Shown here: positions 1 to 64,000 of the stretch, piece after piece
Layout of the letters: each line of letters starts with the position of its first letter
Numbering within the stretch: position 1 is the first letter of the stretch
Source of the DNA: Natronoarchaeum philippinense
GTDB lineage: Archaea > Halobacteriota > Halobacteria > Halobacteriales > Natronoarchaeaceae
Assembly (NCBI RefSeq): GCF_900215575.1
Contig: NZ_OBEJ01000001.1
Coordinates: forward strand, 1,130,588 to 1,194,587
DNA length: 64,000 bases
Direction of reading: 5' to 3'
Made by a program: the position numbers and the translations under genes
Notes under the pieces: model-generated
What the model saw: only the letters and a program-made list of their open reading frames with translations
What the model was told of the DNA's origin: nothing
Databases searched by the model: none

Positions 1-618
1 CTCGATCGGCTAGCGAGTGTCGACGCGGGGCCAGAAGGCGTCATGACCGCGATGGTCGAAGAGACGCCGTCCGAACCCGTCCGCGAAGCGTTCGGCGAGC
101 GCGCGCCGCTCGTGGCCCGCGCGGCGCCGTGTCTCGCTGTCACCGACGATGCAGGCGTCGTTTCAGCCGCCCTCGACGTACCAGCCCCGCCGACGCGCTT
201 CGAGCGATGGAGCGACGGCGTCGAGCTGGACCGTGAGTGGTTCCGGCCGACGGGGCGATACGCCGTCGCGCTGGTCCGCGCGGACCTGTTCGCGCTCGGC
301 GAGTACGACGGGCGCGAGCAGCGCTCGGTCTCGGGCTTTCACAGCGGCGTCAAGAGCGACCACTCCAAGGGCGGGTTCTCGCAGGGGCGGTTCGAGCGCC
401 TGCGCGAGGAGCAGATCGACGAGCATCTCGGGAAGTGCCGCGACCGGATCGCCGAGCGCAAGGCCGAGCGGCTGTATCTTCTGGGAGACCGCGAAGCGAT
501 CGATCGGCTAGATGTCGGCGCCGAGGCGACCGATGCCGTCGACGCGACCGGCGATCCCGAGTCGGCGCTGGCAGACGCCGTTCGCGAGTTCTTCTCGGTC
601 AGGCTGTATCGGCTGTGA
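1..618 (+). CDS. VLRF1-type (Vms1/ANKZF1-like) release factor, 5' end cut
   Basis: Likely peptidyl-tRNA-releasing factor of the Vms1/ANKZF1/eRF1-like (VLRF1) family, which frees stalled nascent chains from ribosomes. The family hallmark is visible: GGFSQGRFERLREEQ, with the Gln of GGFSQ in the place of the eRF1 GGQ glutamine, preceded by HSGVKSDHSKGG and followed by an EQIDEHL helix. The frame is open from base 1. An ATG lies at 43, but haloarchaeal members usually carry a longer N-terminal coiled coil, so I read the gene as continuing left of the window. Family assignment is strong; true start unknown. A T-rich stretch at 673-680 follows the stop and may end the transcript. Confidence 0.8.
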   Translation, partial: LDRLASVDAGPEGVMTAMVEETPSEPVREAFGERAPLVARAAPCLAVTDDAGVVSAALDVPAPPTRFERWSDGVELDREWFRPTGRYAVALVRADLFALGEYDGREQRSVSGFHSGVKSDHSKGGFSQGRFERLREEQIDEHLGKCRDRIAERKAERLYLLGDREAIDRLDVGAEATDAVDATGDPESALADAVREFFSVRLYRL

Positions 619-737
619 CGGTCGCCACCGGGAACAGCCGTCCCGAACGCCGGCGGAGCGTGCCACGGCCCCGTTTTTTATCCGCGTCGACGCCGTAGTG
701 GGGCCGATACCAGCGGTGCGGCTGGAGAGGATACAGC

Positions 738-1244
738 ATGACAGATCACGATACCCAGACTGGCGACGGAACCACTTCGGGCGTCGACGCGCCCGGGAAT
801 GTGGCATCGGTTCTTCGAGAACGACTCGCCGACGGCAGCGCCGCCTACGCAGTCGGTGGCGTCTCGTTGGTGCGGGCGCTCAAAGCAGTGCGCAGCGACC
901 GCAAGCGCGCGGCGGGACACGCCCTCCTCGGGACAGCCCTGATCGCACTCGGTCGCGCCCAGCGACAGCGAGATGGCGACGGCGGCGAACCGACCGGGAC
1001 GACGACAGAGCAGTTGAGCAGTTCGACGCCGGAACACCGCGAGGACGACGAACTGTCCGAGACGAGCGTCGCAAACGAACCCGCAGAAGCGACCGGTCCC
1101 ACCACGTCCGACGCCGTCCCCGAACAGACCGAGTCGACCGAGCCCGAGACGACACCCGAAGCGGATCCGAACATCGACGCGGAGGACGATGCCGACGAGG
1201 CCGCTGCGAAAGACGACGGCGCGGACGACGAAGCCGACGAGTAG
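738..1244 (+). CDS. acidic haloarchaeal hypothetical protein
   Basis: 168 residues with no family I recognise. Residues about 20-75 form a modestly hydrophobic, Arg/Ala-rich region (SAAYAVGGVSLVRALKAV, then GHALLGTALIALGRA) that could be one or two short membrane-associated helices. From residue 80 to the end it is an Asp/Glu/Thr-rich low-complexity tail typical of haloarchaeal proteins. ATG start chosen because it is the first in frame. Real gene judged from codon-phase GC and the acidic translation; function unknown. Confidence 0.6.
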   Translation: MTDHDTQTGDGTTSGVDAPGNVASVLRERLADGSAAYAVGGVSLVRALKAVRSDRKRAAGHALLGTALIALGRAQRQRDGDGGEPTGTTTEQLSSSTPEHREDDELSETSVANEPAEATGPTTSDAVPEQTESTEPETTPEADPNIDAEDDADEAAAKDDGADDEADE

Positions 1245-1350
1245 AGCACGAGAATCGAAGAACGCCCAGAACTGCAAACGCCCGAGGCGGAACGTCCCCA
1301 CGGCCGTAACTGTCGGCACACTTTTTTGTCGGCTATCGAAATACGGTCCA

Positions 1351-2316
1351 ATGGCCGGAAACAGTAAGTCAGTCGTCCTCGCTGCGCTGGTCGCTAACGG
1401 CGCCATCGCTATCCTGAAGTTCGCCGGGTTTCTCCTGACACAGAGCCCCGCGATGCTGGCCGAGACGTACCACTCGCTCTCGGACACCGGCAATCAGGTG
1501 TTCTTGCTCATCGGCATCAGATACGGCTCCAGAGAGCGCGACCGGGAGCACCCCTTCGGCTACGGTAAAGCGCAGTTCTTCTACAGCTTCCTCGTAAGCG
1601 TGTTTCTTTTCGGCATCGCGGGCTGGGAGAGCGCCAAGCACGGCTACAAGGCGGTGATGCACGGCGAGACGACCGCCGTCGAAGGATCGGTGACGATTCC
1701 AGTGATCGCCACAGAGGTCCCCGGCGTCTACGTCAACTACGGCGTCTTGCTCGGCGCAATCGTCTTCGAGACGTACGCGCTGATCAAGGCCAGAGCCGCC
1801 ATGCAGGCCGAGATCGAGGAGAAAGGATACAGCGGCTACGTCGAAGCCTTCCGCAAGACCAGCCGGACGACGCTTCTCACAGCGCTGACCGAGGATACCA
1901 TCGCGCTGGCGGGGCTCGGCCTCGCGCTCGGGGGGATCTTCCTCACGCGGTGGACGGGCAACTACATCTTCGACGCCTCGGCGGCGCTGCTGATCGGCAT
2001 CATGCTGATGGGCTTTGCACTCGCGCTGGCGTGGGAGAACAAGCGACTGATCATCGGCGAGAGTCTGCCGGCCGACGAGGAGCGCGCGCTTCGCTCGACG
2101 ATCGAAGGCGTCGGCGGCGTCGCCTCGATCGTCGGCTTCCGGACCGTCTACTTCGGCCCCGAGGAGATCCTCGTCACGGCCGACGTTGCGTTCGACGACG
2201 GTCTCGACACTACCGAGATCGAGCGCGCCGTCGCCGATGCGGAAGCCCGCGTCAGGGAGCAGAATCCCGATGTCGTGAAGGTGTACGTCGAACCGGAAGT
2301 CAGGTCGGCCGACTGA
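1351..2316 (+). CDS. cation diffusion facilitator (CDF) transporter
   Basis: Divalent metal/proton antiporter of the cytoplasmic membrane, 321 residues, near the usual family length. The first transmembrane helices carry the metal-site signature AETYHSLSDTGNQ (HxxxD type) and the following loop has HPFGYGKAQFF, the conserved CDF HP.G..R/K motif. A second acidic pair, TEDTIALAG, lies in a later helix, and the last about 80 residues form the cytoplasmic metallochaperone-like domain (VEPEV end). It has an extended loop between helices 3 and 4, as in a subgroup of archaeal CDFs. Metal specificity cannot be read. ATG at 1351 follows a T-run (1322-1327) that may terminate the preceding gene. A second, unlike CDF lies at 44461. 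Confidence 0.88.
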   Translation: MAGNSKSVVLAALVANGAIAILKFAGFLLTQSPAMLAETYHSLSDTGNQVFLLIGIRYGSRERDREHPFGYGKAQFFYSFLVSVFLFGIAGWESAKHGYKAVMHGETTAVEGSVTIPVIATEVPGVYVNYGVLLGAIVFETYALIKARAAMQAEIEEKGYSGYVEAFRKTSRTTLLTALTEDTIALAGLGLALGGIFLTRWTGNYIFDASAALLIGIMLMGFALALAWENKRLIIGESLPADEERALRSTIEGVGGVASIVGFRTVYFGPEEILVTADVAFDDGLDTTEIERAVADAEARVREQNPDVVKVYVEPEVRSAD

Positions 2317-2341
2317 CCCGCGGCGCTGATCGCTCGCAGAC

Positions 2342-3076
2342 TCACCGATCGCCGTGTTCGTCGAGCGCCTCGTCGAGCGTCAACTCGCCGGTCGCGACCT
2401 GCCGGGCGAGGGCTTCGTCGATCGCTCTGTTTTCGGCCGAGCGCTCCCGGGACCGGTTTTTGATCACCTGCAGCTCGCCGTCGGTGGGCTCGATCTCGCG
2501 ACTCTCTATCGGCTCGCCCTCCAGCCGAGCGATGTTGACCGCCGCGAGCACGTCGCCCATGCCGCGGGCGCCGGTGCCGAGATACGGCGTCGTGCCGGTC
2601 TCGTCGACGAGTTCGACCCGAACCTCGTCGAGGCCGTCGACGATCCGTGCGCCCGCCAACCGGGCGCCGTCGCCGATCCGCACCACGGGGTCGTCGGCGT
2701 CGCCGACTTCGCGGCGGACAGTCTCGACGGCGTCGTCCAACGGGACGTGGAACGCGCTGATCACCATCTCGCCGGACAGGACGGCGATGCCGGGGTTTCT
2801 CCCCGGATCGACGCCGACGATCAGCCGGCCGCCGGCCTCGCGGAGCAGCGCCATCGCGGCCTCGACGGCCCGACGCGGATGCTCGGGGTCGGCAACAACG
2901 ACTTCGGCGTCTGTGTGGTCCTGTCCCGCAGATTTCTCGGGGCCCGTGATGACGACGCTGGTCGCGTCGGGGAGGTCGTCGTCGGGTTCGACGGTGGTGA
3001 ACTGGACGCCGCGGTCCCGCAGCTCGTTGACGACGCCGTGGTACACCTCGAAGTCCTCAGTGGCGACGACGATCAC
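2342..3076 (-). CDS. conserved archaeal protein with RNase H/RuvC-like motif, divergent from radB
   Basis: 244 residues from a GTG start at 3076. I chose it because the protein begins directly with a beta strand (VIVVATEDFEVYHG), and the longer open frame upstream runs antisense through radB. Around residue 95 it has GGRLIVGVDPGRNPGIAVL, the first-strand Asp motif of RuvC/YqgF RNase-H-fold proteins, and later VVRIGDGARLAG and TPYLGTGARGMGDVLAA. The C-terminus is helical and acidic. Function not established. The RNase-H fold and the shared promoter region with radB suggest a nucleic-acid role, which is inference. Confidence 0.75.
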   Translation of the reverse strand: MIVVATEDFEVYHGVVNELRDRGVQFTTVEPDDDLPDATSVVITGPEKSAGQDHTDAEVVVADPEHPRRAVEAAMALLREAGGRLIVGVDPGRNPGIAVLSGEMVISAFHVPLDDAVETVRREVGDADDPVVRIGDGARLAGARIVDGLDEVRVELVDETGTTPYLGTGARGMGDVLAAVNIARLEGEPIESREIEPTDGELQVIKNRSRERSAENRAIDEALARQVATGELTLDEALDEHGDR

Positions 3077-3170
3077 AACCGGCGGTTGGCGTCGGGCCGT
3101 GTTAACTCTTAAGACGGAGCCGAGTCGTGAGACCGAGGAGTTTTTGCGGAGACCGAACCAACCGCCGGTC

Positions 3171-3884
3171 GTGAACGCGAGCGAGCCGATTTCGACGGGC
3201 TGTAGCCCGGTCGACGAACTGCTGGATGGCGGCTTCGAGCGCGGGACCGTCACGCAGGTGTACGGCCAGCCCGCAGCGGGCAAGACCAACCTCGCGCTCG
3301 GCGCCGCCGTCGAGGTGGCCGCCGACGGCGGCCGCGCGGTGTACGTCGACACCGAAGGCATCTCCGTCGACCGGTTCGAGCAGTTGCTCGAAGCCCGCGT
3401 AGGCGAGGATCAATCGGCGGTCGAGGCCGCTGCGGGCCGGGTCGTCGTCGAGAGCGCCCACGACTTCGAGGAGCAGGCCGAGGCCGTCCGCGACGCCGAG
3501 GAGTTCGCCGCCGACGCCGACCTGATCGTCGTCGACAGCGCGACCGGCTTCTACCGGCTCGAACGCACCGCCGACGCCAACGCCGGCGACGCGTTGCGAC
3601 AGGTCGCAAGCCAAGTGACTCATCTCCTGTCGCTGGCTCGCAAGCACGATCTCGCGGTCGTCATCACCAATCAGGTGTTCTCCGACCCCGACAGCGACCG
3701 CACCCGGGCGCTGGGCGGGCACACGCTGGAGCACTGGACCGGCACCGTCGTCCGCGTCGACCGGTACCGGGGTGGAAATCGCAAGGCAACGCTGGAGAAA
3801 CACCGCGCCAAACCCGCCGGCCAGACCGCGCAGTTCCGGATCACCGACGAGGGCTGTGTGGCCGTCGACGAACCGGCACCGTAG
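3171..3884 (+). CDS. radB: DNA repair and recombination protein RadB
   Basis: RecA/RadA-superfamily paralogue that modulates homologous recombination in euryarchaea. 237 residues, the normal RadB length, lacking the N-terminal helix-hairpin-helix domain of RadA. The protein opens ISTGCSPVDELLDGGFERG, then Walker A GQPAAGKTNL (about residues 32-41) and Walker B DLIVVDSAT. The Walker B strand and the QVFSDPDSD loop are RadB-like. Start is GTG at 3171, giving VNASEPISTG; upstream extension is antisense to the divergent neighbour. The 94 bases between the two starts hold both promoters (AT-rich GTTAACTCTTAAG near 3100-3112). Confidence 0.92.
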   Translation: MNASEPISTGCSPVDELLDGGFERGTVTQVYGQPAAGKTNLALGAAVEVAADGGRAVYVDTEGISVDRFEQLLEARVGEDQSAVEAAAGRVVVESAHDFEEQAEAVRDAEEFAADADLIVVDSATGFYRLERTADANAGDALRQVASQVTHLLSLARKHDLAVVITNQVFSDPDSDRTRALGGHTLEHWTGTVVRVDRYRGGNRKATLEKHRAKPAGQTAQFRITDEGCVAVDEPAP

Positions 3885-3957
3885 CTGAATCGGCGGAAGC
3901 GCTCGCACTATCGTGGGGCTGTCTCGGCTCCGACGCGCAAAAAATACTGACGCTGCC

Positions 3958-5115
3958 TTACAGCTCGCCGAGCTTTCGCAGGAGCTGCCCGCGGTGTTCC
4001 TCGTCGCTGATCATCCCCTTGCGTTCGAGGACGTTGCGCTCCAGTTTGTCGAGCGCGACGTGGAACGCGTTGTCGGCGCCGTACCCCTCGCCGGTGCCGG
4101 CGAGTTGGCCCTTGTTGGTCCGCATGCGGATCTGGGCCTGGATCAGCGGCGTCCCGCGGAGTTTCTCTTTGTGCTTGTGGAACCGCACGTGGACGTGTTG
4201 GACCTGCATCTTCCGGTACTTATCGGCGACCTGCGTGATGGCGTCGCGCACGTCCTGCCGGGAGAGCGTATCGAGCAGTTGGATGTTGGTGATCTGAACG
4301 TCCATCTGCTCCTCTTCGGTGTAGGACAACGCCCGGAGCACGTCGGTCTTGGTGAGGACGCCGACGACGTTGCGATCGTCGTCCTCCGGCGTCACGACGA
4401 GTCCGCCGAAATCCGAATCCAGCATCTGCTGGACGGCGTCCCGGACGGAGGTGTCGACGGTCGTCGTCTCGACGGGACTGGACATGGCGTCGTAGACCGG
4501 CACGTCCATGATCCGGTCGGCGTCGCCCGAGCGGTCGCCCGTCGTCTGGCGCTGGCTCTTGCGGACGGCGATCTCGCTGATGTCGTGGGTCGTAATGACC
4601 CCCGAGAGGTAGCCGTTCTCGTTGAGCACCGGGAGCCGCGAGACGCCGTGCTCTCGCAGGCGGTTGATCGCCTTTCCGATCCCGTCGTCCTCGCCGACGG
4701 CGATCACCTGATCGGTGTAGATCTGCTCGACGGTCAGCGCGTCGAGGTTCTCGATGACGGCCTCGAGGATGGCATCGGCCGTGATGATGCCCCAGAGCTC
4801 GCCGTCTTCGAGCACCGGCGCGACCTTGGTGCCGCCCTCGACGAGTTTGCGGGCGACATCGCGGATGTTCTCGGTCCGGTCGATCTTCGGCGCCGGGTCG
4901 TTGCGACTCGGCTTGATGTGAGACCCGACCTTCGCGTCGTCCTCGACGTGAGACTGCAACAGGTCGCGTTCACCGACCACGCCGGCGTACTCGCCGTCGC
5001 GGGTGACGATGATCCCCTTGGGGTTTTCGTCGTCGAACAGGGAGCGCACCTTGCCCAGTCTCGTCTCGACATCCACTTCGGCGAACTGCTGTGACGCGAT
5101 GCCAGAAATATCCAT
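3958..5115 (-). CDS. four-CBS-domain protein with C-terminal HPF/RaiA-like domain
   Basis: 385 residues. Residues 1 to about 270 hold four CBS motifs in two Bateman pairs (e.g. NPKGIIVTRDGEYAGVV, GVSRLPVLNENGYLSGVIT, DFGGLVVTPEDDDRNVVGVL), which normally bind adenine nucleotides. From about 275, QMDVQITNIQLLDTL and the following basic MQVQHVHVRFHKHKEKLRG resemble the ribosome-binding hibernation factor (HPF/RaiA) fold. A nucleotide-sensing ribosome-hibernation factor is therefore likely, consistent with CBS-containing archaeal ribosome dimerisation factors. ATG at 5115 gives MDISGIA; an in-frame GTG at 5124 is the alternative and lies exactly where a leaderless transcript from the TATA at 5147 would begin. 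Confidence 0.85.
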   Translation of the reverse strand: MDISGIASQQFAEVDVETRLGKVRSLFDDENPKGIIVTRDGEYAGVVGERDLLQSHVEDDAKVGSHIKPSRNDPAPKIDRTENIRDVARKLVEGGTKVAPVLEDGELWGIITADAILEAVIENLDALTVEQIYTDQVIAVGEDDGIGKAINRLREHGVSRLPVLNENGYLSGVITTHDISEIAVRKSQRQTTGDRSGDADRIMDVPVYDAMSSPVETTTVDTSVRDAVQQMLDSDFGGLVVTPEDDDRNVVGVLTKTDVLRALSYTEEEQMDVQITNIQLLDTLSRQDVRDAITQVADKYRKMQVQHVHVRFHKHKEKLRGTPLIQAQIRMRTNKGQLAGTGEGYGADNAFHVALDKLERNVLERKGMISDEEHRGQLLRKLGEL

Positions 5116-5146
5116 AGTGCTCACAATGGGTGTACTCCGGCGACCC

Positions 5147-5153
5147 TATTTAA
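5147..5153 (-). promoter_or_regulatory. TATA box for the CBS/HPF-like gene
   Basis: On the minus strand the sequence reads TTAAATA about 26 bases before the GTG at 5124 and 35 before the ATG at 5115, the expected haloarchaeal spacing for a leaderless or very short-leader transcript. Confidence 0.6.
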
Positions 5154-5279
5154 GCTACCGGCGAATGTTAACACGTGAAAATTGGAATCAAAGTTGATAG
5201 TTAAGTGGAAAACAGGACGGACAGCGCCGCCGGCCGAGCAGCCGCGACGGCGACCGAACGCCGGCGTCGAAGCGGGAAT

Positions 5280-6188
5280 CTAAACGCCGCGGTCCTGCAA
5301 CTGCTCTTCCTCGGGAAGATCGGCGTTGGCGTCGCCTTTCATGCCCGATCCGATGTTCGAGGAGATCTCGGCCAGCGCCTCGGGATCGTCCCAGTTGTTG
5401 ACGGCCTCGACGACGGCCGTGCCCATCGCCTCGGGGTCCTCGGCGCCGAAGATGCCCGAGCCGACGAAGATGCCGTCACAGCCGTGGTGCATCATCAGGG
5501 CGGCGTCGGCCGGCGTCGCGATGCCGCCGGCGGCGAAGTTGACGACGGGCAGGCGACCCATCTCGGCGGTCTCGTGGACCAGATCGGCGGGCGCCTCGTG
5601 CTCGCGGGCCCACTTCTCGCGTTCCTCGTGAGTCATCCCTTCGAGCTTGCGGATCGCACCCTTGATGTTGCGCTGGTGGTGGACGGCTTGGTTCACGTCG
5701 CCGGTGCCGGCCTCGCCCTTGGTGCGGATCATCGCCGCGCCCTCGTCGATCCGGCGCAGCGCTTCTTGGAGGTTCCGGGCGCCACAGACGAACGGCGAGG
5801 TGAACTCGCGCTTGTCGATGTGGTAGCGGTCGTCGGCGGGCGTCAGCACTTCGGACTCGTCGATCATGTCGACGCCGGTGGCTTCGAGAATCTGGGCCTC
5901 CTTGGTGTGGCCGATCCGGGACTTGCCCATCACTGGGATCGACACCTCGTCGATGATCGACTCGACGTCGGCGGGGTCGGCCATCCGCGCGACGCCGCCG
6001 CGCTTGCGGATGTCGGCGGGGACGGCTTCGAGAGACATCACGGCGACCGCGCCGACGTCCTCGGCGATGCGGGCCTGCTCGCGGTTGACCACGTCCATGA
6101 TGACGCCGCCCTTCTGCATCCGGGCGAAGCCGCGCTTGACGAGGTCGGTGCCGCGCTTGAGATCCTCTAGATCGGTCTCCTCTGGCAT
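5280..6188 (-). CDS. pdxS: pyridoxal 5'-phosphate synthase lyase subunit PdxS
   Basis: Makes pyridoxal 5'-phosphate from ribose 5-phosphate, glyceraldehyde 3-phosphate and ammonia supplied by PdxT. 302 residues, normal length. The TIM-barrel landmarks are present: [17 protein letters not shown], the first catalytic Lys in VMGKSRIGH (K89), [10 protein letters not shown], and the second Lys in [11 protein letters not shown] (K157). The phosphate loop is [16 protein letters not shown]. The glutaminase partner PdxT is not in this window. Start ATG follows a TATA-like element at 6211 by the leaderless distance. Confidence 0.97.
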
Positions 6189-6210
6189 ACTCGCGTGTTA
6201 GGACTCACCC

Positions 6211-6216
6211 ACTTAA
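6211..6216 (-). promoter_or_regulatory. TATA-like element for pdxS
   Basis: Minus-strand TTAAGT about 25 bases before the pdxS ATG, consistent with a leaderless transcript. Confidence 0.5.
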
Positions 6217-6279
6217 CGCGTTTCGTTGTCGCGGCGACGACTCGACGCCAGACGGCAGACCGGACCGACGCCGCGCCCG

Positions 6280-6423
6280 CTACTGCCGCAGAATCGCCAT
6301 CGCCATCGGCCCCGACACGAACAGCGACAGGAAGACGAACAGCCACCCCAAGAAGTACAGCACCACAACGTTGAGGCCGACGATCGTGAGGAGGGCGACG
6401 AACTTCTGGCCGAGACTCATCAT
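6280..6423 (-). CDS. small two-helix membrane protein
   Basis: 47 residues beginning MMSLGQKFVALL; the start could be either of two adjacent ATGs (6423 or 6420). It is hydrophobic almost throughout: one helix about residues 8-25, a second about 27-45, ending MAMAILRQ. No charged low-complexity tail. Such tiny membrane proteins are common and conserved in haloarchaea; I do not know a function. The neighbouring open frame upstream is antisense to the next gene, so the short form is preferred. Confidence 0.6.
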   Translation of the reverse strand: MMSLGQKFVALLTIVGLNVVVLYFLGWLFVFLSLFVSGPMAMAILRQ

Positions 6424-6534
6424 GCGTGTGTGCCGATTCGTCCCGACTGACAAGTGCTTTCCGCAGGGGCGGGTACCACCCGACAGCCAGCCGGAACCGC
6501 TATCGTTTTGAGCGCGTCCGAAAATCCATAGACG

Positions 6535-7236
6535 ATGCGAACGACTCCCGAACGCGACAGGTTGCCGCGGTGGCTCGCTCCGGTCCCCGACGCCGTCGAG
6601 GATCTCGGACTCCGGTTCGTCTGGGTAGTCGTGGCGATCAACCTCGTCGGGACCGCCTTCGGTTTCTGGTTCTACGCCTTCGAGACGGGCCAGTTGCTCG
6701 ACACGCAACTGGTCATGTGGCCGTGGGTCCCCGACAGCCCCGCCGCGACGCTGCTTGCAGCCGGTGCCTTCGCCTCGTGGGCCCGCGGAAATCGCCGGGA
6801 GTGGCTCAGCGCACTGGCCTTCTTCGGCAACGTGATTCTCGGCCTTTGGACGCCGTACGTCCTGCTCGTGTTCGCCGACACGTACCTCGCGTACCAACAC
6901 CCCGCGATGTACCTCTTCTTGTTCTTCAGCCACCTCGCCATGGTGGTGCAAGCGCTGGTGATCTACCGGATCAGCGACTTCCCGCCCGAGGCGGTCGGCG
7001 TCGCCGTCGCGTGGTACGGGCTCGACCTCGTCGTCGACTTCTTCGTCCCCGTCGTCGGCGAGCCCCACCACACGATCATTCCCGTCGAGCGCTCGACGCC
7101 GATGTGGCTGGGGGCCGACGCGCTCGATGTCGTCGCCGCGGGCGCGGTGGCGTTCACGCTGCTGGCGACGTATCTCTCGCTGGCGATCCGCTCGAAGAAG
7201 CTAGAGCGCCGGCAGTCAGGATCAGGGAGCGGCTGA
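6535..7236 (+). CDS. DUF1405-type membrane protein
   Basis: 233 residues with five to six predicted membrane helices (FVWVVVAINLVGTAFGFWFYAF, then a WPWVPDSPAATLLAAG loop, and later helices). The WPWVPDSP motif and overall layout match the DUF1405 family of integral membrane proteins found in archaea and Bacillus. Function unknown. The Lys/Arg-rich end (RSKKLERRQ) would lie in the cytoplasm. The 3' end overlaps the 3' end of the convergent gene by 15 bases. Confidence 0.75.
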   Translation: MRTTPERDRLPRWLAPVPDAVEDLGLRFVWVVVAINLVGTAFGFWFYAFETGQLLDTQLVMWPWVPDSPAATLLAAGAFASWARGNRREWLSALAFFGNVILGLWTPYVLLVFADTYLAYQHPAMYLFLFFSHLAMVVQALVIYRISDFPPEAVGVAVAWYGLDLVVDFFVPVVGEPHHTIIPVERSTPMWLGADALDVVAAGAVAFTLLATYLSLAIRSKKLERRQSGSGSG

Positions 7237-7587
7237 ACCGTCCGGGTCGCTCAGCGCGTAGCCGAAGCCGACCAGAAACGCCCCACAGAGCGCGATTACC
7301 GGGAGCAGCGGCGCCGACGGCGTCCCGCCGCGGACGACGGCGATCGCCGAGAGGATGGCCGCCGCGCCAGCAGCGCCGACCGCCACCGCGGCGGCGCGAC
7401 GCCGCAATGCGACGCCCAGCAAGGGCAAAAATGCGACGGCGGCGACCAGCGCGCCGACTGGCCATCCGCCGGGGTCGACGACTACGTCGATCGCCAGCCA
7501 CGCGAGAAGGGCGCCGACAGCCGGACCGGTCGCAGCACCAAGCGTGAGCGCGTTGCCGGACGGCGCTGCTGACTTGTCAGTGGCCAT
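7222..7587 (-). CDS. hypothetical membrane protein
   Basis: 121 residues from ATG 7587 (MATDKSAAPSGN); an upstream in-frame start at 7626 exists but adds only 13 residues next to the valS end. Four hydrophobic segments (LTLGAATGPAVGALLAWLA, VGALVAAVAFLPLLGVAL, AAAVAVGAAGAAAILSAIAV, LLPVIALCGAFLVGFGYAL) indicate a small polytopic membrane protein. No family recognised. Convergent and overlapping with the DUF1405 gene. Confidence 0.6.
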   Translation of the reverse strand: MATDKSAAPSGNALTLGAATGPAVGALLAWLAIDVVVDPGGWPVGALVAAVAFLPLLGVALRRRAAAVAVGAAGAAAILSAIAVVRGGTPSAPLLPVIALCGAFLVGFGYALSDPDGSAAP

Positions 7588-7663
7588 GATCGAAGCGACG
7601 GCGCCACCGAGCAAAAAATTTTGCACGCGATGCGGATTGTAGCTGTCGACGAGCGGCTGACGC

Positions 7664-10327
7664 TCAGTTCTGAACGACGACGACCAGCTCGTCGGCCTCG
7701 ATCATCTCGCCCTCGCCGGCGTAGGTGCGTTCCTCGCGCACCTCGAACAGGTCCGCGCCGAGTTCCTCGTCGGCGACGTGGAGCGCGCCGTCGTCGAGTT
7801 CGTACTCGCCACTCTCTAGGGCGGCGTCGATCTCGCCGACCTTCTCGCCGTACTTCGGCCCGACCTGCGAGTAGTCGAGGCTGATCTCGGCGATTTCGGT
7901 CGTCACGTCGGCTGCCTCGTCGAACGCGTCGAGTTCCTCGACGTGCATCACGTCGCGGACGACGTCCTCGAACCCGTCGATGCGGCCGTACACCTCGACG
8001 CGGTCGAGTTCGGCGTTGAGCGCGAGCTGGTGCTCGCTCTTGTATCGGCGGAGCGCGCCGATGACTTCGAGCGCCGTCTCGCCGGATGCGAGGTCGGCGT
8101 CGTAGCCCGACGGCGTCGGCCAGTCGCGCAGGTGGACGCTGTCGTCGTCGGTCGACTCGTCGGCGTACAGCGACTGCCAGATCTCCTCGGTGATGTGGGG
8201 CAGCAGGGGAGCGAACAGCTCGACGAAGCGCTTGTGAGCGGTCTGCAGGGCGTAGGCCGTCGACTGGCTGTCCTCGCTGTCGAGGCGCTGCTTGGCGATT
8301 TCGAGGTAGTCGTCGCAGAACGTGTTCCAGAAGAACACGCGCAGTTCGTTGCGCGCCTTCGAGATCTGGTAGTCCTCTAACTTCTCGGTGAGGCTCCCGA
8401 TCACGGCGTCTTGGCGGGCCAGCAGCCACTCGTCGATCGGGTCCAGTTCGTCGGGCTCCTCGACGGCGCCGTCGGGCGTGAGCTGGTCGACCAGCTTCGA
8501 GGCGTTCCAGAGCTTGCGCAGCAGCTTCTCGCCGGTGACGAGATCCTGTTCCTTGAACGGGAAGTCGTCGCCGACCGACGCGCTGGCGGCCCAGTAGCGG
8601 ATCGCGTCGACGGGGTATTCCTCCATCACGTTCTCGGGGTCGACGACGTTGCCCCGCGACTTGGACATCTTCTCGCGGTTCTCGTCCAAGACGTGCCCGT
8701 TGATCAGCGTCGCGTCGAAGGGCACCTCGCCGGTGTGCTCGTAGCACTTGACAATCGTGTGGAACAGCCAAAAGGAGATGATGTCGTGGCCCTGCGGGCG
8801 CAGGTCGAAGGGGTAGAGTTCGGGGTGATCCATCGAGAACGCCTCGTCCTCTGCGTCCCAGTCCCAGCCGGCGTTGATCAGCGGCGTCAGCGAGGAGGTC
8901 GCCCACGTGTCGAAGACGTCCTCTTCTGCCTCGAACTCGTCGTGGCCACACTCGGGGCAGGCGTCGACCGGCGGCTCGTCAGAGAGCGGATCGACCGGCA
9001 GGTCCGCCTTGTCGGCCATGACTGGCTCGTCGCAGGACTCGCAGTACCACACCGGGAACGGGATGCCCGAGTCGCGCTGGCGCGAGATCAGCCAGTCCCA
9101 CTCTAGGCCCTCGATCCAGTGTTCGTACCGGGTGAACATCTTCTCGGGGTACCAGTCCATCTCCCGGCCGGCATCGAGGTACTCCTCTTTGTGGTCGAGG
9201 ATCTCGACGTACCACTGCTTGGAGACGCGGTACTCGACGGGCGTGTCACAGCGCTCGTGGACCTGCACGGCGTGGGAGATCTCCCAGCGGTCCCGAAGGT
9301 CGCCGGTTTCTTCCAAATCCTCGACGATGGCCTCGCGGGCCTCCTCGGTCGACATGCCCTCGTAGTCGCCGGCCAGATCGGTCATCGTCGCGGACTCGTC
9401 GATCGCCACGCGCAGGGGGAGGTCGTGGGCCTGATACCACTCGATGTCCTTCTGGTCGCCGAACGTACAGCACATCACGACGCCGCTGCCTTTCTCCATG
9501 TCGACGCGCTCGTCGGCGATGATCGGCACCTCGTGGCCGAAGATCGGGACGCGCGCGGACTCGCCGACGAGATCCTGATTGTCCTCGTCGTCGGGGTGGA
9601 CGAACACCGAGACGCAAGCGGGGATCAGCTCGGGACGGGTCGTCGAGATGACGAACTCGTCGCGGGGAGCGTCGTCGCCGACAACGTCGAACGCGATGTC
9701 GTTGAAGTGCGAGCCGCGCTCGTCGTCTTCCATCTCGACCTGCGAGATCGCCGTCTCGCAGTCGGGACACCAGATCGCTGGCGCCTTCTTGCGGTACTCG
9801 CGGCCCTTCTCGTAGAGATCGAGGAAGGAAAGCTGGGAGACGCGCTGGACGCGCGGTTCGATCGTCTTGTACGTGTGATCCCAGTCGATCGAGCAGCCCA
9901 GCGACTGCATCTGGTCGGTGAAGGCCGCCTCGTAGTCCTGACAGACCTCGCGGCACTTCTGTTGGAACTCGCGGCGCTCGAACTCCTGATGGCGAATCCC
10001 GAGATCGCGCTCGGTCAGGCGTTCCGAGGCGATGCCGTTGTCGTCGTAGCCGAAGGGAAAGAGCACGTCGCCGTCGTACATCCGCTGGAAGCGGGCGGCG
10101 AAGTCTTGGAGCGTGTGACCGTAGAGATGCCCCATGTGGAGGCTGCCCGACACCGTCGGCGGCGGCGTGTCGATGGCGTAGGTGGTGTTGGGGTCCTGCT
10201 CGGGGTCGCCCTCGTAGGCGTAGGTCTCGGCCTCGACCCAGTGGTCCTGCCACTTGGGCTCGACCGCGTCGGCGTCGTAGCCGCCGTCGAGGCCGTCTCC
10301 AGCCTGCTCGTCGCCGTCAGCGCTCAT
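7664..10327 (-). CDS. valS: valyl-tRNA synthetase
   Basis: Charges tRNA-Val with valine; class I synthetase. 887 residues, normal for the archaeal form. Class I signatures: HMGH at residues 64-67 (PPPTVSGSLHMGHLYGH) and KMSKSRGNVVDP near residue 552. The CP1 editing domain lies between them (ISTTRPELIPACVSVFVHP). Zinc-binding-like Cys pairs occur at WCPDCETA and around CESCDE/CPECGHDE. The archaeal C-terminal domain follows the anticodon-binding helices and is short and acidic. Single gene; 77 bases separate it from the next minus-strand gene. Confidence 0.97.
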   Translation of the reverse strand: MSADGDEQAGDGLDGGYDADAVEPKWQDHWVEAETYAYEGDPEQDPNTTYAIDTPPPTVSGSLHMGHLYGHTLQDFAARFQRMYDGDVLFPFGYDDNGIASERLTERDLGIRHQEFERREFQQKCREVCQDYEAAFTDQMQSLGCSIDWDHTYKTIEPRVQRVSQLSFLDLYEKGREYRKKAPAIWCPDCETAISQVEMEDDERGSHFNDIAFDVVGDDAPRDEFVISTTRPELIPACVSVFVHPDDEDNQDLVGESARVPIFGHEVPIIADERVDMEKGSGVVMCCTFGDQKDIEWYQAHDLPLRVAIDESATMTDLAGDYEGMSTEEAREAIVEDLEETGDLRDRWEISHAVQVHERCDTPVEYRVSKQWYVEILDHKEEYLDAGREMDWYPEKMFTRYEHWIEGLEWDWLISRQRDSGIPFPVWYCESCDEPVMADKADLPVDPLSDEPPVDACPECGHDEFEAEEDVFDTWATSSLTPLINAGWDWDAEDEAFSMDHPELYPFDLRPQGHDIISFWLFHTIVKCYEHTGEVPFDATLINGHVLDENREKMSKSRGNVVDPENVMEEYPVDAIRYWAASASVGDDFPFKEQDLVTGEKLLRKLWNASKLVDQLTPDGAVEEPDELDPIDEWLLARQDAVIGSLTEKLEDYQISKARNELRVFFWNTFCDDYLEIAKQRLDSEDSQSTAYALQTAHKRFVELFAPLLPHITEEIWQSLYADESTDDDSVHLRDWPTPSGYDADLASGETALEVIGALRRYKSEHQLALNAELDRVEVYGRIDGFEDVVRDVMHVEELDAFDEAADVTTEIAEISLDYSQVGPKYGEKVGEIDAALESGEYELDDGALHVADEELGADLFEVREERTYAGEGEMIEADELVVVVQN

Positions 10328-10451
10328 GCTCTCACCGCCCGCGACGGGCGTCGTCGATACCTGCTCGTGGCGTCGTGTCTGTCGTACATACTGATCGTTG
10401 GTCTCTGAATGCCGGTCGGGTGCAATACATCCGTCGAAACGGGAGGAGAGA

Positions 10452-10471
10452 TAGGGGCTAGGACGCCCCTA
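10452..10471. repeat. 7-bp hairpin in intergenic region
   Basis: Perfect inverted repeat TAGGGGC / GCCCCTA around a 6-base loop, lying in the 263-base gap between valS and the next minus-strand gene. No T-tract on either side, so a role as terminator is uncertain. The rest of the gap holds no gene that I can see. Confidence 0.4.
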
Positions 10472-10568
10472 CGAAAACGCCGTGCGAGCCGTCGTGCCCA
10501 CGCGGATCGACAGCGGTGACGGACATACCTACGCGTACCGGCGCGCGGATCTTAGGGGTTTCGAGAGC

Positions 10569-10581
10569 GTGGCGAAGCCAC
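10569..10581 (-). terminator. short GAA-loop hairpin after the 10591-11226 gene
   Basis: GTGGC / GCCAC around a GAA loop, 10 bases beyond the stop codon of the minus-strand gene. It has the same GC-stem, GCGAAGC-loop style as hairpins at 22192-22253 and 38121-38143, which all sit at gene 3' ends, so a 3'-end signal is likely. Confidence 0.4.
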
Positions 10582-10590
10582 ACAGCGGCG

Positions 10591-11226
10591 TCACGCGGCG
10601 TCGAGGCGCAACACGGCCAGCGCGTCGTTTCGGTATCGCACCTCGGCGTCGAGATACTCCGCGAGTCGGTCGACGTGCGCGCGGTCGTCCTCGTCGTCGA
10701 GACGGAGCGAGATGCGCTCGTAGTCGTCGAGCGCGCGCTCGCCCTCCATCACCAGCGAAAATAGCTCGCGGGGCGCGACGGGGTCGCCGTCGTCGAGGCG
10801 TTCGGCGATGCCGTCGAGTCGGGCCTCGACGGTCGTCTCGACGTCGAACTCCACGTCGACGGTGACGTTGGCCGACTGCTGGTCGATGCCGTAGGCGCGC
10901 TCGGCGCCCTCGATCGCCGGGACGAGCGCGCGCTCGAAGTCGACGCCCTGCTCCTTGAGCCCGATGTAGGCAAACGAAAGCATCGCGGTGATGCCGTCGA
11001 GGAACGTCTCTTCGTCGGTCGCGCGCTCGAACACCTGCCTGCGATCCCTCCGGTCGAGCGAGTGAACGAGTAGGTCGAAGTCGACGATCCCCTCTCGGAT
11101 TCGATCGCGGATGCGCGCCTCGGCGTTGCGCTTTGACTGTTCGTGGCTCATCTCGGCCTCGCCGAGCAGGTAGGCCCGGTCGGCGGGCGTGAGGATGCCG
11201 CGGTCGCGGTCGATGTCGGTGTTCAT
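10591..11226 (-). CDS. conserved haloarchaeal protein of unknown function
   Basis: 211 residues, acidic, soluble. It begins MNTDIDRDRGILTPADRAYL and contains MSHEQSKRNAEARIRDRIREG, a helical N-terminal block I recognise as recurring in haloarchaeal hypothetical proteins. The middle (TAMLSFAYIGLKEQG) is helical and the C-terminus is VRYRNDALAVLRLDAA. No catalytic motif or membrane segment. Not named. Confidence 0.7.
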   Translation of the reverse strand: MNTDIDRDRGILTPADRAYLLGEAEMSHEQSKRNAEARIRDRIREGIVDFDLLVHSLDRRDRRQVFERATDEETFLDGITAMLSFAYIGLKEQGVDFERALVPAIEGAERAYGIDQQSANVTVDVEFDVETTVEARLDGIAERLDDGDPVAPRELFSLVMEGERALDDYERISLRLDDEDDRAHVDRLAEYLDAEVRYRNDALAVLRLDAA

Positions 11227-11416
11227 AATCTAAATCCGATTATACACAGTCGGATACCATCCGAACGTATATCAGTGCTGGGATGTCACCCCGAGGTATG
11301 TACGATCCCGCGGACCGGCGTCGAGGCGAACTTGGGGAAACGAGGCGACAACTCGACGGCACGCCCGTAGACGGTGAGCGAGCACGAACCGCCGACGGTC
11401 CGCGGACAGCGAGCCG

Positions 11417-14005
11417 ATGAACCGGGGACCGGTCGATCGGTACGCCGACGCGCTGGTCGAGCACAGCCGGCTCGTGATCGTCGTCCTGCTGGCCGCGACG
11501 CTGATCGTCGGAGCCGGGGCGGCGCTGGGGGACGCCGGCGACGGCGGCATCGGCCAGTTCGAGACCGAGTCCGAGGAGCGGGCCGCGCTCGACGAGATCG
11601 AAGCGACCTACGGCACCGACGACGCCATCGTCACCCAGATCGTCGTCCGCGACGAGGGCGGCGACGTGCTGACGAAGGAGTCGCTGCTCGACGGGCTGGA
11701 ACTCCAACAGGAGCTGCGGACCGACGACTCGATCAACAGCACGCTCCAGGCCGAGAGTCCGGTCGTCGGCGTCGAGAACGTCGTCGCCACGGCGGCGTAC
11801 TACGAGGAACAGGCCGGGGCGGGCAACCAGACGAACGCCAGCGCCGCCGGGCCGCCGACGATCGACCAGCAGATCGCGGCGCTGTCCTCGCGGTCCGACG
11901 CCGAAGTGGAGTCCTTGCTCGACCGCGTCCTCGATCCCGAGACCGAGACGCGCGGCGGCGACCCCTACCAGTTCCTGCCGTCGGACTACCAGCCCGGCTC
12001 GACCACCGCCGACGCCCGGATCACGTTCGTGTTCCAGACCACCGGCGAGGAAACCAGCCAGCAGGCGGCCTACGACGCACAGCTTGCGATCGACGCGCTG
12101 GTCGAGGAGCGGTTCGACGACGCGTTCGTCTTCGGGCAGGGGATCACCGACGACGCGTCGACTCGCGCCGTCGGGGACAGTTTCACCATCATCACGCCCG
12201 TCGCGCTGGTGCTGGTGCTCGGGGTGCTTGCGATCGCCTACCGGGACGTCGTCGACGTGCTGATCGGCGTGTTCGGCATCGCCGTCGTGATGGTCTGGCT
12301 CGCGGGGATACAGGGCTGGCTGGAGATCCCCTCCAGCCAGTTGCTGATCGCGGTCCCCTTCCTGCTGATCGGGCTGAGCATCGACTACTCGCTCCACGTC
12401 GTGATGCGGTATCGTGAGGCCAGAGAGGGCAATCTCGATACCGACGACGGATCGACCGGCCGGCGCGATCCGACCACGGCGATGCGGATGGGCGTCGCCG
12501 GCGTCGCGGTCGCGCTGGCGGCGGCGACGTTCTCGACGGGGATCGGCTTCCTCTCGAACTACGTCAGCCCGCTGGTGGCGATTCAGGACTTTGCGCTGTT
12601 GTCGGCGGGCGGCATCCTCGCGGCGTTTATCGTGTTCACCGCGCTGGTGCCGGCAGTAAAAGTAGAGGTCGAGCGCCTGTTCGATCGGTTCGGCCGAGAA
12701 CGCCGGAAACCGGCCGTCGGCGTCTCCAGCGGGCGGATCAACCGAGCGCTCTCCGCGGCGGGCTCGCTCGCCCGACGGGCGCCGATCGGCATCGTCGTCG
12801 TCGCGGTGGTGTTGGCGTCGGTGGGCGCCTACGGCGCGACCGGCATCGACACCGAGTTCAACCGCACCGACTTCCTGCCCGAGGACGCCCCCGACTGGGC
12901 CGAATCGCTGCCCGGACCGCTCGCGCCCGGCGAGTTCGACGTGCGCCAGAACGCCGAGTACCTCGGCGAGAACTTCCGCCAGCGCGGGCAGGGCGCCGAG
13001 GCACAAGTGCTGATACGTGGGTCGGTGACCGATCCAGCCGCCCTGACGGCGATCGAGAGCGCCACCAGCCAGAGCGACCCGAACGACGCGCTGGCCGACC
13101 GGCCGGGCGGCGCCGTCGCGGCCGAGACACCGGTGACGGTGCTCCGTTCGGTCGCCGCCGAAAACGAGTCGCTGGCGGCCGCGATCGACGCCCGCGATAG
13201 CGATGGCGACGGACTCCCCGACGAGGACGTTGCGGGCGTCTACGACGTGCTGTTCGACGTGGCGCCCGAGCAGGCCGCCGGCGTACTCTATCGCACGGAC
13301 GGCGGGGACTACGAGTCCGCCCGGCTGACGGTCGGCGTGCAGGGCGACGCCTCCGCTCAGACTGTCGCAGACGACGTGCGCGCGTTCGCGGCGTCGATTG
13401 AGGCCAACGCCCCGGTGACGGCCGTCGCCACCGGCGGACCCGTCGTCACGGCGGTGCTGCAGGACGCCCTGCTGGAGACGCTGATTCAGGCGCTGGCGGT
13501 CACGATCGTCGTGATCGGCGTCTTCCTGACCGGGCTGTACTGGTGGCGTCACGGCACGCCCGAGATGGCCGCCGTCACGCTCGCGCCGGTCGTGCTCGCG
13601 CTGGCGTGGCTGCTGGGCACGATGGCGCTGTTCGACGTGCCGTTCAACAGCGAAACGGCCGTCGTGACGAGCTTAGCAATCGGACTGGGCGTCGACTACA
13701 GCATCCACTTCTCCGAGCGCTTCGTCGACGAACGCAGGCGACGAGACGACGCCGACGAGGCGCTGGCGGCGACCATCGCCGGCACCGGCGGCGCGCTGCT
13801 CGGAAGCGCCGCGACGACGGCGATCGGCTTCGGCGTCCTCGCGCTGGCGCTGGCGCCGCCGCTCCAGCGCTTTGGCATCGTGACGGGACTGAGCATCATC
13901 TACGCCTTCGTCGCCTGTATCACGGTGCTGCCGAGCCTGCTGGTGCTCCGCGAGCGCGCGCTCGAACGCTTTACCAGCCACGGGAGCGCGGCCAGCGGCG
14001 ACTGA
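11417..14005 (+). CDS. RND-superfamily (MMPL-like) exporter
   Basis: 862-residue proton-driven transporter of the RND superfamily. It has the two-fold repeat of one helix, a large extracellular loop, then five helices. The first half begins RLVIVVLLAATLIVGAGAAL and its fourth helix holds LLIGLSIDYSLHVVMRYREA. The second half begins APIGIVVVAVVLASVGAYG and has the matching SLAIGLGVDYSIHFSERF. The buried Asp-Tyr pairs (IDYSLH, VDYSIH) are the proton-relay motif of the family. Substrate unknown; relatives export lipids or hydrophobic molecules. No regulator or partner gene adjoins it. Confidence 0.88.
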   Translation: MNRGPVDRYADALVEHSRLVIVVLLAATLIVGAGAALGDAGDGGIGQFETESEERAALDEIEATYGTDDAIVTQIVVRDEGGDVLTKESLLDGLELQQELRTDDSINSTLQAESPVVGVENVVATAAYYEEQAGAGNQTNASAAGPPTIDQQIAALSSRSDAEVESLLDRVLDPETETRGGDPYQFLPSDYQPGSTTADARITFVFQTTGEETSQQAAYDAQLAIDALVEERFDDAFVFGQGITDDASTRAVGDSFTIITPVALVLVLGVLAIAYRDVVDVLIGVFGIAVVMVWLAGIQGWLEIPSSQLLIAVPFLLIGLSIDYSLHVVMRYREAREGNLDTDDGSTGRRDPTTAMRMGVAGVAVALAAATFSTGIGFLSNYVSPLVAIQDFALLSAGGILAAFIVFTALVPAVKVEVERLFDRFGRERRKPAVGVSSGRINRALSAAGSLARRAPIGIVVVAVVLASVGAYGATGIDTEFNRTDFLPEDAPDWAESLPGPLAPGEFDVRQNAEYLGENFRQRGQGAEAQVLIRGSVTDPAALTAIESATSQSDPNDALADRPGGAVAAETPVTVLRSVAAENESLAAAIDARDSDGDGLPDEDVAGVYDVLFDVAPEQAAGVLYRTDGGDYESARLTVGVQGDASAQTVADDVRAFAASIEANAPVTAVATGGPVVTAVLQDALLETLIQALAVTIVVIGVFLTGLYWWRHGTPEMAAVTLAPVVLALAWLLGTMALFDVPFNSETAVVTSLAIGLGVDYSIHFSERFVDERRRRDDADEALAATIAGTGGALLGSAATTAIGFGVLALALAPPLQRFGIVTGLSIIYAFVACITVLPSLLVLRERALERFTSHGSAASGD

Positions 14006-14064
14006 TCGCGGCCGGCAGGTTTCCAACCTAACATTCAACAGACCGGCGCCGGACCAGTCGAGTG

Positions 14065-14256
14065 ATGGTCCGGTTCGAGAACTGGTTCGATTACTACGCG
14101 CTGGTCTGCGGCGTGCTGTCGCTGTGTGGCGCCGCCGTCGCCGTCTATGGAATGACCGAGGGAGCGACGATGACGATCGTCGGGGGGTCGGTGCTGGTCG
14201 GTGGCGCCGGCGCCGCGCTGCAGGTGGGTCTCACTCGTTACGACGCCGACGACTGA
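14065..14256 (+). CDS. small two-helix membrane protein
   Basis: 63 residues from ATG 14065; a GTG three bases earlier is possible. MVRFENWFDYYALVCGVLSLCG opens a membrane helix (about 10-30), and TIVGGSVLVGGAGAALQVGL forms the second; the tail is acidic. No known family. It follows the RND gene by 59 bases on the same strand and may share its transcript. Confidence 0.6.
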   Translation: MVRFENWFDYYALVCGVLSLCGAAVAVYGMTEGATMTIVGGSVLVGGAGAALQVGLTRYDADD

Positions 14257-14305
14257 TCGCGCCCGTGCGCTACCTTCATCACGCTCGGTTCGCTACCGGC
14301 ACCTG

Positions 14306-14713
14306 ATGGATCTCGAGGAGGCAGGACGACGGGCCGCCGCGTACGACTCCGTGCTCGGCGCGGTGCTCGTCGTCGTGTATCTGCTCACGGTCACGGTGGT
14401 CGGCGGGGCGCTCGCCGGCGATCCGACCGCCACGACGCCGATCGTCTCCGACGCCGTCGCGCTGGTGCTGGTCCTCGATGCCTATCGCCGGGACAGGCTG
14501 TGGGGGCTCGGCGTCTCGCTGGTCGTCGCCCTGATTCTACTCGCGTGGGCGCTGGCCGCGCTGCCGGCGGTCGGCGCCGACGCCGCCGCGGCGCTGCCCG
14601 GCTGGCTGGTTGGCGATTCCGGAAAACCACTGGCGCTGGCGGGTGCGCTCGTCGTCGGCGACGCGCTGGTGCGCCGCGGCGTCGTGCCGACGCCCGGCAC
14701 GAGTCGTGGATGA
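14306..14713 (+). CDS. hypothetical membrane protein
   Basis: 135 residues from ATG 14306. Four hydrophobic segments (VLGAVLVVVYLLTVTVVGGAL, DAVALVLVLDAY, LGVSLVVALILLAWALAALP, LALAGALVVGDALV) predict a small polytopic membrane protein, with the Arg-rich AYRRDRLW loop inside. No family recognised. It ends four bases before the stop of the convergent regulator gene. Confidence 0.6.
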   Translation: MDLEEAGRRAAAYDSVLGAVLVVVYLLTVTVVGGALAGDPTATTPIVSDAVALVLVLDAYRRDRLWGLGVSLVVALILLAWALAALPAVGADAAAALPGWLVGDSGKPLALAGALVVGDALVRRGVVPTPGTSRG

Positions 14714-14717
14714 AACG

Positions 14718-15629
14718 CTACAGTTCGACGCTCTCGCCGTCCTCGTTCGAATGGGAGCGCACCCACAGTTCGCCGATCCGCGAGAGGCGCGTCCGGTAGG
14801 ATTTCCCGCGGGACTCTTGCTCGATATAGCCCTTGCCGCCGGGGCCGAGTCGATCGACGTTGTAGATCACTTTCGACCGGAAGCTGTCGGTGTACTCCTC
14901 GTTGAGTTCCGACGCGAGCGCCTTGGCCAACTCGGAGATGCTGTCGAACTCGCCGTGCTCGCCCAGCGTAAAGAGGATCAGCTCCTCGAACGGTTTGACG
15001 TTCGAGAACGAGGCGACCGGCAACTCGACGATGTGGCGGCCGTCGATCTCTTTGGCGCCGATGGTCGTCCCGCGCTCGTCGAACTCCGAGAGCAGTTCCC
15101 GGGCGCTGTCGAGGCGCTCGTCGACCCGTTCGTCCTCCGGCGCGCCCTCGTCTTGCAGATCGGCGAGCAGTTCGCGCTGCTTGCGCAGTTCCTTGGCCAG
15201 TTCGGTTTCGAGGTACTTCTCGGGGGCCGTGTAGTAGGTGTGGATCTTCTCGCGGTCCTCCTGGCGCTCGACCATGATCGAGTGGGCCGCCGTCGCAAAG
15301 GCAAAGGAGACGGGCCGGGGCATCGCGCTGATGTTGACCCAGACCTCGTTGCCCCGATCGAGTTCGTCGTTGATCATGGCGAAGGCCTCCTCGAAGGCGG
15401 CGTCGTAGTCGTAGACGTCTTCGAGGACGAACCGGTCGGTTTCGGCGCCCAGCAGATTCCTGAAGTCCTTTTCGAGTTTCTCGGAGAGGTTCTGGGCGTA
15501 CTCGACGTTGGCCTCGCTCCCGACGGCGCCCTCCAGCAGGATGACCCGATCGACGTCCAACTGATCGCGCACGAGCGGCGCGATCAGCCGGTCGTAGTCG
15601 AACCCGACCGGAACGATGTGCGTTTGCAT
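14718..15629 (-). CDS. HFX_2341/DUF6293-type regulator: CARF-like Rossmann domain plus winged helix
   Basis: 303 residues. The N-terminal about 150 residues (MQTHIVPVGFDYDRLIAPL, DRVILLEG, then GNEVWVNISAMPRPVSFAFA) have the strand-turn layout of CARF-like ligand-sensing domains. A charged coiled linker (KYLETELAKELRKQRELLADL) leads to a C-terminal winged helix (LILFTLGEHGEFDSISELA, then RSKVIYNVDRLGPGGKGYIEQ). This is the haloarchaeal HFX_2341 family of putative transcriptional regulators (DUF6293). Ligand and target genes are unknown. TATA at 15651 gives a leaderless transcript. Confidence 0.85.
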   Translation of the reverse strand: MQTHIVPVGFDYDRLIAPLVRDQLDVDRVILLEGAVGSEANVEYAQNLSEKLEKDFRNLLGAETDRFVLEDVYDYDAAFEEAFAMINDELDRGNEVWVNISAMPRPVSFAFATAAHSIMVERQEDREKIHTYYTAPEKYLETELAKELRKQRELLADLQDEGAPEDERVDERLDSARELLSEFDERGTTIGAKEIDGRHIVELPVASFSNVKPFEELILFTLGEHGEFDSISELAKALASELNEEYTDSFRSKVIYNVDRLGPGGKGYIEQESRGKSYRTRLSRIGELWVRSHSNEDGESVEL

Positions 15630-15650
15630 ACGTGAGACGTGGGGCCGGTG

Positions 15651-15657
15651 TTTATAA
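15651..15657 (-). promoter_or_regulatory. TATA box for the HFX_2341-type regulator
   Basis: Minus-strand TTTTTATAAAC centred about 26 bases before the ATG at 15629, the leaderless spacing. Confidence 0.65.
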
Positions 15658-15722
15658 AAATCACCAGTCTCGGGCCTCGGACGCTCGGCGGGCAGTGTTG
15701 CGTGTAAGAAAGCCAGCGGTCG

Positions 15723-15932
15723 CTACTCGTCCGTGGTGTCGATACCGAGCGCCTGATTCAACCCGCAGAAACACGTCGTCGCGTTGAATCCGAGCCCGAC
15801 GGCGCCGAGCCCGGCGAGCAGCCCGGCCTTCTGTTTGCCGTTCCGCAGAGAACTGATCGCCACGACGGTCAGCACGGCGGCGAGTAGTGCGCGGACGAGT
15901 CGGTCGCGGCCACCAACGTTCGTGTCGGCCAT
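15723..15932 (-). CDS. DUF2892-like small membrane protein
   Basis: 69 residues from ATG 15932 (MADTNVGGRDRLVRALLAAV). Two hydrophobic helices follow the NVGGRDRLVR signature typical of the YgaP-tail/DUF2892 family, and the C-terminal part has FNATTCFCGLNQALGI with a Cys-Phe-Cys pair. In other proteins this domain is attached to rhodaneses. Function as a stand-alone protein unknown. The larger frame extending upstream is antisense to the symporter and is not used. Confidence 0.7.
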   Translation of the reverse strand: MADTNVGGRDRLVRALLAAVLTVVAISSLRNGKQKAGLLAGLGAVGLGFNATTCFCGLNQALGIDTTDE

Positions 15933-16045
15933 GTCAGAACGATAGGGGCCCGTCGGGCTTGTATCTTTCCGGAGGAAGCCGATTCGGAGAGAACGGAGAC
16001 CGCCGCCGCGCGCAGAGCAGACAGCCGACAGTATCGAGAGGGTCG

Positions 16046-17518
16046 CTACTCCGCACTCTGGAGATTTGCGAACTTGGCGGTGCGCTCGTCGGCCGTCTGG
16101 GTCGTCGCCGCCGAGACGACGATAGTCAGGACGAGCCCGATGAGCATGCCGAGGATCGAGGCGTCCCAGCCCCAGTACGTCGCCGGGACGGCGCCGAGAA
16201 ACACCGAGGCGAGATAGAACGCCTGACTCGCGCCGACGCCGGCGAGCATGCCCCGCCGAGTCGTCCCCGACCAGTACAGCGCGACCAGCACGGGCAAGGC
16301 GAGCTGGGCGAATCCGCCGAAGGCCGTCGAGCCGATCTGGACCAGCCCGCCGGGCCGGTAGAGGCTGGCGACGAACGACGCCGTTGCGAAGACGACGACG
16401 CCGACCCGTCCCAGCAGATCCTCGCGCCGGTCGCTGGCGTCGGGCGAGACGAACGGCCGGTAGAGGTCCCGCGTGAAGTACGACGAGCCAGAGAGCAGCA
16501 TCGAGTCGGAACTGCTCATCATCGCCGCCATCGCGCCGGCGATCACGAGCGCGGCGAACCAGCCGGGCGCGTACTCGTTGAGCAGGATCGGCAGGACGTT
16601 CTCGCCGGCCGGGACTTCGATGCCGAGTCCGGCCGCCCACGTGCCGAGGAGGAAGGCGGGGACGAAGAGCAAGACGACCAGAATCGGCCAGAGCGCGAAC
16701 GTGCGCTTGAACACTTTCTTGGAACCGGCGGCGAAAAATCGCTGGTTCACCTGCGGGAACATGGCAACGCCGAAGGCGATGCTGACGGCTTGGGAGAGCA
16801 TCCACGCCGGTGAGTAGACGCCGCCGCCGAGCGAGAGGAACTCGGGGTTCGAGTCAGCGACGGCAGCGGTCGCGGCGCCGGCCCCACCGACGGCGTCGAG
16901 CACCCACAGCGCGGCGGCCCACGTCGCAAGCAGCATGAACGCGCCCTGGATCGTGTCGGTCCACGCGATGCCGCGCATCCCCGCCAGCACGACGTAGACG
17001 ATCATGAACACGGTCACGAGCGCCGCGCCGGACCAGTAGGGGAGCCAGCCGCCGGTCAGCCCCGCCAACGCGGTACCGGCGCCCATCTGCTGGAGCATGA
17101 CGTAGGGGAAGAGCCAGAACAGGCTGACGACCGCGACCAGTCCGCGCAGCGCCCGCGAACCGAAGCGATCGCCCAGCATCTCCGGCAGCGTGACGTAGCC
17201 GTGGCGCTTGCCGACGAGCCACTGCTTGTAGCCGATCACGTACCACAGGATCGCAAACAGGATGCCGTCCATCACGCCCATCACGAGAATCCACTCGGGG
17301 CCGGAGGCGTAGGCGATGTTCGGCCCGCCGAAGAAGGTAAACGCCGATAGCAGAGTCGCAAACGTCGTGAAGAGCAAAACGACGGTGCCGAGCGTCCGCG
17401 AGGCCAGATAGAAGTCCTCGGCGGTGCGGTCGGTCAGCCGATAGGCCAGCAGGCCGACGCCGAGCGCGAGCAGGAGGTACGCGACGACGATGCCCAACTG
17501 GAGAGCGACCTGACTCAT
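16046..17518 (-). CDS. sodium:solute symporter family protein
   Basis: Secondary transporter of the SSS family, 490 residues with about 13 membrane helices. Landmarks: an N-terminal helix (LGIVVAYLLLALGVGLLAYRL), DFYLASRTLGTVVLLFTTFA, GMRGIAWTDTIQGAFML (the conserved SSS W/T-D-x-Q region of helix 6), and SSSDSMLLSGSSYFTRDLYRP (helix 9 Na2-site region). Substrate cannot be read; pairing with DUF3311 suggests an organic-anion or pantothenate-like carrier. Its ATG overlaps the stop of the upstream DUF3311 gene (ATGA), so the two are translationally coupled. Confidence 0.92.
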   Translation of the reverse strand: MSQVALQLGIVVAYLLLALGVGLLAYRLTDRTAEDFYLASRTLGTVVLLFTTFATLLSAFTFFGGPNIAYASGPEWILVMGVMDGILFAILWYVIGYKQWLVGKRHGYVTLPEMLGDRFGSRALRGLVAVVSLFWLFPYVMLQQMGAGTALAGLTGGWLPYWSGAALVTVFMIVYVVLAGMRGIAWTDTIQGAFMLLATWAAALWVLDAVGGAGAATAAVADSNPEFLSLGGGVYSPAWMLSQAVSIAFGVAMFPQVNQRFFAAGSKKVFKRTFALWPILVVLLFVPAFLLGTWAAGLGIEVPAGENVLPILLNEYAPGWFAALVIAGAMAAMMSSSDSMLLSGSSYFTRDLYRPFVSPDASDRREDLLGRVGVVVFATASFVASLYRPGGLVQIGSTAFGGFAQLALPVLVALYWSGTTRRGMLAGVGASQAFYLASVFLGAVPATYWGWDASILGMLIGLVLTIVVSAATTQTADERTAKFANLQSAE

Positions 17519-17826
17519 CGACCGTCACCTCCGGTGTCAGACGCCGCCGCGCCCGACGCGGACGCCTCGGCGGCGCCGGCGTCCTGACCGGGCGGCGTCG
17601 CGCCCGGCCGGTCGTCGGCGTCGCTCTCGATCCAGACGCCCCAGCCGCGCCGAGTGAACAGCCAGAACACGCCCGCGGTCACGACCATCCAGCCGACGTG
17701 CCACCACAGCCAGACGGGCAAGCCGGCGGCGACGCTGTTTGTTCCCCACAGGAACCATGGGATGCCAAGCGCCGCCAGCACGAGAAAGGCGACGGCCCAC
17801 CCGATGCGCTCTATCGTCGAGGTCAT
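17515..17826 (-). CDS. DUF3311 membrane protein, partner of the symporter
   Basis: 103 residues from ATG 17826 (MTSTIERIGWAVAFLVLAAL). Two membrane helices with GIPWFLWGTNSVAAGLPVWL between them, the DUF3311 layout, then an acidic Ala/Asp/Ser-rich tail. DUF3311 proteins are usually encoded just before SSS-family symporters, as here, with a 4-base ATGA overlap. An in-frame ATG at 17841 is less likely because the TATA at 17852-17857 suits 17826. Confidence 0.8.
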   Translation of the reverse strand: MTSTIERIGWAVAFLVLAALGIPWFLWGTNSVAAGLPVWLWWHVGWMVVTAGVFWLFTRRGWGVWIESDADDRPGATPPGQDAGAAEASASGAAASDTGGDGR

Positions 17827-18173
17827 TGCTATGCCGCTCACGGTCAGACTCGCTTAAAGATTGCCGTTTTTCACCAGTCGGAGTAACTGAAGAGAAAATT
17901 TGTTCAACGTCGAGAGATGGATGCAGATCACCGGAATCGGTCGGTGGATGCGCCATAAGAGTGGCTTGAGGACGGCGGGGACCGGGTAGATGGCATTTTG
18001 ATGAGACGCCACTGGTCTCGCAGATTCCGGGAAAATGCCAGTTTACTGCCGCTAGCCGAGCAGTACCGACCGTATACTGGTCGTTATTTGCTCTATTCGT
18101 CACCGCAGCGTCGCTCGGTTTCGGTCCAGCGGAGAGAACTGACGACAGGTATTTGAACGATCCGACCCAAACA

Positions 18174-18180
18174 TATATAA
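18174..18180 (+). promoter_or_regulatory. TATA box for dnaG
   Basis: TATATAA about 65 bases before the dnaG ATG. Transcription would start near 18203, leaving a leader of about 40 bases, unusual for a haloarchaeal housekeeping gene. Confidence 0.6.
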
Positions 18181-18217
18181 CGTACCATGAGGCCGTTCAT
18201 GGGTCATTCACAATCAC

Positions 18218-18232
18218 GCCCCCCATCGGGGC
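18218..18232 (+). promoter_or_regulatory. hairpin in the dnaG leader
   Basis: GCCCC / GGGGC around a 5-base loop CCATC, ending 9 bases before the dnaG start codon and inside the predicted leader. It could affect initiation. No ribosome-binding site is obvious between it and the ATG. Confidence 0.4.
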
Positions 18233-18241
18233 AGATCATCA

Positions 18242-19660
18242 ATGGACGATACAACGAAATATCTCATTCACGCCGACGTGACCGCAAACGGGGTGGTCGA
18301 ACGAAGTGACGTGGTCGGCGCCATCTTCGGGCAGACCGAGGGGCTCCTCGGGGAGGAGCTCGATCTGCGAGGTCTCCAGCAGTCCTCGAAGGTGGGCCGC
18401 ATTGACGTCGAAATCGACAGCAGCGGCGGGGAATCCCGCGGCGACGTGACGATAGCGACGAGTCTGGACAAAGTCGAGACCGCGACGCTCGCGGCCTCGC
18501 TGGAGACGATCACGCGCGTCGGCCCCTGCCGGGCCACGCTCGACGTGACAAACATCGAGGACGTGCGCGCCGCCAAGCGCCGCCAGATCGTCGACCGCGC
18601 TCACGAACTCCTCGTCGAGGCGTTCGACGAGACCGCGATGAGCAGCCAAGAGATCCTCGAAGAGGTTCGCCAGCGCGTCCGCGTCGCCGATGTCACCGAG
18701 TACGAGGGGCTGCCCGCAGGCCCTCGCGTCGAGGACAGCGACGCGGTCGTGGTCGTCGAGGGCCGGGCCGACGTGCTGACGCTGTTGCAGTACGGCGTCA
18801 AGAACGCCATCGCGGTCGAGGGGACCGACGTGCCGGAGGTCGTCGCGGACCTGACGGCCGACCGGACGGCGACGGCCTTCCTCGACGGCGACCGCGGAGG
18901 CGACCTGATCCTCCAAGAACTCTCGCAGGTCGGCGACATCGACTACGTGACGTTCGCGCCCGACGGCCAGTCGGTCGAGGACCTCTCGCGCCACGAGGTG
19001 TTCGAGGCGCTCCGGGACAAGGTTCCCTACGACGCCGTTTCCGACGCCTCGACGCCGCGAACGGCCGTCGCCGCGACCGACGGGAGCGCGACGCCGGCGC
19101 CCGAGGCCGACGACGCCGGAGTCGAACCGGACGCCGAGACCGAGTCGCCCGATGCGCCGGCGGCTCCCGACGCGGCCGCTGGCGAAGACGATGTCACCGT
19201 GGAGACCGACGACGAGGACGAAACACTCGTCGATCCGGACGCCACCGCCGAGGTGTCGCCAGCCGACGCATCGGCGTCATCCAGCGCTGAATCGGACGAC
19301 GAGGCCGAAGCCGCTGCCGACAACGAGGCGAGCGACGAGGATACCGAAGTTGCCCCGGAGACGCTGCAGGGCCACGTCGAAGCGGTCGTCGGCGACGAGC
19401 AGGCCACCGTCCGCTTGCTCGACGGCGAGTTCGCCGAGGTCGACGAAGCGCCCGCCGGGGACGCCGTCGAAGTCCTCGACGCGGCGTCGACGGTGCCTCA
19501 CGCGATCGTGCTCGACGGCGAGTTGAGCCAGCGCATCGCGGACGTGGCGGCCCAGCGAGGCGTCGCGCAGGCGGTCGCGCGCTCGCTCGGCGAGTTCACG
19601 AAACGACCGACGAGCGTCCGGCTTCGCACCGCCGAGCAGTTGCTCGACGCCGATCTGTAG
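18242..19660 (+). CDS. dnaG: archaeal DnaG primase-like protein
   Basis: Archaeal DnaG homologue: a Toprim protein that can prime DNA and is also found with the exosome. 472 residues. It starts MDDTTKYLIHADVTANGVVE, as archaeal DnaGs do. The Toprim domain has the catalytic Glu in VVVEGRADVL (E173) and the DxD in FLDGDRGG (D215, D217). Residues about 275-390 are an extremely Ala/Asp/Glu-rich low-complexity linker. A conserved C-terminal domain follows (LQGHVEAVVGDEQATVRLL to RTAEQLLDADL). Shine-Dalgarno not evident. Confidence 0.95.
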   Translation: MDDTTKYLIHADVTANGVVERSDVVGAIFGQTEGLLGEELDLRGLQQSSKVGRIDVEIDSSGGESRGDVTIATSLDKVETATLAASLETITRVGPCRATLDVTNIEDVRAAKRRQIVDRAHELLVEAFDETAMSSQEILEEVRQRVRVADVTEYEGLPAGPRVEDSDAVVVVEGRADVLTLLQYGVKNAIAVEGTDVPEVVADLTADRTATAFLDGDRGGDLILQELSQVGDIDYVTFAPDGQSVEDLSRHEVFEALRDKVPYDAVSDASTPRTAVAATDGSATPAPEADDAGVEPDAETESPDAPAAPDAAAGEDDVTVETDDEDETLVDPDATAEVSPADASASSSAESDDEAEAAADNEASDEDTEVAPETLQGHVEAVVGDEQATVRLLDGEFAEVDEAPAGDAVEVLDAASTVPHAIVLDGELSQRIADVAAQRGVAQAVARSLGEFTKRPTSVRLRTAEQLLDADL

Positions 19661-19717
19661 GCGGCGTCCGACGCCGACGCTGGGCACGCACGACACAGGC
19701 CGGGCGGCGCGCTCGGC

Positions 19718-20164
19718 TCAGAGCGGGCGAGCGAGCAACAGCGCCGGGTCGCCGTCGTAGTACTCCGGATCGCGGTCGACTTCTCGGAACCCCCACTGTT
19801 CGTAGAACTCCAGCGCGGCGTCGTTGTCCGGCGCGACCGCGAGCGTGACGAGCCGAGCGCCGCGCTCGTCGAGTCGGTCGAACAGCGCCTCGAACAGCGC
19901 CGAGGCGACGCCCTCTCGTCGGTGGTCGGGGGCGACGACGAGTTCGGCGACGTACGCGCGCTCGTCGCCCGGCATCGCAAACACGTAGCCGATCGGGCGA
20001 CGGCGGTCGCGGTCGGCAACCGCTCCGACGGGCGCCGACGTGGCGACGAGTACCTCGCCAGATCCATCGAGTGCCGCGTCGAGCGCCTCGGGCGCCGGTT
20101 CCGGAAGCAGCGACTGGAGCGCCAGCAGCGCCGGCCGGTCGGTCTCGACGGGGTCGCGGATCAC
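19718..20164 (-). CDS. GNAT-family N-acetyltransferase
   Basis: 148 residues. The acetyl-CoA binding core is clear: YVAELVVAPDHRREGVASALFEAL (motif A, RREGVA) followed by VTLAVAPDNDAALEFYEQWGF (motif B). Substrate unknown. The start is a GTG at 20164 whose bases overlap the TGA of the upstream DUF92 gene (GTGA), arguing strongly for coupled translation and for this start. Confidence 0.82.
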   Translation of the reverse strand: MIRDPVETDRPALLALQSLLPEPAPEALDAALDGSGEVLVATSAPVGAVADRDRRRPIGYVFAMPGDERAYVAELVVAPDHRREGVASALFEALFDRLDERGARLVTLAVAPDNDAALEFYEQWGFREVDRDPEYYDGDPALLLARPL

Positions 20165-21486
20165 GTGAACGCGGCCAGCCCGACGGCCAGTGCGAGCAGG
20201 GTTCCGGCGATGCCGCCCGACAGCGTCGCCAAGAAGTTGACACTCTGATTGCCGATCCGATCGCCTTCGATGGTCGCCCCGAGCAGGCTGTCGACGGTCA
20301 TGCCGACGACGCCCGCGCTGGCGATCACGAGCGCGCCGCGCCCCGCGATACCCGAAAACAGCGCGCCCGAGAGCGCGGCGACGACCGCGGCGCCGGCGAT
20401 GCCCGCGAGTTCGCCCTGCCACGTGACGCCGCCGTCGGTCCCCGGTTCGACGCGTTCCAGCGTGGTGATCAGCCGCGGGGTGTCGAAGACGCCGCCGACC
20501 TCAGAGGAGAGCGTGTCGGCCAGCGCCGTGGCGAGTGAGCCGGCGAAAGCAAACGTGAAGATGGCGGGATCGACCGGGAGAAGTCCAGCGGCGGCGGTGG
20601 CGTAGCCGAGCACGGCCACCAGCGCGACCGCGGCGTTGCCCAGCACGTTTGCGCTCCCGCGGGCGCCGTCGTTGTCCTCTGCGACGCCGCGGTCGCGCTT
20701 CTGGTCGTAGCGGAACTTCGTCGAGAGCCCGCCGATGCCGAAGAAGGCGATCATGACGGCGAACCACGGGTACCCTCCGAGGACGATCGCCAGAAACGCC
20801 AGCACGACGCCCGCGAGCATCCCCTCGACGGAGGCCGTCTCCAACGCGTAGGAGGCATAGCCCAGTGCGGCCGTCACCGCAAGCGCGACGAGCACGTCCG
20901 GCGTGGACGTGCCGAGATCGAGTTCGGCGAGCAGCCACAGCAGGAAGCCGACCGAGAGGAGCACCGGCGGATCGTCGCGGCCGAGCAGGATCGAGCGGAG
21001 CAGTGCGCCGACGAGGGCGCCCGAGGTCGCCAGCACCGTCACCTCGGCCAGCGGGAGGACGGCGGCGTCCGTCGACATCGCAGTCGCCTGAACGCCGACG
21101 ACGCCGGCGATCAGTCCGCCGACGACAAAGCCGACGGCCTCGAACACCTCGCCCCCGAGGCGGTTGCGGGCGATCTCGCCGACGAAATTCCCGTACGAGT
21201 ACAGCACGACCGTCCCGACGAACACGGTCGCCGGAAGCTCGCCGAACGCGGCGAACGCGCCAAGCAGTCCTGCGGCGACGGCGAAGCCGACCAGCCCCTT
21301 GAGGCGCTCGTCGCGCCGGTCGCCGGGGCGGGCAAACAGCTCGAAGGCGGCGCCGTCGGTGATCGTCGCGGCGCCGATGGCCACCGCCGCGAAGGCGGCG
21401 ACGGCCACTGCGGGTGCGACGGCGGCGAGAAGCGAAAGCGTCCCGACCGCGGCGAACGCACCCGCACGTCTAACGGTCGATGTCAC
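20161..21486 (-). CDS. DUF92 (phytyl-phosphate-kinase-like) membrane protein
   Basis: 441 residues, about twelve membrane helices, no long soluble part. The C-terminal half matches DUF92/TIGR00297, relatives of plant VTE6 prenyl-phosphate kinase: GGLSTKFRYDQKRDRGVAEDN, ARGSANVLGNAAVALVAVL, and ADTLSSEVGGVFD. The N-terminal half (about residues 1-200) is an extra block of helices that I think is part of the long haloarchaeal form. A role in isoprenoid phosphate recycling is inference from the family. TATA at 21513 gives a near-leaderless transcript; the gene is coupled to the GNAT gene after it. Confidence 0.8.
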   Translation of the reverse strand: MTSTVRRAGAFAAVGTLSLLAAVAPAVAVAAFAAVAIGAATITDGAAFELFARPGDRRDERLKGLVGFAVAAGLLGAFAAFGELPATVFVGTVVLYSYGNFVGEIARNRLGGEVFEAVGFVVGGLIAGVVGVQATAMSTDAAVLPLAEVTVLATSGALVGALLRSILLGRDDPPVLLSVGFLLWLLAELDLGTSTPDVLVALAVTAALGYASYALETASVEGMLAGVVLAFLAIVLGGYPWFAVMIAFFGIGGLSTKFRYDQKRDRGVAEDNDGARGSANVLGNAAVALVAVLGYATAAAGLLPVDPAIFTFAFAGSLATALADTLSSEVGGVFDTPRLITTLERVEPGTDGGVTWQGELAGIAGAAVVAALSGALFSGIAGRGALVIASAGVVGMTVDSLLGATIEGDRIGNQSVNFLATLSGGIAGTLLALAVGLAAFT

Positions 21487-21512
21487 GTTACTGCCTTCCT
21501 TTTGCTGAGGCT

Positions 21513-21519
21513 TACTTAA
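21513..21519 (-). promoter_or_regulatory. TATA box for the DUF92-GNAT operon
   Basis: Minus-strand GGTTAAGTAAG about 28 bases before the ATG at 21486. Confidence 0.55.
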
Positions 21520-21573
21520 CCTTCCCGAACCGACGAGGCGAGTGACTACGACCGGGTCGCATCATTTACGACC

Positions 21574-22203
21574 GTGCGCGATGACCTCCCTCGCGTGGGA
21601 CTGTACGACCGATATCTCGCTCTGCGGGTTCGGCGCGACGACACCCCGCCGCCGGATCACGTCGCGCTGATCGTCGCCGAGCGCGACCTGCTGGAGCGAG
21701 GTTCTTACGAGACGCTGGAGACGTTCTTCCGGTGGGCCGTCGAGTACGGCGCCGAGCGAGTGACGGTGTACGTCAGCGTCCTCGACGAAGCCGCCGTTCC
21801 GACGCTCGAACGGTCGCTGGCGGACGTGTCGGCACCGCGCGAGATGGCCGTTCGCGGGCCCGACGACCGGACGCGAGCCGACGCCCCGATCCAGATCAGC
21901 ATCGGGCTCGGCGGGAAACACGAGTTCACCGCCGCGGTGCGGTCGCTGGCCGCCGAAGTCGAGGCCGGCGAGGTCGCGCCCGAGGAGATCACCGAGTCCG
22001 ACGTGGAGGGGCGGCTCGTGTTCCCGGACGCCCCCGACCTCGTCATCAAGACGGGCGCCGAACGGCTCTCGGATTTCATGATCTGGCAGTCGGTGTACTC
22101 CGAACTGTACTTCACGGACGTGAACTGGCGGGACTTCCGCAAGCGAGACTATCTGCGCGCGATCCGCGAGTACAAGAACCGGACGCGGCGGTTTGGACGC
22201 TGA
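21574..22203 (+). CDS. non-catalytic cis-prenyltransferase-family (NgBR-like) protein
   Basis: 209 residues from a GTG start. The C-terminal part has the cis-prenyltransferase signature LVIKTGAERLSDFMIWQSVY followed by ELYFTDVNWRDF, equivalent to the RTGG.R.SNFLLWQ..Y.E motif of UppS. The N-terminal site that should read D-G-N-x-R is replaced (DHVALIVAERDLLERG), so the catalytic Asp is missing. This resembles eukaryotic NgBR/Nus1 and archaeal partner subunits of heteromeric cis-prenyltransferases. A true UppS lies convergent at 22497-23426. The last codons and stop are part of hairpins described below. Confidence 0.75.
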   Translation: MRDDLPRVGLYDRYLALRVRRDDTPPPDHVALIVAERDLLERGSYETLETFFRWAVEYGAERVTVYVSVLDEAAVPTLERSLADVSAPREMAVRGPDDRTRADAPIQISIGLGGKHEFTAAVRSLAAEVEAGEVAPEEITESDVEGRLVFPDAPDLVIKTGAERLSDFMIWQSVYSELYFTDVNWRDFRKRDYLRAIREYKNRTRRFGR

Positions 22204-22253
22204 GCAACGCGAAGCGTCCAAACGCCGGAAGACGAACGGAGCGAGTCTTCCGG
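22192..22253. repeat. two consecutive long hairpins at a gene 3' end
   Basis: Hairpin 1: TTTGGACGCT (22192-22201) pairs perfectly with AGCGTCCAAA (22213-22222) across an 11-base loop, and the stop codon of the upstream gene (22201-22203) lies at the stem tip. Hairpin 2: CCGGAAGAC (22225-22233) with GTCTTCCGG (22245-22253), loop GAACGGAGCGA. A second copy of the gene's last bases, TTTGGGCGCTGA, follows at about 22257-22268. These probably act as 3'-end signals. Confidence 0.7.
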
Positions 22254-22286
22254 AAGTTTGGGCGCTGAGTCATGCGAACCGGCCCG

Positions 22287-22524
22287 GTCGTCGGCGTCAG
22301 TCCGCAGCCCGGTCGTCGGCGTCAATCCGCAGCCCGATCGTCGGCGTCAATCCGCAGCCCGATCGTCGGCGTCAATCCGCAGCCCGATCGTCGGCGTCAA
22401 TCCGCAGCCCGATCGTCGGCGTCAATCCGCAGCCCGATCGTCGGCGTCAATCCGCAGCCCGATCGTCGGCGTCAATCCGCAGCCCGATCGTCGGCGTCAA
22501 TCCGCAGCCCGATCGTCGGCGTCG
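22287..22524. repeat. tandem array of a 25-bp unit overlapping the end of uppS
   Basis: Nine head-to-tail copies of a 25-bp unit with no spacers, from 22287 to 22511, plus 13 bases of a tenth (22512-22524). Copies 3-9 are identical; copies 1-2 differ by GG for GA, and copy 1 has CAGT for CAAT. On the minus strand each unit reads through codons for DADDRAAD and its TGA stop, i.e. the last codons of uppS. The array is thus an expansion of the uppS 3' end. Not CRISPR: nothing lies between the units. Confidence 0.9.
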
Positions 22525-23426
22525 AATTCCTCGGCGTCGAGACGTTCGCGCTCGCCGCTGGGGAGGGCGTCGCGGAACCGCCGGAGGACGCTCTTTGCCT
22601 CGTCGAGTTCGGCGCTCCCGGTCGCACGGAGTAGCGCGAGCGCGCGGCGGGCCCGCGCGGTGCGCCACGACTCTTGGCGGTGTTCGTAGGTGCGGATCGC
22701 TCGCAGGAAGTCGACCTTGCGGAACTCCGGCCAGTAGGGCGTACAGAAGAACACGGCGGCTTCGTTGCCGTTCGCGTACCACGGCAGGAAGTTGCTCGTG
22801 CGCTCGTCGCCGCCGGTTCGGATGATCAGGTCCACGTCCCGGACGGGGCGCTCGTACAGCCGATTTTCGACGGTTTCGATGTCGATCTCGTCGGGCGAAA
22901 TGGCGCCGTCCTCGACGCCGCCGAGCACCGACTGGGCGGCAGAAAGCAACTCGGCGCGGCCGCCGTAGGCCAGCGCGATGTTGAGGACGAACTGGTCGTA
23001 CTCTTCGGTTTGACCCTCGGCGTAGTCGACTGCATCCCGTACGCGCTCGGGCAGTCGATCGATGTCACCGAGCGCGCGGATACAGACGCCGTTGTCGTGG
23101 ACGCGTTCGGCGTCGGCGAACTCGCGGAGTTTTCCCTCGATCAGATCGAACAGCGCCTCGAGCTGGTCCTCGGGGCGATCGAAGTTCTCCGTCGAAAACG
23201 TGTACAGCGTCAACTCTTCGATGCCGAGGTCTTGGCACCACTCCAGAACTTGTTCGGTCGTCTCCGCGCCGTGTTCGTGCCCCTCGGTCGCGGAGTCTCC
23301 GTTCTGCCGGGCGTAGCGTCGGTTGCCGTCTTGGATTACCGCGATGTGGGTCGGGACCCCCTCGATCTCCCGCCGGAGTAGCCGCTCGTACCCCGATCGG
23401 ACGCGTCGTCCGAACCACTCTCTCAT
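22497..23426 (-). CDS. uppS: polyprenyl diphosphate synthase (cis-prenyltransferase), catalytic
   Basis: Extends isoprenoid diphosphates in cis configuration to make the polyprenyl/dolichol carrier. 309 residues from ATG 23426 (MREWFGRRVRSGYERLL). The catalytic motif is intact: HIAVIQDGNRRYARQNGDS with Asp33. LTLYTFSTENFDRP, LNIALAYGGRAEL and LIIRTGGDERTSNFLPW follow. The WY-ANGNEA segment differs from the usual WQ..Y.E. The C-terminal DADDRAAD is the unit of the tandem array beyond the stop. Longer upstream start (23552) rejected because it is antisense to cspA's promoter. Confidence 0.93.
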   Translation of the reverse strand: MREWFGRRVRSGYERLLRREIEGVPTHIAVIQDGNRRYARQNGDSATEGHEHGAETTEQVLEWCQDLGIEELTLYTFSTENFDRPEDQLEALFDLIEGKLREFADAERVHDNGVCIRALGDIDRLPERVRDAVDYAEGQTEEYDQFVLNIALAYGGRAELLSAAQSVLGGVEDGAISPDEIDIETVENRLYERPVRDVDLIIRTGGDERTSNFLPWYANGNEAAVFFCTPYWPEFRKVDFLRAIRTYEHRQESWRTARARRALALLRATGSAELDEAKSVLRRFRDALPSGERERLDAEEFDADDRAAD

Positions 23427-23551
23427 ACTGGATCGGTCACGACGGCCACGTATGTGTCTTACGTCAGGCGAGACACGCTGTACCCCGAGAACGGCCGAGA
23501 TAAAAGTAACCCCCTCCGTTTTTATGTTCGGGGCCCCTCTGGTCACATGCA

Positions 23552-23746
23552 ATGGCGAAAGGCGAAGTTGATTTCTTCAACGACACTGGCGGTTACGGTT
23601 TCATCGACACTGACGAGGCTGACGAGGACGTTTTCTTCCACATGGAAGACGTCGGCGGTCCTGACCTCGAAGAAGGGCAGGAAGTAGAGTTCGAGATCGT
23701 GCAGGCCGACAAGGGCCCGCGCGCAAAGAACCTCGTTCGCCTGTAG
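23552..23746 (+). CDS. cspA: cold-shock domain protein
   Basis: 64 residues, the standard CspA length. Nucleic-acid binding OB fold with RNP1 GGYGFIDTD and RNP2 DVFFHMEDV. Acts as an RNA chaperone. GDTDEADEDVF-type acidic residues and the GPRAKNLVRL end are usual in haloarchaeal copies. A TATA-like TTTTTATG at about 23519 lies 30 bases before the ATG. A GC hairpin and T-rich tract follow the stop. Confidence 0.95.
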   Translation: MAKGEVDFFNDTGGYGFIDTDEADEDVFFHMEDVGGPDLEEGQEVEFEIVQADKGPRAKNLVRL

Positions 23747-23750
23747 GTGG

Positions 23751-23839
23751 GCGACGCCACAGGTGCGGTTCCGGGCGTCGCGTGGACCCAGTCCGCCGGG
23801 TCGCCCGTGCAGCGAACTTTTCCGTATTTTTCCGTTTCG
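23751..23839 (+). terminator. hairpin and T-rich tract after cspA
   Basis: GCGACGCC (23751-23758) pairs with GGCGTCGC (23774-23781), beginning four bases after the stop codon. About 35 bases later there is a T-rich run (AACTTTTCCGTATTTTTCCG, about 23815-23834). Either could end the cspA transcript. Confidence 0.5.
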
Positions 23840-23977
23840 TAGTGGTTACGCCGTCGTACCGTCTCGGTAGGACGCCGCTGGCACGCTGTTAGACACCGCC
23901 GTAGCGCCGCGGCAGGACGCCGCCGATCAGAGCGACAGACCGTAGGCCGTATAACCGTCCTGGCGAAACCTCAGGAC

Positions 23978-24385
23978 ATGACCGAAGTACTCGACGAGGA
24001 ACTCTACCGACGCACGAAGCGACTGCTCGAACCCGGCGAGGTCGATCTCAACGGCGCGATCGTCCACACCGAGTTCGACGGCGACGACGAGATCGACATG
24101 ATGCAGGCGACGATCGACGCGGGTGAGATCATCGCCGAGCACTCCGGACACGACCCGAAAGACACGTACGTCTACTCGGGCAACGACGACAGCGATTTCT
24201 CCTCGAACCAGCACCAAGGGCTGACGCTCGACGACGAGGAGTTCGTCTGGGAGTGCCAGCAGCTCCTCCGAGAGGGGAGTTTCGACATCGTCATCTACTA
24301 CGAGGCCAGCGCGGACCACGAGGCGATTCTGGAAGACATCGAAGAACTGGGCTTCGACGTGACCGGCGTCGAAGGCGATCACTGA
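23978..24385 (+). CDS. DUF5778 haloarchaeal protein
   Basis: 135-residue acidic protein of the haloarchaeal DUF5778 family as I recognise it: MTEVLDEELYRRTKRLLEPGE, then IDMMQATIDAGEIIAEHSG, DPKDTYVYSGNDD, and the end DIVIYYEASADHEAILEDIE. No catalytic motif or membrane segment. Function unknown. Convergent with the Rieske-like gene, 22 bases apart. Confidence 0.75.
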   Translation: MTEVLDEELYRRTKRLLEPGEVDLNGAIVHTEFDGDDEIDMMQATIDAGEIIAEHSGHDPKDTYVYSGNDDSDFSSNQHQGLTLDDEEFVWECQQLLREGSFDIVIYYEASADHEAILEDIEELGFDVTGVEGDH

Positions 24386-24407
24386 GGCCGAGATCAGTCG
24401 GCGGCCG

Positions 24408-24842
24408 TCACAGCTGTAGGTGCGATGTCGAACTGGGACCGCCGTCGTCATCGTCGTCGCGGCTCGGTCCAGCGCGCAGGAACGTGACATCGTCGTCGAC
24501 GAGGTACACCTGCCCGTCGTCCACGTCGATCTCGACGCCCGGAAGCGTCGTGTCGGCGGCCTCGCCGTTGTCGCAGTAGCCCGAACAGGAGTCGAACATC
24601 GAGCCGTGTTTCGGGCAGACGACGCCGCCGTCGCGGACGATTGCGCCCACATCTTCTCGATACAGGCGCTGGTTTTCGTGCGTACAGCGGTTGCGCCACG
24701 CTTCGACGGGCGGGCGGTCCTCGTCTGCACAGGGGACCAAGAAGAACTCCTCGTCGTTGCCGTGCTGGTCGCGGGCGGTGAACAGCCACGAGCCCTCCGA
24801 TTCTACCGTCTCGACGCTCGTCAGTCGATAGCGACCGGCCAT
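24408..24842 (-). CDS. Rieske [2Fe-2S] ferredoxin-like protein
   Basis: 144-residue soluble electron carrier. The Rieske cluster ligands are Cys53 and His55 (RNRCTHENQ) and Cys76 and His79 (VVCPKHGSMFD), with the expected 20-residue spacing. A further CSGYCDNG adds two Cys residues after the second motif. Flanking strands (TTLPGVEIDVDDGQVYL) close the fold. No membrane anchor, so it is a ferredoxin-type rather than a bc1 subunit. The C-terminus is Asp-rich. No oxygenase gene nearby. Confidence 0.88.
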   Translation of the reverse strand: MAGRYRLTSVETVESEGSWLFTARDQHGNDEEFFLVPCADEDRPPVEAWRNRCTHENQRLYREDVGAIVRDGGVVCPKHGSMFDSCSGYCDNGEAADTTLPGVEIDVDDGQVYLVDDDVTFLRAGPSRDDDDDGGPSSTSHLQL

Positions 24843-24989
24843 GGAAAATCCTTGGAGTCGCCGGGTGTCAATGGTCCGGTCGGAGCACGCTCTGCCGGTG
24901 GCCGAGCGACGACGACCGGCGCCAATGCAAGCAGACAGTCAGGACGCCGTTGCCCCGCCGACTAACTGTTGGGGCGAAGTAGCACCAGT

Positions 24990-25133
24990 ATGTCCTACCA
25001 GACGACGATCGGCTGGTCGCTGTTGTCCTCGGGCGTCGTGACGCTCGTGTTGAAAGTCCTTCCCGGCGACTCGCTCTGGTGGGGGATCGGCTTACTGGTG
25101 CTCGGCATCCTGACGCTGTACGTCAGGCAGTAG
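24990..25133 (+). CDS. small two-helix membrane protein
   Basis: 47 residues: MSYQTTIGWSLLSSGVVTL, a short GDSLWWG turn, then a second helix ending LTLYVRQ. The reading frame shows the third-position GC bias of its neighbours and the product is a clean pair of membrane helices, so I take it as real. Function unknown. It lies 55 bases before the ahb gene on the same strand. Confidence 0.6.
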   Translation: MSYQTTIGWSLLSSGVVTLVLKVLPGDSLWWGIGLLVLGILTLYVRQ

Positions 25134-25188
25134 TGCGTCGTCGACCGACGCCGAGGCGCTTATGTCTCGCCGGTCCTGACTTCGGCGT

Positions 25189-26286
25189 ATGGACACAGAC
25201 GCCGGCCTGAGCGAGCGCGATCGGGCTATCGTCAACGCGTTTCAGGGGGGCTTTCCCGTCGTCGAAGAACCGTTCGAGTCGGGGGCTGCCGCACTGCGCG
25301 AGCGGGGCATCGAGATCGACGCCGACGAACTGCTGGCACGGGTGCAAGACCTCGACGAGGAGGGCGTACTGACCCGCTTTGGCGCGTTGATCAACGCCCA
25401 AGAGATCGGCGGCGCCGCGACGCTGGTCGCCATGCACGCCCCCGAGGAGCGCTTCGACGAAGTCGTCGACGCCGTCAACGACCACCGCGAGGTCGCGCAC
25501 AACTACGAGCGCGAGCATCCCCACCTCAACGTCTGGTTCGTGGTGTCGGTCGCCGACCCCGAGCGCGTCGACGAGGTTCTGGCCGAGATTGAGGACGAGA
25601 CGGGCCAAGAGACGTACAACCTGCCCAAGCAACAGGAGTTCCGCGTCGAGGCGAAGTTCTACGTCGACGGACCGATCCCCGATGGCGATATCGATTGCTC
25701 CGATCTCGGCCCCGACGTGACGCCGAGCGGTCGCGGAACCCTGACGCCCGACGAGCGCGACCTCGTCCTCGAAATTCAGGACGGCCTGCCGATCACGGCG
25801 ACGCCGTATGCCGACGTGGCCGCGGCGATCGACGCCGATCCCGCGTGGGTGCGCGAAACGATCAAACGGTTCGACGCCGAAGGAAAAGTCAGGCGGGTCG
25901 GCGTCATTCCGAACCACTACGCGCTGGGCTACACCGAGAACGGGATGACGGTCTGGGACGTTCCCGACGAGGTCGTCGAGGAAGTCGGGCCCGAAATTGC
26001 GAGCCTGCCGTTCGTGACCCACTGCTACGAGCGCCCGCGCCACGACGGCGTCTGGCCGTACAACTTCTTTGCGATGACCCACGGCCGCAGCGAAGAAGAG
26101 AGCGCCGAGCGCGTCGAGCAGGTCCGCGAGCGCATGAGCGAGTTCTGGGACGTGGGCGAGGACGACTGGGACACGCTGTTCTCGACCCAGATCCTCAAGA
26201 AGACGGGGATCAGGATGGCCGAGCGCGCAAGTGCCAACACCGAAGCTACGGACGGCGAGACGCCGTCGACCGGTAGCGCGGAGTGA
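25189..26286 (+). CDS. siroheme decarboxylase, AhbA-AhbB fusion
   Basis: Converts siroheme to 12,18-didecarboxysiroheme in the archaeal heme route. 365 residues made of two Lrp/AsnC-type halves. Half 1 (residues about 5-165) has LSERDRAIVNAFQGGFPV and VLTRFGALINAQEIG. Half 2 (about 180-340) has LTPDERDLVLEIQDGLPI and KVRRVGVIPNHYALGYTENG. The (T/R)RFGA and RRVGV.PNH strands are the Ahb/NirDLGH signature. AhbA and AhbB are separate ~150-residue proteins in methanogens; here they are one chain. Next genes in line are precorrin-2 dehydrogenase and hemA. Confidence 0.88.
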   Translation: MDTDAGLSERDRAIVNAFQGGFPVVEEPFESGAAALRERGIEIDADELLARVQDLDEEGVLTRFGALINAQEIGGAATLVAMHAPEERFDEVVDAVNDHREVAHNYEREHPHLNVWFVVSVADPERVDEVLAEIEDETGQETYNLPKQQEFRVEAKFYVDGPIPDGDIDCSDLGPDVTPSGRGTLTPDERDLVLEIQDGLPITATPYADVAAAIDADPAWVRETIKRFDAEGKVRRVGVIPNHYALGYTENGMTVWDVPDEVVEEVGPEIASLPFVTHCYERPRHDGVWPYNFFAMTHGRSEEESAERVEQVRERMSEFWDVGEDDWDTLFSTQILKKTGIRMAERASANTEATDGETPSTGSAE

Positions 26287-26354
26287 CCGAACGTGTTCGG
26301 GCAAAGCGGCGAGTGGGCGGGACAGCAACGAAGCGTACGACCGAGTAGACTCGC

Positions 26355-27017
26355 ATGATACCGCTACTCCACGACTTCACTGGCGCGACGGTGCTCGTCG
26401 TCGGCGGCGGGAGCGTCGGCGCCCGGAAGGCCCGACGGTTCGCCCGCGAGGCCGAGGTGATCGTGCTCGGGCCCGACTTCGGCGACCGCGAGTTCGGCGA
26501 CAGCGAACTCGTCCGCGCGGCGCCCGACCCCGGCGAGATCCGGGCGTGGGTCGAACGAACCGAGCCGGCGTTGGTCGTCGCGGCGACCGACGACGAAGCC
26601 GTCAACGACGCCGCCGCCGAGGCTGCACGGGACCGGGGCGCGCTCGTCAACCGGGCCGATCGGAGCGGCTCGCGCGAGGCCGACAGCGTCGTCGTTCCCG
26701 CGACGGTTCGGGACGACCCGGTCGTCGTCGCCGTCGCAACCGGCGGGGCGAGTCCGGCACTGTCCCGACAACTCCGCAAGGACATCGAGGCCGATCTGGC
26801 GGGGGCAGGAGCGATGGCCGAACTGACGGGCGAACTCCGGACGGAACTGAAAGCCCTGGAGGACGATCCGGCCGCGCGCCGCCGTGCGATCCGGGCCGTC
26901 GTCCAATCGTCGCGCGTTTGGAAGGCTTTACGTACCGGAGACACTAATGGCCGTCAAGTGGCACGGGACGTGATCAACGAGGAACTGGGCGAGGGACCCG
27001 GTGAGACATCATGTTGA
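26355..27017 (+). CDS. precorrin-2 dehydrogenase / sirohydrochlorin ferrochelatase-type protein
   Basis: 220 residues, equal to the CysG N-terminal (Met8/SirC-like) enzyme that oxidises precorrin-2 to sirohydrochlorin with NAD+. The Rossmann motif is VLVVGGGSVGARKARRF (residues 13-29), and the dimer/catalytic region has VATGGASPALSRQLRKDIE. It sits between the siroheme decarboxylase and hemA; its end overlaps the hemA start by 7 bases. Whether it also chelates iron cannot be read. Confidence 0.9.
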   Translation: MIPLLHDFTGATVLVVGGGSVGARKARRFAREAEVIVLGPDFGDREFGDSELVRAAPDPGEIRAWVERTEPALVVAATDDEAVNDAAAEAARDRGALVNRADRSGSREADSVVVPATVRDDPVVVAVATGGASPALSRQLRKDIEADLAGAGAMAELTGELRTELKALEDDPAARRRAIRAVVQSSRVWKALRTGDTNGRQVARDVINEELGEGPGETSC

Positions 27018-28408
27018 CGGGCTCGGGCGTCATCTCCGGCGTGAGCGTCGCCCACGATCGGGCCAGCGTCGACGAGATCGCCGACGCCGGCGCCGACGAC
27101 CAGCGGGCCGAGGTCGAGCGCCTGCTCACACGGCCCGGCGTCGAGGAGGCGTTCGCGCTGCACACCTGCAACCGGACCGAGGCGTACGTCGTCACCGACG
27201 ACCAGACAGTCGGCCGAGCGACGCTGGCCGGGTTCGCCGACGAAGCGTCCGAGGACGCCGTCGTCTACACGGATCACGAAGAGAGCCTTCGACACCTGAT
27301 GCGTGTCGCCGCGGGGCTTGAATCGCTGGTGCTGGGCGAGGACCAGATCATCGGCCAGGTCCGCACCGCCTACGAGGACGCCCGCGGCGTCGGCGGCATC
27401 GGACCGATGCTCGACGAGGCCGTCACCAAGGCGATCCACGTCGGCGAGCGCGTCCGCACCGAGACGGCGTTCAATCAGGGCGTGCTCTCGCTTGGCAGCG
27501 CCGCCGCCGAGGTGGCGACAGAGGAACTCTCGCTGGAAACGGCGACCGCGCTGGTCGTCGGCGCCGGCGAGATGGGGACGCTCGCGGCAAAATCGCTGGC
27601 CGACCGCGACGTTGCCGAGCTGGTGATCGCCAACCGCACCGTCCCTCACGCCGAGCACGTCGCCAAGGAAGTCACCGTCGACGCGAGCGCGGTCGCGCTG
27701 CCGGCGGCCGAGACGGTCGCCGAAACGGCCGATCTGGTCGTCACGACGACCGCCAGCGACGAGCCGCTGCTCGACGCCGAGACGTTCGCCGACGGCGGCG
27801 AGACGACCGTCGTCGACATCGCACAGCCCCGTGACGTCGATCCGGAGGTGGCCGAACTGACGACGGTCTCGGTGTTCGACCTCGACGATCTGCAGTCGGT
27901 GACCGCCGAGACCGAACGGCGCCGCCGCGAGAGCGTCGCGGAGGTCGAGGCCATCATCGACCGCGAGTTCGACCGCCTGCTCGAACAGTACAAGCGAAAG
28001 CGCGCCGACGAGGTGATCGCGGCGATGTACGAGAGCGCCGAGCGCGTCAAATCCGAGGAGGTCTCGACCGCCGTCTCGAAGCTCGAAGCCGATATCGACG
28101 GCGAGCTACCCGAAGCCCAGCGCGAGGTCATCGAAGCGATGGCAGACTCGCTGGTCAGCCAGTTGCTCGCAGCGCCGACCAAGAGCCTACGGGAAGCCGC
28201 CGCCGAGGACGACTGGACGACGATCAACACCGCCCTGCAGCTGTTCGACCCCGACTTCGGCGGCGACGACGGGCCGCCGGCGTTCGTCAGCGAACTACTC
28301 GACGAGGAGCCGGAAGAGCTACCGACCGGCGTGTCGGCCGACATCCCCGACGAGATTGCAGAGAAGATTCCCGAAGACATCACCGCGAAGGGATTGAGCG
28401 ACGACTGA
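27011..28408 (+). CDS. hemA: glutamyl-tRNA reductase
   Basis: First committed step of the C5 tetrapyrrole pathway: reduces glutamyl-tRNA to glutamate-1-semialdehyde with NADPH. 465 residues. The catalytic Cys53 is in FALHTCNRTEAYV. LESLVLGEDQIIGQVRTAY is the conserved HemA block, followed by the NADPH loop LVVGAGEMGTLAAKSLADRD (about residue 179) and IANRT. C-terminal helical dimerisation domain followed by an acidic tail. Overlaps the upstream gene by 7 bases, so they are one operon. Confidence 0.96.
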   Translation: MLTGSGVISGVSVAHDRASVDEIADAGADDQRAEVERLLTRPGVEEAFALHTCNRTEAYVVTDDQTVGRATLAGFADEASEDAVVYTDHEESLRHLMRVAAGLESLVLGEDQIIGQVRTAYEDARGVGGIGPMLDEAVTKAIHVGERVRTETAFNQGVLSLGSAAAEVATEELSLETATALVVGAGEMGTLAAKSLADRDVAELVIANRTVPHAEHVAKEVTVDASAVALPAAETVAETADLVVTTTASDEPLLDAETFADGGETTVVDIAQPRDVDPEVAELTTVSVFDLDDLQSVTAETERRRRESVAEVEAIIDREFDRLLEQYKRKRADEVIAAMYESAERVKSEEVSTAVSKLEADIDGELPEAQREVIEAMADSLVSQLLAAPTKSLREAAAEDDWTTINTALQLFDPDFGGDDGPPAFVSELLDEEPEELPTGVSADIPDEIAEKIPEDITAKGLSDD

Positions 28409-28423
28409 CGCGGCACTCGCGGC

Positions 28424-29245
28424 TTACTGTTCTATCGCACAGGTATCGGCGTATTCCACGTCGCGGACCGACTCGATCGCTGGATCCTCGCCACAGACCG
28501 GACAGTCCGGATCGCGCTCGAACTCGACGGTCTCGAAGGAGAGTTCGCGGGCGTCGTAGACGATCAGCCGCCCGGCCAGCGGATCGCCCTCGCCGAGCAA
28601 CAGTTTGATCGCCTCGGTCGCCTGCAGACAGCCGACGGTGCCCGGGAGGACGCCGAGCACGCCCGTCGTCGCACAGTCGGGGACGGTTCCCGCGGGCGGC
28701 GCTTCGGGAAACAGACACCGGTAACAGGGCGCCTCGTCGTTCGCCGGGAACGTGGTGATCTGGGCCTCGAACTCGAAGACGGCGCCGTGCGTGAACGGCA
28801 CGCCCGCGAGCGTGCAGGCGTCGTTGAGCAGGTAGCGCGTCCGGAAGTTGTCGCTGCCGTCGACGACGAGATCGTACTCGTCGACCAGTTCCTCGACGTT
28901 CTCGCTCGTGACGCGCGTCTCGTGGGGCTCGACATCGACATCGGGATTCAGTTCTCGGACGAACTCGGCCGCGCTCTCGACTTTCGGCCGCCCGACGTCG
29001 GCGTCGCCGTGGAGCACCTGCCGCTGGAGATTCGACCGCTCGACGGCGTCGTCGTCCGCGATGCCGAGCCGGCCGATCCCGGCGGCCGCGAGATACTGGA
29101 TCGCGGGCGAGCCGAGGCCGCCGGCGCCGACGACCAACACGGCGGCGTCGAGCAGGCGCGCCTGCCCCTCCGGGCCCACGTCGTCCATGATGACGTGCCG
29201 GGAGTACCGGTCCAACTGGACCGGATCGAGGTTCAGATCGGTCAT
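28424..29245 (-). CDS. ubaA: SAMP-activating E1-like enzyme UbaA (ThiF/MoeB family)
   Basis: Adenylates the C-terminal glycine of ubiquitin-like SAMP proteins for protein conjugation and for sulfur transfer to tRNA and molybdopterin. 273 residues. ATP loop VLVVGAGGLGSPAIQYLAAA; catalytic Cys191 in VPDCATTGVLG, matching Haloferax UbaA. Structural zinc Cys pairs CYRC (174/177) and CPVC near 252. It lacks the C-terminal rhodanese domain of eukaryotic MOCS3; a separate rhodanese is encoded divergently at 29360. Confidence 0.92.
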   Translation of the reverse strand: MTDLNLDPVQLDRYSRHVIMDDVGPEGQARLLDAAVLVVGAGGLGSPAIQYLAAAGIGRLGIADDDAVERSNLQRQVLHGDADVGRPKVESAAEFVRELNPDVDVEPHETRVTSENVEELVDEYDLVVDGSDNFRTRYLLNDACTLAGVPFTHGAVFEFEAQITTFPANDEAPCYRCLFPEAPPAGTVPDCATTGVLGVLPGTVGCLQATEAIKLLLGEGDPLAGRLIVYDARELSFETVEFERDPDCPVCGEDPAIESVRDVEYADTCAIEQ

Positions 29246-29270
29246 ACGAAACCGTTTCCCGGCGATTTGC

Positions 29271-29275
29271 TTAAG
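29271..29275 (-). promoter_or_regulatory. TATA-like element for ubaA
   Basis: Minus-strand GCTTAAGC centred 27 bases before the ubaA ATG, consistent with a leaderless transcript. Confidence 0.5.
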
Positions 29276-29359
29276 CCCGGGGATGCGCGTGTCGGAGAGT
29301 GCGCGTCCGTGGGCCCCTGTCGAAGCGCTTTACACCGCGAATCCCGAACGGAGCGCCAG

Positions 29360-29764
29360 ATGGTCCAAGACGTCACGCCCGAGGAGATCGAAGAGCAAGT
29401 CGAGAACGGCGACGCGCCCCAGATCGTCGACGTTCGAAACCCGATGCAGTTCCAGCAGGCCCACATTCCCGGCGCGGAGAACGTCCCGATCTCGGCGCTG
29501 CCGCGGCGCGTCGACGACATCGACTGGGACGAGGAGATCGTCGTCTCCTGTGCGATCGGCCAGACCTCCCAGAAGGCCGCCCGCATGCTCGAATCCTACG
29601 AGGGCATCGACGCCGACACCGACGTGTACAACCTCGAAGGCGGGCTCCGCGCGTGGGAGGGCGACGTGGCGTCGGGCCGCGAGGAGAACGGAGACGAAGC
29701 CGGAACCACATCGAACGAGGAAGGGCCGAGCGCGACGGCCGGCGATGCCGACGCACCCTTCTAA
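29360..29764 (+). CDS. single-domain rhodanese (sulfurtransferase)
   Basis: 134 residues. The rhodanese domain spans about residues 1-95: PQIVDVRNPMQFQQAHIPGA, the active-site loop IVVSCAIGQTSQKAARML with Cys64, and VYNLEGGLRAWEG. The final 35 residues are an acidic, disordered tail. It could supply persulfide sulfur to the UbaA/SAMP system encoded divergently, as MOCS3's fused rhodanese does; that link is inference from adjacency. Confidence 0.85.
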   Translation: MVQDVTPEEIEEQVENGDAPQIVDVRNPMQFQQAHIPGAENVPISALPRRVDDIDWDEEIVVSCAIGQTSQKAARMLESYEGIDADTDVYNLEGGLRAWEGDVASGREENGDEAGTTSNEEGPSATAGDADAPF

Positions 29765-29854
29765 ATCGGTACTGTTTCGGCGTTTTAGTCGTCGTTCGTT
29801 GTCCGAATAGCTACATTTCTAACGGAAGCAGGTAACGGCTGTCGGAGCACCACA

Positions 29855-29860
29855 TTTTAA
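29855..29860 (+). promoter_or_regulatory. TATA box for the HVO_0416-type gene
   Basis: TTTTAAG about 30 bases before the ATG at 29889, leaving a leader of a few bases at most. Confidence 0.5.
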
Positions 29861-29888
29861 GTGCGTGGTGTGCCAACGAATACCTTGT

Positions 29889-30095
29889 ATGGCGTCCGCA
29901 CCCAACGATGCCGGCGACGACGTGCTCGACAACTTCCTCTCGCGTCGCGGTCACGAAACAGAGACGGTAGGATGGGAGCGGGACTATAACAAGAAGCAGT
30001 GCCCGGAGTGTGGCGGTCTCCACGACACCGACGCAACCGAGTGTTCGGTCTGTGGCTGGGGTCCAACCGGGTCGCCACGGGTCGCCGACGACTGA
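29889..30095 (+). CDS. HVO_0416-family zinc finger protein
   Basis: 68 residues from ATG 29889 (MASAPNDAGDDVLDNFLSRR). One zinc ribbon with two Cys pairs, CPECGG and CSVCGW, after WERDYNKKQ. This matches the small haloarchaeal zinc-finger proteins named for HVO_0416. An in-frame start at 29865 would place the start codon only a few bases after the TATA box, so it is rejected. Function unknown. Confidence 0.8.
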   Translation: MASAPNDAGDDVLDNFLSRRGHETETVGWERDYNKKQCPECGGLHDTDATECSVCGWGPTGSPRVADD

Positions 30096-30212
30096 CCGAT
30101 TCGGCCGATTTCGGCCGCTTCGGGTTTCTTCTGCGGTAGCTAGTAGTTGAATGCGTACCGTAGCCGATAGTATTATAATACATTATTTCCTCAGGAAGTG
30201 GTAGAGATAGAA

Positions 30213-30371
30213 ATGCCTCGATGCCAGAACTGCGAATCGTTCGTCACCCGAGCGTACGCGCGAGTGTTCACGCCCAGAGAGACGGACGAGCCACGCGTCT
30301 GTCCCCAGTGTGAAGACAAGATACGGGACGGTAACGACATTCGGGACGCACGCTCCCCGCGAAGCAACTAA
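30213..30371 (+). CDS. DUF7563-type small zinc finger protein
   Basis: 52 residues: MPRCQNCESFVTRAYARVF, PRVCPQCEDKIRDG, DARSPRSN. Two CxxC pairs (CQNC, CPQC) would bind one zinc. I recognise the widespread haloarchaeal small-protein family DUF7563. A strong TATA (TATTATAATAC, about 30168-30178) precedes it. It is too short to appear in most automatic predictions. Function unknown; a nucleic-acid or protein-binding role is possible. Confidence 0.8.
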   Translation: MPRCQNCESFVTRAYARVFTPRETDEPRVCPQCEDKIRDGNDIRDARSPRSN

Positions 30372-30433
30372 ATTACGGCGCTCGCAGTAGCGAACCCAGA
30401 GGCTTATGGGGTTTCGTGGCGTTACCCATTGTA

Positions 30434-32275
30434 ATGACTGACGCCGATGCGACCGTGACCCGCCTGTTCGGCGGTCCGGGCAGCGGTAAGACGACCGCGC
30501 TACTCGATCGGGTCGACGAACTGCTCGACGACGACTCGGTCGACGTGCGCGACGTGCTGGTCGTCTCGTACACCCGTGCGGCAGCCCAAGAGATTCGCGA
30601 ACGACTCGCCGAACGCCTCGACGAAAATCCCCGCGCCCTGCAGGGGAACGTCTGCACGATGCACGCGAAAGCGTACGAACTGCTCGATCTCTCTCGTGGC
30701 GACGTGGTCGGCGAATCCGACAAGAGCGACTTCTGCGAGGAGTTCGGCATTGAGTTCGAAGACGAGTACGGCGGCGCCGGACGGCGAACCGCCCGATCGA
30801 CGACGCTCGGCAACAAGATCATCGCCACCAGTCAGTGGCTCCAACGGACCCGCCGTGACGTCTCTGACTGGTACGACGTTCCCTTCCAGTGGGACGAAGA
30901 AGAGGTGCGCCTCCCGCCCGAGATCGACCCCAACGCCCAGGAGGGCAACAAGTACACGCCGACGTGGCCGAGCGACGACGACCGAATCGACGTGCCCGAA
31001 GCGATTCGAGGCTGGCGAAACTACAAGGGCGAGAACGGGCTGACCGGCTTCGCCGACATGCTCGAACGCGTGAAACAGCGCTCCCTGCTCCCGAACGTCG
31101 ACTATCTGGTGATCGACGAGTTCCAGGACATTACGACGCTGCAGTACGACGTGTACGAGGAGTGGAAACCCCACATGGAGAAGGTGCTGATCGCAGGCGA
31201 CGACGATCAGGTCGTCTACTCGTGGCAGGGCGCCGACCCCGCGCTGTTGCTGGACGAAGACGTCGACGAAGACGAGATCCTGCCGAACTCCTATCGACTG
31301 CCCTCGAACGTGCTGAACGTCGTCAACCGCGAGATTCGTCACATCGACAAGCGACAGGACAAGGACCTCAAGCCCCGCAAGGAAGGCGGCGTCGTCGAAG
31401 GAATCAACAGCCCCTCGATGCTCGATCTGGTCCGGAACGTCCGGTCGACGCTCGAAGAGGACGACGGGACGATCATGCTGTTGTTCCGGGCACGCTACCA
31501 GATGTTCCGGTTTATCGACGAGTTCATCACCGAAGGCGTCCCCTTCAGCTGTCTGACCGACCAGCGCATGTGGACCGACCGGCTCAGCCAGTTCGTCAGC
31601 GCGATTCAAGCGATCGACGCCGACGAGCCGATCGACGGCCTGCAGGCGCGCCGACTGGCCGACATGCTCGCCGATTCTGCCTTCGGCTCGAACGACCGGG
31701 ACGCGCTGTTCGACGCCATCGACGAACGCGAGGAAGAAGCCGGTGTCGACGATCTGGTCGATCTGACGATCGAGCCAGACGTGATCGGCGACCACGTTCC
31801 CTTCATGCCCGGCCCGGCGTCGGCGTCGGACATGTCCCGAAAGATCACGAGCTTCCAGAAAAAGAGCATCAAGGCCTACTTCGCGGTCGGCGAGTACCTC
31901 GACACCGACCCCGAGCGCGTCCGACTCGGAACGATCCACAGCGCGAAGGGCCGCGAGGCCGACCACGTGTTCGTGGCGACAGACCTCACCGAGAAGGTCG
32001 TCGAGCAGATGGCCGCGACGGTCGAGGACCCGACCGACGTGCCCGGCTGCGAGGAGTTCACCAAGACGACCGATCCCGTCCCGACGCTGACCGACAACGA
32101 GCGCCGCGTCTTCTACGTCGGAATGAGCCGCGCACGAGAGCGCCTCGTCGTCATGGAGAATCTCGTCGACGGCGCCCCCACGCTGCCGATCGACGTGTTG
32201 CTCCGCAACGAGCCCAGCGAGGAGCCGATCGAGGAGTTGCTGACCGAAGCGCGCGAGCCCGTCGAGGCCCAGTGA
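30434..32275 (+). CDS. UvrD/Rep-family (SF1A) helicase
   Basis: ATP-dependent 3'-5' DNA helicase of superfamily 1A, 613 residues. Motif I GGPGSGKTTALLDR near the N-terminus; Ia VVSYTRAAAQEIRERL; II YLVIDEFQDIT; III IAGDDDQVVYSWQGAD; IV MLLFRARYQMF; V VRLGTIHSAKGREADHVF; VI RRVFYVGMSRARERL. It is shorter than bacterial UvrD (about 720) with reduced 1B/2B subdomains. ATG at 30434 chosen over a GTG six codons earlier. It ends five bases before the next gene. Confidence 0.94.
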   Translation: MTDADATVTRLFGGPGSGKTTALLDRVDELLDDDSVDVRDVLVVSYTRAAAQEIRERLAERLDENPRALQGNVCTMHAKAYELLDLSRGDVVGESDKSDFCEEFGIEFEDEYGGAGRRTARSTTLGNKIIATSQWLQRTRRDVSDWYDVPFQWDEEEVRLPPEIDPNAQEGNKYTPTWPSDDDRIDVPEAIRGWRNYKGENGLTGFADMLERVKQRSLLPNVDYLVIDEFQDITTLQYDVYEEWKPHMEKVLIAGDDDQVVYSWQGADPALLLDEDVDEDEILPNSYRLPSNVLNVVNREIRHIDKRQDKDLKPRKEGGVVEGINSPSMLDLVRNVRSTLEEDDGTIMLLFRARYQMFRFIDEFITEGVPFSCLTDQRMWTDRLSQFVSAIQAIDADEPIDGLQARRLADMLADSAFGSNDRDALFDAIDEREEEAGVDDLVDLTIEPDVIGDHVPFMPGPASASDMSRKITSFQKKSIKAYFAVGEYLDTDPERVRLGTIHSAKGREADHVFVATDLTEKVVEQMAATVEDPTDVPGCEEFTKTTDPVPTLTDNERRVFYVGMSRARERLVVMENLVDGAPTLPIDVLLRNEPSEEPIEELLTEAREPVEAQ

Positions 32276-32279
32276 GGGG

Positions 32280-33437
32280 ATGGCGGCCGACACGACGCCG
32301 TCACCCGACTACGAGCGGCTGGCAGCCGAGCTAGCCGAACGCGACGCCGCTGCGCTGGTTGTCGTCGGCGACCGGCACGACGCCGACCTCGCGTACTGCG
32401 CCGGCGGCGCCCAGCCAGCGCGACAGAGCGCCGTTGTCCTGACGCCCGCGGAGACGCTTCTGTATGTGCCCGATCCGGTCGCCGGCCGCGCAAGCGAAAC
32501 GTTTCCCGGCGACGCCGTCCGGACGTTCGATGCCGAACGGCGCCATCCAGCACAGGTCGCGGCCGACGCGCTCGACGACGCCGCCGAGGGGGAAGTGCTC
32601 ACGCCGGCAACGATCGGCCACGACGCCGCGCTGTACCTCGAACGCGCTGGCTACGACGTGGCGTCGACCGACGCCGTCGCCCAGGCGCGCGAACGCAAGA
32701 GCGACGCCGAACTAGCGCGGATCGAGCTCGCCCAACAGATTGCGGCCGCAGGCATCGACCGCGCGCGGACGGTGCTGGCCGAAGCGACCGTCGACGGCGA
32801 GCAGCTCCTGTGGGACGACGAAGTGCTGACCACCGAACGATTGCGCCGGGAGGTCGACGCGGCGATGGCCGGCGCGGGCGGCGACCCGGCGCGAAACACG
32901 CGCGTCGGCGTCGACGGGCCGCCGGTCGATCCTGCGCTCGACGGCGCCGGCGCGACGCCGTTGCGGCCGGCCGCGACGATCACCGTGTCGGTCGCGCCGA
33001 GAGAACCGGCCGGCTACCACGGTCGCCTCTCGCGGACGCTCGTCGTCGACGGCGAGGGCGGGTGGGAGCGGCGGGCTAACGTCGCCACCGAAAACGCTAG
33101 AGCGGCCGCGCTGGCCGAACTATCCGACGGTGCTGGCGCGGCGCCGGCGTCGGTGCGGGGCGAGATCGTCGCGGAGCTGGGCGCCTACGGCTTCGACGCC
33201 ACGCCGGAGTCGGGCGTCGTCGTCGCGGAACTGGGCGGCGGCGTCGGACTGGAGCGACGGGAAGCGCCGCGATTGACCGACGGCGGCGAGATCAGCGCGG
33301 GCACCGCGCTGGCGATTCGACCCGGGCTTTCGGCTCCGGAGCAGGGCCACGTAGAACTGACTGATATTGCGGTGGTCCACGAGGACGGCGTCGAACTCCT
33401 CGGCGACTACTCGACATCGATGGCAGTACAACAGTAA
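32280..33437 (+). CDS. M24 (Xaa-Pro peptidase-like) protein with degenerate metal site
   Basis: 385 residues with creatinase/prolidase N-domain and pita-bread C-domain layout (ARERKSDAELARIELAQQIA is the usual hinge). Residues that should bind two metals are changed: the segment that should read DxGA...D reads TVSVAPREPAGYHGRLSRTL, and the HG.G...H.E.P segment reads AELGGGVGLERREAPRL. Start of the gene is 4 bases after the helicase stop, so they are probably co-transcribed. Likely a pseudo-enzyme or binding protein; peptidase activity is doubtful. Confidence 0.78.
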   Translation: MAADTTPSPDYERLAAELAERDAAALVVVGDRHDADLAYCAGGAQPARQSAVVLTPAETLLYVPDPVAGRASETFPGDAVRTFDAERRHPAQVAADALDDAAEGEVLTPATIGHDAALYLERAGYDVASTDAVAQARERKSDAELARIELAQQIAAAGIDRARTVLAEATVDGEQLLWDDEVLTTERLRREVDAAMAGAGGDPARNTRVGVDGPPVDPALDGAGATPLRPAATITVSVAPREPAGYHGRLSRTLVVDGEGGWERRANVATENARAAALAELSDGAGAAPASVRGEIVAELGAYGFDATPESGVVVAELGGGVGLERREAPRLTDGGEISAGTALAIRPGLSAPEQGHVELTDIAVVHEDGVELLGDYSTSMAVQQ

Positions 33438-33446
33438 GGCGTCGGC

Positions 33447-33701
33447 TCACTCCTCGTCGTTCGATTCGGACTCCTCGGGATCGGGCAGGACGCCGCCGGC
33501 GATTTTCTCGACGGCGACGAAGGGCAGGTCTTGGGGCGTCGTGAGCACGTGCTCGGCGACGACGAGCAGGACGCCGAGCCCGACGAAGAGCAGGCCGATC
33601 GGCTCGCCCGAAAGGTAGAGGCTCCCGCCGGCGTAGACCATCGGGATCGCCACCGCGAGCGTGCCGACGAACGTGATCGACTCCAAGATGCCCAGTTTCA
33701 T
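33447..33701 (-). CDS. small membrane protein (DUF7533-like)
   Basis: 84 residues from ATG 33701: MKLGILESITFVGTLAVAIP starts helix one, and GEPIGLLFVGLGVLLVVAEHV is helix two. The tail is acidic (PDPEESESNDEE). From memory this resembles the haloarchaeal DUF7533 small membrane proteins; I am not certain. Convergent with the M24 gene and divergent from hmgA. Confidence 0.65.
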   Translation of the reverse strand: MKLGILESITFVGTLAVAIPMVYAGGSLYLSGEPIGLLFVGLGVLLVVAEHVLTTPQDLPFVAVEKIAGGVLPDPEESESNDEE

Positions 33702-33788
33702 CGGTCGGTGGTAGGCCGGTAGCGCGGAAAAACGCATCGGGACCGACAAAGAGCAACTGTTAGGGGCCGGGCCCGCAACGCCAGAACC

Positions 33789-35000
33789 ATGACCGATCCC
33801 GAAGACCTCGCGGAGCGCGTGCGCGAGGGCGAGGTGCGCCTGCACGAACTCGAAGACCACGCGGACCACGAGACCGCGGCCGAGGCCCGGCGGCGCTACG
33901 TCGCCGCCGAAACCGGTACCGATCTGGAGACGATCGGCGAGTACGCGTTCGACGCCGAGGACGCCGAGCCGAACGTCGAGAACATGATCGGCGCCGCCCA
34001 GATTCCGATGGGCGTCGTCGGCCCGGTCTCGATCGCCGGCGGGGCGATCGAGGGCGAACATTTCCTCCCGCTGGCGACGACCGAGGGCGCCTTGCTCGCC
34101 AGCGTGAACCGCGGCTGCTCGGCGATCCGCTCGGCGGGCGGCGCCGACGCTCGGATCACCGACTCGGGGATGACTCGCGCGCCCGTGTTCCGCGTCGACG
34201 GCGTCGTCGAGGCGAAGCAGGTCGTCGACTGGGTCGCCGACAACGAGGAGAGCTTGCGCGAAGCCGCCGAGTCGACGACCAGCCACGGCGAGTTGCTCGG
34301 CGTCGAACCCTACGTCGTCGGCGACTCGGTCTACCTTCGGTTCGCCTACGACACGAAAGACGCGATGGGGATGAACATGGCGACGATCGCCACCGGCGAG
34401 GCCTGCGACGTGATCGAAGCCGAGACGCCCGCCGAACTCGTCGCGCTCTCCGGAAATCTCTGCTCGGACAAGAAACCCGCCGCGATCAACGCCGTCGAAG
34501 GACGCGGGCGAACCGTGACCGCCGACGTGGAACTCGACCGCGAACTCGTCGAGGAGCGCTTTGGCACGACGCCCGAAGCCATCGCGGAGGCCAACACGCG
34601 AAAGAACCTCGTCGGGAGCGCGAAGGCCGGCAGTCTCGGATTTAACGCCCACGCCGCCAACGTCGTCGCCGCGGCGTTTCTGGCGACCGGGCAGGACGAA
34701 GCGCAGGTCGTCGAGGGTGCAAACGCCATCACGACGATCGACGATCGGGGCGATTCGCTGTACGCGAGCGTCAGCATCGCCAGCCTCGAAGTCGGCACCG
34801 TCGGCGGGGGGACGAAACTCCCGACGCAGGCAGAAGCACTCGACGTGCTCGATCTGCGGGGCGGCGGCGACCCGCCGGGGTCGAACGCCGACGCGCTCGC
34901 GGAGATCATCGCCGTCGGCGCACTCGCTGGCGAACTCTCCTTGCTGGCGGCGCTGGCGTCCCGGCACCTGTCGAGCGCCCACGAGGATCTCGGGCGCTGA
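33789..35000 (+). CDS. hmgA: HMG-CoA reductase (class I)
   Basis: NADPH-dependent reduction of HMG-CoA to mevalonate, the key step for archaeal isoprenoid lipids. 403 residues, like other haloarchaeal enzymes. Signatures: NVENMIGAAQIPMGVVGP (HMG-CoA binding, near residue 60), ATTEGALLASVNRG with the catalytic Glu, KDAMGMNMAT, CSDKKPAAINA with the catalytic Lys, and VGTVGGGTKLPTQ near the end. Class I type from the ENVIG/GTVGGGT motifs; no membrane region. The 182-base gap after it is T-rich and may end the transcript. Confidence 0.96.
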   Translation: MTDPEDLAERVREGEVRLHELEDHADHETAAEARRRYVAAETGTDLETIGEYAFDAEDAEPNVENMIGAAQIPMGVVGPVSIAGGAIEGEHFLPLATTEGALLASVNRGCSAIRSAGGADARITDSGMTRAPVFRVDGVVEAKQVVDWVADNEESLREAAESTTSHGELLGVEPYVVGDSVYLRFAYDTKDAMGMNMATIATGEACDVIEAETPAELVALSGNLCSDKKPAAINAVEGRGRTVTADVELDRELVEERFGTTPEAIAEANTRKNLVGSAKAGSLGFNAHAANVVAAAFLATGQDEAQVVEGANAITTIDDRGDSLYASVSIASLEVGTVGGGTKLPTQAEALDVLDLRGGGDPPGSNADALAEIIAVGALAGELSLLAALASRHLSSAHEDLGR

Positions 35001-35182
35001 GGTCCGGGGTCGACCGGCGAAACTGAAATTTTGCGGTTTTCGCGGTTTCTGCAGAATCTACCGTGTTATGACGGGTCGCTATTAGTTTCACTTTCACCGT
35101 GCGCACGTGGCTCGCTTTTACGTTAGGACGGCCGGAAGATCGTGATGCGTCCGTCCGGGAGCCCCGGCGGGCGTATCCACCC

Positions 35183-35332
35183 ATGACTGCAACAGACAAC
35201 AGCGACGGCGCTCCCGACGAACAGCGCTGCGAGTGCGAGCAGGCGCGCTACCCGCGGCTTGCGCTCCTCAAGCGCGTTCTCAGGATCGTCGCCCTGATCG
35301 CGTCGATCTGGACCGCCCTGCAGACGCCGTAG
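35183..35332 (+). CDS. hypothetical small protein
   Basis: 49 residues: MTATDNSDGAPDEQRCECEQ, then a hydrophobic stretch VLRIVALIASIWTALQTP. A CEC pair followed by a single C-terminal helix. A longer frame starting 84 bases upstream exists, but the ATG at 35183 gives the normal haloarchaeal acidic start. No family recognised; could be spurious. Confidence 0.45.
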   Translation: MTATDNSDGAPDEQRCECEQARYPRLALLKRVLRIVALIASIWTALQTP

Positions 35333-35413
35333 TCGAGCCCGGCGACCGGAATCGTCGGTCGTCGAGCGCGGCGCGGTGTCCGCTGTCGACGTGCAGCACC
35401 GCGAGAAGAACAC

Positions 35414-35941
35414 TCAGAGCAGCCGATAGACGCCGCCGTTCTCCGAGACGCGCCCTCGTTGCGCGAGCTTGTTCAGACTCTTTCGGACGTACTCCGCCGG
35501 GACGCCGCGTTCGGTCGCGTACTCGACGACGGCGTCCTCGGTCGGCTCGTCGAGCGTCCGGAGCGCGTCGAGCACCGTCTCCTTGCGGCTCTGACTCCCA
35601 CCGGTCGAGGATTCCATCGCCCGATCCGCGGCGTCGTCGACGGCGTCGGCGTCGATGCCCGAGCCCTCCAGATACTCCTGATCGTCGACGACGGCGTCGC
35701 CGACCTGTGTTTCGAGTTCGGCAAACGAGTCCACCTCGGCGAACGCCTCGCCGTGGTCCTGCCGGTTGGCCAGCATCGACGCCCGAACCTCGCGGGCGTG
35801 GTCCTCGTCGTCGGTCTCGACGAACTTCTTGAGCCTCTCGAACTGGTGGGTCTTCCCACAGCGCTGGCACTGGGCGGTCTGCTGGCGCCCCTCGACGAGC
35901 CAGAGCGCGCTGCAGTCGGTACAGCCCACGACGGCGTACAT
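35414..35941 (-). CDS. DUF5817-type zinc ribbon / winged-helix protein
   Basis: 175 residues from ATG 35941 (MYAVVGCTDCSALWLVEG). The N-terminal zinc ribbon uses CTDC and CQRC pairs (residues about 7-30) and is followed by KFVETDDEDHAREVRASMLA. The C-terminal part (TVLDALRTLDEPTEDAVVEYA to SLNKLAQRGRVSENGGVYRL) is a winged helix. I recognise this as the haloarchaeal DUF5817 family. Likely DNA- or RNA-binding. Start fits because upstream sequence is non-coding. Confidence 0.8.
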   Translation of the reverse strand: MYAVVGCTDCSALWLVEGRQQTAQCQRCGKTHQFERLKKFVETDDEDHAREVRASMLANRQDHGEAFAEVDSFAELETQVGDAVVDDQEYLEGSGIDADAVDDAADRAMESSTGGSQSRKETVLDALRTLDEPTEDAVVEYATERGVPAEYVRKSLNKLAQRGRVSENGGVYRLL

Positions 35942-36069
35942 GCGTCGTGCTATCGGTCGGCGGCTAATAACGCCACCGCCAACGGATGACTGATCGGGCA
36001 CCGTCGACGGGCGGCGGGTCCGATACCGCCGCCCGAACGCTTAGGAGAGGGTCGGCTGTAGGGAACGCC

Positions 36070-36411
36070 ATGGATGTCGTCTCACCGTCTGACGAAGCAT
36101 CGACCGAAGCCGTCGAGGGCGTACACCTGTCGCTGCTGGCCGGCGGCGACCGGATGAACCTCCAGCGCTTCGAGATCGAGCCGGGCGCCGTCGTGCCCGA
36201 GCACAGCCATCCTCACGAGCAGACCGGACTCGTCGTCGAGGGGACGTTGACGTTCGTGCTGGCCGACGGGACCGAGCGACCGGTCGGCCCCGGCGAGACG
36301 TACGCGCTCGCTGGCGGCGAGGCCCACGCCGCGGAGAACCGTGGCGACGATCCGGTCGTCGGCGTCGACGTGTTCAGTCCGCCGCGGACGGACCCGGACT
36401 GGCAGGACTGA
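36070..36411 (+). CDS. cupin-domain protein
   Basis: 113 residues from ATG 36070, a single conserved cupin barrel. Motif 1 is VVPEHSHPHEQTGLVVEG, with the metal-binding His/Glu set; motif 2 is GETYALAGGEAHAAENRG. Cupins of this size include isomerases, dioxygenases and sugar-binding proteins; the substrate is not evident. Convergent with the ArsR-like gene, two bases apart. Confidence 0.85.
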   Translation: MDVVSPSDEASTEAVEGVHLSLLAGGDRMNLQRFEIEPGAVVPEHSHPHEQTGLVVEGTLTFVLADGTERPVGPGETYALAGGEAHAAENRGDDPVVGVDVFSPPRTDPDWQD

Positions 36412-36412
36412 G

Positions 36413-36811
36413 TTACCGGCCGTAGGCGTCCAGCAGGTCCCGCTCCTCGCGCATGAGTTCGCGGACGCCGCGGGTCAAGATCCCCTCGCCCAGCGAGGTC
36501 GCGCGGTAGTACGAGTAGAGCCCGTCGCTGTCGGGGGTCTTGCGCTTGCGGTTCTCGACGAGTCCGACATCGACCAGTTCGTCGAGGTGGTAGTGCAACG
36601 TGTTGGACTCGACGCCGAGCGCATCGCGTAGCTCCGCGGCGCTGTGGGGGCCGTCCTCGACGAGCGCGTCGAGCACCCGAAACCGGGTTTCGTTGCCCAC
36701 GGCGCGTTGCATTGCGAGGTACTGGTCCAGCGACAGCATACTCTGGTCGGGGAGTATCGACGACTCTGGCCGGTCGTCCTCGCCGCGCGCAGGGGGGCCG
36801 CTCTCTGCCAT
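36413..36811 (-). CDS. ArsR-type winged-helix regulator
   Basis: 132 residues. YLAMQRAVGNETRFRVLDAL, then SAAELRDALGVESNTLHYHL as recognition helix, then LDELVDVGLVENRKRKTPDSD for the wing. Typical haloarchaeal ArsR/helix-turn-helix repressor. ATG 36811 chosen; a GTG at 36820 would add three residues. It is divergent from the DUF7509 gene, whose promoter it could control. Confidence 0.85.
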   Translation of the reverse strand: MAESGPPARGEDDRPESSILPDQSMLSLDQYLAMQRAVGNETRFRVLDALVEDGPHSAAELRDALGVESNTLHYHLDELVDVGLVENRKRKTPDSDGLYSYYRATSLGEGILTRGVRELMREERDLLDAYGR

Positions 36812-36884
36812 GCTATTCACGAGTGGCTTCGCACCGCAATCGGTTAAGCGTTCGCTGACTCAGCACTCGCTGATTTCGTCAATA

Positions 36885-36890
36885 TTTATA
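36885..36890 (+). promoter_or_regulatory. TATA box for the DUF7509-type gene
   Basis: AATATTTATATAC centred about 27 bases before the ATG at 36915, leaderless spacing. Confidence 0.65.
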
Positions 36891-36914
36891 TACTCAACGG
36901 GAGTGAACCGTTCT

Positions 36915-37535
36915 ATGCGCGATCGGATCGTGTCGGAACTCGGCGATCTACCCTATGGACGATTTCTCGTCTACGTGATGGGACCCTACCAAGCGTTCGA
37001 TCCGCGAGCGCTCCGTGAGACGACCGATCCCGAGGCGATGCCGGCGTCGGTCGACTTTGGCACGCTAGTCGACGCCGAGCCGGAGATGGACCGCGACGAA
37101 GCCGCGCTCGACCTGCTGCTGGAAGTTCGTGACTCGCTGCGAACGGACGTGGGAGTGAACGCGTTTCTCGCGATCGACGCCGACGTTCCGCTCGAAGAGA
37201 TGGACGCCGCGACCCAAAGCGTCGCCTTCTCGAAGGCCAGCAACGCGGTCGTCTACGTCGTCCCCCGCGTCGGCGACAACCTCGGCGTCGGGATCGAGGT
37301 CGGGTCCGTGCTGGAGGCGTTGTTCGCTGACGGACAGAACGACCACCGCGAGCGAGTCGTGTTCGCCCACGAGTCCGGCGTTCGCAGCGCGATGATCGCG
37401 GCGGTCAGAGATCGCTGGGACGCTAGGATCGTCAGTTACGAAGACCGGACGGAACTCGTCGAGCAAGTGCAGCTGTTCGTCCGCGACATCGCACGCAAGG
37501 AGCTCCGCGGCGACCTCGATCGACTCGACGAGTAA
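36915..37535 (+). CDS. DUF7509-type protein, nucleoside-deoxyribosyltransferase-like motifs
   Basis: 206 residues from ATG 36915 (MRDRIVSELGDLPYGRFLVY). I recognise the haloarchaeal family DUF7509. Its first strand VYVMGPYQAF and the later SNAVVYVVPRVGDNLGVGIE VGSVLEAL resemble the strand-1 GP motif and the G-x-x-x-E-x-G active-site motif of nucleoside 2-deoxyribosyltransferase-fold enzymes. FAHESGVRSAMI follows. A nucleotide/NAD-type hydrolase or transferase is possible; this is inference. Divergent from an ArsR-like regulator. Confidence 0.75.
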   Translation: MRDRIVSELGDLPYGRFLVYVMGPYQAFDPRALRETTDPEAMPASVDFGTLVDAEPEMDRDEAALDLLLEVRDSLRTDVGVNAFLAIDADVPLEEMDAATQSVAFSKASNAVVYVVPRVGDNLGVGIEVGSVLEALFADGQNDHRERVVFAHESGVRSAMIAAVRDRWDARIVSYEDRTELVEQVQLFVRDIARKELRGDLDRLDE

Positions 37536-37542
37536 CGGCCGA

Positions 37543-37992
37543 TCACGTTCCACCGGACAGCGACCGCCGCATCTCGACGTGGGGAATGCCGGCCTCCTCG
37601 AACTCTTCGCCGCGAGCCTCGTAGCCCAGTCGTTCGTAGAAGCCGGCGGCACGCGTCTGGGCGTGCAGTTTCAGGGTCTCGACCCCATGGTCGCGCGCAG
37701 CGGCGTGCACGGCGTCCATCAGATCGCGCCCGAGATCGTCCCCGCGGTGGGACGCCAGCACGGCGACGCGCTCGACCTTCCCGATGCCCTGCTCGGGGAA
37801 GCGAAGCCGCGCCGCGCCCACGGGGTCGTCGCCGTCGTAGGCGACGAAGTGGACGGCGTCGGCCTCTGGCTCGTCGTGCTCGTCGTACTCCAGTTCCTCG
37901 TCGACGCCCTGCTCGTCGACGAAAACGTCTTCTCGCACTGCGAACGCGTCCTCGCGCTCGCGCTCGTCGGTGACGACGCGAACTTCGGTCAT
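37543..37992 (-). CDS. GNAT-family N-acetyltransferase (ElaA-like)
   Basis: 149 residues. The start MTEVRVVTDEREREDAFAVR with VREDVFVDEQGVDEELEYDE is typical of ElaA/YjcF-like acetyltransferases. Acetyl-CoA motif: VERVAVLASHRGDDLGRDLM; FYERLGYEARGEEF follows. Substrate unknown. Convergent with the DUF7509 gene, seven bases apart. Confidence 0.85.
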   Translation of the reverse strand: MTEVRVVTDEREREDAFAVREDVFVDEQGVDEELEYDEHDEPEADAVHFVAYDGDDPVGAARLRFPEQGIGKVERVAVLASHRGDDLGRDLMDAVHAAARDHGVETLKLHAQTRAAGFYERLGYEARGEEFEEAGIPHVEMRRSLSGGT

Positions 37993-38088
37993 GGAACGTG
38001 GGTGGCGCTAGGTCGTGGAGAACGTTTCGACACCGGCGGCTCGTGATGGTCGGAGACCGCAAATAGAAAATCGGAGAGTCAGACCGCC

Positions 38089-38158
38089 CGAGAAGTTGTT
38101 TACGACAACTTCTCGATGTCGTCAGAACGCGAAGCGTTCTGACTGCTCGAGAAACTTT

Positions 38159-38174
<16 letters not shown>
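38089..38174. repeat. three consecutive hairpins at the icd 3' end, with duplicated gene end
   Basis: Hairpin 3 (38148-38174): 12-bp arms CGAGAAACTTTC / GAAAGTTTCTCG around a 3-base loop; the icd stop codon straddles the loop. Hairpin 2 (38121-38143): 10-bp arms around GAA. Hairpin 1 (38089-38115): 11-bp arms CGAGAAGTTGT / ACAACTTCTCG. On the minus strand hairpins 3 and 1 both encode IEKLS-stop, with different synonymous codons. They probably form a 3'-end signal made by duplication of the icd end. Confidence 0.8.
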
Positions 38175-39430
<1,256 letters not shown>

Positions 39431-39457
39431 GGTCGTTACTACGGTATCTAGTCGGGG

Positions 39458-39464
39458 CTAAAAG
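39458..39464 (-). promoter_or_regulatory. TATA-like element for icd
   Basis: Minus-strand CTTTTAG centred about 30 bases before the icd ATG. Confidence 0.5.
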
Positions 39465-39549
39465 GCCTGCCATTTGGCGCTGGCGCGCAAAACTTACTCG
39501 CCCCCGAGTTGGGCGAGCTATCAAGGTCGCGGCGTCGAGATGAAGACTC

Positions 39550-40443
39550 ATGCAGGTGATCGTCCACGGCGGCGCCGGCGGCGCACCCGACGAGCCAGAA
39601 CAGCGACAGACCGTCCTCGACCGGGCGGCCGAGCAGGGAGCCAGCGCCGAGACGCCGATCGACGCCGTCGAGAGCGCTGTCGGCGTCCTCGAAGCCGCAC
39701 CGCGGTTCAACGCCGGCACCGGCGGCGCGATCCAGAGCGACGGCGGCGTCCGCACGGACGCCGGGATCATGACCGGCGACGGCGAGGTCGGCGCGGCCTG
39801 CTCGATGTCGGGCGTCGAGCGGGCACTGGAAGTCGCGCGCGTCGTGATGATGGAGACACCACACGTACTGCTCAGCGGTGAGCACGCCGTCGCGCTCGCG
39901 GCGGACTACGGCGTCGAGACTGGCCTCGACCTCAAAACGGAGCGAACGCGCGAGCGCTGGGAGCAAACGACACCGCCGGAGGGCACGCCGAGCGAGCAAC
40001 TGGCGTGGATTCACGACCACTTCGGCGCGACGGGCGAAGCCGGCCCGGACGCCGATCCGTCGGACCACGACACCGTCGGCGCGGTGGCGTCCGACGGCGA
40101 TAGCGTGGTGGCGGCGACCTCGACCGGCGGGCGCTGGTACGCGCTTGCGGGGCGAGTCGGCGACGTGCCCCAAGTCGGGGGCGGCTTTTTCGCCGCCGAG
40201 TCCGGCGGTGCGAGCGCGACCGGCGCCGGCGAGGAGATCGCGAAGACCGGACTCGCACGGCGGGCCGTCGGCTTACTCGACGAGGGGCTGACGCCAGACG
40301 CCGCCGCCGAGAGCGTCATCGGCTCGTTCGACGCCGAGACCGACGCCTCGGCGGGCATCATCGTCGCGGACAATCACGGTCGCGTCGGCAGCGCGTACAA
40401 CAGCGAGGCGATGCAGACCAGCGCCGCCGGGACGGTCGAATGA
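39550..40443 (+). CDS. isoaspartyl peptidase / L-asparaginase (Ntn-hydrolase)
   Basis: 297-residue plant-type asparaginase that self-cleaves into two chains. MQVIVHGGAGGAP opens it, and RFNAGTGGAIQSDGGV is the conserved substrate block. The nucleophile is Thr175 in SDHDTVGAVASDGD, and DASAGIIVADNHGRVGSAYN is near the end. Removes isoaspartyl residues or hydrolyses asparagine. Divergent from icd. Confidence 0.93.
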   Translation: MQVIVHGGAGGAPDEPEQRQTVLDRAAEQGASAETPIDAVESAVGVLEAAPRFNAGTGGAIQSDGGVRTDAGIMTGDGEVGAACSMSGVERALEVARVVMMETPHVLLSGEHAVALAADYGVETGLDLKTERTRERWEQTTPPEGTPSEQLAWIHDHFGATGEAGPDADPSDHDTVGAVASDGDSVVAATSTGGRWYALAGRVGDVPQVGGGFFAAESGGASATGAGEEIAKTGLARRAVGLLDEGLTPDAAAESVIGSFDAETDASAGIIVADNHGRVGSAYNSEAMQTSAAGTVE

Positions 40444-40500
40444 ACGGCGTGGCGAGCGCTACCCGGTTGCGGACCCGAAAAATCAGCTGACGGGGCGTCG

Positions 40501-42033
40501 TCAGGCCGCTGCGTCGTCGCTCCCGGCAGACGTGGCCGGGCTCGCTTCGAGGAACGGCCCCTCAGCACTGGCCGCGGTGGCGGTCAGAACCGCCGTGCCG
40601 CCGTCGGTCATCTCCGCACCGCCGTCGGTCGCGTTGTCGTCCGCCATCGCGTCGCCCTCATCCGCAGTGGTGTTGTCGTCGTCCGCCATCCCGTCGTCCG
40701 CGCCCGCGGTCGCGTTGTCGTCACCGGTGGTGACGTTGTCGTCGGTCGTTTCGTTGCCGGTGGTGACGTTGTCGTCGGTCGTTTCGTTGTCATCTCCGAC
40801 TGCGATGCCGCCGTCAGTTGCGTTGTCTTCGGCTTCGTCGTCGGTCGCGTTGTCTTCGGCTTCGTCGTCGGTCGCGTTGTCTTCGGCTTCGTCGTCCATC
40901 ATCTGCTGGCCGATGGCGACGGAGTCGACCGAGAAGTTGTGGGCACTGGCGTTGCCGATCGTGACGTTACCGGCGCTCAGTTGCTCGATTGTCAGCTCCT
41001 CGGTCTGGTTCATCCCGGATTCGTTCATGCCGTCCGTGGCATTCTCGCCGTCGGTGGCGTTGTCCTCCCCGCCGTCGGTCTCGTTGTCGTCCATGCCGTC
41101 ATCGGCGCCCATGCCGTCGTCCATCTGGTCTTGGGCCCCGACGTGGAACGACTGGACGGACATGTGCTCGACGGTCATGTCGGTGACGTTGAACTCCTCG
41201 ACGGTGAGCGACTGGATCTGGTGGTCCTCGCTCATGCCGTCGGTCTCGTTCATGCCGTCGGTCTCGTTGTCCTCCCCACCGAGGATGCCGCCGTCGGTCT
41301 CGTTCATGCCGTCGGTCTCGTTGTCCTCCCCACCGAGGATGCCGCCGTCGGTCTCGTTCATGCCGTCGGTCTCGTTCATCCCATCGGTGGCGTTGTCCTC
41401 CCCGTCGAGGATTCCGCCGTCGGACTCGTTATCGTCGCCGCCGAGAATGCCGCCGTCGTCGGATTCGTTCATCGCACCCTCGTCCATCTGGTCGGCCTGC
41501 CCGACCGAGAACTGCTCGATGGTGAGCTGCTCGACGGTCATCTGTTCGATCGTCGTCTCCTCGACGGTCACGTTCTGGCCGCCGTCGGCGTCTGCGCTGG
41601 ACGCGTTATCCATCGTGTCGGCCGAGGTGTTGTCGCTCGGCTGGAGCGCTTCGGTGTCTCCATCGAGATCCTCCATCGAGACGTTCTCGAGCGAGAGGTT
41701 CTCGAAGTGGACATCCTCGAACATCAGCATCGCGTCGTCGCTTTCGTCACCGTCGCTCGGTTCGGCCGCGGCGTCACCGAGCTGTGCGCTCTGGACGTCC
41801 AGTTGCTCGATAGTCACGTTGTGCAACGTGGCGTTCTGTAGTTCGAGCGTGTCGACGCTGGCGTTCTGGACGGTCGCGTCTGTCTCGTTGTCCGCATCTG
41901 TACCGTCGTCTGTCGCGTTGTCTTGTTGGAATCCCGCGTCGCCTGCCGCGCCCGCGATACCGGCGACTCCCATACCGGTTGCGACGAGCACGACGACGAA
42001 CACGACTCCTAGTTTGTTGACTGTGGCTCTCAT
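40501..42033 (-). CDS. secreted sequon-rich pentapeptide-repeat protein
   Basis: 510 residues from ATG 42033. A Sec-type signal (MRATVNKLGVVFVVVLVATG MGVAGIAGAAG split over residues 1-31) leads to five blocks of pentapeptide repeats, e.g. FEDVH-FENLS-LENVS-MEDLD and IEQMT-VEQLT-IEQFS. Between them lie Asp/Gly/Asn-rich linkers with repeats such as GILGGEDNETDGMNETDG. By my count about 38 N-X-S/T sequons occur, many inside the repeats. No Cys, no C-terminal membrane helix or PGF-type sorting signal; it ends SPATSAGSDDAAA. Likely an exported, heavily N-glycosylated structural or adhesion protein. Single gene. Confidence 0.8.
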   Translation of the reverse strand: MRATVNKLGVVFVVVLVATGMGVAGIAGAAGDAGFQQDNATDDGTDADNETDATVQNASVDTLELQNATLHNVTIEQLDVQSAQLGDAAAEPSDGDESDDAMLMFEDVHFENLSLENVSMEDLDGDTEALQPSDNTSADTMDNASSADADGGQNVTVEETTIEQMTVEQLTIEQFSVGQADQMDEGAMNESDDGGILGGDDNESDGGILDGEDNATDGMNETDGMNETDGGILGGEDNETDGMNETDGGILGGEDNETDGMNETDGMSEDHQIQSLTVEEFNVTDMTVEHMSVQSFHVGAQDQMDDGMGADDGMDDNETDGGEDNATDGENATDGMNESGMNQTEELTIEQLSAGNVTIGNASAHNFSVDSVAIGQQMMDDEAEDNATDDEAEDNATDDEAEDNATDGGIAVGDDNETTDDNVTTGNETTDDNVTTGDDNATAGADDGMADDDNTTADEGDAMADDNATDGGAEMTDGGTAVLTATAASAEGPFLEASPATSAGSDDAAA

Positions 42034-42495
42034 GCTGGCGCCACGGATATGTCCGCCGGTCAACGGGATAAACGGGTTCGAACGTTTAGCGGTTTTAGCC
42101 CGTCTAGAGCGCTAACAAGACCATCTGAGTAATTTTGAGAGTATTTCACATCGCTTCGAAAGGTCCCGCGAGCGGGTAGCGTGGACTTTCCTGCTGGCAA
42201 GTGCCGGCACGGTCGCGGAGTTTCGCCGCGGTCGACGTTACTCGATCAGCAGCTGCCAGCGATTCGTCCCCGACGACGGACCGGTCACGCTCGCTATAGT
42301 TACTCTCGGTCGGAATACGAGTGTGGCGTTGCGATGAGATGTCGGTGAAAGTAATCCGACGAAACTCGCGGCTGGCGGCCGGCCGTCGATGGCAAGGTGC
42401 CCCCTCGACGAGGTCGGTACCGGCGTAGCGCCGTAGGCGTCTTCCGGCGGTGGTACTGCGTAACGCCTTTGGCCGTTTCCGACCACGTCCACGGT
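42034..42495. other. 462-base intergenic region between the sequon-rich gene and map
   Basis: Divergent promoters. AT-rich GGATAAAC (42066-42072) suits the minus gene; for map no strong TATA is visible. Three hairpins follow one another: CCCG/CGGG (42165-42176), TGCTGGC/GCCGGCA (42192-42209, one G-U) and CGCGG/CCGCG (42214-42230). The minus strand of this block contains AGGAAAGTCC, a string also found in RNase P RNA, but the rest of that RNA is missing. No convincing protein gene. Could be a structured RNA or long leader. Confidence 0.45.
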
Positions 42496-43395
42496 ATGGC
42501 AGAGACCGACGTCGATCTGGACGCCGAGCAGTACGAGAAACACCGAGAGGCCGGCGAGATCCTCGCACAGGTACGCGAGGAGGCCGCCGAGCGCGTCGAG
42601 GTCGGCGCCAGCCACCTAGAAGTCGCCGAGTTCGCCGAGGACCGCATCCGCGAGCTCGGCGGGAAGCCGGCGTTCCCCGTCAATATCAGCATCGACGAGG
42701 AGGCGGCCCACGCGACGCCGAGCGTCGGCGACGAGACTACCTTCGGCGAGGAGATGATCAATCTGGACATCGGCGTCCACGTCGACGGCTGGCTCGCCGA
42801 CACCGCCGTCACCGTCGACCTCTCGGGTAACACCGAACTCGCCGAAGCCCCCGCCGAGGCGCTCGACGCCGCCCTCGACCTGATCGAGCCCGGCGTCGAG
42901 ACCGGCGAGATCGGCGCCGAGATCGAGTCCGTGATCGAGGGGTACGGCTACAACCCCGTCGTGAACCTCACGGGCCACGGGCTGGGCCACTGGGAGCAAC
43001 ACACCGAGCCGACGATCCCCAACCGGTCGGTCTCGCAGGGAACGACCCTCGAAGTCGGCGACGTGGTCGCCATCGAGCCGTTCGCCACCGACGGCTCGGG
43101 CAAGGTGAGCGAAGGCAGCGACGAGGAGATCTTCGCGCTCGAACGCGAGGGCTCGGTCCGCAACCGCCAAGCCCGCCAAGCGCTCGAACAGATCGCCGAG
43201 GAGTTCCGGACCCTGCCGTTTGCGACCCGGTGGCTGGATGTCAGCCGGGCGTCGATGGCGCTGCGACGCCTGAAATCGGCGGACATCGTCCACGGCTACC
43301 CCGTGCTCAAGGAAGACGACGGAGCGCTCGTGAGCCAGAAAGAGCACACGATCATCGTAACCGAGGACGGCTGTGAAGTGACGACCGAACGGTAA
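42496..43395 (+). CDS. map: methionine aminopeptidase (type II)
   Basis: Removes N-terminal methionine from new proteins. 299 residues from ATG 42496. Metal ligands in order: D91 and D102 (NLDIGVHVDGWLADTAV), H161 (LTGHGLGHWEQH), E194 (VAIEPFAT) and E283 (QKEHTIIV). The insertion between H161 and E194 marks the type II (archaeal/eukaryotic) form. The longer frame upstream is not supported. Conserved and essential-type gene. Confidence 0.96.
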   Translation: MAETDVDLDAEQYEKHREAGEILAQVREEAAERVEVGASHLEVAEFAEDRIRELGGKPAFPVNISIDEEAAHATPSVGDETTFGEEMINLDIGVHVDGWLADTAVTVDLSGNTELAEAPAEALDAALDLIEPGVETGEIGAEIESVIEGYGYNPVVNLTGHGLGHWEQHTEPTIPNRSVSQGTTLEVGDVVAIEPFATDGSGKVSEGSDEEIFALEREGSVRNRQARQALEQIAEEFRTLPFATRWLDVSRASMALRRLKSADIVHGYPVLKEDDGALVSQKEHTIIVTEDGCEVTTER

Positions 43396-43596
43396 TCAGG
43401 CGTTGTTCATCCGCTGGCTGGACCGGCTCCCGCAGTGCTGACACTCCGAGACCCGGTAGGGTTCGCGGGAGAACTGGGCGTTTTCTTCCTTGCGACTCTC
43501 CGTGCGGATCTGGACCGAAACCTGATGGGGGGTCTGCGTTCCACAGTCGTCGCAGTGCTCTGTCATCCCGTCGAACGAGTCGTCTGTCGTTGCCAT
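43396..43596 (-). CDS. DUF7835-type zinc beta-ribbon protein
   Basis: 66 residues: MATTDDSFDGMTEHCDDCGT, KKEENAQFSREPYRVSECQH, CGSRSSQRMNNA. CDDC and CQHC pairs bind one zinc. I recognise the haloarchaeal DUF7835 family of putative zinc ribbons. The TATA (TTTTTATAC on the minus strand, 43625-43632) gives leaderless spacing. Function unknown. Confidence 0.82.
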   Translation of the reverse strand: MATTDDSFDGMTEHCDDCGTQTPHQVSVQIRTESRKEENAQFSREPYRVSECQHCGSRSSQRMNNA

Positions 43597-43624
43597 CGTT
43601 GCACTCGCCTACGCCGTATCGGGG

Positions 43625-43632
43625 TATAAAAA
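43625..43632 (-). promoter_or_regulatory. TATA box for the DUF7835 gene
   Basis: Minus-strand TTTTTATAC about 29 bases before the ATG at 43596. The 150 bases beyond it (43630-43780) are clearly AT-richer than the surroundings and hold no gene that I can see; a second TATA-like TTTAAAT (43773-43779) may start the HIT gene transcript. Confidence 0.6.
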
Positions 43633-43857
43633 CACGACTCAGTTGGGCTCAGTTTATGCGTTTAATCGCAAGACTGCATCGGTTTAGCTAGCTTTACTGT
43701 CTTAGAAGGCTCGAAATCGTTCAAGAAGACGTTAGAACAATCAATTAACTCTCTAATCCTCTCTCGGTCATAAGGTTTAAATGACCAAATCTGCGGTGAC
43801 CGAAGCCGTTCGGCGGCGTCACGTAGCACCTATGCGGCCGGAACGACGAGCGAGCAC

Positions 43858-44412
43858 ATGGAGCAGGTCTTTGCACCGTGGCGGATCGAGTGGGTCGAAC
43901 GCGACGGCGACGGCGGCGACGATCGGTGTCCGTTCTGTGCGTTGCCCGAGGGGACCGACGACCGCGAGAACCGGATCGTCGCCCGGAGCGATCGGGCGTT
44001 CGTGCTGCTCAACAACTACCCGTACAACCCCGGGCACGCGATGGTGATTCCGCGGGTCCACACGGGCGACTACCGCGATCTCGACGAGGAGACGCTGCTC
44101 GATCACGCGCGGCTCAAGCAGCGGACGGTCGACGCCATCGAGACCGCGTTCGATCCCGACGGCTTCAACGCCGGACTGAACCTCGGTGGCGACGCCGCCG
44201 GCGGGTCGATCGACGACCACCTCCACACTCACGTCGTGCCGCGCTGGAGCGGCGACACGAACTTCATGGCCGTGATCGGCGAGACGAAAGTGATCGTCGA
44301 GGCGCTCGACGACACCTACGAGCGCGTCCGCGAGGCGTTCGCCGCCCAAGACGGCGTCGAAGTGCCGGCCGACGGCGACGCCGCCGTCGAGATCGTCGAC
44401 CCGCGGTCGTAG
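43858..44412 (+). CDS. HIT-family protein (FHIT/AP4A-hydrolase-like)
   Basis: 184 residues. Nucleotide hydrolase/transferase of the histidine-triad family: HLHTHVVPRW is the His-x-His-x-His triad near residue 121. The first Cys pair (CPFC) with PEGTDDRENRIVARSD is typical of the archaeal/FHIT-like branch, and LLNNYPYNPGHAMVIP is the conserved strand. The C-terminal part is an acidic extension. Substrate may be AP4A or another nucleotide; not determined. Confidence 0.92.
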   Translation: MEQVFAPWRIEWVERDGDGGDDRCPFCALPEGTDDRENRIVARSDRAFVLLNNYPYNPGHAMVIPRVHTGDYRDLDEETLLDHARLKQRTVDAIETAFDPDGFNAGLNLGGDAAGGSIDDHLHTHVVPRWSGDTNFMAVIGETKVIVEALDDTYERVREAFAAQDGVEVPADGDAAVEIVDPRS

Positions 44413-44460
44413 GACGGCAGTCGACACCTCCTTACTGGTGGCTCGCAAACCGGGGGTACG

Positions 44461-45378
44461 ATGGAGCGCAAGGCGGCGCTCAGACGCGTCGGGTTGGTCG
44501 TGCTGGTGGGCAACGTCCTGCTGGTGGCGGCCAAAGCCGCCGTCTGGGCCCGGACGGGAAGTCTGGCGCTGGGGTCGGAAGCCGTCAACAGCCTCACCGA
44601 CGTTGCCTACAGCGTCGTCATTCTGGGCGGGCTCTACCTGACCACCCAGCCGCCGGATCTCGAACACCCCCACGGCCACGAGCGGATCGAGCCGTTCGTC
44701 TCGCTGTTCGTCGCCGCGGGCATCTTCGCCGCCGGCGGAGCGATCCTCTGGCGGTCGATCGGGTCGATTCTGAGCGGCTCGATCGCCGTCGCGCAGGGAC
44801 CAGCCGCGGCCGTCGTCCTCGTCCTGTCGGCCGCAGTCAAGTTCGGGCTCTACCGCTACTGCCTGCGCGTCGCCGCGAGCAACAACTCGCCTGCCGTCAC
44901 CGCGACGGCCGTCGACAACCGTAACGACATCCTCGCGTCGGTCGCCGCGCTGGTGGGCGTGCTCGGCGCGCAGGCGGGGTACCCGATCCTCGACCCGATC
45001 GCGGCGACGCTGGTCGCCGGGGCGATCCTTTATACCGGCGTCGAGATCGTCTCCGACAACGTCAACTATCTGGTCGGCGCGGCGCCGCCGGACGACCTGC
45101 GCGGCGAGATCGTCCGTCGGGCGCTCGCCCACCCGGAGGTCGAGGGCGTCCACGACGTGGTCGCCCACTACGTCGGCCCGGAGATCGACGTGAGCCTCCA
45201 CATCGAGGTCGAGGGCGAGCACACGCTGCTGTCGGCCCACGAGATCGAGTCCGAAGTGATCGAGTCGATCCGCGATCTGGATGAAGTCGACGACGTGTTC
45301 GTCCACGTCGACCCGCGCGAACTCGGCGAGTGGAAAGACGACTACGCCGAGCAACTGGCGGCCAGAGACGGCGAGTGA
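44461..45378 (+). CDS. cation diffusion facilitator (CDF) transporter
   Basis: 305-residue metal/proton antiporter, six membrane helices and a C-terminal cytoplasmic domain. Metal-site residues: LALGSEAVNSLTDVAY (second helix, Asp) and ATAVDNRNDILASVAA (DxxxD in a later helix). HPHGHERIEPFVSLF is the loop after helix 2. Length and motifs differ from the CDF at 1351, so they probably move different metals. Follows the HIT gene by 48 bases on the same strand. Confidence 0.9.
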   Translation: MERKAALRRVGLVVLVGNVLLVAAKAAVWARTGSLALGSEAVNSLTDVAYSVVILGGLYLTTQPPDLEHPHGHERIEPFVSLFVAAGIFAAGGAILWRSIGSILSGSIAVAQGPAAAVVLVLSAAVKFGLYRYCLRVAASNNSPAVTATAVDNRNDILASVAALVGVLGAQAGYPILDPIAATLVAGAILYTGVEIVSDNVNYLVGAAPPDDLRGEIVRRALAHPEVEGVHDVVAHYVGPEIDVSLHIEVEGEHTLLSAHEIESEVIESIRDLDEVDDVFVHVDPRELGEWKDDYAEQLAARDGE

Positions 45379-45483
45379 TCGCTGGGCAGCCCCGAACACC
45401 ACACCGGGACGCCGTTCCCACGGCGCGGGAATCGGTTTGCTCGTTCTTGCCCCGTCGCAATCAACTACCGAGTAGAGCCACCG

Positions 45484-45651
45484 ATGGAACCGACGGATGC
45501 GGTACGCGACGAGGAACGGGTCGAAACTGAGGCCGCGACGGCCGGCGAGGGCGCCGTCGCCATCGAAACGGAAACTGGGGTCCTCGTCTACGAACCGGGG
45601 CGTCCGGACGCGTGGATCCACGCCGAGTTCGACGCCGCCGTCGAGGAGTAG
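45484..45651 (+). CDS. small acidic protein (DUF7331-like)
   Basis: 55 residues: MEPTDAVRDEERVETEAATA, GVLVYEPGRPDAWIHAEFDA. The VLVYEPGRPDAWI part recalls the haloarchaeal DUF7331 small proteins (from memory). Good codon-phase GC and close spacing to the next gene (27 bases) suggest an operon with the HTH gene. Function unknown. Confidence 0.65.
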   Translation: MEPTDAVRDEERVETEAATAGEGAVAIETETGVLVYEPGRPDAWIHAEFDAAVEE

Positions 45652-45678
45652 TCCCCCGAGCGAACGCCAGAGCGAGCT

Positions 45679-46323
45679 ATGACACCACCCACCGACGACA
45701 GCACGGTCGACGCAGCGCTTCGCGCAGTGCTCCGGATCACGCCGGATTCGGACGCTGCCTGTGGAGTGCTCTCGGCGGCGTCCGAGGAATCGGTGTCGGT
45801 CCGAGGCGGCGTCAGCGGCGGCGCCGAGGTCGGGGCGGCCTGTCACGCCGATGTCGCCGTCGAGGGCGACCGCCGGCTCGTCAGCGACGCCGCCACCGGG
45901 GAGTGTATCTGCCCGGTGTTCGCGGACCATCGCTGTGTGCCACGCGTCGAACGGGCGGTCGACGGCGCGGTCGTCGTCCGGTTGTCGGTCCCCGACCGCG
46001 AGACGCTCCGGAGCGTCGTCGCCGATCTCCGTGACCGCGGCGCCGGCGTCGAACTCGAGCGGCTGAACGCCGGCGCGGACGCCGAAGGAGCCCAGACAGT
46101 CGAACTCGACGCCGGAGAGATCACCGACAAGCAGCGCGAGGCGATCCGCGTCGCGGACCGACTGGGCTACTACGACACGCCGCGAGAGGCCGACCTCGGG
46201 GAGGTAGCAGCGGAACTGGGCATCTCTCGATCGGCAGCGTCACAGCGGCTCAACGGCGCCGCCTCGACGCTCGTACTCGAACTGATCCGGGCGGAATCGG
46301 GCGACAGTCGGGCGGACGGCTGA
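45679..46323 (+). CDS. Bat-like helix-turn-helix regulator (HTH_10)
   Basis: 214 residues. The C-terminal HTH_10 domain is clear: ITDKQREAIRVADRLGYYDT, then EVAAELGISRSAASQRLNGA. The N-terminal about 140 residues, with CGVL, CHAD, CICPVF and HRCVPR, have several Cys and His residues and resemble the bacterio-opsin activator-associated sensor. The Cys set (CICPVFADHRC) may bind metal or sense redox. Target genes unknown; probably controls nearby or unlinked genes. Confidence 0.85.
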   Translation: MTPPTDDSTVDAALRAVLRITPDSDAACGVLSAASEESVSVRGGVSGGAEVGAACHADVAVEGDRRLVSDAATGECICPVFADHRCVPRVERAVDGAVVVRLSVPDRETLRSVVADLRDRGAGVELERLNAGADAEGAQTVELDAGEITDKQREAIRVADRLGYYDTPREADLGEVAAELGISRSAASQRLNGAASTLVLELIRAESGDSRADG

Positions 46324-46393
46324 GCGTTTCTTCTTAAGGCCTTCAATATCAACGGCAGGTGAGAGGGGAGCTGGGGACGTACAACTACCTGTG

Positions 46394-46498
46394 ATGATCG
46401 ACGCTCTCGCCAGAACGATCCGACAGTCCCGCTCGCCCCGCCAGCGCGTGTCGACCCCCGAACGGGCGCTCCCGTCGACCGGCGGTGATCGCCGATGA
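46394..46498 (+). CDS. 34-residue mini-ORF coupled to the next gene
   Basis: Reads MIDALARTIRQSRSPRQRVS and 14 more residues, Arg/Ser-rich, ending in TGA. The stop overlaps the ATG of the next gene (ATGA). This overlap and the same-strand spacing suggest coupled translation. The basic composition is unusual for a haloarchaeon. May be a real leader peptide or chance. Confidence 0.35.
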   Translation: MIDALARTIRQSRSPRQRVSTPERALPSTGGDRR

Positions 46499-46791
46499 GC
46501 GAGCGCGCGATGGCGGCGTTCGTCTTCGGCGCCGCGGCCGACGGCGATATCGACGAGTGCGTCCTGTTCGACGCCGTGCTCGATGTCGTCGCGGTCGCGG
46601 GCGTCCGGAGCGTCGACATCGACCGGACGAGATCCGACGACGGCCCGCAGTTGCTCGTCACCGTGGAGTTCGAGAACGAGCGAGCGCGACGCCGATGGGT
46701 CGACGGCGACGACGAGGACTTTCTCGACGCGATCGGTGACGCGCTTCCGGGCCACGGCGGCATCGACGAAGCGGATCTGACGCCCGCCTAA
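46495..46791 (+). CDS. small acidic hypothetical protein
   Basis: 98 residues: MSERAMAAFVFGAAADGDID, VEFENERARRRWVDGDDEDF. The first strand AAFVFGAA and the alternation of strands and helices suggest a small alpha/beta fold, perhaps ACT-like; no motif identifies it. Its ATG overlaps the mini-ORF stop (ATGA). Same direction as the HTH and GNAT genes around it. Confidence 0.6.
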   Translation: MSERAMAAFVFGAAADGDIDECVLFDAVLDVVAVAGVRSVDIDRTRSDDGPQLLVTVEFENERARRRWVDGDDEDFLDAIGDALPGHGGIDEADLTPA

Positions 46792-46867
46792 TCCGACTGA
46801 ACGGCCGGTTCTCAGAGACTGGGAGCCGCGTCGCCATCTTATGCGTGGCGGCGACGAACGGAGAGAT

Positions 46868-47485
46868 ATGAGCACCGACGACCTCGTCTGCTCGGCGTGG
46901 ACGCCCGGAGCGTGCGAAGGGACGCCGCACTGTCCACCGCGGTGCCCGCGGTTCGTCGACCACGAAGGACAGTCGTGGACCATCGAACCGCCGCGCGAGG
47001 GCGACCGGGCCGCGTTGGCCGAGATGTACGACGACTTCGATCCGAGCCAACGAGCGCAGGGAGTGCCGCCGATCGGCGACGATCGGATCGCCTCGTGGCT
47101 GGACGGCCTGCTCGACGACGGCTGTAACTTCGTCGCCCGATCGGGCGAGCAGGTAGTCGGACATGCAGTGTACGTCGCAACCGACGATCCCGAACCCGAA
47201 CTCGCGGTGTTCGTCCATCAAGACTACCAGAATCGCGGGCTCGGCACCGAGCTGTGTCGCCACCTGATCGCCACCGCGGCGGCCGCCGACCGGCGTGCGC
47301 TGGTGCTCGAAGTCGAACCCACGAACCAGAACGCGATCGCAGTCTACGAGAAGCTCGGGTTCGAGCGCGTCCAGCAGCGGACGGCGGACGACCCGCTCCG
47401 GCGCTCCCGGTCGTTCGAGATGCGGCTTCCCTTGACCGACGACCGGGCCGCAAGCACACAGCGGCCGCCGGTCCTCGGGGACTGA
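46868..47485 (+). CDS. GNAT-family N-acetyltransferase
   Basis: 205 residues from ATG 46868. The N-terminal about 35 residues hold a Cys-rich segment (CSAWTPGACEGTPHCPPRCP) with four Cys and a His, likely zinc-binding, before the GNAT core (ELAVFVHQDYQNRGLGTELC, then VLEVEPTNQNAIAVYEKLGF). The Cys-rich extension on a GNAT domain is a recurrent haloarchaeal arrangement. Substrate unknown. Confidence 0.82.
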   Translation: MSTDDLVCSAWTPGACEGTPHCPPRCPRFVDHEGQSWTIEPPREGDRAALAEMYDDFDPSQRAQGVPPIGDDRIASWLDGLLDDGCNFVARSGEQVVGHAVYVATDDPEPELAVFVHQDYQNRGLGTELCRHLIATAAAADRRALVLEVEPTNQNAIAVYEKLGFERVQQRTADDPLRRSRSFEMRLPLTDDRAASTQRPPVLGD

Positions 47486-47542
47486 GTCGCCGCCGAGAGA
47501 GCGCTGCACGGGTTTGATACGCCGCGACGACGTACGGCGCCT

Positions 47543-47716
47543 ATGAGCGTCAGCGGCCTCTGTCAGGTCTGCGAGGTCGAACCGGCAACCCACGACTGTG
47601 CGCGCTGTGGAACGTTCGTCTGTGATAACCACTTCCACCGGACGAGCGGGCTGTGCTCGCAGTGCGCGAGCGAGTCGTCACCGGGTGAGGGCGGCGGCCC
47701 CGCTCGGAAGTTCTAA
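47543..47716 (+). CDS. small B-box-like zinc finger protein
   Basis: 57 residues: MSVSGLCQVCEVEPATHDC, ARCGTFVCDNHFHRTSGLCS, QCASESS. Eight Cys/His positions (CQVC, CARC, CDNHFH, CSQC) match a B-box-type double zinc ring fold. It is preceded by GNAT on the same strand and convergent with rps8e. Function unknown. Confidence 0.75.
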   Translation: MSVSGLCQVCEVEPATHDCARCGTFVCDNHFHRTSGLCSQCASESSPGEGGGPARKF

Positions 47717-47771
47717 GCGTCGGCAGACGGACGCGTGGCTACGGCGTCGATCGAAAAGTGAAAGAAGAGCG

Positions 47772-48146
47772 TTACTCCTCGACGAGAACGGCGTTGACCT
47801 GACCGGTCTGGCCGGGTCGGGACGTCACGCGGGCCTCGCCCTCGCTGGTTGCGATGACGGCGCCTTTGGTGATGATGTTTCGGCGGGCGTAGTTCGGGTC
47901 CGCCTCGTTCTCGACGACGTCCTCGATCTCGGCTTCGACGGTCTCCTCGCCGACGGCGACGTTGGCGGTGTCGATCTGGAGCGCGCGAATCTTCACGGTG
48001 TTGCCGCGGGCCTCGATGGTGCTGAGCTTGGTCTCGCCCAGTCGCGTCTCGGTGGGCTCGCTGCCGAGCTGGTGCTTCTTTCGGTCGCTGTTCGGTCGCA
48101 GCCGCCCGCCCGTTCGCTTGCGCGTGGAGCGTCCGTGATCTTCCAT
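47772..48146 (-). CDS. rps8e: 30S ribosomal protein S8e
   Basis: Archaeal/eukaryotic small-subunit ribosomal protein, 124 residues from ATG 48146 (MEDHGRSTRKRTGGRLRPNS). RKRTGGRLRP is the S8e signature and NYARRNIITKGAVIATSEGE the conserved end. The upstream longer frame is antisense to the next gene and rejected. No other ribosomal genes here. Confidence 0.96.
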   Translation of the reverse strand: MEDHGRSTRKRTGGRLRPNSDRKKHQLGSEPTETRLGETKLSTIEARGNTVKIRALQIDTANVAVGEETVEAEIEDVVENEADPNYARRNIITKGAVIATSEGEARVTSRPGQTGQVNAVLVEE

Positions 48147-48238
48147 ACGGAACCGAAACGCCGGGGCGTACTTGAATGGATCGACTTTCGCCCCGGAAAT
48201 CGGCAGGTTTACCGGCCCCCTCGCTCCAACGAGTGACG

Positions 48239-48691
48239 ATGAGTCTGGAGGTTGCCGTGGCGGCGCCGTTCCGCCAGCGCGGCGTCGATCGGATGGCCGA
48301 AAACGAGTTCGTCGTCGCGCTGTCGCTCGATCGGGACTGGTTCTCGCCCGATCAGGCAAAGCGTCTGATCGACGTGGCGACGGGACGGGGACTGCTCGAA
48401 CGGGACGGCGATCACCTCGTCGTCGGCGTCGAGCCCGACGAGGTGACGATCCCCGAGAACTTCGTTCCGGACGAGGAGATCATCCAAGAGCGCTCGCCGT
48501 TCGAGCAGGCGCTCGCCGCGCTGGTCGACGACGGCATGCAAAAGCAAGACGCCGTCGCCGGGATCAACTCGCTCCAGTCCGACCTCGGCGTGACGATCGA
48601 GACCGCCGCCGTCGTGTTCGCCCGCCGCAACGGCGTCGACGTGCCACAGATAGCGACGCAGGCGCGCGACGCGCTGGCCGGCGAGGAGTAG
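48239..48691 (+). CDS. DUF2240-type protein
   Basis: 150 residues from ATG 48239 (MSLEVAVAAPFRQRGVDRMA). I recognise the archaeal DUF2240 family: FVVALSLDRDWFSPDQAKRL, VPDEEIIQERSPFEQALAAL, and QKQDAVAGINSLQSDLGVTI. Probably helical; function unknown. Divergent from rps8e, so the 92-base gap holds both promoters. A short repeat of CGATCGTCG follows its stop (about 48700-48748). Confidence 0.82.
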   Translation: MSLEVAVAAPFRQRGVDRMAENEFVVALSLDRDWFSPDQAKRLIDVATGRGLLERDGDHLVVGVEPDEVTIPENFVPDEEIIQERSPFEQALAALVDDGMQKQDAVAGINSLQSDLGVTIETAAVVFARRNGVDVPQIATQARDALAGEE

Positions 48692-48731
48692 TTTCTCTCC
48701 CGATCGTCGTTCGGTCCCGATCATCGTTCTC

Positions 48732-48748
48732 GCCCGATCGTCGGCGTC
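48732..48748. repeat. isolated match to the uppS 25-bp repeat unit
   Basis: GCCCGATCGTCGGCGTC, 17 bases identical to the joint of two units in the 22287-22524 array, found just after the DUF2240 gene, next to two diverged CGATCGTCG-like copies (48700-48740). Could be chance in GC-rich DNA or an old copy of the same element. Confidence 0.35.
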
Positions 48749-48812
48749 GACGCGCCGCGGCGTCGTGACGCCGAATCGGAACCTCGAAACGGCGGCGGCC
48801 GAACGGGTAGGT

Positions 48813-49202
48813 ATGGTCGAGAGACGCGTCACCGACGGCGTCCGGATCGCCCAGCTACTCTCCTCTGAACTCGACGGCCGCGAGGACGGCGCGCTCGACC
48901 GGCTCGCGGTGACCAACGCCGACCGGTCGGTCGAAGCCGCGCCCGGCGGCGAGCGCGCCTACGACGTGGAGTGCGGTGGCGAGCCCTTCGCCAGCGCGTT
49001 CGTCCACGAGGATCACGTCCGACTCGATCTCGACGCCGGCGCCGAGACGGTCGCCGAGCGGGTGCAGGGCGAGGACCTGCGCGCGTCGGTCGACGACGGG
49101 ACGGGCAAACTACTCGTCGAAAGCGGCGCCGCGGTCAAGCGGGCTGTCGACGCGCTCGGCGGCGCGGTAGAGGAATTGGGAGAGAATAGCAGGAAAGACT
49201 AG
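48813..49202 (+). CDS. conserved haloarchaeal protein (MVERRVTDG family)
   Basis: 129 residues from ATG 48813. Starts MVERRVTDGVRIAQLLSSEL, has LDRLAVTNADRSVEAAPGGE and ends VESGAAVKRAVDALGGAVEE. Similar proteins are common in haloarchaea (possibly DUF7993; from memory). Alpha/beta, acidic, soluble, no catalytic motif. The 3' end is one base from the convergent lipoprotein gene stop. Confidence 0.72.
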   Translation: MVERRVTDGVRIAQLLSSELDGREDGALDRLAVTNADRSVEAAPGGERAYDVECGGEPFASAFVHEDHVRLDLDAGAETVAERVQGEDLRASVDDGTGKLLVESGAAVKRAVDALGGAVEELGENSRKD

Positions 49203-49706
49203 TTATGGGACCGGGTTCGACGTGCTACAGGGGTCTTCCAAGTACGTTGGACCGATTCCGATCTGGGCGTTTGCAGTCTCGTCGCGGGCGCCAACCGTGA
49301 CAACGGCACCGATACATCCCGGGTCTTCGTGACTGTCTCCATAGTACGTAGTATAGTCTTCCTCGGTGAACGAGTATTCTTGAGGGATAGCCTCGGTGTC
49401 GCCGGACTCGTCGACGTGGCGAGCACGGACAGTATACTCTCCCGACGCTGACCACAACGGCTCGATGATCGCCGACGCCGCCTTGTCACCGGCGTCGGCT
49501 GCCGTGAACTCGATAGTTCGGTCCAGGAGTTCTTCGCCATCTCGATGGACCATGAGGCGAATTCTATTTCGTGCGAACGAGGAGTTGATAACGACAATTC
49601 TCCCGAGTACGGTTCCCGTTGCTCCGAAACCGAGGGGTGACGAACAACCAGCGAGAGAAGCGCTGCCAACTGCAGGCACACTTTTGAGGAGATCACGGCG
49701 ATCCAT
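49203..49706 (-). CDS. hypothetical lipoprotein
   Basis: 167 residues: MDRRDLLKSVPAVGSASLAG CSSPLGFGA gives a Tat-like RRDLLK motif and a lipobox ending SLAGC, so the mature protein starts at Cys21 and is lipid-anchored outside. The rest is a beta-rich domain (TVLGRIVVINSSFARNRIRL, VRARHVDESGDTEAIPQEYS) seen in other haloarchaeal lipoproteins. Codon use is a little more AT-rich than its neighbours, which could mean recent acquisition. TATA and palindrome at 49723-49739 precede it. Confidence 0.75.
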   Translation of the reverse strand: MDRRDLLKSVPAVGSASLAGCSSPLGFGATGTVLGRIVVINSSFARNRIRLMVHRDGEELLDRTIEFTAADAGDKAASAIIEPLWSASGEYTVRARHVDESGDTEAIPQEYSFTEEDYTTYYGDSHEDPGCIGAVVTVGARDETANAQIGIGPTYLEDPCSTSNPVP

Positions 49707-49722
49707 CTATTGACCGGTTTAC

Positions 49723-49739
49723 ATATACGCCGGTATATA
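49723..49739 (-). promoter_or_regulatory. TATA region with ATATAC palindrome for the lipoprotein gene
   Basis: ATATAC (49723-49728) and GTATAT (49733-49738) are perfect inverted arms around GCCG, overlapping the TATA box about 27 bases before the ATG. A related palindrome lies upstream of pstB (56001-56016). Confidence 0.5.
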
Positions 49740-49766
49740 ATTACTGCACAACCGTGGTGCGGCCGC

Positions 49767-50441
49767 TCAGTCGTCTTCCAGTGTGAGCCGCGCCAACACG
49801 TCGGGAAGCCGCGCAGCCAGTTCCGCCCGATCCACGTGAGCGTCGGCGCGCTCGTCGGGCGCGGGACCGTCCGGGAAGACGACCTGCACGGCCGCCAACC
49901 CGGCCTCGGTCGCGCCCCGAACGTCGGCGTCGACCTCGTCGCCGACGTAGATGGCGTCGCCAGCCGTGACGCCGAGCGCGCTCAGGGCGGCCCGAAACGC
50001 GCGCTCGTCGGGTTTGCCAGCGGGGAGTTCGCCCGTGACGACGCTGGCGTCGAACAGCTCCGTCCAGCCGAGCGTCTCCAGTTTGTCGCGCTGGGCGCGG
50101 ACGGGACCGTTCGTGAGCAGGCCGACGCGGTAGTCCTCGCGGAGGCCGGCGACGAGGTCGGCCGCACCGTCGACCGGCGTCAGCGCGTCGGCGATCGCCG
50201 CGCGGTAGGCATCGGCCGCCGCGGCCGGGTCGGCGTCGCGCTCGCGGCCGTCGAACAGTTCCGCGAAGATCGGTTCGCGCGAGTCGCCGGTCAGATTGCG
50301 GGCGTGCGCGTCGAGGTACTCCTCGCGGGAGGCCTGCGGGGCGTCGACGGCATCGAGCGCCTCCGAGAGTAACGTTGCGCGGTCGCGGCGCGGCACCGCC
50401 AGCGTGTAATCGAGATCGAAGACGACCGCGGAGCGGCTCAT
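49767..50441 (-). CDS. HAD-family hydrolase
   Basis: 224 residues from ATG 50441. Haloacid dehalogenase-type phosphatase: motif I AVVFDLDYTLA (Asp nucleophile), motif II VGLLTNGPVRAQ, motif III KPDERAFRAAL and motif IV YVGDEVDADVRGATEAG. C1 cap type from the long helical insertion after motif I. Phosphoglycolate- or similar phosphatase; substrate not determined. Divergent from pyrF. Confidence 0.9.
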   Translation of the reverse strand: MSRSAVVFDLDYTLAVPRRDRATLLSEALDAVDAPQASREEYLDAHARNLTGDSREPIFAELFDGRERDADPAAAADAYRAAIADALTPVDGAADLVAGLREDYRVGLLTNGPVRAQRDKLETLGWTELFDASVVTGELPAGKPDERAFRAALSALGVTAGDAIYVGDEVDADVRGATEAGLAAVQVVFPDGPAPDERADAHVDRAELAARLPDVLARLTLEDD

Positions 50442-50527
50442 ACCCGGAGCTATCGGCCGCGAGTAGTTGAGCGTGCCGGCTCGGTACGATCGATATCTTG
50501 TAGTGGGCCGCCCGCCCACGAGCGCCC

Positions 50528-51373
50528 ATGAGCTTCTTCGAGCGACTCGGCGAGCGCATCGACGCCGTCGACAGCGTCGTCAGCGTCGGACTCGACCCCG
50601 ATCCCGACCGGCTTCCCGAGCACCTCTCCGAGCACGACCTGCCGCGCTGGGCGTTCAACCGACGGATCATCGACGCCACTCACGAGCACGCCGCCGCCTT
50701 CAAGCCGAACGCCGCGTTCTACGAGGACCCCGACGGCTGGCGCGCCTTAGAGGAGACCATCGCCTACGCGAAGGGCAAGGACGTGCCGGTGATCTTGGAC
50801 GCCAAGCGCGCCGACATCGGCAACACGACGCGCCAGTACGCCAACCTGCTCGACGACGACGCCGACGGGCCCGCGGCGGACGCCATCACGGTCAACCCCT
50901 ACATGGGCCGGGACTCGCTACAGCCATTTTTAGATCAAGAAGACAAGGGCGTGTTCGTCTTGTGTCGCACCTCCAACCCCGGCGGCGCCGACATTCAGGA
51001 CCTCGAACTCGCCGAGGGCGATCTGGTGTACGAGCGCGTCGCCGCGATGGTCGACGGCTGGAACCGCCACGGCAACGCCGGCCTCGTCGTCGGCGCCACG
51101 TCGCCCGACGAACTCGAAGCCGTTCGGGAGCAAGTGCCCGATCTTCCCTTCCTCGTGCCGGGCGTCGGCAGTCAGGGCGGGGACGCCGAAGCGGCCGTCG
51201 AGCATGGCCTCGCAGGTGGCGTCGGCGTCGTCAACTCCTCGCGAGGAATCATCTTCGCGTGGGAAGACGGCCAGTCGCGCCGTCGGACGACCGAGGGCGA
51301 CGAGACGGAGTTCGCCGACGCCGCCGGCGAGGCGGCCCGCCGACTAAAGCGGCGGCTGAACCAGTACCGATAG
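50528..51373 (+). CDS. pyrF: orotidine-5'-phosphate decarboxylase
   Basis: Last step of UMP synthesis. 281 residues, the long (type 2) form. VSVGLDPDPDRLPEH near the N-terminus, catalytic K93 and D96 in DAKRADIGNTTRQ, and the phosphate loop VPGVGSQGGD. FERLGERIDAVDSVVS precedes them. The type 2 length and the N-terminal region match haloarchaeal/mycobacterial enzymes. No other pyr gene nearby. Confidence 0.95.
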   Translation: MSFFERLGERIDAVDSVVSVGLDPDPDRLPEHLSEHDLPRWAFNRRIIDATHEHAAAFKPNAAFYEDPDGWRALEETIAYAKGKDVPVILDAKRADIGNTTRQYANLLDDDADGPAADAITVNPYMGRDSLQPFLDQEDKGVFVLCRTSNPGGADIQDLELAEGDLVYERVAAMVDGWNRHGNAGLVVGATSPDELEAVREQVPDLPFLVPGVGSQGGDAEAAVEHGLAGGVGVVNSSRGIIFAWEDGQSRRRTTEGDETEFADAAGEAARRLKRRLNQYR

Positions 51374-51628
51374 CGTCGCGGCGGGTTCGGCGTCCGATCG
51401 CCCGTCGTCCCGGCGAGATTCGGCCCAGCGTGCCCGCGACGGAACCGGTAATGAGTAGCCTACTGGTTGCTAATAGTAGCTTTCCGCACGCATACGACAC
51501 ATAACAATCAACGAATGGTTCGCATCCTGTGGTAGAACAGTGCTACCTAGCAATCGTACAGCAACGCAGTCGCCAGCGGCGCACACCGGCGTCGCTGGGG
51601 CGGTTCGTCCGGATCGAGGTGGTCGGCG

Positions 51629-52240
51629 GTGAGTAGCGTCCTCAAGCCGACTGGTGACAGCTCGGACACGTCCCCGTCTGTGTCCGAGATCGGCAGTAGC
51701 GGGGGCGATGCCCAACCGCTCTCGCAGGACATCGCCTTCGAGATGCTGAGCTGTAAGCGTCGGCGCGACGTGCTCCACTACCTCCGGCAGCACGGCGGCG
51801 ACGCCGAGCTACGCCCGCTCTCGCGTCAAATCGCCGCGTGGGAGAACGACGTCCCGGTCGAGGCGGTGACCTACGAAGAACGGGCACGCGTGTACACCGC
51901 GCTTCGGCAAGGCCACCTCCCGAAACTAGACGGCTGTGATATCGTCGAGTACGACGCCAATCGAGGGACAGTGACCCTGACCGAGCGCGCGAGCAATCTC
52001 GATGTGTATCTCGACGTGGTGCCCCACGACGACATCTCTTGGAGCGCGTACTACACCGGACTCGGCGGGCTCTCGGTTGCGTTTGCGGCGTTCACGTTGG
52101 CGGACACGTTCCCGTTCGGCCTGCTGCCGGCGGGCGGTGGCGCGCTGATCGTCGGCGTCCTGCTTCTTGGATCGGCGGTCGCCCATCGGCTCTACGAACG
52201 CCGGATGCGCGTCGGCGGGGACGGGCAACCGCCGGGGTAG
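51629..52240 (+). CDS. DUF7344-type winged-helix protein with two membrane helices
   Basis: 203 residues from a GTG start at 51629. Residues about 30-110 are a winged-helix domain of the DUF7344 type: AFEMLSCKRRRDVLHYLRQH, then YEERARVYTALRQGHLPKLD, DIVEYDANRGTV. Two membrane helices follow (GLGGLSVAFAAFTLADTF and GGGALIVGVLLLGSAVAHRL). It may be a membrane-anchored regulator, possibly of stress or light response. The 254-base gap before it has a GGTAG/CTACC hairpin only. Confidence 0.75.
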   Translation: MSSVLKPTGDSSDTSPSVSEIGSSGGDAQPLSQDIAFEMLSCKRRRDVLHYLRQHGGDAELRPLSRQIAAWENDVPVEAVTYEERARVYTALRQGHLPKLDGCDIVEYDANRGTVTLTERASNLDVYLDVVPHDDISWSAYYTGLGGLSVAFAAFTLADTFPFGLLPAGGGALIVGVLLLGSAVAHRLYERRMRVGGDGQPPG

Positions 52241-52242
52241 GT

Positions 52243-52271
52243 CGGGAAGCGCGCTCGGGCAAGGCTTCCCG
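52243..52271 (+). terminator. hairpin after the DUF7344 gene
   Basis: CGGGAAGC / GCTTCCCG (8 bp) around a 13-base loop, beginning two bases after the stop. Confidence 0.5.
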
Positions 52272-52293
52272 CGAACATCTCGAACGGGTGCTC

Positions 52294-52302
52294 AAAAAAA
52301 AA
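52294..52302 (-). terminator. T9 tract downstream of the large secreted-protein gene
   Basis: Nine A on the plus strand (T9 on the minus strand) 54 bases beyond the stop codon of the minus-strand gene, in an otherwise GC-rich stretch; the usual archaeal terminator form. Confidence 0.55.
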
Positions 52303-52355
52303 GCGAGCGCGATCGAAAGCCACGACACGTCGTTCGCGCCCCTCACGCTGAGCAG

Positions 52356-54542
52356 CTACGTGTCGTGTTTGCCGTCGGGACAGCCGTCGTGGCCGTTCCC
52401 ACCGTTGCAGATCTCCTCGAGTAGGTTTTCGTTGCACGGACCGCCGCTTTCGCCCTGCTCGTCGCAGTCGCCGAACTCGGATTCGTACGCGTCGACGCCG
52501 GTGTCGGCGCACTGGTTCGGGTTACAGTAGGAAGTCCCGTCGATCTCGACGGCGACGATCTGGCCGCCGGGCGGCGAGGCGTCGCCGGGCGTCGCACAGA
52601 ACGGTCCTTCTTGAGTGAAGCTCACCACGCTGCCCTGCATCTGTGGCTTGTAGACGTAGACCGTGGCGTCGTCACACGCACAGACGCGGCCGCACCCGCA
52701 GAAAACGGGCGCGACGGTGCCGTTGCCGTTCCCGTTGTCTTTGCAGGGCTTGGCCTTGAAGTCGAAGTTCGTCTTGAACTTCTTTTTGCCCTTGAGGTCG
52801 ACGTGCTTCGGGATCCACCACTCGAAGCCGATGTAGCCGGTGTTGGAGTTCTCGATGCAGTAGTCGTCCTCGTCGTGGTCGTCGCAGACGCCAAACTGGA
52901 CGCCCGTCATGGGACGGCGGCGGTGCTTTTTCTTGCCACCGTTCATCCCGCCGTTGACGTCATTCATCCCGCCGCCCTTCTTGCCGTAGCGCGGCGCCAG
53001 CGCGACGCCTTCGGTCGCTCGGTCGTAGACGTTGAGTTTGGTGTGCTCGCCGCTACGGAGTTTGATCCGGCAGAGCGGCAGGTTGCTCTTCCACTTGAAC
53101 CCGACCGGCTTGCCCTTCTTGCCCTTGATTACCTTCTTGATGTAGATACAGAGCTTCGGAAGCGGCTTCTCCTCGTTTCGGGCGACGTAGCCCGTCCCGT
53201 CGATGCAGAGCTTGACGCCGTCGTCGAGGTGCTTGAGCTTCTTGACCTTCTTCTCGTCGACGCAGTCGTCGACGTTGTCGTCGGTGATCCACCCGGGATC
53301 GTACATCTCGGCGGGCGGCGTCTCCATCTCGCTCGTGTTCTCTCGCGGGTACGCGTAGTAGTGGATGCCCTCTCGGTCGAACGGCGAGGCGACGTACGGA
53401 TCGCCGGAGATGTGAATGCCCTTCTTGAGCTTGCGGAGCACCTTCTTGAGCGAGCCCTGTGCGATGATCGGCTCGTACTGCTGGTAGACGTTGTCGCCGC
53501 GGTTGTCGTGGCCGTTGCCACCGTTGCCGCCGTTGCCACCGTTTCCGTTGCCGTTGACCGCACAGCACACGTCGATGTTGCTGATTCCCTGCCCGGTGGG
53601 CGTCGAGAAGGTTGCGCCGTCGAGAATGACGGGCTCTTCGAACACGTAAACGTTCTCCCCCTCGTTGCCGCCTTTGATGCTCACGATCAGGACGGGGCCG
53701 TCCGACGAGAACGTAACCGTCCCCGACGTTCTGGCGTCGACCGTGATCGTGCCACAGTCGCCGGTCTCCATGTCGCCCGCACTGAAGTCCCCGCCGAAGA
53801 GTTCGTCGCCTTCGAGGTCACCGTCCTCGAAGCGAGTGAGACGGTCCTCGTAGTCGTCGCAGTCGTAGTTTCGCGCGCCGGGTTCGGGGAAGCGAGGATC
53901 GTCACCCGTGACGATGATCTCGTCGATCTCCGGGGTTGATCCGGTGATCGGTCCCGTGACGACCGGATAGTTGCCGTTGTTGTTACCGTTGCCGTTGGTC
54001 GGTGGTTTCGCCCCGTCGAACGCGTCGTACCAGACGCGCGCCTTGGCCAAGTGGGCGAGTTTCTTGTCGACGTGAGTGTCCTTGGCTTTGAGCTTGACTT
54101 TCCCGGGCTTGTCACAGACGTGGTAGCTGAGCGTTACCTCGCCGCGCGAGCCGGGCTTGAGGCCGTGGTAGTTGATCAGCGGATCGCCCGGATCGGTGTA
54201 CTTGTTGTCGGTCCGGAGATCCGAGCTGAGCGGATCGTCGATCTCGACGAGAGACTTCTTGCCGTTGCCGAGAGGAATGTCGTTCTCCGGGCAGAACTGG
54301 ATATGCTTGTCCTGCTTGCCGTCGTTGTTCTTGTCCGGGAACGCCTCGACGTGTTTTCGCTTGCCGCCCTTGTAGAGCGACTCCTGCCAGTCGATCGCTA
54401 CTGGGAGGTCGTAGTGGTCGTGTTTACCGTTCGATTCGCCTGCGACGACGCCGTGCGCCCCGAGCGCGAGGCCGGCACCGGATGCGCCGATCCCCGCGAG
54501 GACGTTGCGTCGCGTGATGTTTGGACTGGAGTTGTTCGACAT
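52356..54542 (-). CDS. large Tat-exported Lys/Cys-rich protein with TasA/CalY-like N-terminus
   Basis: 728 residues from ATG 54542. NITRRNVLAGIGASGAGLAL is a Tat signal. Residues about 45-180 resemble haloarchaeal SipW-dependent (TasA/CalY-type) proteins: VAIDWQESLYKGG, then LKPGSRGEVTLSYHVCDKPG, and ARVWYDAFDG. A long central part is Lys-rich (VKKLKHLDDGVKLCIDG, LCIYIKKVIKGKKGK) with Asn/Gly spacers (GNGNGGNGGNGGNG). The last 150 residues are Cys-rich (CGCGRVCACDD) and may form disulfides. Basic composition is unusual for a haloarchaeon. Perhaps a surface fibre or matrix protein. Confidence 0.75.
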   Translation of the reverse strand: MSNNSSPNITRRNVLAGIGASGAGLALGAHGVVAGESNGKHDHYDLPVAIDWQESLYKGGKRKHVEAFPDKNNDGKQDKHIQFCPENDIPLGNGKKSLVEIDDPLSSDLRTDNKYTDPGDPLINYHGLKPGSRGEVTLSYHVCDKPGKVKLKAKDTHVDKKLAHLAKARVWYDAFDGAKPPTNGNGNNNGNYPVVTGPITGSTPEIDEIIVTGDDPRFPEPGARNYDCDDYEDRLTRFEDGDLEGDELFGGDFSAGDMETGDCGTITVDARTSGTVTFSSDGPVLIVSIKGGNEGENVYVFEEPVILDGATFSTPTGQGISNIDVCCAVNGNGNGGNGGNGGNGHDNRGDNVYQQYEPIIAQGSLKKVLRKLKKGIHISGDPYVASPFDREGIHYYAYPRENTSEMETPPAEMYDPGWITDDNVDDCVDEKKVKKLKHLDDGVKLCIDGTGYVARNEEKPLPKLCIYIKKVIKGKKGKPVGFKWKSNLPLCRIKLRSGEHTKLNVYDRATEGVALAPRYGKKGGGMNDVNGGMNGGKKKHRRRPMTGVQFGVCDDHDEDDYCIENSNTGYIGFEWWIPKHVDLKGKKKFKTNFDFKAKPCKDNGNGNGTVAPVFCGCGRVCACDDATVYVYKPQMQGSVVSFTQEGPFCATPGDASPPGGQIVAVEIDGTSYCNPNQCADTGVDAYESEFGDCDEQGESGGPCNENLLEEICNGGNGHDGCPDGKHDT

Positions 54543-54865
54543 GTTTTCACCGTGTGTCCCCGCACCGACGGAGACACTACACGAGACGCTGACCGGAACA
54601 GCCACAGTATATATACACAGCAAGATGGCTCCCGAACGAACGCTTCGTAAATCGAAGCAAAAGCGTACCAAAGCGCCCGTAAACGGTAGTGCATAGATGT
54701 GGCAAGTAAAAGCGAGTACTCTCGGTGAGGCGCCTGCGGTGCGAAGAGCCTAGAGGCGGCCGACGCGGAAAGTCAAGGGCTCGAAGCCGAAAATCAGGGT
54801 CCGACACCGAAGATCGGCACCGGGAGGAACTGAGGCACTGCGGCGTGTCCGGGCAGCGGCGTCGC
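54543..54865. other. 323-base intergenic region upstream of the large secreted-protein gene
   Basis: Contains a promoter for the minus gene: GTATATATAC, a 10-base palindrome at 54607-54616, leaving a leader of roughly 35-45 bases. The rest, to phoU's end at 54866, shows only short AT-rich and direct-repeat pieces and no convincing gene. Confidence 0.5.
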
Positions 54866-55861
54866 TCAGGGACGCGGGGCGGCCTTCTGGAGCGCGGTCT
54901 CTGCGATGTTGCCGCCGTAGTCGGCGCTCCGGGACAGCGAGTCGACGATCAGCCCGAGTAGCTGGGCTTGCTGGGGATCGAGTTCCCGGAGCAAGTCGTC
55001 GATGCGACGGGTTCGTTCGTCGAGTTCGAGGATCGACTCGCGGACCTCGTGGGCCTGCTCGGAGGAGGTCGAGCTATCGTCCGCCAGCAGCGCCTCCATC
55101 GCCCGGTCGACGATGTGGGCGGCGTCGTCGTGCAGCGACTCGATTTCGGCGGCAACATCCTCGGGAACGTCGTCGAGTTTGCGAGTCAGTTGGCCGATTT
55201 TCGCGGCGTGGTCGGCGATGCGTTCGAGTTGGCGCGCCGAGGAGTGATAATCGAAACAGTCCTCGCGGGGGAGGCCAAGTTCGGTCGCTGCTCGCGGCGA
55301 ACGCAGCGTCGCTCGGAAGATCCGAGAGACGACGAACCAAAGCCGGTCGACATCGTCGTCGCGCTCGATAACGTCCAGTGCGAGATCCTCGTCGTTCTCG
55401 ACGAGTGCGGTGACGGCGTCTTCCAGCATCGACTCGGCGATCAGACGCATCCGGGTGACGGCGTTGGTGATCGACAGCTCCGAGGAGTCGAGCAGGTCCT
55501 GTAACACGACCCGATCACCAGTCTCTTCGAGCACTTCGACCCCGACGAGACTCTGGGTGGCGCTGCGAATCGCCCGGCGCTGGTCGCTGGTGATCTTGGT
55601 CCCTTCCAGCGAAATGCGGTCGAAGCCGCTGACGTACATCGTCATCACCGCACGGGTGAGCCGCTCGCCCTCCAAGTTCGTGATGTCGAGGGTTCCTTCC
55701 GTCCGTTCGGTCTCGGTCTTGGGCGTCAACAGCAGCGAATCGTCTTCGCTGTGAAACTCGACCTCGCTGCCCGCGCTGACATCGTTCTCCGTCGCCCACG
55801 ACTTCGGGAGCGAGACGGTGTAGGTCGACCCACCGGTCAACTGGACCTTCCGCGTTTCCAT
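54866..55861 (-). CDS. phoU: PhoU-domain protein with SpoVT/AbrB-like N-terminus
   Basis: 331 residues. Residues 1-50 (METRKVQLTGGSTYTVSLPK SWA) are an AbrB-type swapped-hairpin DNA-binding domain, followed by two PhoU helical-bundle repeats (VTRMRLIAESMLEDAVTAL to RQLERIADHAAKIGQLTRKL) with E/D..D metal motifs. Negatively regulates phosphate transport in response to phosphate. Haloarchaeal phosphate regulators often have this AbrB-PhoU layout. TATA at 55886 gives leaderless spacing; divergent from pstB. Confidence 0.9.
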   Translation of the reverse strand: METRKVQLTGGSTYTVSLPKSWATENDVSAGSEVEFHSEDDSLLLTPKTETERTEGTLDITNLEGERLTRAVMTMYVSGFDRISLEGTKITSDQRRAIRSATQSLVGVEVLEETGDRVVLQDLLDSSELSITNAVTRMRLIAESMLEDAVTALVENDEDLALDVIERDDDVDRLWFVVSRIFRATLRSPRAATELGLPREDCFDYHSSARQLERIADHAAKIGQLTRKLDDVPEDVAAEIESLHDDAAHIVDRAMEALLADDSSTSSEQAHEVRESILELDERTRRIDDLLRELDPQQAQLLGLIVDSLSRSADYGGNIAETALQKAAPRP

Positions 55862-55885
55862 AGTCGAACCCTTTCGATCGGACCC

Positions 55886-55896
55886 ATATAAATATA
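55886..55896 (-). promoter_or_regulatory. TATA box for phoU
   Basis: Minus-strand TATATTTATAT about 30 bases before the ATG at 55861. A GCTATAG at 55903-55909 just upstream is also found in the pstS promoter. Confidence 0.6.
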
Positions 55897-56000
55897 CACG
55901 AAGCTATAGATTCGAGTACAGATAACAATACACCGAAGCGGAGAGGTCGAACATGGGACAGCCACGGCGTCCTGTGGCATCTGTCTCCGGAACCAATCCA

Positions 56001-56016
56001 TATATACCAGTATATA
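56001..56016 (+). promoter_or_regulatory. TATATAC palindrome upstream of pstB
   Basis: TATATAC / GTATATA perfect arms around CA. It is both a likely TATA region and a possible operator. The following leader (about 56040-56161) includes a mini-ORF. Confidence 0.5.
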
Positions 56017-56054
56017 GCAATCATAGAAGCGTATTTAGACCCTCGTACACCTCA

Positions 56055-56165
56055 ATGGACACAATGGGAAGCGACCGCCACGCCGACCGCCACACACCGA
56101 GGCGTCGAAGCGGTCCGCCCGCTGCCCGTGGCGACTACCTACGAACACCGGTGAACGATCAATGA
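56055..56165 (+). CDS. 36-residue mini-ORF overlapping the pstB start
   Basis: [20 protein letters not shown] and 16 more residues, with many Arg, Asp and His. Its TGA overlaps the pstB ATG (ATGA). Unlike haloarchaeal proteins it is basic. It may be a coupled leader peptide or a chance frame. Confidence 0.3.
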
Positions 56166-57040
56166 GCGATCCAATCGGAAGTACGACGGCCCCCGAGATA
56201 GAGACGGAGACAGACCACGATCAGGACGCCGTGTCCGACGCCGGGACGACAGAGCCCGAGACGAGCGATCCGACGATCGCCTCGGTCAGCGATCCGGTCG
56301 TCGAAGCGCGCGATCTCACCGTTCACTACGACGACGTGCAAGCGCTCCAGCCCGTCTCGATGGGCATCCCCGACGGCGAAGTGACCGCGATCATCGGTCC
56401 GTCGGGCTGCGGGAAATCGACGTTCCTGCGGTGTATCAACCGCATGAACGATCTGGTCGACGCCGCGAACGTCGACGGCGAGATGCTGTTCGAGGACAAG
56501 AATATCTACGACGAGGATGTCGATCCCGTCGCGCTGCGACGCAAGATCGGGATGGTGTTCCAGAAACCGAACCCGTTCCCGAAGTCGATCTACGACAACG
56601 TCGCCTACGGGCTGAAGGTCCGCGGTGACACCGATAACCTCGACGAGCGCGTCGAGGAGGCGCTCAAGCGGGCGGCGCTCTGGGAGGAGGTCAGCGACCA
56701 ACTCGACAAGAGCGGCCTCGATCTGTCCGGCGGGCAGCAACAGCGGCTCTGTATCGCACGGGCGATCGCAACCGATCCCGAAGTGATTTTGATGGACGAG
56801 CCCGCGAGCGCGCTCGACCCCGTCGCAACCTCCCAGATCGAGGACCTCATCGCCGAGCTCGCGGAGGACTACTCGGTGGTCGTGGTGACGCACAACATGC
56901 AGCAGGCGGCGCGAATCTCCGACAAGACCGCGGTGTTCCTGACCGGCGGCAAGCTCGTCGAGTTCGACAACACCCAGAAGATCTTCGAGAACCCCGACCA
57001 CCAGCGCGTCGAGGACTACATCACCGGCAAGTTCGGATAG
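56162..57040 (+). CDS. pstB: phosphate ABC transporter ATP-binding protein
   Basis: ATPase of the phosphate importer, 292 residues. Walker [16 protein letters not shown] near residue 80, signature [16 protein letters not shown], Walker [15 protein letters not shown], and H-loop [13 protein letters not shown]. The PstB MNDL.. and [13 protein letters not shown] blocks identify phosphate-specific PstB. An acidic 40-residue N-terminal extension precedes the conserved domain. It is divergent from phoU and separated by 299 bases from pstS. Confidence 0.96.
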
Positions 57041-57110
57041 ATCGGTCCGTTCGAGTGGGGCGGCTGCCGGCCCCGTCGCTTCTTTTGTTGAGGAGTTACC
57101 TCAGTAGAAC

Positions 57111-57123
57111 GCGAACAGTTCGC
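57111..57123. repeat. GCGAAC palindrome in the pstB-pstS gap
   Basis: GCGAAC / GTTCGC around one base. The 298-base gap also holds CGTACGTACAG-like repeats and a T-rich run (57078-57090) that may end the pstB transcript. Confidence 0.35.
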
Positions 57124-57266
57124 TCTGTCGTACGTACAGCTACAGACCAGTAGCTCGAAGCGTGTTCTGATACGAACGAGCACATAGGCGTTCGCTGTAC
57201 AGTGGCGTCGACGGCGCCGACAACCCAATCGCGCTGTACGCGGCCCGAGAACGCCGTCTCGAATAA

Positions 57267-57295
57267 CTATATAGGGCTATGGTCTATGCTATAGC
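57267..57295 (+). promoter_or_regulatory. TATA and palindromic CTATAG cluster upstream of pstS
   Basis: AACTATATAG followed by GCTATGG, and the perfect palindrome GCTATAGC at 57288-57295. GCTATAG also occurs before phoU (55903). The cluster could be a phosphate-responsive operator, but I know no consensus that proves it. Confidence 0.45.
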
Positions 57296-57339
57296 AAAAT
57301 TAGAACCCTATTTCAGTGGGTGTCGACTCCATACACTCG

Positions 57340-58359
57340 ATGGCAAGCAACCGACCCGACTCGCAGCGTTCGATCGTCTCCCGACGAAAGTTCTTGGGCG
57401 CGGCCGGCGGCGCCGCAGCGCTCTCGGTCGCCGGCTGTCTCGGCGGCGGCGGCAGCGGCGATGGACTCTCGGGCGAGGTCGTGATCTCCGGATCGAGTAC
57501 GGTGTTCCCGGTTTCGAATGCGATGGGCGAGGAGTTCAAGAAAAAGCACTCGAACGTCGGAATGTCGGTCGACCCGACAGGAACGGGTGCCGGGTTCGAG
57601 AACAACTTCTGTACCGGCAGCAGCGACATCAACGGTGCCTCGCGCCCGATCACGGAAGGTGAGCTCGAAAGCTGCCGGAGCAATGGCGTCGAGCCGGTCG
57701 AGTTCCAGGTCGCAAGCGACGCCCTCACGATGGCCGTCAACACGGAAAACGACTGGGCAGAGTGTGTCACGATGGACGAACTCCGACAGATCTGGAAGCC
57801 CGATCCCGCCCAGACGTGGAGCGACGTACGGTCGGAGTGGCCCGACAACGAGTTCGAGCGGTACGGTCCCGCGACCACGTCGGGGACGTTCGACTACTTC
57901 ACCGAGCACGTCATCGGCGAGGCACGCTCGCACACTGACGACTACCAGTCCTCGGAGAACGACAACAGGCTGATCCAAGGCGTCCAAGGGAGTCCCTACA
58001 CGATCGGGTACTTCGGATACTCCTACTACGAGCAGAACAAGGATTCGCTCAAGGCGCTCAGCATCGACGCCGGAAACGGCTGTGTCGAGCCGAGCCTCGA
58101 GAACGCACAGGACGGCTCGTACCCGCTGGCTCGCCCGCTGTACATCTACGTCAGCCGCGAGGAAGTCAAAAACAGCGAAACCGTTCAAGAGTTCGTTCGG
58201 TACTACCTCGAACAGTCCGCGACGGACTTCGTCAGCCGGATCGGCTACGTGCCGGTCAGCGACGAGATCCAGCAGCAGAACCTCGACAAGCTCGAAGCGA
58301 TCACGAGCGGCGACGACGGCGGCTCGGGCAACACGTCCAGCGACAACCAGTCGGCCTGA
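57340..58359 (+). CDS. pstS: phosphate-binding protein PstS (lipoprotein)
   Basis: 339 residues from ATG 57340 (MASNRPDSQRSIVSRRKFLG). Tat motif SRRKFLGAAGGAAALSVAGC with lipobox Cys, so it is anchored on the outside. VISGSSTVFPVSNAMGEEF is the PstS phosphate-binding start, and DPTGTGAGFENNFCTGSSDI follows. GTG at 57316 would add eight residues. Delivers phosphate to the PstCAB complex; pstC follows after 55 bases. Confidence 0.95.
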   Translation: MASNRPDSQRSIVSRRKFLGAAGGAAALSVAGCLGGGGSGDGLSGEVVISGSSTVFPVSNAMGEEFKKKHSNVGMSVDPTGTGAGFENNFCTGSSDINGASRPITEGELESCRSNGVEPVEFQVASDALTMAVNTENDWAECVTMDELRQIWKPDPAQTWSDVRSEWPDNEFERYGPATTSGTFDYFTEHVIGEARSHTDDYQSSENDNRLIQGVQGSPYTIGYFGYSYYEQNKDSLKALSIDAGNGCVEPSLENAQDGSYPLARPLYIYVSREEVKNSETVQEFVRYYLEQSATDFVSRIGYVPVSDEIQQQNLDKLEAITSGDDGGSGNTSSDNQSA

Positions 58360-58414
58360 CCGATCTGGTTCCGAAGACGGTAACTAACCCCCCTCCCTCA
58401 GTAGACCTATATTC

Positions 58415-59347
58415 ATGTCCGGAGAACAGGCCTCACTAACCACGGACGGCTCCCGGTCGCGCAAGGAAAGCGCCATCAAAGTGGTGCTCTTTGCCTGTGC
58501 GGCCCTGTCGGTCCTCGTGACCGGCGGGATCATCCTGACCCTCGGGATGGACGCCATCGAGTTCTTCACGCGCGTGTCGCCGGTAGCGTTTTTCACCGGA
58601 ACCGAGTGGAGCCCCGTGATCAAGCCGTACAGTTACGGCGTGTTGCCGCTGATCCTCAACACGCTGCTGGTCACCGTCCTGTCGGCGCTGATCGCGCTGC
58701 CGGTCGGCCTCGCCGCGGCGATCTACCTCAGCGAGTACGCTTCCGATCGGATGCGCTCGATCATCAAACCCGGTTTGGAGATTCTGGCCGGGATCCCGAC
58801 GGTCGTGTACGGCTACTTCGCGCTGGTGTACATCACGCCGTTTATCGACGACTACCTGTTCCAGGTCAGCACGTTCAACGCGCTGTCGGCCTCGATCATG
58901 GTCGGCGTGATGATCATCCCGATGGTCTCCTCGATCAGCGAAGACGCGCTCAGCGCCGTCCCGGACGAACTCCGACAGGCCGGCTACGGCATGGGCGCGA
59001 CGAAGTTCGAGGTCTCGACCGGCGTCGTCGTTCCGGCGGCGGTCTCGGGGATCTTCTCGTCGTTCATCCTCGGCATCTCGCGGGCGATCGGCGAGACGAT
59101 GATCGTCGTCGTCGCGGCCGGTCAGAACGCGAAGATGATCTATCCGGGCAACATCGACGAGGTCGTCGTCTCCTCGATCGAGACGATGACCGTTGCGATG
59201 GTCAAGCTCGTCACCGGCGAGCTGTCGGCCGACGCCACCCAGTACAAGGCGATGTTCGCAATCGGGCTGACGCTGTTTGTGATGACGTTCGCGCTGAATC
59301 TGGCGAGCAGCCTCATCGAGATGCGCTACAGAGAGGAGTACAAATGA
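58415..59347 (+). CDS. pstC: phosphate ABC transporter permease PstC
   Basis: 310-residue permease with six membrane helices and the EAA-type loop (DELRQAGYGMGATKFEVSTG) for contact with PstB. FFTGTEWSPVIKPYSYGVLP is the PstC N-terminal motif. The stop is part of an ATGA overlap with a 16-codon mini-ORF that leads into pstA. Confidence 0.95.
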   Translation: MSGEQASLTTDGSRSRKESAIKVVLFACAALSVLVTGGIILTLGMDAIEFFTRVSPVAFFTGTEWSPVIKPYSYGVLPLILNTLLVTVLSALIALPVGLAAAIYLSEYASDRMRSIIKPGLEILAGIPTVVYGYFALVYITPFIDDYLFQVSTFNALSASIMVGVMIIPMVSSISEDALSAVPDELRQAGYGMGATKFEVSTGVVVPAAVSGIFSSFILGISRAIGETMIVVVAAGQNAKMIYPGNIDEVVVSSIETMTVAMVKLVTGELSADATQYKAMFAIGLTLFVMTFALNLASSLIEMRYREEYK

Positions 59348-59394
59348 TCGAGACACGCTACGACGCGGCGACTGATGTCGAGGTGACGGCCTGA
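59344..59394 (+). CDS. 16-residue mini-ORF bridging pstC and pstA
   Basis: MIETRYDAATDVEVTA. Its ATG overlaps the pstC stop (ATGA) and its TGA overlaps the pstA ATG (TGATG). The double overlap would let terminating ribosomes pass along to pstA. May be a coupling device or a remnant of the pstA N-terminus. Confidence 0.4.
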   Translation: MIETRYDAATDVEVTA

Positions 59395-60308
59395 TGGCGA
59401 CTGAACCGTCCGATTCCGGCTGGTTCGGCGGTGGAACCGAGACCGGCGCAATCAAGGGAAGACTGTTCGCGTGGGCCTGTCTCGCGGCCACCCTGTTCGG
59501 CATCGGCATGGTGATGATCCTGCTGGTGTACGTGGTGCTCGACGCCTTTGCGATCGGTCAGCCCAACACGGCGCCGTGGCTCGATTGGGGCTTCCTGACG
59601 AACGCGACATCACGGTTCCCCGAGCAAGCCGGTCTCTACCCGGCGATTATCGGCTCGGTGATGATGATGGGCGTGATCGCGCTGTCGGCGCTGCCGATCG
59701 GCGTCGGCGCCGCGATCTACCTCGAAGAGTACGCTCCGGACAACGCGCTCGTCCGGTTCATCGAGATCAACATCGGCAACCTAGCGGGCGTCCCCTCGGT
59801 CGTCTACGGCCTGCTCGGACTGGCGGTGTTCGTCCAGATCATGAACCTCGGGATGGGGACCGTAATCGTCGGCGGGTTCACGGTCGGACTGCTGATCCTC
59901 CCGATCGTGATCATCTCGGCCCAAGAGGCGCTTCGCGGCGTCCCGGACTCCCGGCGTCAGGCGTCGTTCGGCATGGGAGCGACGCGCTGGCAGACGACCA
60001 AAAACGTCGTGCTGCCCGAGGCGCTGCCCGGTATCCTCACCGGAACGATTCTGGCGCTCGGCCGCGCGATCGGTGAGACCGCACCGCTGCTGATGATCGG
60101 CGCCGCCGCGTCGGTGTACTCGCCGCCCAGCGGTCTGTTCGATCGCTTCTCCGCGATGCCCCGCCAGATCTACGCGTGGGTGGGCATGCCGGCGGAGGCG
60201 TTCCAGTACGGCGTGATGGCCGCCGGCGTCGTGACGCTGCTGACGATCCTGCTGCTGATGAACGCCACCGCGATCATCATCCGCAACAAGTACCAGCGCA
60301 GTTCGTAG
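59394..60308 (+). CDS. pstA: phosphate ABC transporter permease PstA
   Basis: 304-residue membrane partner of PstC. Six helices, GVGAAIYLEEYAPDN and the EAA loop (DSRRQASFGMGATRWQTTKN VVLPEAL region), and AIGETAPLLMIGA near the end are PstA marks. Acidic short N-terminus. Overlap with the mini-ORF sets the start. No pstB follows it; pstB is upstream of pstS. Confidence 0.95.
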   Translation: MATEPSDSGWFGGGTETGAIKGRLFAWACLAATLFGIGMVMILLVYVVLDAFAIGQPNTAPWLDWGFLTNATSRFPEQAGLYPAIIGSVMMMGVIALSALPIGVGAAIYLEEYAPDNALVRFIEINIGNLAGVPSVVYGLLGLAVFVQIMNLGMGTVIVGGFTVGLLILPIVIISAQEALRGVPDSRRQASFGMGATRWQTTKNVVLPEALPGILTGTILALGRAIGETAPLLMIGAAASVYSPPSGLFDRFSAMPRQIYAWVGMPAEAFQYGVMAAGVVTLLTILLLMNATAIIIRNKYQRSS

Positions 60309-60381
60309 TCACGATACCGCGGCGCTTTTTTCGTCTCGGCCGAGGGCAACACCTAACCGCCGGCCGTCCGATTGCCGAGAT

Positions 60382-61629
60382 ATGGCCTCAGGCCGGGACC
60401 CAGTACAGCAGGCCGCAGACGAGGACCGTGACCTCTACGAAGTGTCGACGTGGGAGCCCCGGTCCCGGCTCGACCGGCTCATCGTCGGCGTCGACGACGG
60501 CGTTCGGCGGACGGCGCGGGTGCTCGCGTACGTCGTCGCGGCGCTGATCGGCGTCTCGATCATCGCGCTGTCGGGGCTGGTGTTGCTCTCGGAGTTTCAG
60601 GTCGGCGAGTTAGACGGCGTCACCGATCCGGTCGTGACGGCGCTTGTCGTACTCTCGATCGTGCCCGCGCTCGCGCTTGCGGGCTACGTCTGGCGGGCCG
60701 ACGTGACGACCGGCGAGCCGGTTACCCTGCTCGCGGTGACGTTCGTGGTGATCGTGTTGCTCGCGGGCTTTGTGGCGATCGTCAACGAACTCGGCAGGCT
60801 TGCCCTCGGCGTCGAGGAGACGACGTTCGGGCTAGGGACGATCCTGTTTTACTATCTGGTCGTCGGCCCCGTCGAGGAGACGGCGAAGTTGGTCGCGGTG
60901 CGCGTCCACGCCTACCGGAGCGACCGCTTCGACGCCGTGATCGACGGGGCGGTGTACGGCGCCGTCGCCGGAGTCGGGTTCGCCACCATCGAGAACGCGC
61001 TGTACATCACCCGAGCGCTGGAGCCGGCCGCGACCGCGCTGGGGACGATCCAAGCCGGCGACGGGATCACCGCCGCGCGAGCGCTGGCCGGCCCGGGCCA
61101 CGTGATCTACTCGGGCATCGCCGGGTTCTACCTCGGGCTGGCGAAGTTCAACCGCGAGTACGCGGTGCCGCTGGTGCTCAAGGGGCTGGTGATCGCTGCC
61201 CTGCTCCACGGCACCTACAACGTCGGCGCCTCGATCGTCCCGGGGATCGTCTACCAGTCGACTTCGCTGTCGCCGCTGGCGTCGACGATGGCCTTCGTCG
61301 TTCCCTTCGACGCGCTCGCCGGCTACTACCTCTATCGGAAGCTCAGAGCCTACCGCGACACGTACCAAGCTGTCGACGCCGGGCGGTGGGACGACAGCGT
61401 CCCCGCGCCGGAACTGGTGGAGTTCGAGCCATCGACCGATCGACCGGCCATCGGCGCCGCAGCGGCGCAGTCCGAAGCCGTCGCGGAGTCCGACGCCGAC
61501 TCCGGCGCGCATTCGGACGCCGAAGCGCCGGAACGGCGTCCCGATGCCGAGGAGCGATCTGAAAGCAGGTGGGAGCGTCGCTCCGAATCCGACGAGCCGG
61601 TCGATTCGATCGACGACTGGGAGTTCTAA
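60382..61629 (+). CDS. PrsW-type intramembrane metalloprotease
   Basis: 415 residues with eight or nine membrane helices. Motifs of the PrsW/CAAX-like glutamic-type family: VGPVEETAKLVAVR (EExxK), GFATIENALYITRA, and later GHVIYSGIAGFYLGL and LLHGTYNVG. An acidic, low-complexity C-terminal tail of about 70 residues is probably cytoplasmic. Cleaves a membrane-bound regulator in bacteria; the target here is unknown. Starts 74 bases after pstA on the same strand. Confidence 0.88.
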   Translation: MASGRDPVQQAADEDRDLYEVSTWEPRSRLDRLIVGVDDGVRRTARVLAYVVAALIGVSIIALSGLVLLSEFQVGELDGVTDPVVTALVVLSIVPALALAGYVWRADVTTGEPVTLLAVTFVVIVLLAGFVAIVNELGRLALGVEETTFGLGTILFYYLVVGPVEETAKLVAVRVHAYRSDRFDAVIDGAVYGAVAGVGFATIENALYITRALEPAATALGTIQAGDGITAARALAGPGHVIYSGIAGFYLGLAKFNREYAVPLVLKGLVIAALLHGTYNVGASIVPGIVYQSTSLSPLASTMAFVVPFDALAGYYLYRKLRAYRDTYQAVDAGRWDDSVPAPELVEFEPSTDRPAIGAAAAQSEAVAESDADSGAHSDAEAPERRPDAEERSESRWERRSESDEPVDSIDDWEF

Positions 61630-61731
61630 CGACGTTCTCAGTCCGCTCCGCGGAATCCGCCGGATCATCAGTGGTCGGTAGTATGTATCGTATCCATCAG
61701 AATTTTGCCACTGCTCTCCGGAGCGTGCAGC

Positions 61732-61926
61732 ATGTCCGTCCAGAACGCGATCCTCGTCGAGTTGTTCGCAATCGTCCTCGTTCTCTACGGGTTGGCGACC
61801 GCCTCCTACGAGTACACCGTGGCTGAGCCGGTCTATTTCCACATAGGTCTGTATATCGGGGTTGCGGGGATGCTCTACGCTGGCATCAGCGGTGCGTGGT
61901 CGGCAGTAAATGAGAGCGAAGGATAA
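61732..61926 (+). CDS. small two-helix membrane protein
   Basis: 64 residues from ATG 61732: MSVQNAILVELFAIVLVLYG opens helix 1, then TVAEPVYFHIGLYIGVAGML for helix 2, ending acidic. No family recognised. Confidence 0.55.
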   Translation: MSVQNAILVELFAIVLVLYGLATASYEYTVAEPVYFHIGLYIGVAGMLYAGISGAWSAVNESEG

Positions 61927-62015
61927 GGACATCGCCACGTCGAGCGAACCTACCGCGCGTTCGGTGCTTACGGCCTGCAGACGGCGAATCGCGGTGTGGC
62001 GTCGAATCTGACGAG

Positions 62016-62609
62016 TTACCGATACCCATCGACGAGCTGCTCGGCGTACTTTGCGATTACGTCGACCTCTAGGTGAACCGGATCGCCGGGCTCCTTCTCA
62101 GAGAGCGTCGTCAGCTCGTAGGTCGTCGGGATGATGGCGACGGTGATGGCGTCGCCGTCGCGAGCCGCCACGGTGAGGCTGATGCCGTCGAGCGTGATCG
62201 ACCCCTTCTCGACGACGTACTGTTCGAACGCCTCTGGGAGCGCGAACTCGAACTCCCAGTCGTCGCCGACGCGGCGCACGTCCCGGACCTCGGCGGTGGC
62301 GTCGACGTGGCCCTGCACGACGTGGCCGTCGAAGCGGCCGTCGGCCGGCATCGCGCGTTCGAGGTTGACCCGGTCGCCCTCGTCGAGGTCGCCGAGGTAG
62401 GTCTTTGCGACCGTCTCAGCCGCGAGGAACGTCTCGAACCAGCCGTCTGCAGACTCCTCGACGGTGAGACAGGCGCCGCTGACGCTGACGCTCTGGCCGT
62501 GAGAGAGGTCGGCCGTCACCTCGTCGCCGCCGATGCGCAGTCGGACGCCCTCGTCGGTCTCGGTCCGGTCGAGGATTTCGCCGGTCTCCTCGACGATGCC
62601 GGTGAACAT
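62016..62609 (-). CDS. ribE: riboflavin synthase
   Basis: Makes riboflavin from two 6,7-dimethyl-8-ribityllumazines. 197 residues, the bacterial-type two-lumazine-domain form rather than the archaeal RibC. Domain 1: MFTGIVEETGEIL, VSVSGACLTVEESADG; domain 2: FDGHVVQGHVDATAEV, then LDGISLTVAARDGDAI. ATG at 62609 begins MFTGIVEE; the longer frame is antisense to the next gene. No other rib genes nearby. Confidence 0.95.
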   Translation of the reverse strand: MFTGIVEETGEILDRTETDEGVRLRIGGDEVTADLSHGQSVSVSGACLTVEESADGWFETFLAAETVAKTYLGDLDEGDRVNLERAMPADGRFDGHVVQGHVDATAEVRDVRRVGDDWEFEFALPEAFEQYVVEKGSITLDGISLTVAARDGDAITVAIIPTTYELTTLSEKEPGDPVHLEVDVIAKYAEQLVDGYR

Positions 62610-62696
62610 GGGGCGTCGTTGGCGCCAGCGCGCCGAAAGGATTCCGCTTGCGGCGGCGTCCCAACCGTTTTGCCGACGGCGCGCGCCGACTCCTAC

Positions 62697-64000
62697 ATGA
62701 CCGAAGCCGCCGACCTGCTCCTGACCGGAGCGACCGTCCACACGCTCGAAACGCCCGATCGAACGGCCGACGCCGTCGCCGTTCGGGACGGCGAGATCGT
62801 CCGCGTCGGCAGCGAGTACGAGGTTCGATTTCTGGAAGGCATCGAGACGGAAGTGGTCGACCTCGACGGCGGCGTCGTGCTGCCAGGGTTCGTCGACGCT
62901 CACACGCACGTCCAGTTGCTCGGCCAGTACGAGTTGCACGCCGACCTCTGGGGGATCGAGCGCCGCGAGGACTGTCTCGACGCGCTCGCCGAGCATGCCG
63001 ACGAAATCGGTGAATCCGACGCCGAAGACGAGTGGGTGATCGGCTTCCGATACGACGAGAGCGCGTGGGACGACGACCGGCCGCTGACCCGCGACGATCT
63101 CGACGCCGTCGCTGAAGATCGCCCGGTTGCGGTCTTCCGGATCGACGTTCACAGCGCGTCGCTCAACTCGGCGGCCATAGAGCGGCTTCGGGACGACCTC
63201 CCCGAGAGCGACGTTCGCACCGAAAACGGCGAGTCGACCGGCGTGATCGTCGAGGATGCGCTCGACGCGCTCTGGGAGCGAGTCGCACCGGGCCGAGAGG
63301 ACGCCCGCGAGTTGCTGGTCGCCGCCCAAGAGCGTGCCCACAGGCTTGGCGTCACCGGCGTCCACGACATGGTTCGCAACACCGAACTACCGTGGGCCTA
63401 CCGCGCGCTCGACCGGGAGGATCGCCTGCGCCTGCGCGTCCGACTCAACTACTGGTCGGATCATCTCGACGCCGTCGCGGAGACCGGCCTCGCGCCGGGT
63501 GCGGGCAGCGAGTTCGTCCGGACGGGGTCGATCAAGAGCTACACCGACGGGTCGATCGGCAGCCACACCGCCCGATTGCGGGAGCCATACGCCGATCTCG
63601 ACGGGGGCGGCGCGGACGGCGGGGACGTAGACGGCGCCGGCAGGGACGGCGACGACGCCGAGGACGTTCGAGGGCAGTGGGTGGTCGAGCCCGACGAACT
63701 GCGCGAGACCGTCGAGAATGCCGCCGAAGCGGGCTTTCCGGTCGCGGCGCACGCGATCGGCGACGCCGCCATCGACGCCGCGCTCGACGCGTTCGAGGAC
63801 GCCGACGCCGCGACCGACGACCCGAACCGCCGCTACCGAATCGAGCACGCCGAGCTGGCCGACGACGAGCAGCTCGATCGGATGGCAGACGCGGGAATCG
63901 TCGCCTCGGCCCAGCCGAACTTCCTGCAGTGGGCCGACGAGGGCGGGCTGTACGACCGCCGCCTCGGCGTCGAGCGCCGGCAGCGGGCCGACCGGTTCGG
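62697..64000 (+). CDS. amidohydrolase (YtcJ-like), 3' end cut by the window
   Basis: At least 434 residues from ATG 62697; the frame runs off the right edge. Starts ADLLLTGATVHTLETPDR, with the metal motif FVDAHTHVQLL. YtcJ-type blocks are SIKSYTDGSIGSHTARL and PVAAHAIGDAAIDAALDAF. HAEL carries another metal-binding His. A Gly/Asp-rich insertion (GGGADGGDVDGAGRDGDDAE) lies between the last two. Substrate unknown; YtcJ-like enzymes hydrolyse amides or imides. Divergent from ribE. Confidence 0.88.
   Translation, partial: MTEAADLLLTGATVHTLETPDRTADAVAVRDGEIVRVGSEYEVRFLEGIETEVVDLDGGVVLPGFVDAHTHVQLLGQYELHADLWGIERREDCLDALAEHADEIGESDAEDEWVIGFRYDESAWDDDRPLTRDDLDAVAEDRPVAVFRIDVHSASLNSAAIERLRDDLPESDVRTENGESTGVIVEDALDALWERVAPGREDARELLVAAQERAHRLGVTGVHDMVRNTELPWAYRALDREDRLRLRVRLNYWSDHLDAVAETGLAPGAGSEFVRTGSIKSYTDGSIGSHTARLREPYADLDGGGADGGDVDGAGRDGDDAEDVRGQWVVEPDELRETVENAAEAGFPVAAHAIGDAAIDAALDAFEDADAATDDPNRRYRIEHAELADDEQLDRMADAGIVASAQPNFLQWADEGGLYDRRLGVERRQRADRF

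Follow-up and report, generated by a model that had tools for sequence, protein, structure and literature searches.

Convergent genes of Natronoarchaeum philippinense very probably encode the two subunits of a heteromeric cis-prenyltransferase

Results

Gene content of the locus

The 3.16 Mb genome of Natronoarchaeum philippinense carries only two genes of the family PF01255, and both are found in the window, by which is meant the whole stretch of 64,000 nucleotides that was analysed. The plus-strand gene (21574–22203) and the minus-strand gene (22497–23426) are separated by about 300 bp and are convergent, as had been described in a sequence-only reading of this DNA. The features of the locus, in window coordinates, are as follows.

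20161–21486, minus strand: DUF92 membrane protein (PF01940, 190 bits), divergent from the non-catalytic gene
21574–22203, plus strand: putative non-catalytic cis-prenyltransferase subunit (NgBR/NUS1-like), assigned from PF01255, the family alignment and the AF2 fold
21658–21687, plus strand: degenerate catalytic site HVALIVAERD, from alignment with E. coli UppS, DHDDS, NUS1 and 146 non-catalytic sequences
21676–21678, plus strand: codon of Ala35, at the position of the catalytic Asp (E. coli D26), from the same family alignment
22189–22203, plus strand: C-terminal RXG motif (R206-F207-G208), with a single residue between it and the stop codon
22497–23426, minus strand: putative catalytic cis-prenyltransferase subunit (DHDDS-like), 309 aa, assigned from PF01255, TIGR00055 and the DHDDS match
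22497–22664, minus strand: helical extension at the C-terminus, where an RXG tail would otherwise stand, from low-confidence predicted helices and the DHDDS alignment
23316–23330, minus strand: catalytic DGNRR motif, present in 98/98 full-length catalytic homologues aligned

The plus protein has 209 aa when read from GTG 21574 and 202 aa when read from GTG 21595; the shorter form is probably the true one, since the start codon of most homologues corresponds to GTG 21595. Between the convergent genes lies a tandem array (22282–22523) of about 9.7 copies of the 25-bp unit GCCCGATCGTCGGCGTCAATCCGCA with 99% matches, which overlaps the 3' end of the minus gene and has no second occurrence in the rest of the genome.

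Family membership and predicted folds

Both proteins exceed the curated Pfam cut-off of 27 bits for PF01255. The plus protein scores 97 bits through its C-terminal half only (profile positions 115–219), and the minus protein scores 235 bits over its full length and additionally exceeds the cut-off of TIGR00055 with 236 bits. For the plus protein, the AF2 model (pLDDT 85, pTM 0.82) adopts the cis-prenyltransferase fold and matches NUS1 chains at a Z of about 13.5, which is level with many other family members. No N-terminal membrane anchor was found in this protein, the part preceding the domain being one short charged helix (aa 5–21).

For the minus protein, human DHDDS is the best PDB sequence match (E 7e-45), with the phmmer alignment reaching aa 289, and it is likewise the best fold match of the AF2 model (pLDDT 74) over the whole length, including the low-confidence C-terminal extension. 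That extension is predicted, with low confidence, to form helices at 237–268, 274–285 and 290–308, giving a DHDDS-like helix-turn-helix past the last helix of the domain.

Division of motifs between the two chains

An alignment was built from 146 distinct non-catalytic and 98 catalytic homologues together with E. coli UppS, human DHDDS, NUS1 and one MM_0014-type protein. At the positions of E. coli D26, G27, N28 and R30, all 98 full-length catalytic chains carry D, G, N and R, and the intact DGNRRY noticed earlier in the minus gene falls within this pattern. At the same positions the residues of the non-catalytic chains are mostly T/S/A/K, E, S/R/T and L. None of these 146 aligned sequences has DGNRR, and the segments bearing E. 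coli R39, H43, N74, W75 and R77 are either missing or substituted. Ala35 thus bears out the earlier remark that the plus gene, at DHVALIVAERD, is without the catalytic Asp. What the non-catalytic chains do keep (E. coli numbering) is E213 (146/146), R242 (145/146) and G244 (146/146).

The RXG motif, which is the decisive feature, is distributed in the opposite manner, being aligned in 145/146 non-catalytic sequences and in none of the 98 full-length catalytic ones. In 148 of the 149 distinct non-catalytic sequences a single residue follows RXG and closes the chain, and the remaining one ends KFG-K; the plus protein ends RFG-R-COOH, and the minus protein has no RXG. This reciprocal division, seen in alignment with E. 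coli UppS, DHDDS and NUS1, agrees with the DHDDS/NgBR-like split that had been proposed from the sequence alone. Two details of that proposal have to be amended. The KTGAERLSDFMIWQSVY segment, taken there as the C-terminal motif of the plus protein, belongs to a conserved region, RTGGE-R-S-W; the C-terminal motif proper is RRFGR. The suggestion that the catalytic chain had passed its C-terminal function to its partner holds in so far as the RXG tail is missing from the minus chain and present in the plus chain; the WYANGNEA segment offered as its reason, and regarded as a peculiar change, is not one, W-x-A-x-G-N-E being common across the catalytic clade.

Occurrence across Halobacteria and Halobacteriota

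Absence of the plus protein from most haloarchaea had been named as an outcome that would speak against a pair, and the non-catalytic profile was found to match 391/391 Halobacteria genomes at E 5e-24 or better. The weakest of these genomes score about E 5e-25 to 3e-24, and cross-matches of the profile to the catalytic paralogue are weaker (E about 1e-18 to 1e-21). Some matches are weak or split, in G183 by a run of N and in G235 by a contig end that cuts the gene. In genus g8 (L118, L119) the non-catalytic subunit carries, midway along its length, an inserted acidic stretch of about 18 aa, which splits the profile matches in many genomes.

A full-length catalytic gene was found in 144/145 Halobacteria genomes; the one genome with no catalytic match (G072) is in 120 contigs, and an assembly gap is probably responsible. 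No catalytic gene without a non-catalytic partner was encountered among the sampled genomes.

In the sample of the phylum Halobacteriota, the non-catalytic profile matches 107/110 genomes. The three unmatched genomes (G397, G406 and G415; 1.3–1.8 Mb) belong to family f18 and have no PF01255 gene, which indicates that both genes were lost together; f18 is apparently without any cis-prenyltransferase. Nearly all other Halobacteriota genomes have one full-length and one C-half PF01255 match. Genomes G061, G068, G098 and G105 carry two catalytic-type genes each, with a single non-catalytic gene seen.

Gene arrangement

Among 80 haloarchaeal loci examined with 9 kb flanks, the non-catalytic gene lies within 9 kb of the catalytic gene in 64 and is not found within that distance in the other 16. 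All 64 linked pairs are convergent, with a median of about 400 bp between their ends. The same orientation is seen in 9/9 linked loci of Methanoperedens, Methanocellales and related groups, and in further Halobacteriota families. In Methanosarcinaceae the two genes are far apart and unlinked. Such long-conserved linkage supports a functional tie between the genes; the convergent orientation rules out a shared transcript and is unusual for obligate partners.

Clades and pairwise distances

A tree of 76 proteins separates the catalytic and non-catalytic sequences, sampled phylum-wide, into two clades (SH-aLRT 92 and 88, obtained by a quick method). As each type falls on one side of the branch, the duplication cannot be younger than the phylum Halobacteriota. 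The MM_0014 type forms a clade of its own, characterised by a TLGG tail. Human NUS1, when added, sits on a branch of 5 to 7.5 changes per site, its grouping with the non-catalytic clade having a support of 42 and alternative placements not being rejected.

In a mirror-tree comparison of 45 haloarchaeal genomes the pairwise distances of catalytic and non-catalytic proteins correlate beyond linked neighbours, with a partial r of 0.52; another pair, DUF92 versus DUF5778, also reached 0.52, and the signal is therefore unspecific.

Discussion

The division of motifs, the universality of the pair, the two clades and the conserved arrangement all support the proposal that the products of the two genes together make up one heteromeric cis-prenyltransferase, which we consider, from these sequence comparisons, very probably correct. 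For this enzyme we infer a physical complex, an activity that needs both chains (an obligate heteromer) and the identity of the product.

In the bacterial homodimer UppS (E. coli IspU), an enzyme of the same fold and family, one chain carries both the DGN-R residues and RXG, whereas here they are divided over two. Enzymes of the divided kind are already known, namely eukaryotic DHDDS/NgBR and a heteromer of M. mazei. The minus chain resembles DHDDS in its DGNRR, its C-terminal helical extension and its lack of RXG. The plus chain resembles NgBR in its lack of DGNRR, its shortened N-terminal half and an RXG one residue from the C-terminus, and differs from it in that NgBR has an N-terminal transmembrane domain (PMC7573591), which the archaeal partner lacks.

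Human NgBR ends R290-L291-G292-K293; the backbone nitrogens of L291 and G292 bind phosphate, and the K293 carboxylate touches R37 and R85 of DHDDS (PMC7573591). An exact spacing between RXG and the C-terminus is a requirement of a carboxylate mechanism of this K293 type. Furthermore, the helix-turn-helix of DHDDS is incompatible with the active-site interaction network of each heterodimer (PMC7573591), which is consistent with the loss of RXG from the minus chain.

By analogy, the minus chain would use its DGNRR to bind Mg2+ and the allylic diphosphate, and would catalyse the repeated cis addition of isopentenyl diphosphate, without an RXG tail of its own for closing the active site. The plus chain, having lost the donor site and part of its N-terminal half, would be non-catalytic and would retain the fold, the conserved C-terminal region and the RXG tail ending one residue later. 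This tail would cross the interface and complete the minus active site in trans, as that of NgBR does for DHDDS. The expected product is a long polyprenyl diphosphate, which would lead to the dolichyl phosphate sugar carrier.

In M. mazei, MM_0618/MM_1083 are reported as a heteromeric cis-prenyltransferase with C45-50 products, and the same species has MM_0014, a homodimeric cis-prenyltransferase that is active without RXG (PMC8131916). Four genomes other than that of M. mazei were examined, three of Methanosarcina and one of Methanolobus. All four have the catalytic and non-catalytic types, and Methanosarcina sp. 2.H.T.1A.6 has three genes, one catalytic, one non-catalytic and one of the MM_0014 type. 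By elimination within the genus, MM_0618 and MM_1083 are the orthologues of the haloarchaeal pair. The Methanosarcina pair likewise comprises a catalytic and an RXG-bearing non-catalytic type from the same two clades; it differs in that the genes of Methanosarcinaceae are unlinked, while the haloarchaeal ones are mostly convergent neighbours.

MM_0014 also furnishes the precedent for a different reading, in which the minus chain would act as a homodimer of that kind and the plus protein would regulate it or modulate chain length without being an obligate partner. Like the minus chain, MM_0014 is a catalytic cis-prenyltransferase without RXG, and DHDDS alone can form homodimers (PMC7573591). 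However, MM_0014 stands in a clade apart that is marked by a TLGG tail, the catalytic gene never occurs without the non-catalytic gene among the sampled genomes, and the tail held at a fixed spacing in nearly every non-catalytic sequence (148/149) is the very segment that known structures show inside the partner's active site. We consequently regard a self-sufficient minus chain as improbable. More improbable still is the view that the plus gene is a paralogue in decay, or that its product serves outside polyprenol synthesis. All donor-site residues of the protein are lost, but it persists throughout the phylum, including every haloarchaeon sampled, and has retained invariant residues, a confidently modelled fold and an unvarying C-terminus, which decay would not keep. 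A reading of the plus gene as a pseudogene was likewise rejected.

NUS1 scores 48 bits over its full length against the non-catalytic profile and 32 bits, in fragments, against the catalytic profile, and it shares with the archaeal non-catalytic chains a (T/S)-E in place of D-G, the deletion in the N-terminal half and the RXG-X-COOH end. These scores and shared features hint at an archaeal origin of NgBR; NUS1 is too divergent to be placed in the tree beside the archaeal subunits. It is conceivable, and to our judgement somewhat doubtful, that the heteromer was ancestral to Halobacteriota and that eukaryotic NgBR/NUS1 and DHDDS descended from such an archaeal pair. If true, the split dolichol enzyme would be an archaeal inheritance and not a eukaryotic invention. 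The haloarchaeal pair makes the origin of the eukaryotic split enzyme a testable question.

The earlier view that the split enzyme was undescribed for haloarchaea agrees with the open literature searched, in which no description of a haloarchaeal heteromeric cis-prenyltransferase was found. Three points are new here: the pair occurs throughout Halobacteria and in most Halobacteriota, its non-catalytic member follows the RXG-X-COOH rule strictly, and the convergent arrangement of the genes is conserved. Haloarchaea are a main model of archaeal N-glycosylation, and no assignment of the enzyme for the haloarchaeal dolichyl phosphate chain was met with in the literature found. Generic models would label both genes UppS, and with a two-subunit enzyme the expression or deletion of a single gene would mislead. 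The pair would also offer a small, genetically tractable relative of a complex that is mutated in human disease.

Two further observations concern neighbouring and related genes. The haloarchaeal genome G002 (L120) has an ORF at 414–1499, minus strand, for a third distinct cis-prenyltransferase-like protein, which scores 103 bits against PF01255, carries DGHRR and ends RRNEGR. The DUF92 gene is a conserved neighbour: in every haloarchaeal locus that yielded both genes (61/61), it and the non-catalytic gene diverge. Plant relatives of DUF92 include a phytyl-phosphate kinase, and by analogy the DUF92 protein may have the lipids of the same pathway as substrates, as a candidate isoprenoid-alcohol or isoprenoid-phosphate kinase.
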